From assembly GCA_018824145.1 (NCBI GenBank), contig JAHJHC010000085.1:1-35675 (forward strand): a stretch of DNA of 35,675 nucleotides, written 5' to 3'. Every line of letters starts with the position of its first letter. Positions within the stretch are counted from its first letter, which is position 1. Below the pieces are notes generated by a model. That model did no database searches and was not told the origin of the DNA. It worked only from the letters and a program-made list of their open reading frames with translations. A program made the translations under genes and the position numbers. The DNA comes from Candidatus Omnitrophota bacterium. Lineage in GTDB: Bacteria; Omnitrophota; Gorgyraeia; Gorgyraeales; Gorgyraeaceae. Below, in pieces: positions 1 through 35,675 of this stretch.

Positions 1-810
1 AGTTATGCCTAAAACGCTAAAGAACATCCGTACCATTGCATATACGCCGAGGGATTTTATAAGAACGCCTGATAACATTGCAGAAATCGGTGCCGGCGCA
101 GACGGATGGGCATCCGGCAGCCATGCATGAAATGGGACAAGTGCTGACTTTAACCCGAAACCCATAAGAAAAAATACACTGACCAGTAAAACTATTGGGG
201 AAGGACCACTTTTAGCCAACTCCATTGACATATCAGCCATATTCAGAGTGGATGAGATACTATACAAAAACGCAATGCCTAATAATATAAAAGATGATGC
301 CACAGCCCCCATTACTGCATACTTAAAAGATGCCTCAAGTTCTTCATGTTCTGTGCCAAAGGCAACCAATGCATAACTAGCAACAGCTGCGATCTCAAGG
401 AATACGTATAGATTAAACACATCTCCGCTTATTATTACGCCATTCATCCCTGCCACCATCAAAAGAAAGAGGCAGTAAAAAATCCATTTCTCAGTGTACT
501 TCTTCATATAATCTATTGAATAGATACTAATGAGAAATGCCACTACATTCACTGTGACCAGCATGAAAGAAGTGAGCCCGTCTAGAACCATGGAGATGCC
601 TATAGGCGGAACCCAACCACCTACCTTATAAACAAGCACCCCACTATGCTTAAGCAGAAATATAGAATAAATGGATAAATATGCCAGACAAAATGTAGCA
701 ACAGCAGACAAAAGGTCTGATAAAAATTTTACCTTTTTACCGATAAGGGAGTTTAAAAATGTGGCTGCTAATGGTATAGCAATGAATAATGGCAATATGT
801 TATTCGTCAT
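1..810 (-). CDS. Mrp/Mnh antiporter subunit D-like (NuoN/MrpD family) proton-conducting membrane protein, truncated by the left window edge
   Basis: Not in the ORF track. Minus-strand reading from ATG at 810 gives MTNNILPLFIAIPLAATFLNSLIGKK..., and further on ...FFLMGFGLKSALVPFHAWLPDAHPSAPAPISAMLSGVLIKSLGVYAMVRMFF..., the typical NuoN/MrpD core with the Lys/His proton-channel region. Confidence 0.88.
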   Translation of the reverse strand, partial: MTNNILPLFIAIPLAATFLNSLIGKKVKFLSDLLSAVATFCLAYLSIYSIFLLKHSGVLVYKVGGWVPPIGISMVLDGLTSFMLVTVNVVAFLISIYSIDYMKKYTEKWIFYCLFLLMVAGMNGVIISGDVFNLYVFLEIAAVASYALVAFGTEHEELEASFKYAVMGAVASSFILLGIAFLYSISSTLNMADMSMELAKSGPSPIVLLVSVFFLMGFGLKSALVPFHAWLPDAHPSAPAPISAMLSGVLIKSLGVYAMVRMFFSVLGIT

Positions 811-814
811 AAGA

Positions 815-1153
815 TCAACCCTTCAACTTACGTATCTTCGTGATATCAAATGTGCCGTATTTTTCATACACCCTCATGGCAATCGCGGCTATCATAGCAG
901 TAACTGCAAGACCGATAACTATGGCAGTTAAAACAAGCGCCTGCGGTAAAGGGTCGACCATATCCAAGACCGTTTGATCTGGAGAGTGTATGGGCACACG
1001 GCCGTTCATCCTGTATCCGACCAAAATAAAAAATAGATGCACTGCGTATTCCATTATTACTATGCCTATAATTATCTTTATGAGATTCCTTTTTCTAAGG
1101 ATACAGTACAACCCTACAGAAAAAAGTACAAGACACAAAAAATATACGCTCAT
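815..1153 (-). CDS. Mrp/Mnh antiporter subunit C-like (NuoK family)
   Basis: 112 aa, three hydrophobic segments, NuoK/MrpC-like; located between MrpB-like and MrpD-like genes. Confidence 0.85.
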   Translation of the reverse strand: MSVYFLCLVLFSVGLYCILRKRNLIKIIIGIVIMEYAVHLFFILVGYRMNGRVPIHSPDQTVLDMVDPLPQALVLTAIVIGLAVTAMIAAIAMRVYEKYGTFDITKIRKLKG

Positions 1154-1602
1154 TTTTCTCCACCCTTTTTAGGTATCTTCAAAAGGACCAAGATGACAAA
1201 AATAATAAAAAGCCCCGCGCCTACTTTTAGACATATGGCTAAATTGTATAAAGGGATAAGGCCGGAACTAAAAAGTTTAAAAGGTTTTCCCTTTAGCATA
1301 AAATTAAGAAAGAAGTATCCGCTGCCTATACCCAATATTGCAAACGTTATAAACATTATTGCACCCACACTCTCAAAGAAAGACATCACACTCTGATTCA
1401 TTTTCTTAAAGGTCACTTCTTTCCCAAACGCCAGCATAATATGTATAAAAGAAAGTGCGATAATTGCCCCGCCTGCAAATCCGCCGCCAGGACTTATATG
1501 TCCATGCGTAACGATATATATACCAAATAGCAATATTAACCCTACTGTTAATCGTGTGATTGTCTTGACTATTAAAGTCATGCCTTCCTGATTCTTGGCC
1601 AT
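1150..1602 (-). CDS. Mrp/Mnh antiporter subunit B-like
   Basis: 150 aa with the characteristic HGHISPGGGFAGGAI motif; overlaps the next gene by 4 bp. Confidence 0.88.
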   Translation of the reverse strand: MAKNQEGMTLIVKTITRLTVGLILLFGIYIVTHGHISPGGGFAGGAIIALSFIHIMLAFGKEVTFKKMNQSVMSFFESVGAIMFITFAILGIGSGYFFLNFMLKGKPFKLFSSGLIPLYNLAICLKVGAGLFIIFVILVLLKIPKKGGEK

Positions 1603-1603
1603 A

Positions 1604-2122
1604 TTACTTTTTCCTTCCGACCTTTCTCATAACTGCCAATACCCCCATAACTGCTGTAAAGAGTATAGTCGCCTCTCCTAAAGTATCATATGCCCTATAA
1701 TCCAAGATAACCGAAGATACCAGATTAGTCGCACCTGTCTCTCTTAAACCCTCAGCGATAAATCTCTGAGCAATTTTCATAATAGGTTGTCCAAATTGCG
1801 GCAAGTCTTTTATGTATAGATAAATAAAAACCAAAAACACGCCAATAAATACAAATGTCACAAGTGTATTGAAAAACCAGCGGCCACTTGTAGAAAAAGG
1901 CAGATCTCTCCTAATAGTAGCCCTTATTAATATTATTATGACCAATATCTCAACTACCAGCTGAACAATCGCTAGATCCGGCGCCTTAAGTATCAGAAAC
2001 ACCAGAGACAGGCCGAGGCCTACTGTGCCTACTGCAATAACCGAAGACAATAGATCCTTCTCTTTAACTGCTATAATCGCACCTATAATCATAAATATTA
2101 GAAGGAGTTGCAATTCAAGCAT
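1604..2122 (-). CDS. MbhD/MbhE-like fusion (MrpA C-terminal-like domains)
   Basis: 172 aa. The N-terminal half resembles DUF4040/MbhD (KAPDLAIVQLVVEIL); the C-terminal half resembles MbhE (ILDYRAYDTLGEATILFTAVMGVLAVMR). Confidence 0.75.
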   Translation of the reverse strand: MLELQLLLIFMIIGAIIAVKEKDLLSSVIAVGTVGLGLSLVFLILKAPDLAIVQLVVEILVIIILIRATIRRDLPFSTSGRWFFNTLVTFVFIGVFLVFIYLYIKDLPQFGQPIMKIAQRFIAEGLRETGATNLVSSVILDYRAYDTLGEATILFTAVMGVLAVMRKVGRKK

Positions 2123-2129
2123 CTAAATA

Positions 2130-3926
2130 TTACCTCACTATGGCAAATAAAAATACTATCATCCCCAAGAGACACCATACAAGATATGTGGGTAAAACTC
2201 CGTTATGTAAATATTGAAATATCCTTATAAAGAAAAATACTAATCTCTTACCCTGATCATAGATATCAAAAACCTTTCTCTCTGCCTTGGCATAAATGGA
2301 TTTCAGTATAGATATGTTTTTTATCGTGTCATAAAATTCTGTACCGGAGAGCCTCATGTCTCCCTCGATCTCTTCCCCTCCTATATAAGGAGAAGTCTCT
2401 CTTATACCTCTAATATTACCCGCAACATAAATTAAAAGCCCGACACCCAATCCTATAATCAGGAACAATGTCGCCTTTAAAGACGGCCATGTACCAATAA
2501 ATGTCAGGCCTTCGGGTAAAGCCGGTACTATAAAATATTTTAAAGGTATTATATAGGCAAATACTCCGAATATAATGCATAGAGTTGCAAGGATCAAAGC
2601 CGGCAGCCACATAGACCAGGAAACTTCGTTCCGGGTTGCGGGTGTTGGGCGCGTTTCGTCTTTTGCCTTACCTAGGAACATTGCATGGATTAATTTTATA
2701 AATGAGGCGAGAGTCAGACCGCTTCCAAACATAGCTGCAATTATACAAAATACCCACAATGTCCCTCCTGAACGGCCTCTTTCTACCAAACCCTGATAGA
2801 CCATCCATTTTGAGAAAAAGCCATTAAAAGGCGGGACACCTGATATTGCAAAAGAGGCGATTAAAGTTGTAAAGAAAGTCATTGGCATTGTCTTAGCAAG
2901 GCCACCCAAAGAATCCAGATCCGATGTTTTCGTCTTATATTCCACACTTCCTCCTGAAAGGAATAAACAACACTTATATATAGCATGATTGATCATATGA
3001 AAAAGCCCGCCTGCAATACCTATAATATTACCTGTGCCCAGACCAAGTACCATATAACCAACCTGACTCACTGCATGATAGCCCAGGAGTCTTTTAAAGT
3101 CATGTTGTATAAGTGCCATCATTACTGCTGCTACTATAGTGACTGCGCCTACTACCATCAAAAGGGCATATGTAAAACTATCCAATATAAACACATTTAA
3201 TACCAATCTTGCCAGTAAATAAATCCCTAAAAGTTTATCAAGGCTGGCCGGTAAAAAGGCAGTTACAGTTATCGGCGCATCCTCTGCTGTATCAGGAATC
3301 CAGGTGTGAAAAGGCATTGCACCTGCCTTTGCAAATGCCCCTATAGCTATCAATAGAAATGCCCAAAAGGAAAGTGAATTATCTATGGCTATCTTTATAT
3401 CACTTAAATTTAAACTTCCTGCTATAAGCCATACAATACCAAATCCCATAATCATCAGGGCATCAGAACCGCCTATTATAATAAAAGTCTTCTTACTGGT
3501 ACCCGCGGACCTTGGACCGGCAATGTTAATCAATAAATAAAGCGTAAGTCCTAAAAATCCCCAGCCTGCTAAAAACACGACTATATTATTCGAGACCGCA
3601 GTAAGTATGGATCCGCCTATGGTCCAGATTATATATGAATAATATGAACGGTATTCTTTATATGAAGCCATGAATCTCACTGAGTATAAAGTTACCAAGC
3701 ACCCAAAAAAACCTATCCCTAACACAATAAATCTGGAAAGATTGTCTACGTATAAAAACTTTTCATTAATCGGAGACTGGGCAAATATCTTTATAGAGGC
3801 TACGAATAAATATAGGGCCACAAGCAAACTAAAAGTCTCTATTATCCTTCTGAATCTCTTCGGGATAAGAAAGATAAAAGAACCTGCAAGTGCTGAAATC
3901 AATATTGGCTGTAATAATGTCTGCAT
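2130..3926 (-). CDS. NuoL/MrpA/HyfB-like proton- or Na+-translocating antiporter subunit
   Basis: 598 aa polytopic protein with GWGFLGLTLYLLI, GAMPFHTWIPDTAEDAPITVTAFLPASLDKLLGIYLL and HDFKRLLGYHAVSQVGYMVLG motifs. Confidence 0.9.
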   Translation of the reverse strand: MQTLLQPILISALAGSFIFLIPKRFRRIIETFSLLVALYLFVASIKIFAQSPINEKFLYVDNLSRFIVLGIGFFGCLVTLYSVRFMASYKEYRSYYSYIIWTIGGSILTAVSNNIVVFLAGWGFLGLTLYLLINIAGPRSAGTSKKTFIIIGGSDALMIMGFGIVWLIAGSLNLSDIKIAIDNSLSFWAFLLIAIGAFAKAGAMPFHTWIPDTAEDAPITVTAFLPASLDKLLGIYLLARLVLNVFILDSFTYALLMVVGAVTIVAAVMMALIQHDFKRLLGYHAVSQVGYMVLGLGTGNIIGIAGGLFHMINHAIYKCCLFLSGGSVEYKTKTSDLDSLGGLAKTMPMTFFTTLIASFAISGVPPFNGFFSKWMVYQGLVERGRSGGTLWVFCIIAAMFGSGLTLASFIKLIHAMFLGKAKDETRPTPATRNEVSWSMWLPALILATLCIIFGVFAYIIPLKYFIVPALPEGLTFIGTWPSLKATLFLIIGLGVGLLIYVAGNIRGIRETSPYIGGEEIEGDMRLSGTEFYDTIKNISILKSIYAKAERKVFDIYDQGKRLVFFFIRIFQYLHNGVLPTYLVWCLLGMIVFLFAIVR

Positions 3927-3927
3927 G

Positions 3928-5106
3928 TTATCGACCCCGCCTCATTTTTTCTGTCTTCTCCTGTGAAAGGCGAACCAAATCCTGGCCGTCCATTATTTTC
4001 TTACCTGTCTTATAATCCACAACTGCTGTCCGCTCTGTACAGCAGTAACACGGGTCTACAGCAGCAAGTATTATTGTGGCGTCTGAAATAGTATGGCCTA
4101 TCACTGCCTTTTTATTAGAAGCTATATTCATGAAACTCGGGGCCCTTACTTTATGACGCGCAGGAGAATTGCCGCCGTCAGACATGATATAATGAAATAC
4201 CTCACCTCGAGGTGCTTCATGTCTACCTATTCCTTCACCTATAGGCATATCCTTTATATTTAAATCGATCTCTCCTTTAGGCATTTTATCAAGACATTGT
4301 AATATTATATTAGTAGATTCATAAAGCTCCAGGATCCTAACAACAGCTTTTGCAAAGACCCCTCCCCCATTATGAGTTATGACCTTCCACTCCACTCTAT
4401 CATATGCACCATACGGATCATCCTTCCTTACATCAATGTCCACACCCGAGGCCCTTGCTGTCGGCCCAACAACAGAATAATCATGTACATCCTGTTTCGT
4501 CAATACACCGATTCCCTTTGTCCTTGCATGTATAACAGGATCATCCATTACTGCGCCCTTAAACATGTCAAATTTCGGGATTAAATCTTTCAAGGTCTTT
4601 TTTATCCATGGGAAATCTTCTTCATGCATATCCCTTCTTACGCCACCTGGCTTAAACATAGCATAATGGTTTCTATTCCCGGTAATCCTTTCGCAAATAT
4701 CCAAAACCGGCTCTCTATACCTCCATGCCCACATCCAGACAGTATTATATCCTAAAAAGTGGCCTGCCAGGCCTAACCATAAGAGATGGCTGTGTATCCT
4801 CTCAAGCTCCCCTATTATTGTGCGAATATAAAGAGCCCTTTCAGGTACTGTAACACCTAACAAATCATCAATCGCATTCGTATATGCAAAGGGATGCGAG
4901 GTCGAACAAATACCACAAATACGCTCAATCAGAAATGTCACCTGATCATAACTCTTGGATTCAGCTATCTTCTCGATCAGGCGAAGGTTATAGCCGATTT
5001 CAATATCTATATCCACTACGGTTTCGCCATCTACATGTAACCTAAAAAACTCCGGCTCTTCCTGTAATGGATGATATGGGCCTATGGGAATGATTTTATG
5101 TGCCAT
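3928..5106 (-). CDS. Group 4 membrane-bound [NiFe]-hydrogenase large subunit (EchE/MbhL/NuoD-like)
   Basis: 392 aa. N-terminal ERICGICSTSH and C-terminal DPCYCCTER (DPCxxCxxR) retain all four Ni-ligand cysteines, unlike NuoD. Confidence 0.92.
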   Translation of the reverse strand: MAHKIIPIGPYHPLQEEPEFFRLHVDGETVVDIDIEIGYNLRLIEKIAESKSYDQVTFLIERICGICSTSHPFAYTNAIDDLLGVTVPERALYIRTIIGELERIHSHLLWLGLAGHFLGYNTVWMWAWRYREPVLDICERITGNRNHYAMFKPGGVRRDMHEEDFPWIKKTLKDLIPKFDMFKGAVMDDPVIHARTKGIGVLTKQDVHDYSVVGPTARASGVDIDVRKDDPYGAYDRVEWKVITHNGGGVFAKAVVRILELYESTNIILQCLDKMPKGEIDLNIKDMPIGEGIGRHEAPRGEVFHYIMSDGGNSPARHKVRAPSFMNIASNKKAVIGHTISDATIILAAVDPCYCCTERTAVVDYKTGKKIMDGQDLVRLSQEKTEKMRRGR

Positions 5107-5113
5107 GATATCA

Positions 5114-5201
5114 TTTTGTCACACTGAAGTGTGACCTACAAAGTTGTCGCAAAGGCCTCCATAAACAGGCAGGTTGAAACCTGCCTATTCTCGGCTTTTG
5201 C
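5114..5201. repeat. 88-bp nested-hairpin element, copy 1
   Basis: TTTTGTCACACTGAAGTGTGACCTACA...GCAAAGGCC...AGGCAGGTTGAAACCTGCCT...GGCTTTTGC. 84/88 identical to 5645-5732 by direct comparison. Contains GTCACACT/AGTGTGAC, AGGCAGGTT/AACCTGCCT and outer GCAAAGGCC/GGCTTTTGC stems. Confidence 0.95.
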
Positions 5202-5203
5202 AT

Positions 5204-5638
5204 TTATTTATCTCTCCTCAATGGATAATTGCCTTTAGGCCAGTCGTCCTTTAAAAGTAAATGCTTCATGTTCGGATGGCCTTTAAAATTTACACCCAGT
5301 AGCTCGTGAATCTCTCTTTCTATCCACTCTGCGCATTTCATTATAGCTGTCAAGCTGTCTATCTCAAGATTCGGTTTCTCCAATACCACTCTTAAAGAAA
5401 CTATAAGCCCTATTTCATCAACTGAAAAATGATACAATATCTCGACTCCGGATCTTGTATCAACTCCTGTTGCTATTGAAAACCTTGCTTTAACATCATT
5501 AAAAAGATATCTTACTATCTTCGGCAATATTTCTTTATTAATGGTAACGTACACGCGTCTTACAGACTTGTCTTTAAGTTCTATCAAGTCTTTTCCTGAA
5601 CGCACTTTTATATTTTCGATGATCTCGGTTCTTTTCAT
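5204..5638 (-). CDS. NuoC-like hydrogenase/complex I 30-kDa-like subunit
   Basis: ESGxxY-like region at WIEREIHELLGVNFKGHPNMKHLLLKDDWPKGNYPLRRDK. The ORF track starts at 5653, but MKRTEII at 5638 is an alternative because the region upstream is repeat element copy 2. Confidence 0.85.
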   Translation of the reverse strand: MKRTEIIENIKVRSGKDLIELKDKSVRRVYVTINKEILPKIVRYLFNDVKARFSIATGVDTRSGVEILYHFSVDEIGLIVSLRVVLEKPNLEIDSLTAIMKCAEWIEREIHELLGVNFKGHPNMKHLLLKDDWPKGNYPLRRDK

Positions 5639-5644
5639 TTTTTC

Positions 5645-5732
5645 TTTTGTCACACTGAAGTGTGACCTACATTATTGTCGCAAAGGCCTCCATAAACAGG
5701 CAGGTTGAAACCTGCCTATTCTCGGCCTTTGC
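5645..5732. repeat. 88-bp nested-hairpin element, copy 2
   Basis: Same element as 5114-5201. Here the outer stem GCAAAGGCC/GGCCTTTGC is perfect. It overlaps the 3' end of the small-subunit gene. Confidence 0.95.
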
Positions 5733-6150
5733 CTTTTAATTTTGCAATCAATTTCACGATGCCTAATATCATTGCCTCTGGTTTCGGCGGACATCCCGGT
5801 ATATAAAGATCCACAGGGAGAAGTGAGTCTACAGGATTTGGTGTATACGGGCCATTTGCAAAAATACCCTGGCCACAGGCACATGCACCTACTGCTATTA
5901 CTACGCAAGGTTTTGGTGCCTGTTCATAAACCCTTTTTACACGCTCCACTGCCTTTAAGTTTAAAGAACCAGTAACTAAAATAGCATCTGCATGCCTTAT
6001 GCTGCCTACCAAAACTATGCCAAATCTTTCTACGTCAAATCTAGGCGTCAGTAAATCCAGGATCTCAATATCGCAATTATTACAACTGCCACCTGTACAA
6101 AGGTGATAAACCCAGATAGATTTTGTCAAAGCCCCTAATTTTAAGCTCAT
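5716..6150 (-). CDS. Group 4 [NiFe]-hydrogenase small subunit (NuoB/EchC/MbhJ-like)
   Basis: CTGGSCNNCDIEIL, GACACGQGIF and IPGCPPKPEAM, the proximal 4Fe-4S ligand pattern. Confidence 0.92.
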   Translation of the reverse strand: MSLKLGALTKSIWVYHLCTGGSCNNCDIEILDLLTPRFDVERFGIVLVGSIRHADAILVTGSLNLKAVERVKRVYEQAPKPCVVIAVGACACGQGIFANGPYTPNPVDSLLPVDLYIPGCPPKPEAMILGIVKLIAKLKGKGRE

Positions 6151-6155
6151 ATTTT

Positions 6156-7061
6156 TTATTTACCTAAAATTGCCAGGAAGACTGCGATTAATGCCAAAGC
6201 TGTCATCTTTCCCCAGAAAAACCTCACAGCCTGGTCTATCCTGACTCTAGGGTTTGTATTCCTAATCAAAACTATTATAACCAGTAAAACTACGTATTTC
6301 CATATACTAAAACCTGCCCAGAATACTGTAATAAGAAATAAAGGGAGGGCAACCATCATCATAAACTTTGTAAGCTTCAGGATGGCCAATAAAATCCCGG
6401 AGTACTCGATATATGTCCCTGCCATTATCTCTGTCTCTGCCTCACCAGCATCAAACGGTACCAACCCAAGTTTTGCCTGCATACAAAATATTGCGACTAA
6501 AAATGCGAGGAGCCCTGATAGATTTGATAAAATAGCTCCATTTACTGTCTGGTACTGTATCAAATCCTGTAATCTTAAAAGTCCGCTGCTTTTAATAATA
6601 GGCACGCAAAGGATAATTATAAAAGGTAATTCATAAGCCAGAATCAACTTTATTTCTCTCGATACTCCAACGGAAGCCAGTGGATTCCCGGTTGAAGATG
6701 CACCTAATATAAGGGCAATAGCCGGCAATGTCAATAAATATAAGACAACTATAATATCGCCTGTAAAACCAGTAGCACCCAGCTCTATATTAGCCAACCA
6801 GATAAAAGTAGATGCCAATATTACAGCACTCAGGCCTAAGAGCGGGGAGATCAAAAACATTATTTTCGAAGAATTCTTCGGGATAGTTATCTCTTTTATA
6901 CTCAACTTTACCATATCTATAAATGGCTGATACCAAGGAGGCCCCACTCTCCATTGCACACGAGCGGTTACTTTACGATCTATCCAGCTAGCCACTAAGC
7001 CCAGAGTAGCCGTAAAGAGGAAACCAGGGAATACTAGGAAATTAAATAAATTTTTCAGCAT
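6156..7061 (-). CDS. NuoH/EchB/MbhM-like membrane anchor subunit
   Basis: RKVTARVQWRVGPPWYQPFIDMVKL, VPFDAGEAETEIMAGTYIEYSG and NTNPRVRIDQAVRFFWGKM. Confidence 0.92.
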   Translation of the reverse strand: MLKNLFNFLVFPGFLFTATLGLVASWIDRKVTARVQWRVGPPWYQPFIDMVKLSIKEITIPKNSSKIMFLISPLLGLSAVILASTFIWLANIELGATGFTGDIIVVLYLLTLPAIALILGASSTGNPLASVGVSREIKLILAYELPFIIILCVPIIKSSGLLRLQDLIQYQTVNGAILSNLSGLLAFLVAIFCMQAKLGLVPFDAGEAETEIMAGTYIEYSGILLAILKLTKFMMMVALPLFLITVFWAGFSIWKYVVLLVIIVLIRNTNPRVRIDQAVRFFWGKMTALALIAVFLAILGK

Positions 7062-7066
7062 AACGT

Positions 7067-7555
7067 CTATGGATGATACTTCTTCCAGGGTTTTGCATAC
7101 ACTGCTATATTTTTACCTATCAGATATATATCATCTTTCTCCGAAGGTTCTATATCTATAAACTTTACTGCCCCTTCAATAGAACAGGTCTTTACACAAA
7201 CCGGCACTTCCTTATCACATCTATCTATACATACATCACATTCCGATATAATATAAGGTATTGTACTAGAAGGAATAATCCCAAATGGACAAGCCAAGCT
7301 GCATGACTTGCATGATATACACCGCATACTATAGCGCTTTATTACGCCATCAGGTTGTTTTTCCAATGCATCTTTCGGGCAACTCGTCACACACGGCGCA
7401 TACTCACATCTTCTACATGTATGTTGAAATTGGGCTATCTCCCTTAAGCGGGTTATACCAGAATTATTGGGATGATAATAATAGCTGCATTCACAGGTAC
7501 AAGCCGTGTCTTCACAACTATATAATTTTTCAAGGTCTATGAATAAGCGTTTCAT
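7067..7555 (-). CDS. 4Fe-4S polyferredoxin-type electron transfer protein (HycB-like)
   Basis: Cys clusters CRRCEYAPCVTSCPKDAL, CISCKSCSLACPFGI, CDVCIDRCDKEVPVCVKTC. Start MKRLFIDLEKL at 7555 preferred over the upstream 7573 codon because it sits just after the upstream gene's stop. Confidence 0.87.
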   Translation of the reverse strand: MKRLFIDLEKLYSCEDTACTCECSYYYHPNNSGITRLREIAQFQHTCRRCEYAPCVTSCPKDALEKQPDGVIKRYSMRCISCKSCSLACPFGIIPSSTIPYIISECDVCIDRCDKEVPVCVKTCSIEGAVKFIDIEPSEKDDIYLIGKNIAVYAKPWKKYHP

Positions 7556-7556
7556 A

Positions 7557-8381
7557 TTAATCCCAAATCTCATGTATGTGGCTTATCTTATCATATCTGA
7601 ATACGGGACCGTCTTTACATACGTAAAAATCCCCGAGCCTGCAGTGGCCGCATTTCCCTATGCCACAACTCATGTTTTTTTCCATTGATAAATAAATCTG
7701 TTCTTCTTTATATCCAATATCAATAAGTTTAAATGCCGTAAATTTCATCATAATGGGAGGGCCACATATGACTGCTATGCTATTCTTTAAATTTATTTTC
7801 AGATTATCCAAAGTAGTTGTTACCAGCCCCACTTTCCCTTTCCAATTATCATCACCCTTATCTACCGTAACCCTAAAATTGACCCTTTTATCTATCTTCT
7901 GCCATTTATCCAAGACACAATCTTTAAAAATAATATCTTTAGGAGTCCTTGAACCGCAACAAAACAGTATTTCTTTAAACTTATCTATATCGTGCACTAA
8001 TGCGAGAAACAATGCCCTTAACGGTGCAAGACCCACTCCTCCTCCGACCAGCAGGATCTCTTTCCCTTCGAATTCATTAAGGGGATATTCATTCCCGTAA
8101 GGCCCCCTCAATCCGACTATCTCTCCCTTTTTTAAATCATGTATTCTTTCTGTAACCCTACCTGCCTTCATAATACTAATATCTAACTTGCTATTTTCAT
8201 ATGGGGAAGAAGAAGGAGTAAAAGGTGCCTCTCCTATGCCAGGAATAGTCATTTCTATAAACTGACCTGCTTTAAAATGCAAGGGCTTCTCAGGCTTAAG
8301 CGCAAAGGTCTTTATAGTAGGGCTCTCTTGATAAACATTTAATACTTCAGTTTTTATCGGTATATAAGGACTTTCTATCAT
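7557..8381 (-). CDS. FAD/NAD(P)-binding oxidoreductase with 2Fe-2S cluster, sulfhydrogenase gamma / HydG / AsrB-like
   Basis: FNR-like fold (GQFIEMTIPG, GGGVGLAPLRALFLAL, CGPPIMMKF) and C-terminal CGIGKCGHCRLGDFYVCKDGPVF. Confidence 0.88.
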   Translation of the reverse strand: MIESPYIPIKTEVLNVYQESPTIKTFALKPEKPLHFKAGQFIEMTIPGIGEAPFTPSSSPYENSKLDISIMKAGRVTERIHDLKKGEIVGLRGPYGNEYPLNEFEGKEILLVGGGVGLAPLRALFLALVHDIDKFKEILFCCGSRTPKDIIFKDCVLDKWQKIDKRVNFRVTVDKGDDNWKGKVGLVTTTLDNLKINLKNSIAVICGPPIMMKFTAFKLIDIGYKEEQIYLSMEKNMSCGIGKCGHCRLGDFYVCKDGPVFRYDKISHIHEIWD

Positions 8382-9397
8382 AGCTTGCTAAGGACCTCGT
8401 GTATATATATCTTCCCAGCACAGGCCTGGCTACATCTTCCACAACCAGTACATCCGAATCTCCCGATCATATCCGGAAAAAAATTAAATTTCTTATCAAA
8501 ACGATTTCTTAGGCGTTGGGCCAGGAGTTTCCTCGGATTCGCGCCCCCTGCGACTCTGGCAAAAGACAATAAAAGGCATGAATCCCATAATCTTAATCTC
8601 TCAAAATTACCTTCGACATTCTGGTCCTTTAACGTAAAACAGTGACACGCAGGACATATCACACTGCACGCCCCGCACTCAACACAGGTCTTCGCGATCT
8701 CTTCCCATAGCGGGGAATCAAATTTTTTCTTTAAGAGTGACTGTATTGAATCCTTATTTGGGATTTTTTTGTGTTTTACATGCTCGGATAGAGACCCTTT
8801 TAATGATTTCCTGTTTTCTTCCTTTTTTTCCGTATAATGTTCGGCATTCTGGAATAACTTAAAATAATCTTTTACTACCTTTTCACCTTTTCCTGAACCC
8901 ACTTCTGCCACATATCCGCTTTCTATCTCGGAAAGATTTATATCAAAGTCTTCTGTCGGATACGGCATTATCCCCAATCCAATACAAAAACAACTTTCCC
9001 CATAACATGTACAATCGCTTGATATAATAAGGCCCTCTTCCCTCTGAGAAATATAAAACGGGTCATTAAAAGGTTCCTGCTCGAATACATAGTCCATTAT
9101 TTTCAATGAAGCCAGATCACATGACTTTACCCCTACTATTGCTATGGGCCTGGGTTTTCTCTCAGAAATATCCTGCGAGAAGTAATCAGCTACTTTTATG
9201 CGGGCGGGAAAATAAAAACTCTTGATAGTCTGGACCGCTCTAATCTCACCAAGGACAGCATCTCTCAGTCCTTCGTCTCCGATCTTTTTATAGTACCTAT
9301 TGTCGTCTGATTTTACAGGCGCATAGACATTATATGTTTTAGCAAGAGATCTAACAAGCCTGTCGAGGTTGGGTCTATTGATAAAATAATTGTCCAT
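8378..9397 (-). CDS. 4Fe-4S dicluster protein, sulfhydrogenase beta / HydB / AsrA-like
   Basis: CVECGACSVICPACHCF and CTGCGRCSQAC; GVKSCDLASLKIMD; 4-bp overlap with the HydG-like gene. Confidence 0.87.
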   Translation of the reverse strand: MDNYFINRPNLDRLVRSLAKTYNVYAPVKSDDNRYYKKIGDEGLRDAVLGEIRAVQTIKSFYFPARIKVADYFSQDISERKPRPIAIVGVKSCDLASLKIMDYVFEQEPFNDPFYISQREEGLIISSDCTCYGESCFCIGLGIMPYPTEDFDINLSEIESGYVAEVGSGKGEKVVKDYFKLFQNAEHYTEKKEENRKSLKGSLSEHVKHKKIPNKDSIQSLLKKKFDSPLWEEIAKTCVECGACSVICPACHCFTLKDQNVEGNFERLRLWDSCLLLSFARVAGGANPRKLLAQRLRNRFDKKFNFFPDMIGRFGCTGCGRCSQACAGKIYIHEVLSKL

Positions 9398-9427
9398 TAA
9401 ACTAGGGCGGATTCGAAATATGTAAAG

Positions 9428-9447
9428 TTTGTGAAAATTATCACAAA
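9428..9447. promoter_or_regulatory. Palindromic operator, Rex-like or CRP/FNR-family-like (TTTGTGA-AAATTA-TCACAAA)
   Basis: Perfect 7-bp inverted repeat with 6-bp spacer, 31 bp upstream of the ATG of the first hydrogenase-operon gene. Core TTGTGAAAATTATCACAA matches the published Rex consensus TTGTGA-N6-TCACAA and also the CRP TGTGA-N6-TCACA pattern. Confidence 0.6.
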
Positions 9448-9452
9448 TAATA

Positions 9453-9481
9453 GAAAAAAATAAAAACCTGAATTTAGGTTT
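9453..9481 (-). terminator. Possible intrinsic terminator after the receiver-domain gene
   Basis: Minus strand: AAACCT-aaattc-AGGTTT followed by TTATTTTTTT. Weak AT-rich 6-bp stem but a good U-tract. Confidence 0.45.
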
Positions 9482-9507
9482 AAATATAATACAAACCCTC
9501 TCTTATG

Positions 9508-9909
9508 TCAAGAAAAATCTACTTTTTTAATATTTCTTCTCTCCAACACTTCCAGTATCTTGGCCTTTAAGTTAATAGCGTCTATAGGCTTTGTAATATA
9601 CAAATCATCATATAATCCCGCAGCCTTAAGTTTAGTCTCCTCATCTTTTAAGGCACTAAGTATAACCACAGGGATCTCTATAGTATCGAGATTCTTCTTA
9701 AGTTTTTCCAACACTTCAAAACCATCCATGCCTGGCATGTGTATATCTAAAAGAATCAAATCTGGTTTCAGTTTTTTAGCTAACTCCAATCCTTTTTTAC
9801 CATTTGTAGCTACACTCAATTCAAAATCACCTGTATTCTCCAAATTCATCTTAACAATTGAACAAAAATCTTTTTCGTCATCTATAATCAATATCCTCTT
9901 TTTACCCAT
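9508..9909 (-). CDS. Stand-alone response regulator receiver (REC) domain protein
   Basis: MGKKRILIIDDEKDF, LILLDIHMPGMDGFEVL, VVILSA, ITKPI. The ORF track start is GTG at 9918; ATG at 9909 is better spaced from a GGGAGGGG Shine-Dalgarno. Confidence 0.9.
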   Translation of the reverse strand: MGKKRILIIDDEKDFCSIVKMNLENTGDFELSVATNGKKGLELAKKLKPDLILLDIHMPGMDGFEVLEKLKKNLDTIEIPVVILSALKDEETKLKAAGLYDDLYITKPIDAINLKAKILEVLERRNIKKVDFS

Positions 9910-9963
9910 TTTATCCACCCCTCCCTTCTATTTCTTTCATCAATTTAGATAGCTATACTAAGT

Positions 9964-11391
9964 TTACACTAAAAATATGGGATTGGCAATAAGTGCTCCT
10001 CCAGGATAATTAATCTCTAAGCGATAATACACTTTTTTGCCACTCCTATAGTCATTATCTACATATACTATTTCAAAGGGACTTGTCACTTCAAAAGTCT
10101 TAATGATATTGCCGTTCTTTATCAAATTTATTTTTATAGCTCCAAGACTACTCTTATTTTCAAAATGACCTCTTATTTTTATTATAGGATACCCTTTTAA
10201 ATTTATCTCATCTCCGATTGTCCCTTTAATATCTAAAAGACCATCCTGGATAACAAATTCATCCAATACCAATCTTTCTTTTCCTCTTACCACATACACC
10301 CGTCCTTCTTTCAATGCTTTTAATGATGCCTCTTTAGTCAAATGTGGAATTAAAAGCATTGTGGATAAATTTTTCATGCGTTTGGATAGATCTCCTCTCT
10401 GGTCAAAATTCAATCCAGCAATTGCCCAACACGGATGCTTACGGGTTCCTTGACAATATTGTTTAAGGACCTCATCCCATATTCCTCCCGGACATCCGAC
10501 TTTTTTATAGCCTTCATAAAAAACAGAGAATCCTGTGTAATTACAAGTTCCCAAAAGATCCTCCGTATATTCCCTAGTCTCTGTGCTTATATTCCCTATT
10601 TTCTTAACATTTTCTGCTTCAGGATGGGCCCAAAAAATCAAGCCATATTTATCATTAACATAATCTATTAAATTTTGATAAGGAAGGGTGTTCTTTTCAC
10701 CGTGATATTGGTCATATTTAGATTCAAAAAACGGAAAATTATTAAATAAAAATAATAGACTGAAAATTATCATAATTACTCCAAAAACCTGCCTTTTTAA
10801 AGCATCCGGCCTTAAGAAAAAAAATCCTATAAGCAAAGTTATAACAGGCCAGATCATCCAAATTCTAAATTTAAAATAAAGACCTTTTCTATTAGAGATT
10901 ACTGGTAAATATTCATAATCTCTATGGTTTTCTAATCCAATAACTAACATATGCTTGTGCCAATTATACATCTTAAGATTATCCTTAAAAGGACTTCCCT
11001 CCCAATAATAAAAGGGCGCAGATTCAATGCCGGGAATTATTACTAAATCCGGATTTTCTTTTTGTACCTTATCTATATCTCCAAGATACTGTTTTATACC
11101 ATGAGTATATACAGAGTTCGTCTCTACTGTCTTTTTCACTATGTTGCGCAACGGCCAGAACCCATATTCCCATCTCATAAAATCACGATCGGATAAAATT
11201 ATTATCTCAACGCCATTTTCCTTGGCTATTTCTACTATCTCTGAAATACTATATTCCCCATCGCTAACTGTAGAACTGATATGTATAGCTGTCTTTACCT
11301 GAATCAACTCTTCTGCTGAACCCTTCTGGCAGAAAAAAGCCAATATGCATAAGACCCCGCCTAAAATTTTAACCGCAATAAACTTCGTCAT
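9964..11391 (-). CDS. Membrane-associated PHP-like protein with degenerate metal-binding motifs
   Basis: Signal-like N-terminus, then KTAIHISSTVSDGEYSISEIVEIAKENGVEIIILSDRD (PHP-like frame), IPGIES, two central hydrophobic segments, FWAHPEAE, and a C-terminal beta-rich region. Overlaps the upstream gene by 4 bp. Confidence 0.6.
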   Translation of the reverse strand: MTKFIAVKILGGVLCILAFFCQKGSAEELIQVKTAIHISSTVSDGEYSISEIVEIAKENGVEIIILSDRDFMRWEYGFWPLRNIVKKTVETNSVYTHGIKQYLGDIDKVQKENPDLVIIPGIESAPFYYWEGSPFKDNLKMYNWHKHMLVIGLENHRDYEYLPVISNRKGLYFKFRIWMIWPVITLLIGFFFLRPDALKRQVFGVIMIIFSLLFLFNNFPFFESKYDQYHGEKNTLPYQNLIDYVNDKYGLIFWAHPEAENVKKIGNISTETREYTEDLLGTCNYTGFSVFYEGYKKVGCPGGIWDEVLKQYCQGTRKHPCWAIAGLNFDQRGDLSKRMKNLSTMLLIPHLTKEASLKALKEGRVYVVRGKERLVLDEFVIQDGLLDIKGTIGDEINLKGYPIIKIRGHFENKSSLGAIKINLIKNGNIIKTFEVTSPFEIVYVDNDYRSGKKVYYRLEINYPGGALIANPIFLV

Positions 11392-12470
11392 TTTTGGCTT
11401 TTTAATTTTAACCTACGGATTACCTTCGCTCTTTTCTCAATAAAGACAATGGTTTTTGTTCCCATAAACAAACCCAAGGCCAATAAAATCAAAAGAATAA
11501 ACGCATACTTTTCCGGTATAAGAACGAATAAAAAAGAAAATACTCCGAGATATAGCGTGATAAGGCACATAAACAATACTATCTCTTTCTGCTTTAATCC
11601 CGTGTTCAATAATCTATGATGTAGGTGTTTCTTGTCTGCCTTAAATATAGACTTCTTTTTTAATGTCCTGCGGATCACTGCCATAAATATATCATAAATA
11701 GGTATGCCTAAAACAGTAACGGGTACCAATAACACCACTGCTGTTGCTGATTTGTGTTGCAATCCAATCAATGCTACTGAGGCCAATACCAGGCCAATAA
11801 ACATGCTTCCTGAATCCCCCATAAATATCTTGGCCGGGGGGAAATTAAAAAAGAGAAATCCCAACACACATCCTGCTAAAACCGTCAATAAAAAGACATT
11901 TATATGATTACCTAAATATAACGACACAAGACTAAGCGCCCCGCATATTATAAAAGTCATGCCGGCGGCCAATCCATCGAGCCCGTCAATAAAATTCATT
12001 GCATTAACCAGCCCTACGATCCACATAACGGTAATTAATATGCTTAAAAATAAAGGGAGTTGTATATTATCTGCAAAAAAAGGATTAGTTAATATATCTA
12101 CTCTAAATCCATAGGCAAATAAAAGCAATGCAACAGCAACCTGCCCGATAAATTTAATAATTGGCCTTATATCTCTTATGTCATCCCATAGCCCTAATGC
12201 CACTATAATAATACCTCCTGTAAGGAGTCCTTTTAATTTATGAAAAAATTGTATCTTAAATTGTTGATTCGTATAGAGAACAACCACCGTAGCGACAAGA
12301 AATGTAAGGTAAATCGCTATGCCTCCTAAATAAGGAACCGGTTTAGTATGGATTTTCCTTCTTCCCGGCCAGGACAATATCCTGTTCTTTAAGGCTACAT
12401 GCTGCATTAGGAATGTCAGTAACCATGAAAGGCTAAGCGAAATAATAAATATAAAAACAAGTTTTCTCAT
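11388..12470 (-). CDS. MraY/WecA-family undecaprenyl-phosphate N-acetylhexosamine-1-phosphate transferase
   Basis: HTKPVPYLGGIAIYL, LGLWDDIRDI, NAMNFIDGLDGLAAGMTFI, FLFFNFPPAKIFMGDSGSMFIG and KKHLHHRLL motifs. Confidence 0.93.
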   Translation of the reverse strand: MRKLVFIFIISLSLSWLLTFLMQHVALKNRILSWPGRRKIHTKPVPYLGGIAIYLTFLVATVVVLYTNQQFKIQFFHKLKGLLTGGIIIVALGLWDDIRDIRPIIKFIGQVAVALLLFAYGFRVDILTNPFFADNIQLPLFLSILITVMWIVGLVNAMNFIDGLDGLAAGMTFIICGALSLVSLYLGNHINVFLLTVLAGCVLGFLFFNFPPAKIFMGDSGSMFIGLVLASVALIGLQHKSATAVVLLVPVTVLGIPIYDIFMAVIRRTLKKKSIFKADKKHLHHRLLNTGLKQKEIVLFMCLITLYLGVFSFLFVLIPEKYAFILLILLALGLFMGTKTIVFIEKRAKVIRRLKLKSQK

Positions 12471-12482
12471 AAATAATCCTCT

Positions 12483-13646
12483 TTATTTCTTCAATGTAGC
12501 TGATTTTTTTAACAATAATTCTTCGTATACCTCTCTTATTTGACATACCATGGTCTGGGCGCCAAACTTATTGTCTATCTTTTCCCTTCCGGCCCTGCCC
12601 ATTCTCTCTCTTAATCCACGATCCGAAAGCAACTTAACCATTGCCTCGGATAAAGCAGTTGAATCTCCCGGTGGAATTAACAAACCTGTCACCCCATCGT
12701 CTACTACGTCAACGATCCCACCGACTTTTGTAGCAATAACAGGCTTACTGTAAATCATAGCCTCTAACAATACCCTTCCCAATCCTTCGAAAAACGAAGC
12801 AAGAATAGCTATATCAAAAATAGCAGTAACCTCAGGGATATCGTTCCTAAAGCCGGTAAATATCACATGGCCGTTCAAACCTAATTGTCGCGTCAATGAC
12901 TCTAATTCTTTTCTCAGATATCCTTCACCTACAAACATAAATTTAACATTGGGTATTTTGGCAATTACGGGCCTGGCAGCCTGTAATATACATTTATGCC
13001 CTTTGCCTTCCCATAATTTAGAAACCACCCCTATTACTAAATCGGAAGATTTTATACCAAAAAGATGTCTTTTCTGCTCGATGTCTATTCTTATCTGAAA
13101 TTTTTCAATCTCTATACCGCTATAAATGGTAACATATTGACTTGGTTTCCCTATCTTTAAAGCTAAGCCCCATTCTTTAAGGGGTTCTGAAATCACAATT
13201 AACCTATCAGCAAACCTGGCTGCAAATCTTTCTAACCATATGAATAACTTGCGATAAAGCGGTTTTTCATATTCATGGAAGGAAAAACCATGAATAGTGT
13301 GCACGATTATCGGGACACCGGCAATTCTTGCTGCCAGGCGACCGATAAAACCCGCCTTTGAATTATGAGTATGTACAATATCGTATCTCTTTCTCTTCAT
13401 TATATAGGCCAATTCCCACAATGTCATTAAGTCATTATACATATTGACGCGCTGAACAAAATTTCTCACCGGACGGAATTCTATGCCGTTATTTACTGCC
13501 TCATCAACAAGGGGGCCGCCAGGTGCACAGGCAAATTCAACCTCATATCCATATTTACGGAGTCCAGTCATAGTCAAAAGAGTGTTTATTCCCGAACCGC
13601 TCACAATAGGCAACGTATGAACATGTAAAACCTTAAATCTAGCCAT
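12483..13646 (-). CDS. Glycosyltransferase family 4
   Basis: DIVHTHNSKAGFIGRLAAR, FEGLGRVLLEAMIYSKPVIATKVGGIVDVVDDGVTGLLIPPGD (E-x7-E-type motif). Confidence 0.92.
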   Translation of the reverse strand: MARFKVLHVHTLPIVSGSGINTLLTMTGLRKYGYEVEFACAPGGPLVDEAVNNGIEFRPVRNFVQRVNMYNDLMTLWELAYIMKRKRYDIVHTHNSKAGFIGRLAARIAGVPIIVHTIHGFSFHEYEKPLYRKLFIWLERFAARFADRLIVISEPLKEWGLALKIGKPSQYVTIYSGIEIEKFQIRIDIEQKRHLFGIKSSDLVIGVVSKLWEGKGHKCILQAARPVIAKIPNVKFMFVGEGYLRKELESLTRQLGLNGHVIFTGFRNDIPEVTAIFDIAILASFFEGLGRVLLEAMIYSKPVIATKVGGIVDVVDDGVTGLLIPPGDSTALSEAMVKLLSDRGLRERMGRAGREKIDNKFGAQTMVCQIREVYEELLLKKSATLKK

Positions 13647-13652
13647 AATATC

Positions 13653-14678
13653 TCAAGATTTTAGTAAAACAGCAGCTGCTTGTATTACATCGTCCACACT
13701 TATAATATCAAGACAGCTCATATTTCTACACCTGAACTTATAACAAGGAGAACACTCAACCTCTTTTCTTATAATAATACAGTTTTCTCTTTGATAAGGC
13801 GCCAGTTTCATGGTCCCGGGCCCCATAATTGCCACCAAAGGAGTTTCCAAGGCATTGGCTATATGCATAGAGCCTGTATCGTTTGTAATATAAATCTTAC
13901 ATCTTTTTATAAGCGCCGGCAATTGGGTTAAAGATAATCTACCGGATGAATCCAGCGGTTTAGGAAAAATACTATGGCTTATTCTTTCTGTCAACCAGCG
14001 GTCGTTTTTTGCACCGGTAATTATTACCTTGGCTTTATATCTATTAGACAGTATCTTGCCGACCTCGGCAAATTTTTTCCAATCCCATCTGCGGGTAGGC
14101 CTATATCCAACTGGATTTATACCTATCAAAAAATCTAAATCGGAAACAAAATTCTTTTTTAGAAAAACTCCTACTTCTTTTGCTTCAGAATCTTCAAACC
14201 AAACTTGTAATCTTTTATCCTTTATCTCACATCCCAAGGCGCGGAGCAAATCAAGCTTATACTCCACGTCATGCCTTTCGCTGTCTATCTCATCTTTTAC
14301 CTTAATATCGTAGAAATCAGCCTTCCCGTTAGTATTGCGGCCTACGGTCTTTTTCGGATTTATAAATCTCAATAAAAAATACATCTTTAATACTCCGATC
14401 ATCCTATAGTGATGCTTCAGATTAATAGCCAGGTCAATACGCAGTCTTTTTAATTTAATTAAAACAAAAATATTATTCAATATTCCCTTAACCCCTTTAC
14501 GAAAAATAAATACGCTTTCTATATAGGGGGATTTACGTATCAAATCTGCAGGACCGGCAAACGTCAAAAAATGAACGGACGAAGACGGGTAATTATCCTT
14601 GAGGCTCTTTATTGCGGGAGACGATAATACTGCATCCCCTATCCCTGCAAGTTCCACTAATAAAATTTTATTGTACAT
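13653..14678 (-). CDS. Glycosyltransferase family 9 (heptosyltransferase-like)
   Basis: ILLVELAGIGDAVLSSPAIKSLKDNYP, ITNDTGSMHIANALETPLVAIMGP, Cys-rich C-terminus. Confidence 0.9.
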   Translation of the reverse strand: MYNKILLVELAGIGDAVLSSPAIKSLKDNYPSSSVHFLTFAGPADLIRKSPYIESVFIFRKGVKGILNNIFVLIKLKRLRIDLAINLKHHYRMIGVLKMYFLLRFINPKKTVGRNTNGKADFYDIKVKDEIDSERHDVEYKLDLLRALGCEIKDKRLQVWFEDSEAKEVGVFLKKNFVSDLDFLIGINPVGYRPTRRWDWKKFAEVGKILSNRYKAKVIITGAKNDRWLTERISHSIFPKPLDSSGRLSLTQLPALIKRCKIYITNDTGSMHIANALETPLVAIMGPGTMKLAPYQRENCIIIRKEVECSPCYKFRCRNMSCLDIISVDDVIQAAAVLLKS

Positions 14679-14683
14679 AATCT

Positions 14684-15202
14684 TTATTTCATGAGTACTG
14701 CCTCTACTTTTAAAGCCGGAAATATCCTCAAAGGAGATTGCTCATACACATCAGGTAATAAATTGACTATAGGCTCCAGAATAATGTTCCAGAAGGAAAG
14801 CCGTTTACCAAACACCAATCTAACCTTACAAGATGAAAATTTAAAATCAAAATAGCCTCCTCTGCCAGCATAATAAAAAAACGTCCTATATGCAAAGAAG
14901 TGCCTGTGAGTAGGATCCGTATACGCGTACTGCCATGTAAAGTGAGGAACTGATATCCTTGCAATGCCTCCTTTTTTAAGAATCCGATGTACTTCCTTCA
15001 TGGCACGGTTACGGTCTATAAGGTGTTCCAGGCACTGATTCATGATAACCTCGTCAACAGATTCATCTTCAAAAGGCCACGGATACTCGTCCAAATCATG
15101 AGTTATGTCAACACCAGTAATATTTAAACTCTTATCCACATTTATATACCCTTTTAACGGCCGTCCACCTGAACCTAAATTTAATTTCAAAACATCAGAC
15201 AT
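14684..15202 (-). CDS. Class I SAM-dependent methyltransferase-like protein
   Basis: LNLGSGGRPLKGYINVD, DESVDEVIMNQCLEHL, EVHRILKKGGIARISVPH. Confidence 0.82.
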   Translation of the reverse strand: MSDVLKLNLGSGGRPLKGYINVDKSLNITGVDITHDLDEYPWPFEDESVDEVIMNQCLEHLIDRNRAMKEVHRILKKGGIARISVPHFTWQYAYTDPTHRHFFAYRTFFYYAGRGGYFDFKFSSCKVRLVFGKRLSFWNIILEPIVNLLPDVYEQSPLRIFPALKVEAVLMK

Positions 15203-15230
15203 ATGTTATATACCTCTCTCTCAACATAAA

Positions 15231-16376
15231 TTAATTTCTATTAGCGAGTAGTTTCTGCGCTGCATTAAAAACTTCCTCTGCCGATATCCTCTTCATACAG
15301 CGAAAATCCCTGCAATCAGAAGGATGGCATTTATAACACTTTTCTTCAGAACTTATAATAATATGCCTATTGCCTATCGGCCCCCATACTCTATAGCTAT
15401 CAAGGGAATGCATTGCCCCAAAAATGGCTACACAAGGTACATTCAAAGCGGCTGCAATATGCATAGGGCCGGTGCTATTTCCTATAAATAGACTGCACCT
15501 TTTTATAAGTGAAACAAGATACGTCAGGCGTAATCCAACCGCACATACCGGTCTTCCTTTCATTAATGAGCCTACTTCATTAACTAAAGGCCTCTCTGAT
15601 TCGTTCCCTATTATGAGCACTTTAACACTGTTTATCTTCATGAGTTTGTCGGCAACCTCGGCAAATCCTTGTTTTTTCCAACGGATATAGGATTGTCTTG
15701 CTCCAGGATGAATAACCACAATTGTTCCATTCAGCATATGCTTTTCAAAAAATTTATGAGCAAAGCATTCACCTTCTTCAGTAACAGAAACCTCTATCTT
15801 TCTATCCTCGGCTTTACAGCCTATAATCCCTACTATCTCTAATGCAGACTCGACCTCATGTCTAACCCTTGTCTCGCGGTCATCCTTTAAGATATGTGTC
15901 AGAAAGAATCCCCCGCCTCTTCCTGCATATCCTACTCTCGATATAGCCCTGCTAACAAACGCAAGGTAATTTGGCCTTATCCCGGGGTGAAAAACTAGCG
16001 CCAAACTATAATCACGGCCAAGATTATCAGATTTATAAATAAGCAACTTATCTATATTGCTATTCCTTACTAATAAATCTTTTGTGTATTCGTTAATCAA
16101 CATATGGATCTGTGCATCAGGAAATGTCCGCCTGAGGGCCCTAATAGCAGGCGTGGTCAGTATTACATCTCCTATACGGTCCAACCGTATAATTAAAATC
16201 TTTTTTATCTGAGTTTCGTCTGACTTTTGCATAGAGGGCATAAATCCAAAAACACGCAAGATAAAAAATAATGCACCTCCGATAGCATCTAACGCACTAT
16301 ATCCAAAAAATCTACATTTTCTTACTATCCTGCCTATTCCTAAAATATAAACGACCTTTTTTATAAAATTTTTCAT
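15231..16376 (-). CDS. Glycosyltransferase family 9 (heptosyltransferase-like)
   Basis: KKILIIRLDRIGDVILTTPAIRALRRTFPDAQIHML, FIGNSTGPMHIAAALNVPCVAIFG. Start placed at 16376 (MKNFIKK), giving an ATGA overlap with the upstream stop; the track start is 16418. Confidence 0.9.
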   Translation of the reverse strand: MKNFIKKVVYILGIGRIVRKCRFFGYSALDAIGGALFFILRVFGFMPSMQKSDETQIKKILIIRLDRIGDVILTTPAIRALRRTFPDAQIHMLINEYTKDLLVRNSNIDKLLIYKSDNLGRDYSLALVFHPGIRPNYLAFVSRAISRVGYAGRGGGFFLTHILKDDRETRVRHEVESALEIVGIIGCKAEDRKIEVSVTEEGECFAHKFFEKHMLNGTIVVIHPGARQSYIRWKKQGFAEVADKLMKINSVKVLIIGNESERPLVNEVGSLMKGRPVCAVGLRLTYLVSLIKRCSLFIGNSTGPMHIAAALNVPCVAIFGAMHSLDSYRVWGPIGNRHIIISSEEKCYKCHPSDCRDFRCMKRISAEEVFNAAQKLLANRN

Positions 16377-17389
16377 TTTAACTCCCGCAAAACCAGAGGA
16401 GCTCCTTTCTCTAACCAAATTGACAAAAAATTCTTAGAGGAATATAAATGTCTGAGTATAAAAATCAAAAAAAGTAACTCGCGGTGTTTGATATCGATCC
16501 GTACCGCTGTACAGTATATATTGATATATTTTCTAACGAGCCTGCTATTTTTGTTATCTTCATAAAAAACTTCGATAAAGTCGGATGGCCCTGCAAGTGG
16601 CCTATTAATATTCTTCATAAAAGATTTATGTATGGTTTTTGATTTTTTTATTTTATTATATCCTGAAATAACTGCCTGCCAGGCAAGAAAAAAACTAAGT
16701 AGATCAATTAAAGGAAATCCTTTAAAAGCAGCATATCCCCAATCCAACACAGAAAATTTGTCTATGTTTTTATCATATATAATATTCCAGGATGAAAAAT
16801 CACCATGCTGAAGCAGCACAGGACAAGACTCTACGTCTATGCCTGTGCAAAATGCCTTTATGTTCTCCTCTTCCTGATAAGACAAGTCTTGGCCTTTCTT
16901 ATAAAGATCCACCCCTTCAAGAACACCATTGACATATGAAGATTGATTATTCTCCGTCTTGGTCTTGATATACAGGTCGACAAGAAAGCCGCTTACAAAA
17001 GAAAATATTGTATCTTGTTTATTTCCTAAATCCTGCGCAGAGCAGATATATTCGTTCAAAGACCTCCCCGTGCAGGCAGTTTCCAAAAGAACATGATGTC
17101 CTTTTATATCGCCGTTCCAACACGGAATAGGAAAAGACGCCTGATATCCGAAATCCAGCTTATTGAGCTTGGTAAGAACATCGTATTCGTTTTTCAGGAG
17201 CTGCTTAAAATTATCATACCTGCTTATCTTAAAGATATACGACGGTTCTTTTATGCCTCTTATAAAAACAAACAATATCTCCCCACAACGGCTCCTAGTC
17301 AATGCAAAATATATATCTTCGGGATAAAGTTTCTCCGATCTCCTTTGGCCGTGAATATCTGAAATAATATTTGACAGTCTATTTTTCAT
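16373..17389 (-). CDS. Aminoglycoside-phosphotransferase/protein-kinase-like fold protein
   Basis: Brenner-like LLQHGDFSSWNIIYD (HGDxxxxN) and VLDWGYAAFKGFPLIDLLSF (DxG-type) motifs. Confidence 0.75.
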   Translation of the reverse strand: MKNRLSNIISDIHGQRRSEKLYPEDIYFALTRSRCGEILFVFIRGIKEPSYIFKISRYDNFKQLLKNEYDVLTKLNKLDFGYQASFPIPCWNGDIKGHHVLLETACTGRSLNEYICSAQDLGNKQDTIFSFVSGFLVDLYIKTKTENNQSSYVNGVLEGVDLYKKGQDLSYQEEENIKAFCTGIDVESCPVLLQHGDFSSWNIIYDKNIDKFSVLDWGYAAFKGFPLIDLLSFFLAWQAVISGYNKIKKSKTIHKSFMKNINRPLAGPSDFIEVFYEDNKNSRLVRKYINIYCTAVRIDIKHRELLFLIFILRHLYSSKNFLSIWLEKGAPLVLRELK

Positions 17390-18456
17390 ATAGAATTACC
17401 CTTACAAGCGATGATACCAAAGTCAGGCACAAAGTTTCTTGAAAACCTGAGGAAAGGGCACCTTAATAAAAGTCTGACAAAAAAAACAAACTTTCTCAAT
17501 AGAACCGGCGAAAACAGCAACTTTTCATATAGGATACTGTCTATCCAATACCTGAAAATATAAAACGGTTCAAGAGGGACCAGATACTTAAATTTCAAAT
17601 AACCAGGGACAGGCACGTAAAAATTAATGTCTTTAAATCCCGAATTATTTAAAATTTTACGGTACCCCCTTAACGAATATATATAAGTACTGTATTCTCT
17701 TTTTTTAACAAGTTTGGAATATATATTAGCCATCCACCGCGGCATAAGCGTTGCAAACCGTAACCCGCTGTGGGGGTCCCTTTTGCCAAAAAAATAAAAA
17801 TAGGCCAATGCATTCTCTATGCCTATATAAAGCGTCCCTCCTGGTTTTAACACCCTGAATATATTCCGCAATGCCGCTTCCTGAACCTTGTCCGGGCTGT
17901 AAGTTCTATCCGACATGCCAAGCCATTCTAAAACACCGTTCAAAATAACAACATCAAAATAATTATCAGGGAAAGGTAGTTTTAAAATATTCCCGCACAC
18001 AGGATAAAGGTTTATTACTTTATCCTGTTCCTTTCTTATACGAATGAACCTGGCCCTTTCCCATACTGATTCAAATGCATATACACTGCAACATTGTTCA
18101 GATAGGGCAAATGCAATGGTTCCCCATCCGCTTCCCGCGTCTAAAATCCTTCCCTCTGTATCGGAATTTATAAAATACTTCCAGTTTATCCTGTTTTCAT
18201 CCATGACGAACTGTTGCAGTTTCTCCGTAAAACAGGATTCCGCTGCCTTTCTCCACCCTTTGGTTTCAGCAATCCTATTTAAATCCACGGCCTCCTCAGC
18301 GGAAAGTTCACACCAGTAAGGCACATCCCCTTTCAGAAAACAGGGTATCCCATCTTTTACCCTCCATTCTGATGCACAATTCCGGCAGGTATATAAGCCG
18401 TCCTGCATTAATAGCTCACTTTTGCATTCAGGGCAGACAAATCCCTTTTCTTGCAT
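17386..18456 (-). CDS. SAM-dependent methyltransferase with N-terminal zinc-ribbon (Trm112-like)
   Basis: CPECKSELLMQDGLYTCRNCASEW; ILDAGSGWGTIAFALSE; FDVVILNGVLEWLG; FRVLKPGGTLYIGIEN. Confidence 0.87.
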   Translation of the reverse strand: MQEKGFVCPECKSELLMQDGLYTCRNCASEWRVKDGIPCFLKGDVPYWCELSAEEAVDLNRIAETKGWRKAAESCFTEKLQQFVMDENRINWKYFINSDTEGRILDAGSGWGTIAFALSEQCCSVYAFESVWERARFIRIRKEQDKVINLYPVCGNILKLPFPDNYFDVVILNGVLEWLGMSDRTYSPDKVQEAALRNIFRVLKPGGTLYIGIENALAYFYFFGKRDPHSGLRFATLMPRWMANIYSKLVKKREYSTYIYSLRGYRKILNNSGFKDINFYVPVPGYLKFKYLVPLEPFYIFRYWIDSILYEKLLFSPVLLRKFVFFVRLLLRCPFLRFSRNFVPDFGIIACKGNSI

Positions 18457-18503
18457 TTATTATCCTTTCTTATATCGAATAACAAGGTCTTATAAGAAGT
18501 ACT

Positions 18504-19580
18504 TTACTCATCCTTTAACACCGAATCATAAAGTTTTTCTATCTCTAAAGTATTCTTTCTTATGTCGAAAAATTCCTCTGCCCTTTTTCTAAGTATAGAT
18601 TTATTCTCGTATAAAATCTGTCTATTATCTAATATTTTCTCTATAATAGCTGCCAGACCGGATACATCACCAGGAGGGAAAATAAATTCTTCAAAATCAT
18701 CTCCCAAAGCTTCTCTATTAGAATATAAATCGGAAATAATAACGGTTTTACCCATAGCCATGGATTCGATTATTATCCTCGATAATCCCTCCCCCTTCAA
18801 TGACGGAAGCACTGTAACATCGCCCCCTCTAATTTCATCAATAATGTCTTTCTTATAATCCTTAAATATCACATTGGCGCCGCCACATAAGGCCTTAAGC
18901 TCTTCCAAATACTGCCTGTCGCCATCTCCCATAATAGTCAAATTTATTTTCTCTCTGACTTTTCTAACTGCGCCAATAAGAATCTCGATGCCTTTCCTTC
19001 TTTCTATCCTGCCAAAATAACCGACTTTTAAAAATTCATCCTCTCCATATCTATCTGACGGTGTAAAGGTATCTAACTCGACGCCGTTATAAATAACCTT
19101 GACTCTATCTCCTGCGTCTATAAAATTAAATCTCTTGGATACGCATTGTGAAACTGCTATCATGCGGTCAGTTGTCCTGTAAAGCATCCAGTCTAACCAA
19201 GGAGAAGATTCAGATACCCTCAAATGCATAATAACAGGCACCTTTAATATTTTTCCGATTATTCCGGCATAGATAGTCTGACGGGGAGACTCGGTATGTA
19301 TTATGTCTATATCCATGCCTTTTATAACAGTCCATAATCTACAGAAATCTCTTATTATAGAAATTACATTTAATGATTTTATGCGCGAAAAAGAAATTAT
19401 GAATGTTTTGACCTTTAACTTTTGCATTTCACGGGAGAACTCACCTTCTTCAGGGAGTGCAAGGAAGGGAGTAAATTTCTCCTTATCTAGATATTTTATC
19501 AATAAATACGTGCTCCTCTGGCCTCCTCCTTTTAAAGAAGAAAATGAACTGGTATATAAAATATTATATTTTCTCCCCAT
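18504..19580 (-). CDS. Glycosyltransferase family 4
   Basis: SSLKGGGQRSTYLL, VGYFGRIERRKGIEILIGAVRKV, LPSLKGEGLSRIIIESMAMGKTVIISD. Confidence 0.9.
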   Translation of the reverse strand: MGRKYNILYTSSFSSLKGGGQRSTYLLIKYLDKEKFTPFLALPEEGEFSREMQKLKVKTFIISFSRIKSLNVISIIRDFCRLWTVIKGMDIDIIHTESPRQTIYAGIIGKILKVPVIMHLRVSESSPWLDWMLYRTTDRMIAVSQCVSKRFNFIDAGDRVKVIYNGVELDTFTPSDRYGEDEFLKVGYFGRIERRKGIEILIGAVRKVREKINLTIMGDGDRQYLEELKALCGGANVIFKDYKKDIIDEIRGGDVTVLPSLKGEGLSRIIIESMAMGKTVIISDLYSNREALGDDFEEFIFPPGDVSGLAAIIEKILDNRQILYENKSILRKRAEEFFDIRKNTLEIEKLYDSVLKDE

Positions 19581-19588
19581 GTCTCCTC

Positions 19589-20683
19589 TTAAAGTAACCC
19601 AAGATACAATCCTTCTATCTTTTTAATCATGCTTCCGGAAGAAAATTTCTCCTCGGCTATTTCCCTGCCTTTCTTACCCATCAAGGCAGCTTTTTCTCTG
19701 TTTTTCAATAAAAATCCTATCGCCTTTGACAGAGCGTCTGCATCTTTCGGTGGTACCAGCAATCCATTTTCTCCTTCCCTGATTAGCTCAGGAATACCTC
19801 CTATATTCGTTCCGATAACAGGCCTGCCGCATGCCATGGCCTCGATAATGGCCAAACCTAACCCTTCACGTACCAAAGACGGCAGGACAACTACATCAAG
19901 CGTATAAATAATACCAGGTATATCTGATATTACTCCTTTAAACTCCACATGTTCCTGCATGTTTAATTTGGCTGCATGCCGTTCTAACTCACTTCTAAGC
20001 ACGCCGTCCCCTATAAGAACGAGTTTAAGATTATCTCCATATCTGTCTATAACCTTTTTTATGGCATCTATGAGGTAGACATGACCTTTATGTGCAAAAA
20101 GAGAAGCAATACACCCAATGCGAAAAACATCTTTATATTTATCTATTTTATCCCCCCGGACCTTAAATTTATCCAGATCAATCCCGTTATAAATAACCTC
20201 GATTTTTGAAGGAGGAATTTTTTCCTTACGAATAACGGAATCACCCACAGCCATAGAACAGCATATGATTTTATCCGTAAAAAATCCCAGTATTCTTTCT
20301 ATTATGAGTTTCTTCCGTGGATAATGGTCATGTGTAGTCTGTACGTGGCGTATAACAACCGGCACTCTCGAAACAACCGCCGCCATTCTTCCGACTACGG
20401 CGGCGGAATACCCATGTAAATGAATCACTTTTATATCACACCGCCTTAATTTTCCGCATAACCTCATAAAGAAAAAAACATCCCTGTGCGAACGCATCTT
20501 TAGATTTTCCGTTTTTATGCCGTTCGCTTTCAATTCTTCGAAAATCTTGCCGCCTCTAACAAGGCACCATACATGTACGTCAAAAACAGCCTTATCTATC
20601 CCGAGGGCAATTGCAGATATGTTTTTTTCAAGCCCCCCTACTTTTAAGTCTTCGACTAAATGAAGCACATTAATCTTATTCAT
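19589..20683 (-). CDS. Glycosyltransferase family 4
   Basis: VIHLHGYSAAVVGRMAA, LPSLVREGLGLAIIEAMACGRPVIGTNIGGIPELIREGENGLLVPPKDADAL. Confidence 0.93.
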   Translation of the reverse strand: MNKINVLHLVEDLKVGGLEKNISAIALGIDKAVFDVHVWCLVRGGKIFEELKANGIKTENLKMRSHRDVFFFMRLCGKLRRCDIKVIHLHGYSAAVVGRMAAVVSRVPVVIRHVQTTHDHYPRKKLIIERILGFFTDKIICCSMAVGDSVIRKEKIPPSKIEVIYNGIDLDKFKVRGDKIDKYKDVFRIGCIASLFAHKGHVYLIDAIKKVIDRYGDNLKLVLIGDGVLRSELERHAAKLNMQEHVEFKGVISDIPGIIYTLDVVVLPSLVREGLGLAIIEAMACGRPVIGTNIGGIPELIREGENGLLVPPKDADALSKAIGFLLKNREKAALMGKKGREIAEEKFSSGSMIKKIEGLYLGLL

Positions 20684-21687
20684 AAATCCTTCCTGATGAT
20701 GTTCAACATTTCATTTATACGATGATTATAGCTATGTCTTTCTATGACCTCCCTGTATCCTCTATGCGCAATCCCTTTACGCATTTCAGGGTGCTTTAAA
20801 TAATAATCTATTTTAGCCCTGAGTTCTCTGCCATCTCTAAAAATATCCAAATGTTCCCCTTTATTGAACAACATGCCTACATCCTTCTGATTATCCGAAA
20901 GGAGAAAACATCCACAGGCTAATGCCTCATAAACTCTTGGACTGGCCTGGTAACAGGGGATGCGGCCGTCCTGATAATGAATAGCAATAGCTATCTTACA
21001 GCTGGAATAAATCTTTTTCCATTCTTCAGGTTCTACTCCTCCAGTGTGCCTTATACATTTTTTTATAAGTGCGGTCCGTGGTATCTTTTCCCATCCGGGG
21101 CCCCAGATACCAATATCGAAATCACTAACCTGTCCTAAAATCCTCATCCTGTTTTCATAAAATGACCCGACAAAAACAATATCATTACCGTAATACTCCT
21201 TTTCTTTTGTACTCACATCCACAGGCTTATGAAAGTCAGGATCACAGGCAAACGGTAAAAAATGAATATTCTTGATATTGTAAGGCCTTAATAAATTACC
21301 TGCCTCGCTTCCTCCGTTGAATACAAAATCATAATAAGGCGCGACCTTAATGATAGGTTCAAAATCCCGCGGCGGGTCTACTGTCCAAAGGGCTGTCTTT
21401 ATCCCCTGTTTTTTAATCTCCACAACCGTATCCGCAAATATCCTGTGCCCACCTACCTCTAAAAAAATATCCGGTTTATATCTTTTAACTGCAGAAACAA
21501 GATTTCCATTTATCCTCTTTAAGTCCGCCCTGTCTAAGAATCTTACAGCCTTCCTTATCCTCCCCGGAATAATAAACGCCCTGTTTTCAAAAAAAGTTGT
21601 CTCGCAAATCTTCTTAAGGGCCTTTTCTATATATTCAGTAATAGTTATAAAACCTGGGTTTTTATTCGATGAAAATAAAATCCTCAT
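20680..21687 (-). CDS. CgeB-like glycosyltransferase
   Basis: KTALWTVDPPRDFEPIIKVAPYYDFVFNGG, HFLPFACDPDFHKPV, ASPRVYEALACGCFLLSDNQKDVGMLF. Confidence 0.82.
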   Translation of the reverse strand: MRILFSSNKNPGFITITEYIEKALKKICETTFFENRAFIIPGRIRKAVRFLDRADLKRINGNLVSAVKRYKPDIFLEVGGHRIFADTVVEIKKQGIKTALWTVDPPRDFEPIIKVAPYYDFVFNGGSEAGNLLRPYNIKNIHFLPFACDPDFHKPVDVSTKEKEYYGNDIVFVGSFYENRMRILGQVSDFDIGIWGPGWEKIPRTALIKKCIRHTGGVEPEEWKKIYSSCKIAIAIHYQDGRIPCYQASPRVYEALACGCFLLSDNQKDVGMLFNKGEHLDIFRDGRELRAKIDYYLKHPEMRKGIAHRGYREVIERHSYNHRINEMLNIIRKDL

Positions 21688-22631
21688 AACGTATTCCGCC
21701 TTTTTCTTACATCTCTGAACACATTATATATTTTCTGACCCGATATTATGCGGAAAAATAATCCGTACATCCTTCTTTCAAAGAAACATTCGGGATAAAT
21801 TTTTGAGGCTTTCAGAAAATACTCTTTTGATTTCGATATATCCGGGAGAAAAAACCATGACAAATTCAGGTATGCCTTCAGATAAACACCTCTCCTTAAA
21901 GGATAGCTGCACTCTATACTATTTTTCTCTATAATTTTCCAAATCCGCTCTCTATTCTTAGCATATTCTGCTCGTGAAATACGGGAATAACTGCCTCCAT
22001 GTATATATTGGCGGCTAGTTACGGTTTCGATGTAATGCACAGGATAATTCAAGGCTATTCTGGCAAAAAACTCTCTATTCTCTCCGAAGATCAAATCCTC
22101 TTTAAAAGCTCCTATATTTATATATGCTTCTTTCGTAAACATAGAAGCGGATGGTAAAGACAATATCCCCAAAATACATAACTCTCTATAGGAAAAACTC
22201 CTGTATGAATTTAAATTTTTTACTCCAAATTCTTCTGAATTATCTTCTTTTACCATTACATAGTTAGAAAACACACAGCCTACATCCTTATGGTCATCCA
22301 AATATCCGAGTAATATCCTTAAATGGTCAGGCAACCATACATCATCATCGTCCAATAAGGCAATATATCTACCCTTGGTAGCTGCCATACCCTCGTTTCT
22401 CGAAAAGCTCCTTTCTTTTTTCTGGGTGTTTTTTAAAGTTCTGATTATTCCTCTTTTAAGCTCTACCTGGAATTTACTTCCAATCATCTCCTGCGTATTG
22501 TCTGAAGATGCATCATCAACAATAATAATCTCAAAATCCCTGTACGTCTGGGAAAGAACGCTTTCTATTGCCCTCTCAAGAAGCCCGACCCTATTGTAAG
22601 TCGGTATGATTACACTGACCGTCGGACTCAC
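21684..22631 (-). CDS. Glycosyltransferase family 2
   Basis: SVIIPTYNRVGLLERAIESVLSQTYRDFEIIIVDDASSDNT, YIALLDDDDVWLPDHL. Confidence 0.95.
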   Translation of the reverse strand: MSPTVSVIIPTYNRVGLLERAIESVLSQTYRDFEIIIVDDASSDNTQEMIGSKFQVELKRGIIRTLKNTQKKERSFSRNEGMAATKGRYIALLDDDDVWLPDHLRILLGYLDDHKDVGCVFSNYVMVKEDNSEEFGVKNLNSYRSFSYRELCILGILSLPSASMFTKEAYINIGAFKEDLIFGENREFFARIALNYPVHYIETVTSRQYIHGGSYSRISRAEYAKNRERIWKIIEKNSIECSYPLRRGVYLKAYLNLSWFFLPDISKSKEYFLKASKIYPECFFERRMYGLFFRIISGQKIYNVFRDVRKRRNTL

Positions 22632-23518
22632 AAACCAGCCGCCTTTGCTTCGGCATAAATATTATGCCCGTTTTTTATAAAAAGCCTTCCGATTAACGCT
22701 AAAATCTTATAAAATCCTATCCTGAATTTCAATAACACCCTATATGAGAATAATATCAGTTTATTGTTAAAACCTTTTTTTATTTTATTCTCCAAATATA
22801 ATGTCCCAAAATATATCTTCATTATCCTGAGTACGTCATCCGCCAAAAGAGGTGCCGTAACGACTTTTATTTCGGAATAACCGCTATGGCTCAAAAATTT
22901 TTCAATACTCTTCTTGTTCCATTTAGTCAAATGATGCGGCGGGAGGTCCCATGTACCTATATGCGCCATAATCCTTTCTCTATTGGGGACACTTAAAAAT
23001 ATCTTTCCATTATCTTTAAGGATATTCTTTAAACTCCTCATAAACTCTCCTGGATTTTCCAAATGTTCAATGACCTCAAAGAAAAGAGCTACATCAAATT
23101 TATCGCCATTATAGCCTTTTATAAAATCCGATATCTCACATGCAAAAACCTTTTCTATGCCGAGCTTTTGTTTCGTAAACTCAACGATTTTTTGATTCAT
23201 GTCAACAGCAGTAACATCATATCCTAATTCAACAACCTTCTTTAAAAATATACTCCTCCCGCATCCGAAATTTATAAGTCTTTCTCCTTTACATGCAATA
23301 TTGCGTTCCAGGAACATTTTTTCATACCATTTAAGGGAATTGGGGGCATGTGGAGGTAAAGAATACCACTCTGAATCTTCGTACCAATTCCTGTCCCCTG
23401 CCTTCATTGGATGGGCAAACATAACCTCACATTCTGCACACTTATAAAACACATAGTCTTTTGAAGTATACGCACTGATTTTCTCGCTATCTTCTGAAAA
23501 ACATGCAGGACATTTCAT
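22628..23518 (-). CDS. Zn-ribbon SAM-dependent methyltransferase
   Basis: MKCPACFSEDSEKI...YKCAECEVMFAHP; LINFGCGRSIFLKKVVELGYDVTAVDMN; FDVALFFEVIEHLENP. Confidence 0.9.
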   Translation of the reverse strand: MKCPACFSEDSEKISAYTSKDYVFYKCAECEVMFAHPMKAGDRNWYEDSEWYSLPPHAPNSLKWYEKMFLERNIACKGERLINFGCGRSIFLKKVVELGYDVTAVDMNQKIVEFTKQKLGIEKVFACEISDFIKGYNGDKFDVALFFEVIEHLENPGEFMRSLKNILKDNGKIFLSVPNRERIMAHIGTWDLPPHHLTKWNKKSIEKFLSHSGYSEIKVVTAPLLADDVLRIMKIYFGTLYLENKIKKGFNNKLILFSYRVLLKFRIGFYKILALIGRLFIKNGHNIYAEAKAAGL

Positions 23519-24996
23519 TTTGCTAATATAATTTTTCTCTCTTCTCTAAGAAATCTTTTTGCAACGATATAGTAAAACCCCAACCAAACAGGCAAGATAC
23601 CTAAAATTATTATATTATCGTTCGGAAAAACCTTTCTTATAACGAGCCCGAAAAATAGAAAGGATAGGGCACAAAGAAAACCCTTGGAGAATCTACTTAC
23701 AAGCTCAAAAAAATTCAATGTTATTAACTTTCTTGTGAAAAAATAATATTCGATGCACACAATCAGTTGAGACAGCATAAAGCTGAAAGGAAGGCTATAT
23801 ATACCGTATCTATTAAATAACAGTGTTAATAAAACGTAGAGCGTCAACACTCCTGTAACTGTATTTATCGCTACAATTCCAATCTTCTTTGCCGCAATAA
23901 TAACCCGCGAGAGATACGTTTCAAAAGACAAGACTATGAAATATATAAGTAAAACATTAAACAGCTCAGAAAGCAATTTAATATCACTAAAAGTAAATTT
24001 ACTCCCTAAAAATAAAATCTTCAATAAAGATGGCAAAAATACTATTGTCAAAGAGGTAAGCATAAAACTTAATGCCATACTTACCCTTGTCGTACGGATA
24101 AACAAGTCTTTGACCTTTTGCCATTTTGAGAATGATATCCACTCTGATACGCGGGAATAATATACCCTTACGATAGAATTTATCGAGATCTGGATGAGTG
24201 TATTTATTATTTTTTCCGCGTATGAAAATAGTGTTATTGCCCCTTCTCCTAAACGAGACGCAAAATTTTTAATAATAATATCCCTAAACCCCCATACAAT
24301 AGTATTCAAGGACATCTTGGCAGATTTATTAATCAACTCCGGAAGTTTTTTATGGTAAAAACGTAATGACGGCAACCAGTTGGTCTTAGAGTGAAAAAAT
24401 ACTAAAAGCAGGAGCGTTCCGAGAATGTTCGAGAAAAGATTCCCTATTGCGATACCACTTACGCCATAGAAAGGAACCAACACAAACAAGGAACCAATAT
24501 TAACGACAGGCGTCAATAGGCGTATTGATGCAGGGATAGCATAGTAATGCAATGCATTGAGTGTAAATATCAATACCTTTTGTACATTGAAAAATAAAAG
24601 GGCAAATACAAGGATATGGATGAGCCTTCGTGCAAGCAAGATACTCTCTTCAGAAAAACCCGGTGCTATTATTTTGATAACCCATAGATCAAATAATCTT
24701 ACGAAAATAATTACAATAACCGATAGAAGAACTGACCACTTTATTATAACATCGACAAAGATAAGACTCTCTTCTGCATTATCCCTGCGGACATCATTAA
24801 ATACAGGAATAAAAAGAGATGTGAAATATTCGTTTGCCAGGCCGGATAACCCGAACAACGTGAAGCCGACAAACAGACAATCTAATTCCCAAGAGACCCC
24901 AAACCTCCTTCCTAAAAGAATATGAAAAACAAATCTTACTATAACTGCTATCGAAGTTATTATGGCAAGCCTAAAAGTTTTCAATCTTAATTGCAT
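23515..24996 (-). CDS. Wzx/MurJ-like polysaccharide or lipid-linked oligosaccharide flippase
   Basis: 493 aa polytopic; KVLIFTLNALHYYAIPASIRLLTPVVNIGSLFVLVPFYGVSGIAIGNLFSNILG, MurJ/MVF-like organization. Confidence 0.82.
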   Translation of the reverse strand: MQLRLKTFRLAIITSIAVIVRFVFHILLGRRFGVSWELDCLFVGFTLFGLSGLANEYFTSLFIPVFNDVRRDNAEESLIFVDVIIKWSVLLSVIVIIFVRLFDLWVIKIIAPGFSEESILLARRLIHILVFALLFFNVQKVLIFTLNALHYYAIPASIRLLTPVVNIGSLFVLVPFYGVSGIAIGNLFSNILGTLLLLVFFHSKTNWLPSLRFYHKKLPELINKSAKMSLNTIVWGFRDIIIKNFASRLGEGAITLFSYAEKIINTLIQISINSIVRVYYSRVSEWISFSKWQKVKDLFIRTTRVSMALSFMLTSLTIVFLPSLLKILFLGSKFTFSDIKLLSELFNVLLIYFIVLSFETYLSRVIIAAKKIGIVAINTVTGVLTLYVLLTLLFNRYGIYSLPFSFMLSQLIVCIEYYFFTRKLITLNFFELVSRFSKGFLCALSFLFFGLVIRKVFPNDNIIILGILPVWLGFYYIVAKRFLREERKIILAK

Positions 24997-26321
24997 CTTG
25001 TATATTCCTCAGATTGCGGGATCATGGGTAGCAGCATAACTATTGCTGCCATAAAAAAGAACGGTTCCATAATCCTGGTTAAAATAAAACCATTTGCACC
25101 TACATTAAAAAAAACCAAACCTACAAAACCGGACAGAAAACCCAGGCTTATACCCTTGAACAACTTATCTCGCACCATTAAAAAAACGTCCAGACCGTTT
25201 TTGAAGATAGCCCAAAGTAAAAATAAAAAAATACACAAACCTATGATTCCCATCTCTGCAAGTATACGCATATACTGGCCATCTATAAAACCAAATCCGG
25301 TAACACCATAACCTAATATCTTATGTTCGCTTTTCTTCCATATATCTTCCCATGACCGAATCCTAGCTGAAGCAGAAGGGTCCAGCTCCATACCTAACAT
25401 AGATGCTGGCCTTATCTGCTCAGACCTTGCAGTGAAAGTATATTTTATTCTTTCCTTTACAGGATAAGGCATAAAAACTAAGCCTAAAAACACGGCCAAT
25501 AAAAGTATGGAGATAAGCATAACCTTCCTCTGTCCAAATATTATCAAACTAAACCACATAGGTACGACAGCTATATAAGATGTCCTAGAAAGTGTAAATA
25601 AAAAAGCAGGTAATATAAAAAATATACCAATCATAGCCAGAAAAAACTTTGTCTTTTTTGAAGTGCTATATAAAAATATACCCATCAAAATTGCAAGCAT
25701 GAAAACAAGATACCCTCCTAATGTATTTGGCTCTCCTGCTCCTTCAAAAGGGGCAGTAGCCCTACTAACAAGACCTATGTGAAGATTGGCATAGATACAG
25801 GTAATAAAACATGTCAAAATAAAAGCAACTATAAACATCTTTATCTGTGACCTGGTTCGAACCTGATTAGCTACCATAAAATAAAGCACAAAATATTCGA
25901 TATATTTAAAAAGATAAAAAAATCCTTTTAAAGGAATAACGTAACCGAGAATTATACCGCGCAGAGTCAAGACAATACATGTAGCTATATAAATGCCAAT
26001 AGGGACATTCAGCGGAGTGCTTCTAAAAAGTCCAAGTTCTTTATTTATCGCTGTCCGTGCCAACCACGTAAATGTAATAATAATCAATAAAAAATCCTCT
26101 AAACGTAATACTATATCCCGGCCAGGAATAGACCCGACCTTAATCTCCGGAGAGAGAAGCATGGAGAAAATTATAATTAATAATCCTAAATCGGGTCTGA
26201 GAAATGTAACAATGGAGACCATTAACCCAATAACAATAAAAAAAGGGATGTCATAGGAGGTTTGTGCTATATTTTTTCCTAAAAATACAGCTATAAAAAT
26301 AATGACAATAATAATTATCAA
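24987..26321 (-). CDS. O-antigen ligase/polymerase-like membrane protein
   Basis: 444 aa polytopic; large loop around SASARIRSWEDIWKKSEHKILGYGVTGFGFIDGQYMRILAEMGIIG, typical of the Wzy_C/O-antigen ligase family. Confidence 0.82.
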   Translation of the reverse strand: MIIIIVIIFIAVFLGKNIAQTSYDIPFFIVIGLMVSIVTFLRPDLGLLIIIFSMLLSPEIKVGSIPGRDIVLRLEDFLLIIITFTWLARTAINKELGLFRSTPLNVPIGIYIATCIVLTLRGIILGYVIPLKGFFYLFKYIEYFVLYFMVANQVRTRSQIKMFIVAFILTCFITCIYANLHIGLVSRATAPFEGAGEPNTLGGYLVFMLAILMGIFLYSTSKKTKFFLAMIGIFFILPAFLFTLSRTSYIAVVPMWFSLIIFGQRKVMLISILLLAVFLGLVFMPYPVKERIKYTFTARSEQIRPASMLGMELDPSASARIRSWEDIWKKSEHKILGYGVTGFGFIDGQYMRILAEMGIIGLCIFLFLLWAIFKNGLDVFLMVRDKLFKGISLGFLSGFVGLVFFNVGANGFILTRIMEPFFFMAAIVMLLPMIPQSEEYTRCN

Positions 26322-26357
26322 TAAGGGACTACGGAAGTCTATTTTTTCTTCTCCTTT

Positions 26358-28232
26358 TTACTTTATATAATAATCCTTCTTAACATAACTGTAGGAAGAA
26401 AACATTTTAATTTCTGATGTCCTGATATTATTTAAAACTACTCCTATCGGTTTTCCCTTTGCACTTTCTATCTGGATCTTAGCCCTCCTGAGGAGACCTC
26501 TGCCAACTTTACCGATTTTATATATCAAAACTACTCCATCGATTTTCGAGGTCAGAACAAGAGTATCTGAAACTGGAAGCACAGGAGCACAGTCAAGTAA
26601 AACTACGTCAAATTTTTCTTTAGCTTCTTTTATCAAATCACCCATTTTTTTAGAACCTAATAACTCCGATGGATTAACGTGGATACGGCCGCTAGTAAGT
26701 ACACTCAGATTCTCCATGCCGTGTTTCTTTAAAATCTCTTCTGCCTTTATTTCACCTACCAAGATATCAACTACTGTATTGACTGCCTCATCCAACTTCA
26801 AAGTTCCTGCTACTACTTCATGCAGACCATTTTCTTTTTTAATGCCAAACACTTTATGAATAAAAGGATGCCTTAAATCAGCGTCTATTAGAAGCACCTT
26901 TTTTCCCATCTGCGCAAAGCTAACAGCACAATTAGCTGTAGTAATGGTCTTGCCTTCCTTTGTATCAACACTTGTAAACAGAAAACTTTTTCCTTGTTTG
27001 CCGCCACCGCTGAATTGGATATTGGACTGAAGAGTGCGGTATGCCTCGGCAATAGCGGATTTAGGTCTATAATGTGTAACTAAATAGTTTGCCAGTTTCT
27101 GGACATCACTATCCTTTCCCTCTGCCTGTTTTTTCCAAAAAGCGAACTTTTCTTCTTTTAACTTTATACATGGGATCACTCCCAGTACAGGAAGCTTTAA
27201 ATATTCCTCCACATCTTCTATGGTTCCGATAGATGTATCCAGACTCTCCATAACAAAACAAGTAACTATTCCCAACACAATCCCTAAAATCCCTCCTATA
27301 AAAATATTCCTTGTTCTATTGGAATTGATAGGTGCCTTTGGTTGGACCGGCGGGTTGACTATTTCCACATCCTTGGTCTTTGACGCCTCTACAATCTGCG
27401 CCTTTGCATATTTATCTTTTAACATAGCGTATAAATCTTCGTCAGTCTTCAATTCACGTTTGAGCCGAGCAAATAATAACTCTTTCTCAGGCAGTGTCTT
27501 AAGCTGATTTTGAATGAGTCTAATCTCTTCTTCCAACAGCAAAACTTTTGGATGATTTTCTGTATATCGTTCTCTAAGGCTGGATAGCTCTAGTTCCAAT
27601 CTGGCTGTTTTATCCTGAAGAGGCATCACTGTTCCCACAGCCTCTCCTTTTTCTTTAAGCTCTTTCAGTGCCTCTTCTGTATTTTTTAATCTTGTACCAG
27701 TAATATCCAATTGCCTTTCGATAAACTCTCTGGTGGTTTTAGCTTCATTAATCTTGGTTCTCCAATTCTCTTCGATATATGCATCAGCAACCTCCATGGC
27801 TATCCTCATTGCCTCTCGGGGATTGCTGTCTATAGCTCTAATCTCTACTAAATCTGTATTTCCTACCCGTTCAGTATCAATTTTACTTCTAAGTGTAGTT
27901 ATGGCGTTTTGCAGCTCAGGCCATTCTATCTCTTCATCTACATATTTTAACCTTGTCACTGCTTGTTTAAGCACCTGGTCGCTCTTTATCAACTCTATTT
28001 CACTCTCTAGCGTACTACGAGCTCCCCAAAACGTAATCTCTGTCCCGGATATAGCGGCTATGGGAGCCCGTGCGTATATCTTAATCGTAGTAACGACCTT
28101 ATATATAGATACCTGCTGATAACTATAAAAAAACGTAGAAAGCATCACAGACAGAAAAACAGCTATAATAATCCATTTCCTCTTGCGAAAAATCCTCCAA
28201 TAATCCCATAGATTCAACTCATATCTTGCCAT
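26358..28232 (-). CDS. Wzc/GumC-type chain-length determinant fused to BY-kinase-like ATPase
   Basis: N-terminal LNLWDYWRIFRKRKWIIIAVF Wzz domain, coiled coil, then SFLFTSVDTKEGKTITTANCAVSFAQMGKKVLLIDADLRHP (Walker A/A') and VVLLDCAPVLPVSDT; C-terminal SYSYVKKDYYIK. Confidence 0.92.
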   Translation of the reverse strand: MARYELNLWDYWRIFRKRKWIIIAVFLSVMLSTFFYSYQQVSIYKVVTTIKIYARAPIAAISGTEITFWGARSTLESEIELIKSDQVLKQAVTRLKYVDEEIEWPELQNAITTLRSKIDTERVGNTDLVEIRAIDSNPREAMRIAMEVADAYIEENWRTKINEAKTTREFIERQLDITGTRLKNTEEALKELKEKGEAVGTVMPLQDKTARLELELSSLRERYTENHPKVLLLEEEIRLIQNQLKTLPEKELLFARLKRELKTDEDLYAMLKDKYAKAQIVEASKTKDVEIVNPPVQPKAPINSNRTRNIFIGGILGIVLGIVTCFVMESLDTSIGTIEDVEEYLKLPVLGVIPCIKLKEEKFAFWKKQAEGKDSDVQKLANYLVTHYRPKSAIAEAYRTLQSNIQFSGGGKQGKSFLFTSVDTKEGKTITTANCAVSFAQMGKKVLLIDADLRHPFIHKVFGIKKENGLHEVVAGTLKLDEAVNTVVDILVGEIKAEEILKKHGMENLSVLTSGRIHVNPSELLGSKKMGDLIKEAKEKFDVVLLDCAPVLPVSDTLVLTSKIDGVVLIYKIGKVGRGLLRRAKIQIESAKGKPIGVVLNNIRTSEIKMFSSYSYVKKDYYIK

Positions 28233-28248
28233 ATCTTAATACCTGCTC

Positions 28249-29133
28249 CTAAAATAGATTTATAACAATAAAAATCCCCATAAAACAACCCATAATACCA
28301 TATAATGTCCTATACCTTTTTCTGAAACCATACATATTTGTACAACTGAGGCCTTTTCTTAAAGTATCGCAAAAAAAATAAATATAAAAGGGATATATTG
28401 CTAACAGCATAACACTTAGATACTGATAAACTATACCATAAAAACCAAGAAAATAAAAATATATTGAAGATAAACTAAATAAAAAGAAGCTTAGAAAAAA
28501 CATCTTCTTTTTGCCGAATCTAACTGCATTTGTCATAATTCCAGCTACTAAGTCTCCCTCGTAATCTTTTACCTCATGATTTAAGTGTCCTGCCGTAAAA
28601 ACAATACCAAAATAAAATCCTATAAGTACGCTTCCCATATCAATACGCCTAAAAATAGAATAGCCAGACAAAAAGAACAACGTCCCTCCTACCAAATGGA
28701 CGAGAGAAGATAGTATCGGCTTACCTTTTAAGAAAAAAGGCTCACAACTATATAGGTCTAAAATAAGTCCTATCAGCAATGCTATTATAAAGGTCCTGAG
28801 GGTAAACAAGAAACACGTACATAATCCTAAAAACAATAAAATAAACGACAGGACGAATAATCCTTTTGGAGAAACCTCGGCGGATAATAAAGGAGAATTT
28901 TTTGCTGGGTTATGTACATCCGCAGACCTACCGTACAGGTCATTCAATATCCACACATGTCCTCCTATAAAAATCACTCCCAGCGTTAATAATATCATTT
29001 TGAATAAAGTTTCTCGACTAAAAATAGTTACACTAAAAAGAGTGCCCAGTAAAGGAATCCCTGAAAATAACAATAATTCCTTGTATCTTATAATATCCAA
29101 ATAATTTTTGATTTTTCTACAAATTTGCCTCAT
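28249..29133 (-). CDS. UbiA-family prenyltransferase
   Basis: 294 aa polytopic; ILNDLYGRSADVHNPAKNSPL (modified NDxxDxxxD) and HEVKDYEGDLVAGIMTNAVRFG (DxxxD motif). Confidence 0.8.
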   Translation of the reverse strand: MRQICRKIKNYLDIIRYKELLLFSGIPLLGTLFSVTIFSRETLFKMILLTLGVIFIGGHVWILNDLYGRSADVHNPAKNSPLLSAEVSPKGLFVLSFILLFLGLCTCFLFTLRTFIIALLIGLILDLYSCEPFFLKGKPILSSLVHLVGGTLFFLSGYSIFRRIDMGSVLIGFYFGIVFTAGHLNHEVKDYEGDLVAGIMTNAVRFGKKKMFFLSFFLFSLSSIYFYFLGFYGIVYQYLSVMLLAIYPFYIYFFCDTLRKGLSCTNMYGFRKRYRTLYGIMGCFMGIFIVINLF

Positions 29134-30454
29134 ATTGCCCTTTAAGATTAATCTGTATATCTCTTACAACCAACCACAACATCCATAGAGACGTTGCAGA
29201 AAAAAGACTCCTCGATAAATCTATTATTACATCTCTAAACGGATGTAGCAATCCTCTTATAACTTCAGGCGGATGCAAACTAGTCTGAATAAGAGACGGG
29301 TTAATGGGTAAAAAAAGCTTGACCAAAAACAATCCGCCGTCTAGAGCAAAAATTAAAAAACACAATATCTGAATCAAATGAGGAATAAGAATGTATTTTT
29401 TCCTGACAATCAATAGGGTAAGAAAAGGCATCATCCATATAAAGTATTGAGGATAAAAATTGCTTGTAGCATAAAAAAATAGAAGAATAACTAAGGCATA
29501 ATTTTCAATATTACATACAGGATGATTCTTAAAAAAATAGCTGTGCCAGAGGACTAGAAAGTAAAATATGGGAAAAAGATATAACGATACAGTTCTAAAA
29601 GAAGATGAAATCGTGATTTTATTCAGAAAAAAACCAAATTGACCCTTCAGGCCCAATTGAAAAAAGCCGCTAAGCTGGGTACCGAATCTAAAAGGGCTTA
29701 TTCCTTCAACTAATAGCGTTAGCACTGCTAATGGTAAAAATCCTAAAAACACCAGCTTAATCCTCTCCCTGTTTGTCTTGCCTAAAATAAATGCAAAAGG
29801 CAAAACGAAAAATAGGCTATAATATCTAAAAAGAACACTTATACCAAGGACCAAAAGAGAGACATTATGCCTCCCTCTTCTCGCAAAATACATACTTAAA
29901 AGTATAAAAAATATGGGGATGATTTCATATTTACCCCACATATAAATGACAAAAAGAGTAAGAAAGTTTACCATCCAAAACTTTAAGGCAACCATCTGCT
30001 TTTCTACGTCTTTAATCATCTTAACCAACAAAAAGGCACACGCGATATCAAAAAATAGATACGGAAGTTTAAACAGAAACAAAATCTTAAAAATACCTTG
30101 CTGAGATGCAAACAAGTTAATTGTTTCAATATGGGCCTTAAAATCGGATAAGAAACATATAATGTTACTATTATTTAACCATATTTTATTATCTATGTGA
30201 AGGAAGGGTCTAAATATCCATAAAAAAACTGTGTGGAGATACGCAGGAACTATCAAGTAATTCCCGCCGGAAATATTAAAATTATCATATATATATCGTC
30301 CCAGATTAAAAATATGCTGGTCTATTACTTTATAACTGCACCAATAAGGCTCCAATAAATCAGGATGGAAAGTGATGGGCATTAAAATCAACCGCAAGAA
30401 AAAACCTATCAAAATCCATTTATAAATAACACTGCCCTTTTTAGACCTTTTCAA
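29117..30454 (-). CDS. GT-C-like polytopic glycosyltransferase (mannosyltransferase-type)
   Basis: 445 aa, many TM segments, acidic residues in the first loop (FHPDLLEPYW); 17-bp overlap with the UbiA-like gene. Confidence 0.6.
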   Translation of the reverse strand: MKRSKKGSVIYKWILIGFFLRLILMPITFHPDLLEPYWCSYKVIDQHIFNLGRYIYDNFNISGGNYLIVPAYLHTVFLWIFRPFLHIDNKIWLNNSNIICFLSDFKAHIETINLFASQQGIFKILFLFKLPYLFFDIACAFLLVKMIKDVEKQMVALKFWMVNFLTLFVIYMWGKYEIIPIFFILLSMYFARRGRHNVSLLVLGISVLFRYYSLFFVLPFAFILGKTNRERIKLVFLGFLPLAVLTLLVEGISPFRFGTQLSGFFQLGLKGQFGFFLNKITISSSFRTVSLYLFPIFYFLVLWHSYFFKNHPVCNIENYALVILLFFYATSNFYPQYFIWMMPFLTLLIVRKKYILIPHLIQILCFLIFALDGGLFLVKLFLPINPSLIQTSLHPPEVIRGLLHPFRDVIIDLSRSLFSATSLWMLWLVVRDIQINLKGQYEANL

Positions 30455-30465
30455 CTCCTTATCTC

Positions 30466-31602
30466 CTATATATTCCTGGTAAGTCTACGCGGCATAACGC
30501 TAAAAAAGAAAAAATATAATTTCATCAACATAAAATATAAACTTCTATTTACCATGCCTGACAAATTCATACATGTCCTATTAACAAAATCCAAAACCTT
30601 TAAACACCAATAGTGTCTTGTCATCCGCAGTTTCGTCGTATATTGAGAAAAGACTCTAACTCTGTCTTTACCCTGCTTTAAGGTCTCTATGCAAGTTGAT
30701 GCAGCTAGTTCACCGCTCTTAACTGCATAAACCAAACCACCCCCTGTTAAAGGATTTACCATTCCTGCTGCATCGCCGACAATAAAACAAGAATCACAAC
30801 TTGTCCTTCTGGCCAAAGAAATAGGAATCAAGCCAGCAGTAAAACGCATCTTCTTTCTATGTCTCAACAAATGGTGATTTTTAATAAACTCTTCCAGACA
30901 AACTTTAAGATTTCTCTTTACCTTAGAGCATGTACAACCGACACCTACGTTCAACCTATCTTTTTTGGGGAAAATCCAATAATAACCCCAGGGAATATCA
31001 TATGAATTAAAAAAAATTTCGACCATATCTGAAAAATTGTTTTGGCAATCCAACTCATAGGTTAACGCAAGACAAGTGTTATCAGGTCTTTTTTTAAAAC
31101 CAACGCCAAACGTCCTCATGGCAAGGGTATTCACTCCATCGGCAAATACCACTAATTTACTGTTCACCTGTATCTTTCGCTCAGTAGTCAAATCTTCTAT
31201 AAACACCTCGATAGCTGTGTGTCTCATTTTTACATCGTAAACCCTCGTTGACAAAAAAAGACTTGCTCCGGCGGTAACTGCCTGGTCTGCCAAAAATCTA
31301 TCAAACACTTTGCGATAAACAGTAACAAATAAAGGATATCTTCTATATAATCTCTTCTCATAAGAATTGAAATGTAAAACACAACCGTAAATCTCTTTCT
31401 CTATTATACGACTATCCAATCCTAACTTCTGGGCAAGAGCATACGGCATACCTCCTGCGCAAGGATTATGTAGGCCGGGTTCTTTATCTTTTTCTATCAT
31501 TAAAACATCTATTCCTGCCTCAGCAATAATCCTAGATGCAGTTGAACCTGCAGGACCTGCACCAATAACTATCACATCCCACTCGTTCTTTTTAAGTGTC
31601 AT
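30466..31602 (-). CDS. Geranylgeranyl-reductase-family FAD-dependent oxidoreductase
   Basis: DVIVIGAGPAGSTASRIIAEAGIDVLMIEKDKEPGLHNPCAGGMP; FIVGDAAGMVNPLTGGGLVYAVKSGELAA. Start moved from 31623 to 31602 because the upstream codons lie in a terminator-like hairpin. Confidence 0.87.
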   Translation of the reverse strand: MTLKKNEWDVIVIGAGPAGSTASRIIAEAGIDVLMIEKDKEPGLHNPCAGGMPYALAQKLGLDSRIIEKEIYGCVLHFNSYEKRLYRRYPLFVTVYRKVFDRFLADQAVTAGASLFLSTRVYDVKMRHTAIEVFIEDLTTERKIQVNSKLVVFADGVNTLAMRTFGVGFKKRPDNTCLALTYELDCQNNFSDMVEIFFNSYDIPWGYYWIFPKKDRLNVGVGCTCSKVKRNLKVCLEEFIKNHHLLRHRKKMRFTAGLIPISLARRTSCDSCFIVGDAAGMVNPLTGGGLVYAVKSGELAASTCIETLKQGKDRVRVFSQYTTKLRMTRHYWCLKVLDFVNRTCMNLSGMVNRSLYFMLMKLYFFFFSVMPRRLTRNI

Positions 31603-31609
31603 ATAATCT

Positions 31610-31641
31610 AAAAAAAATGTCACCTTTGAGGTGACATTTTT
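31610..31641 (-). terminator. Intrinsic terminator-like hairpin downstream of the Wza-like gene
   Basis: Minus strand ATGTCACCT-CAA-AGGTGACAT followed by TTTTTTT; symmetric A/T flanks. Confidence 0.75.
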
Positions 31642-31686
31642 AAAGCATTTTCTAAAACTTTACTCTGGATTTGGAATGATTTCTTT

Positions 31687-32949
31687 TTACCATTCTCCCA
31701 TTCTATGTGCAACATCAGCGGTATAAAGAACAGGTGTAATCTGTCTCAAAATATAATTGATAGAGGCAATGGTAGAATTAGGGACATAAATAATGTCTCC
31801 TTCTCTAATAACTATATTCTGCTGCATATTCCCTCTTTTAACTAAACTGGCTACGTCAACAGTAATGACATTCTCTTTTTTAAGCTCTCCACGAATTACT
31901 CTCGTAGATTGCAAAACAGCATTTTCAGTATAGCCACCTGCCATGGACAAGACATCAACTATTCTCGACTGCTCCTCGATTATATAAACACCAGGTTTAG
32001 TTACCTCTCCTAGAACAAACACCTTATTACCGCCGAATTCTTTAATTCTTACAGAAACCCCTGGCCGCACATCCGTATTAAAAAGCACTCTCAGCCTGAT
32101 CTCTGAAACTAACTCTCTAGGAGTCAAGCCTGCAGCATGAATATCACCGATTAAAGGCAGCATTAAATTACCGTCTGCCCTCACGCTTATCTCTTCCTCA
32201 ATAAAGGCCTTTGGTATATAAACAATATCTCCTTCTCTGATAAAAACATTGTAATCTATATCTCCTCTTTCAATTAAACTGACAAGATCAACAATAATCA
32301 CATTTTCCTCTTTAGGCTCACCTCGTATTACCTTCGCAGACTGCAAAATTGCATCTTCAGTATAGCCTCCTGCCATGGATATAAGATCAATTATCTTTGC
32401 TTCATGTTCAAGGGTATATACCCCTGGGTTCGCTACCTCACCCAAAACAAAAACTTTCTTACCGCTGAATTCCTTTACTCCCACAGAAACCTTGGGTTCT
32501 TTTACATAAATAGCTAACCTTTCCGTGAGTTCCTCGGCCAATTCTGTAGGAGTCAAACCATGCGCCTTTATATCACCTACCAAAGGAAAAGATATCTTAC
32601 CATCAGGCCTGACTTTTATCTCTTTACACAATTCTTCACACTGCCAGACAGAAATTTCCAATATATCCCTTGCACCTATCATATATTCTGTCATTCGTTC
32701 CTGGTCAGTATGAACCCCTTGAATCTTAGCTAGTTCATCTTCTTCCCATACTAAGATCTCTAGCACATCTCTTGGACCTAAAATATATTCTGTAAAATAT
32801 TTCGGATATCTTAAAGTTTTGACTAAGTTAGGATTATCCACAGGGTTAATATCAATAGAAGATGTGGGAGTAGCAACACAACCTATCTGCCAAAATACTG
32901 AAGTTATAACTAATATTAAGCCAATACGCTTTTGTATTCTAATATTCAT
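31687..32949 (-). CDS. Wza-like polysaccharide export protein with internally duplicated Poly_export/SLBB units
   Basis: Two copies of GxKVFVLGEVxxPGVYxxE...SMAGGYTExAxLQSxxVIRGExKxENVIxVD and of a truncated N-terminal unit (TEYILGPRDVLEI / TEYMIGARDILEI). Confidence 0.9.
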   Translation of the reverse strand: MNIRIQKRIGLILVITSVFWQIGCVATPTSSIDINPVDNPNLVKTLRYPKYFTEYILGPRDVLEILVWEEDELAKIQGVHTDQERMTEYMIGARDILEISVWQCEELCKEIKVRPDGKISFPLVGDIKAHGLTPTELAEELTERLAIYVKEPKVSVGVKEFSGKKVFVLGEVANPGVYTLEHEAKIIDLISMAGGYTEDAILQSAKVIRGEPKEENVIIVDLVSLIERGDIDYNVFIREGDIVYIPKAFIEEEISVRADGNLMLPLIGDIHAAGLTPRELVSEIRLRVLFNTDVRPGVSVRIKEFGGNKVFVLGEVTKPGVYIIEEQSRIVDVLSMAGGYTENAVLQSTRVIRGELKKENVITVDVASLVKRGNMQQNIVIREGDIIYVPNSTIASINYILRQITPVLYTADVAHRMGEW

Positions 32950-33998
32950 GTATTCTTACAAGACTTTTCAATATACATAAGTGAATGTTCAGCTAAGTTC
33001 ACTAACTTTGGCCTTTCTAAATTTACGCCATCAGGATCAAATAAAACCTCTACCACAGGATATAAAGGAAACCTATCATTAATCTTTACTACCCTGCCAA
33101 CTTCCCTCGTATTCAACTCAACCCAATTACCGACAGGGTAAATAGAAATTACTCTAAGGAATAATTTTAATAACGAACTTTCATAAAAATTTATCTCCTT
33201 ATCTAAAATCTCTATTACTGCTCCCTCTGGAGAAAATGGCTTTCGCCAAGGGCGTAGAGAGATCAAGGCCTCGTAAGAGTCTGTCAACCGTAATATCTTT
33301 GCATAGCTTACAATCTCATTACCATTAAGCCCTTTTGGATATCCTTGGCCATTTACCTTCTCATGATGCTGCAAAACTATATGAGAAACCAATTCTTCAA
33401 TATCCCCGGTCTTTCTTAACCACTCATAACCCTTCAAAGTATGAGTTCTGACAATATCCATTTCCTTTAGTGTTAATTTATTAGGTTTACTTATTATTTC
33501 CTGCGGCACGTCTGCCATGCCTACGTCATGTAAAAACGCACCCAACCCCAGGTTGGTCAATTCAAATTTACTCTTGTTCAATGCCTTGCCAAGCATAAGA
33601 GATAATAAACATACATGTACCGAGTGCGTGTAAACATAGGAAAATTCGGGCTCGATAGTAGAACCCATTAAAACTAATTCCATGAACATACCATTATGGG
33701 AATTATCCAGATGATTAATTAGTTTTTCTAGTATATCTACAGCTTCTTTCACTTCGAAACTTTCGCTTCTTTGCTTTTTCTCTATAATCTCTTTTATAAG
33801 ACCCAGAGAATCTCTATAAAGTTGGCTATCAACATTCTTACTAGCAACTAATTTCTGTTTCTTAAAAATTTCGGAAATACGTATGGGAGATGGGGGTACG
33901 ACCGAGGGGAGAGATTGCGGACTATCGCTTTTACCTTTTCGCTCATATAGAGGCTTCTTCTGTATACCCCGTTTAACTGCCTCTGATATCCTAAGCAT
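32946..33998 (-). CDS. HD-GYP domain protein (putative c-di-GMP phosphodiesterase)
   Basis: LGAFLHDVGMADVP and HHEKVNGQGYPKGLNGNEI, intact HD and GYP motifs. Confidence 0.92.
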   Translation of the reverse strand: MLRISEAVKRGIQKKPLYERKGKSDSPQSLPSVVPPSPIRISEIFKKQKLVASKNVDSQLYRDSLGLIKEIIEKKQRSESFEVKEAVDILEKLINHLDNSHNGMFMELVLMGSTIEPEFSYVYTHSVHVCLLSLMLGKALNKSKFELTNLGLGAFLHDVGMADVPQEIISKPNKLTLKEMDIVRTHTLKGYEWLRKTGDIEELVSHIVLQHHEKVNGQGYPKGLNGNEIVSYAKILRLTDSYEALISLRPWRKPFSPEGAVIEILDKEINFYESSLLKLFLRVISIYPVGNWVELNTREVGRVVKINDRFPLYPVVEVLFDPDGVNLERPKLVNLAEHSLMYIEKSCKNT

Positions 33999-34000
33999 TT

Positions 34001-34813
34001 CTAAACCACCCTCTCTAAATCTTCAATTACCTCTTCAACAATATCTTTACCTATTCTATCTGTCTTTCTGCCATAGCCCACTAAAAGAGACATATCGCAG
34101 ACATTATTAATTTCCCGGGGATTGCCTTTGGAATAAAAGAAGATCGACTTGGTTGCTTCTTCGGAAAAAATAGCTCCATCATAACCAGCTACTTTCAGTC
34201 TATAATTTATATATCCACCTGTCTCTTTTTCCGTCAATGGGTTTAGATAACAGCGGATAGCCAATCTCTGTTTAAATTGTTTATATTCGTTGATAATATT
34301 GGATAATTCCAATTGTCCGATTAAAATAACTGACAAAAGAAATCGATTATTAAACTGAATGTTCAGGAGTAATCTAAGCTCTTCCCACGTCTCTTTATTT
34401 TGAATTAAATGAGCCTCGTCTATAATAACTACAACATGATTACTCTCTTCCATATTCTTAAGCAATGTGTTTTCAAGGAGTTGTTTAACTTCTAGCCTAT
34501 CTATATCATGACTAAACTCTACTCCCAGCTGGCAAATAATTTCTTTCAGAAACTCCAAAGGGCCAAGAAGAGGATTGGCTATAAAAACAAAAGAATAATT
34601 ATTAGTATCGCTAAATTCTTCTAAAAGAGTATTCGCTAAAGTAGTCTTACCTGTCCCATAGTTACCAATAAGCACGGCACCGCCTTTTTTCTCCCTTACT
34701 ACATAAACTAAACGCATTAAAGCCTCTTCATGCTCTTGAGAGCAATAAAAGAACCTTGTTCCTGCCGTATTCTCAAACGGTTTCTCTTTTAAATGCCAAT
34801 ATTGTTCGTACAA
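34001..34813 (-). CDS. ExeA/GspA-like AAA ATPase (similar to polysaccharide/exosortase-associated ATPases)
   Basis: Walker A GNYGTGKTT, Walker B VVIIDEAHLI; KPFENTAGTRFFYCSQEHEEAL. TTG start with an upstream GAGGG Shine-Dalgarno. Confidence 0.88.
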   Translation of the reverse strand: MYEQYWHLKEKPFENTAGTRFFYCSQEHEEALMRLVYVVREKKGGAVLIGNYGTGKTTLANTLLEEFSDTNNYSFVFIANPLLGPLEFLKEIICQLGVEFSHDIDRLEVKQLLENTLLKNMEESNHVVVIIDEAHLIQNKETWEELRLLLNIQFNNRFLLSVILIGQLELSNIINEYKQFKQRLAIRCYLNPLTEKETGGYINYRLKVAGYDGAIFSEEATKSIFFYSKGNPREINNVCDMSLLVGYGRKTDRIGKDIVEEVIEDLERVV

Positions 34814-34839
34814 TCTATCCCTCTACATTTTATATGTCC

Positions 34840-34868
34840 TATATATACCACTTAAGAAGTAATTTCAA
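34840..34868 (-). promoter_or_regulatory. Candidate sigma70-type promoter for the polysaccharide operon
   Basis: Minus strand TTGAAA-N17-TATATA, ending about 27 bp upstream of the TTG start of the ExeA-like gene. Confidence 0.4.
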
Positions 34869-35170
34869 TACATAAAAAAATATTTTATTAATTCTACCAT
34901 ATCTACCATATTTTATAATATTACCTGATTTCACGCAAGGATTTTATAATTTTTACATACTTCCTTCTAATAAACCCACCTGTTCTTTAGTGCACTAAAT
35001 CTTACACCTTTCCTGTGCAAAAATTGAAACATTTTCAAGAATTTCCTAAAGGCTTTTAAACTTTTTAAAATCGGACTTGCTTTTAGGTGAAAGGTGCAAA
35101 AAAATACAAGAAGGGCTGTTTCAGATATTTCTCACAAAGATGCATGTTTCAAAAAGTCTTAACCTTAGTA

Positions 35171-35578
35171 TTAAAAATGTAACTCCATTGCGCGCGGCGG
35201 GCAGGCCTTTATGCATAGCTCGCAGGCAATACATTTATTATCATAAAAATCAACTTTGCGAGTCTCTGGGTCTATAACCAATGCCCCGCTTGGGCAGATC
35301 GGGACACATGCGCCGCAATGAGTACACTTTCCCTCATTCCTTTTAATATCCTTAGATAAGGGTTGTGCGGTTACACCAAGTGATTTTACAAAATCCAAGG
35401 CCTTTTCAAAATTTTTATCCGAACCTCTAAGTTCAAGGACAAGGAGCCCCTCTTCTCTCGGTGTAACGTATGCCTTCAGTATATTAAACTCCAGATCAAA
35501 ATCCTTTACCATCTTGCAAACTATAGGCTGCTCTACAAGTCTGTGAGGAAATTTTAAGACAATGCGTTTAGAAACCAT
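35171..35578 (-). CDS. NIL-domain protein with two 4Fe-4S clusters
   Basis: N-terminal NIL-like region, then CTHCGACVPICPSGAL and CIACELCIKACPPRAM; Shine-Dalgarno GGAGG upstream. Confidence 0.9.
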   Translation of the reverse strand: MVSKRIVLKFPHRLVEQPIVCKMVKDFDLEFNILKAYVTPREEGLLVLELRGSDKNFEKALDFVKSLGVTAQPLSKDIKRNEGKCTHCGACVPICPSGALVIDPETRKVDFYDNKCIACELCIKACPPRAMELHF

Positions 35579-35590
35579 ATTTACCTCCGA

Positions 35591-35675
35591 TTAACATATC
35601 TCCATATCTCCGGAAACACCAAAATCATCTTTATAAATTATCAATGCGCCTTTTACACCTTTAATAGATGTTGCA
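35591..35675 (-). CDS. C-terminal fragment, possibly COG2122/UPF0280 (ApbE-like) protein, truncated by the right window edge
   Basis: Minus-strand reading ...ATSIKGVKGALIIYKDDFGVSGDMEIC*, immediately upstream of the NIL-ferredoxin gene. Only 27 codons are visible. Confidence 0.4.
   Translation of the reverse strand, partial: ATSIKGVKGALIIYKDDFGVSGDMEIC

Follow-up and report, generated by a model that had tools for sequence, protein, structure and literature searches.

Which electron donor serves a membrane-bound [NiFe]-hydrogenase whose operon begins with homologues of the HydB and HydG subunits of a soluble sulfhydrogenase? This question is raised by a 35,675-nucleotide contig of an Omnitrophota genome (JAHJHC010000085.1 in assembly GCA_018824145.1), the whole of which is called the window here. 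Group 4 hydrogenases are the closest kin of complex I, and to our knowledge, the input of the characterized forms that are linked to Mrp is ferredoxin, formate, or CO. On balance, we favor the reading that the operon encodes a trimodular, ion-coupled membrane NAD(P)H:H+ oxidoreductase, probably H2 evolving, with the disposal of NADH electrons as its main role. The gene arrangement itself has precedent, as the first-pass annotation of the window had allowed: in 2019, a locus that joins Mrp, cooF, asrA, and asrB to a group 4 core was described for Saganbacteria RX5A and termed enigmatic, and its authors proposed an Mbh-like function, did not name a role for NADH, and gave enzymes of Zixibacteria and Omnitrophica as its nearest relatives (PMC6349859). 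What is new here is a predicted regulatory site before hydB, an exact Rex-type operator.

Results

Twelve co-directional genes fill positions 9397 to 1 on the minus strand, all intact except that for MrpD, which is cut at the window edge; their identities, strand, and order agree with the first-pass annotation. The first, hydB (8378..9397; 339 amino acids [aa]), encodes a sulfhydrogenase beta- or AsrA-like Fe-S subunit, and hydG (7557..8381; 274 aa) encodes a sulfhydrogenase gamma- or AsrB-like subunit for FAD, NAD(P)H, and an Fe-S cluster. They are followed by the gene for a CooF/HycB-like polyferredoxin (7067..7555; Fer4_11), the proposed adapter, which matches HycB, HydN, and an AOR Fe-S subunit and has at least 13 cysteines that are invariant among aligned relatives; its start is probably the ATG at 7555, in a frame open from 7573. 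The core consists of the NuoH/MbhM membrane subunit (6156..7061; PF00146, E = 2.5e-58), the NuoB/MbhJ small subunit (5716..6150; PF01058, E = 4.3e-29), NuoC/MbhK (5204..5638; PF00329, E = 3.2e-25), and a NuoD/MbhL-type [NiFe]-hydrogenase large subunit (3928..5106; PF00346 and PF00374). NuoC probably starts at the ATG at 5638 and not at the GTG at 5653, which sits within a dispersed repeat; its relatives are 142 to 145 aa long. The remaining genes encode a NuoL/MrpA-N-like antiporter subunit (2130..3926; PF00361, E = 1.6e-56), a fusion of MbhD and MbhE that corresponds to the C-terminal part of MrpA (1604..2122; PF13244 and PF20501), MrpB (1150..1602; PF04039), MrpC (815..1153; NCBIfam MnhC family, PF00420), and the first 270 aa of MrpD (1..810).

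The operon runs on past the window edge: a second contig of the same genome, C104, overlaps window positions 1 to 141 with 100% identity and carries further genes. These are the rest of MrpD (locus L006; 499 aa in total), MrpE, MrpF, MrpG (the three subunits that the first-pass annotation had proposed to look for there), an MbhN/HycF-like ferredoxin subunit with two clusters, and, at the 3' end, a maturation protease of the HycI family. C104 thereby makes the operon complete, with 17 genes in all, and the Mrp-type ion module comprises MbhDE and MrpB to MrpG. Genes for a formate dehydrogenase or CODH input and for the siroheme subunit AsrC were not found in the operon. Among related loci, the genes are nearly overlapping (median gaps of -4, 6, and -4 bp). 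Long frames that would suggest natural fusions of HydB, HydG, or CooF to the core (L154, L062, and L150) were rejected as read-through of overlapping frames. A joined NuoD-NuoL frame was seen in L020, and in-frame stops in some distant paralogues appear to be natural ends past the last motif.

The large subunit has ERICGIC at residues 61 to 67 and DPCYCCTER at residues 351 to 359. All four Ni-Fe cysteines are kept, and they and the adjoining residues are invariant across the aligned relatives of its clade, in line with the Ni-Fe binding expected in the first-pass annotation. Alignment to Mbh and HycE revealed a HycE-like C-terminal tail of 33 residues after CTER; such a tail and a cognate protease, here of the HycI family, mark a catalytic group 4 enzyme, as do the two CxxC motifs. 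A noncatalytic complex of the Ehr, Mbx, or Mbs type is ruled out by the four cysteines; the products of L080 and L081, by contrast, are cysteine poor and complex I-like. Among solved structures, P. furiosus Mbh is the best match (E = 1.4e-87), followed by E. coli HycE (E = 1.1e-80), with complex I behind.

In an IQ-TREE phylogeny that held a single 4d reference and no 4b sequence, large subunits linked to HydBG formed a clade (support, 99/99) separate from Mbh (4d), HycE (4a), and Ech. The assignment to a group 4 [NiFe]-hydrogenase that is linked to Mrp and retains its ligands is supported, and the large subunit falls outside the characterized references used and not within a well-described subgroup that already includes hydBG, a placement that would have spoken against the proposed hybrid. 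The suggested affinity to 4d/4e found no support: the protein does not group with Mbh, and two studies called the membrane-bound hydrogenases of Omnitrophota 4g (PMC8542988 and PMC10066038), a loosely clustered, putatively ferredoxin-coupled group whose function is undetermined according to HydDB (PMC5037454). An Azospirillum enzyme was placed as sister by FastTree and not by IQ-TREE, and because of this disagreement, we claim no sister group.

HydB belongs to the NCBIfam ShyB/HydB/AsrA family, and its best solved match is the beta subunit of P. furiosus sulfhydrogenase 1 (PDB 9nez_B; E = 1.6e-41); 15 of its 16 cysteines are invariant among 81 relatives. HydG contains the Pfam domains FAD_binding_6, NAD_binding_1, and DHODB_Fe-S_bind, and its best solved match is the gamma subunit of the same enzyme (PDB 9nez_C; E = 3.5e-60). 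The motifs GGGVGLAP and CGPP and four cysteines are conserved among its relatives, and the residue at the loop position, R or K, gives no readout of a preference for NADH or NADPH. While both proteins have homologues in group 3b enzymes, the catalytic subunits here are of the NuoD and NuoB types and not group 3 HydA and HydD.

The linkage of this module to the core is strongly conserved. HydB-HydG-CooF lies immediately 5' of nuoHBCD in 52 of 52 loci (the closest named loci with >5.2 kb of upstream DNA), which carry at least six phylum labels, and upstream in each of the 23 Omnitrophota loci where the DNA before the core could be read, a set that overlaps the first. Versions of the operon also occur in Bacteroidales and Endomicrobia. 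Chance adjacency is ruled out by this synteny, and HydBG is a fixed partner of the core, as a neighborhood survey proposed in the first-pass annotation was meant to decide. Distance matrices of HydBG and NuoD are correlated (r = 0.79 and 0.72), to which shared organismal ancestry contributes too. Five Mrp-poor loci among the 60 examined retain HydBG, and some members of the clade have HydBG but no Mrp.

Rex is a sensor of the NADH/NAD+ ratio. A putative Rex-type operator, TTGTGATAATTTTCACAA (9429..9446; strandless), with the palindrome TTGTGA-N6-TCACAA, ends 31 bp before the hydB start and is the sole exact copy of this palindrome in the 1.73-Mb genome. It lies between hydB and a candidate sigma-70-like promoter on the minus strand (9483..9511; TTGACA, 17-nucleotide spacer, TATATT) that matches 11 of 12 positions in a consensus scan; promoter-like matches were no commoner than in shuffles, and this one directly precedes the operator and hydB. 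The operator differs from the full published Rex consensus, TTGTGAANNNNTTCACAA (PMC6391272 and PMC2883068), by one mismatch and from TTGTGA-N6-TCACAA by none. The exact palindrome occurs 5' of hydB in 21 of 75 loci compared with 0.03% in shuffles, and with at most one mismatch in 27 of 75 compared with about 0.1%; L065, whose upstream DNA is masked, was left out. A rex gene lies within 2.5 kb of hydB in 20 of 70 loci, and in this genome, Rex is encoded on contig C38. The operator is absent from 10 loci of a paralogue that lacks HydBG, and about half of the loci have neither operator nor rex close by. A first scan with TTGTTAANNNNTTAACAA found no overall enrichment (mean P value, 0.49); the TTGTGA form, which equals the published consensus, was chosen after it had appeared in several loci and was then checked by genome-wide uniqueness, shuffles, and the paralogue loci. 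The core TGTGA-N6-TCACA is also compatible with CRP-type regulators.

In the rest of the genome, which is 91% complete, no second [NiFe] large subunit (PF00374), [FeFe]-hydrogenase, or molybdopterin oxidoreductase (PF00384) was found, and a formate dehydrogenase partner was rejected for want of a PF00384 match.

Discussion

We infer from these sequences the donor, NAD(P)H, together with the direction, stoichiometry, ion coupling, and assembly of a complex with three modules: HydG-HydB-CooF for electron input, an Mbh-like [NiFe] core, and an Mrp-type ion-translocating arm. Electrons would pass from NAD(P)H to the FAD and Fe-S cluster of HydG, the Fe-S clusters of HydB, and the CooF-like adapter, and onward through the MbhN/HycF-like ferredoxin subunit and NuoB to the Ni-Fe site, where H+ would be reduced to H2. 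The reduction of H+ by NADH is uphill under standard conditions, and net ion export on NADH alone is therefore impossible. Because the reaction lies close to or above equilibrium unless H2 is low, the ion arm would work near balance or consume the ion gradient; when H2 is high, the complex could reverse and charge the membrane. The main role would probably be to shed NADH electrons as H2, with Rex turning the operon on as NADH rises.

The putative operator and the adjoining rex genes add independent evidence for the NADH link, and Rex is the one basis for preferring NADH over NADPH as donor. Control by Rex is no proof that NADH is the substrate, since in Caldicellulosiruptor bescii, an Ech hydrogenase that depends on ferredoxin is likewise under Rex control (PMC6391272). 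It is conceivable, if not very likely, that the complex has two donors, with ferredoxin docking at the CooF-like or the MbhN/HycF-like subunit and HydG taking NADH, both feeding H2 formation by confurcation or simple pooling and with net ion export. Two polyferredoxin-type subunits in the operon, POR genes as a possible ferredoxin source, and the lack of a detected confurcating [FeFe]-hydrogenase would fit such an enzyme; however, HydG is akin to single-FAD reductases of the PyrK/NfnA type, HydB is related to an Fe-S protein without flavin, and neither NfnB nor NuoF nor any other flavin subunit is encoded in the operon, the sole Complex1_51K protein found in the genome being RnfC. With one NfnA/PyrK-type flavin subunit and no bifurcating partner, the bifurcation considered in the first-pass annotation is unsupported.

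We think it unlikely that the complex is essentially an Mbh with ferredoxin as donor and HydBG also reducing NAD(P)+, which would make it a membrane-bound ferredoxin:NAD(P)+ oxidoreductase that forms H2 in a side branch. Among solved structures, Mbh comes closest to the large subunit, and such enzymes are customarily annotated as 4g and putatively ferredoxin coupled (PMC5037454), but the Ni-Fe ligands and the protease are retained, an Rnf encoded in the genome already covers ferredoxin:NAD+ oxidoreduction, and HydBG is more constant than Mrp. A membrane sulfhydrogenase, in which HydBG is an AsrAB-like arm that passes electrons to sulfur species and couples H2 to sulfite or polysulfide, is quite improbable: HydB and HydG also match the AsrA and AsrB models, and P. 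furiosus sulfhydrogenases reduce sulfur, as noted previously (PMC8542988), but AsrA and AsrB require siroheme AsrC for sulfite, which was not found in the operon, and Rex control fits NADH better. That HydBG-CooF merely shares the operon and works for another partner is scarcely credible, because gene order is fixed across phylum labels and neither another [NiFe] large subunit nor a molybdopterin oxidoreductase was found in this genome for it to serve, even if one of the latter also lies near the RX5A locus (PMC6349859).

For the NAD(P)H-driven hydrogenase that we favor, a conserved NAD(P)H arm and an apparent NADH-sensor control yield a concrete prediction of the electron donor for a widespread uncultured group. 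The fixation of these genes across many uncultured bacterial phyla, often behind a putative NADH-sensing switch, suggests that they wire a route from NADH to H2. If true, the enzyme would be a hydrogenase counterpart of the NADH arm of complex I, made from an unrelated flavoprotein module, and would account for NADH disposal as H2 by fermenters without confurcating hydrogenases. We raise only tentatively the broader possibility that ion-coupled NADH:H+ oxidoreductases of this kind span phyla, use the gradient to drive glycolytic NADH to H2, and stand in for confurcating [FeFe]-hydrogenases; much of what is called ferredoxin-coupled 4g would then be NADH coupled.

Among known systems, the RX5A locus, likened here by its published description, shares Mrp, the group 4 core, cooF, asrA (HydB-like), and asrB (HydG-like) and adds an unclassified molybdopterin oxidoreductase, which was found neither in this window nor in this genome. 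P. furiosus Mbh (4d; PDB 6cfw) has the Mrp-type subunits, the NuoH/B/C/D-like core, and an MbhN-like ferredoxin, and its large subunit is 43% identical; in contrast, it is ferredoxin driven, has no HydBG or CooF, and lies outside the HydBG-linked clade. By module layout, the Mrp-Mbh-Codh complex of T. onnurineus (4b; PMC4731540) and its formate-respiring relatives likewise join an input enzyme, CooF, a hydrogenase, and Mrp, but with CODH or formate dehydrogenase in the place of HydBG; the 13-kb Mrp-Mbh-Codh cluster has been transferred to P. furiosus COM1 (PMC4731540). P. furiosus sulfhydrogenase 1 (group 3b; PDB 9nez) has the homologous NAD(P)H module, HydB and HydG, but is soluble and carries it with group 3 HydA and HydD. 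In one Planctomycetales-labeled metagenome-assembled genome (L104), a group 3b-like operon adjoins an operon of the present type, and its HydB and HydG copies branch outside.

Gene content and extent of the operon

The twelve-gene order that the first-pass annotation had described was recovered on the minus strand at positions 9397 to 1, with adjacent genes present as stated. HydB (8378-9397, minus strand) matched sulfhydrogenase beta and AsrA models and HydG (7557-8381, minus strand) matched sulfhydrogenase gamma and AsrB models; their best solved matches are both in P. furiosus sulfhydrogenase 1, the beta chain for HydB and the gamma chain for HydG. A CooF/HycB-like polyferredoxin is encoded directly after HydG, followed on the same strand by NuoH, NuoB, NuoC, NuoD, NuoL/MrpA-N, a fused MbhD-MbhE, MrpB, MrpC, and MrpD. 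MrpE, MrpF, and MrpG, which were expected beyond position 1, are all present on C104, a contig of the same genome whose start is the reverse complement of the window's first 141 bases (100% identity), the join being an assembly overlap. On C104, MrpD reaches its full 499 amino acids, and MrpG is followed by genes for a ferredoxin subunit with two clusters, closest to subunits of the formate hydrogenlyase/NuoI type, and for a maturation protease of the HycI family. The same order runs uninterrupted on single contigs in relatives such as L042, L044, and L082. The 4-base hydB/hydG overlap and the overlapping or almost touching genes at most junctions in relatives (median gaps of -4, 6, -4, 4, 1, and -0.5 bp) point to a single operon.

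Both gaps flanking nuoC (5114-5205 and 5645-5736) hold a 92-bp hairpin-rich dispersed repeat, in copies that are 95% identical; further copies lie on contigs C70, C49, C122 (two), and C100. Since the nuoC-flanking genes abut in the closest relatives, both repeats look like recent insertions. Perfect 31- and 34-nt inverted repeats are located 3' of the protease gene on C104 (3132-3454). At the other end, hydB is separated from a NIL-domain ferredoxin gene (35171-35578) by a response regulator gene and a long exopolysaccharide-type cluster (9508-34813); in L042 and L044, the NIL-domain gene is 0.1 to 2.2 kb from hydB.

The large subunit is very likely a true [NiFe]-hydrogenase

As first noted, RICGIC and DPCYCCTER are intact in the large subunit (3928-5106), and none of the aligned relatives deviates at these positions. 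The last motif is followed by a 33-residue tail, as in HycE. Together with the HycI-type protease at the operon end, these sequence features make it very likely that the protein is a true [NiFe]-hydrogenase. Neither a second [NiFe] large subunit nor an [FeFe]-hydrogenase nor a molybdopterin oxidoreductase was found in the genome, absences that are provisional because the MAG is 91% complete; Rnf and two POR-type genes are present. These findings leave the complex as the only H2 outlet known in this cell, and HydBG without another hydrogenase as partner.

HydBG linkage is conserved across phyla

Of 285 searched genomes from the phylum, 132 gave large-subunit matches at E ≤ 1e-60; the best of these matches, about 77 places, are 63 to 100% identical across most of the length. 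A scan of genome contigs confirmed 563 candidates; among the best 80, HydB, HydG, and CooF lie upstream of nuoD in all 52 loci with >5.2 kb of upstream DNA, and the same holds for 23 of 23 Omnitrophota loci with readable upstream DNA, some genomes being common to both sets. This bears out the conserved hydBG-group 4 synteny for which a survey had been proposed. Depositor labels, which may be wrong for metagenome bins, include Omnitrophota, Elusimicrobiota/Endomicrobia, Bacteroidales, Planctomycetota/Brocadiia, Auribacterota, Hydrogenedentes, and Chitinispirillaceae, among others; no cultured-strain record titles occur among the best 80 of 563. Where 7 kb or more of downstream DNA is available (60 loci), 53 loci encode Mrp subunits. 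HydBG is kept in six of the other seven; L137, among these six, is missing NuoL as well and could be a broken locus. The remaining one, L106, is truncated on the upstream side. HydBG is therefore the steadier partner.

In IQ-TREE (39 representatives), the large subunits linked to HydBG fall into a single group (99/99 support, stem 0.70) that excludes P. furiosus Mbh, E. coli HycE, an Ech-like enzyme of Butyrivibrio, and an Omnitrophota paralogue, in a reference set without 4b and 4g. FastTree (126 rows) agrees, with a clade of 107 without intruders (support, 0.77). The phylogeny called for by the first-pass annotation thus yields a clade distinct from the included references. HydG and HydB of these operons each group apart from the tested group 3b-like copies, with modest support (0.60 and 0.88), and their distances track the NuoD distances (r = 0.79 and 0.72, respectively). 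Such a correlation is what joint inheritance would give, with a contribution from shared species history.

The Omnitrophota paralogue (L068 to L077; 43 to 49% identity) keeps the Ni-Fe cysteines and comes with antiporter subunits of its own and without HydBG. HydBG-type operons at L057/L131, L127, L130, L135, and L136 have NuoL and/or an MbhN-like ferredoxin and few or no Mrp subunits, possibly a reduced variant. A Planctomycetales-labelled MAG has a group 3b-like sulfhydrogenase operon (L104, 410-4955) immediately upstream of its HydBG-group 4 operon. At L080 (G102:C11, 2972-16782), a HydB-HydG pair is found close to a complex I-like operon with a NuoD that has lost its Ni-Fe cysteines; there, the same input module may be attached to a complex that is not a hydrogenase.

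Connection to Rex

An exact TTGTGA-N6-TCACAA palindrome, the sole exact copy in the 1.73-Mb genome, lies at 9429-9446 between a sigma-70-like promoter and hydB, and the genome encodes a 207-amino-acid Rex. Over 350 bp at each of 75 loci, the palindrome occurs exactly in 21 and with at most one mismatch in 27 (shuffles, 0.03% and about 0.1%), although CRP-type sites have the same core. In several distant loci the upstream gene is rex, which encodes a repressor that senses NADH/NAD+. A Rex homologue is encoded no more than 2.5 kb from hydB in 20 of 70 loci, and by hand count 39 of 75 have a near-exact operator or adjoining rex; loci of the HydBG-less paralogue have no Rex-type operator or rex. 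The published Rex consensus is TTGTGAANNNNTTCACAA, and S. aureus Rex is released by NADH, not NADPH (PMC6391272, PMC2883068). However, the ferredoxin-dependent Ech of C. bescii is also under Rex (PMC6391272) and, given this and the CRP-like core, Rex indicates redox-balance control rather than the substrate. In three Bacteroidales loci (L144, L145, and L161), a ATGTGAAACAA(A/T)TCACAA site between hydB and a divergent rex-like gene is consistent with an operator shared by both.

Proposed electron flow

Electrons would most likely arrive as hydride at the HydG FAD and pass via the HydG Fe-S cluster, HydB, the CooF-like adapter, the MbhN/HycF-like subunit, and NuoB to the Ni-Fe site, the order beyond HydB being proposed by analogy with homologous complexes. 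By established redox potentials, H2 production from NADH is uphill under standard conditions and comes close to balance when H2 is at about 10 Pa, and NADH alone is thus unable to power net ion export during H2 production. The complex would work near equilibrium, spend the gradient on H2 production, or export ions while oxidising H2; of these directions, Rex control favours H2 evolution. Nothing in the gene content lends structural support to electron bifurcation, which had been raised as a possibility.

Relation to known systems

Within the open-access literature, and allowing that earlier reports may exist, the near-universal linkage to HydBG across phyla, the separate clade, and the link to Rex appear to be new. 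Matheus Carnevali et al. (2019) described as enigmatic a Saganbacteria locus with Mrp, cooF, asrA, and asrB, and noted relatives in Zixibacteria and Omnitrophica; unlike the genome studied here, in which none was found, that locus carries an additional molybdopterin enzyme (PMC6349859). Two studies assigned Omnitrophota membrane-bound hydrogenases to HydDB 4g (PMC8542988, PMC10066038), a class with an undetermined role (PMC5037454). The T. onnurineus CO complex (PMC4731540) follows the same trimodular logic, with CODH in the place that HydBG takes here.
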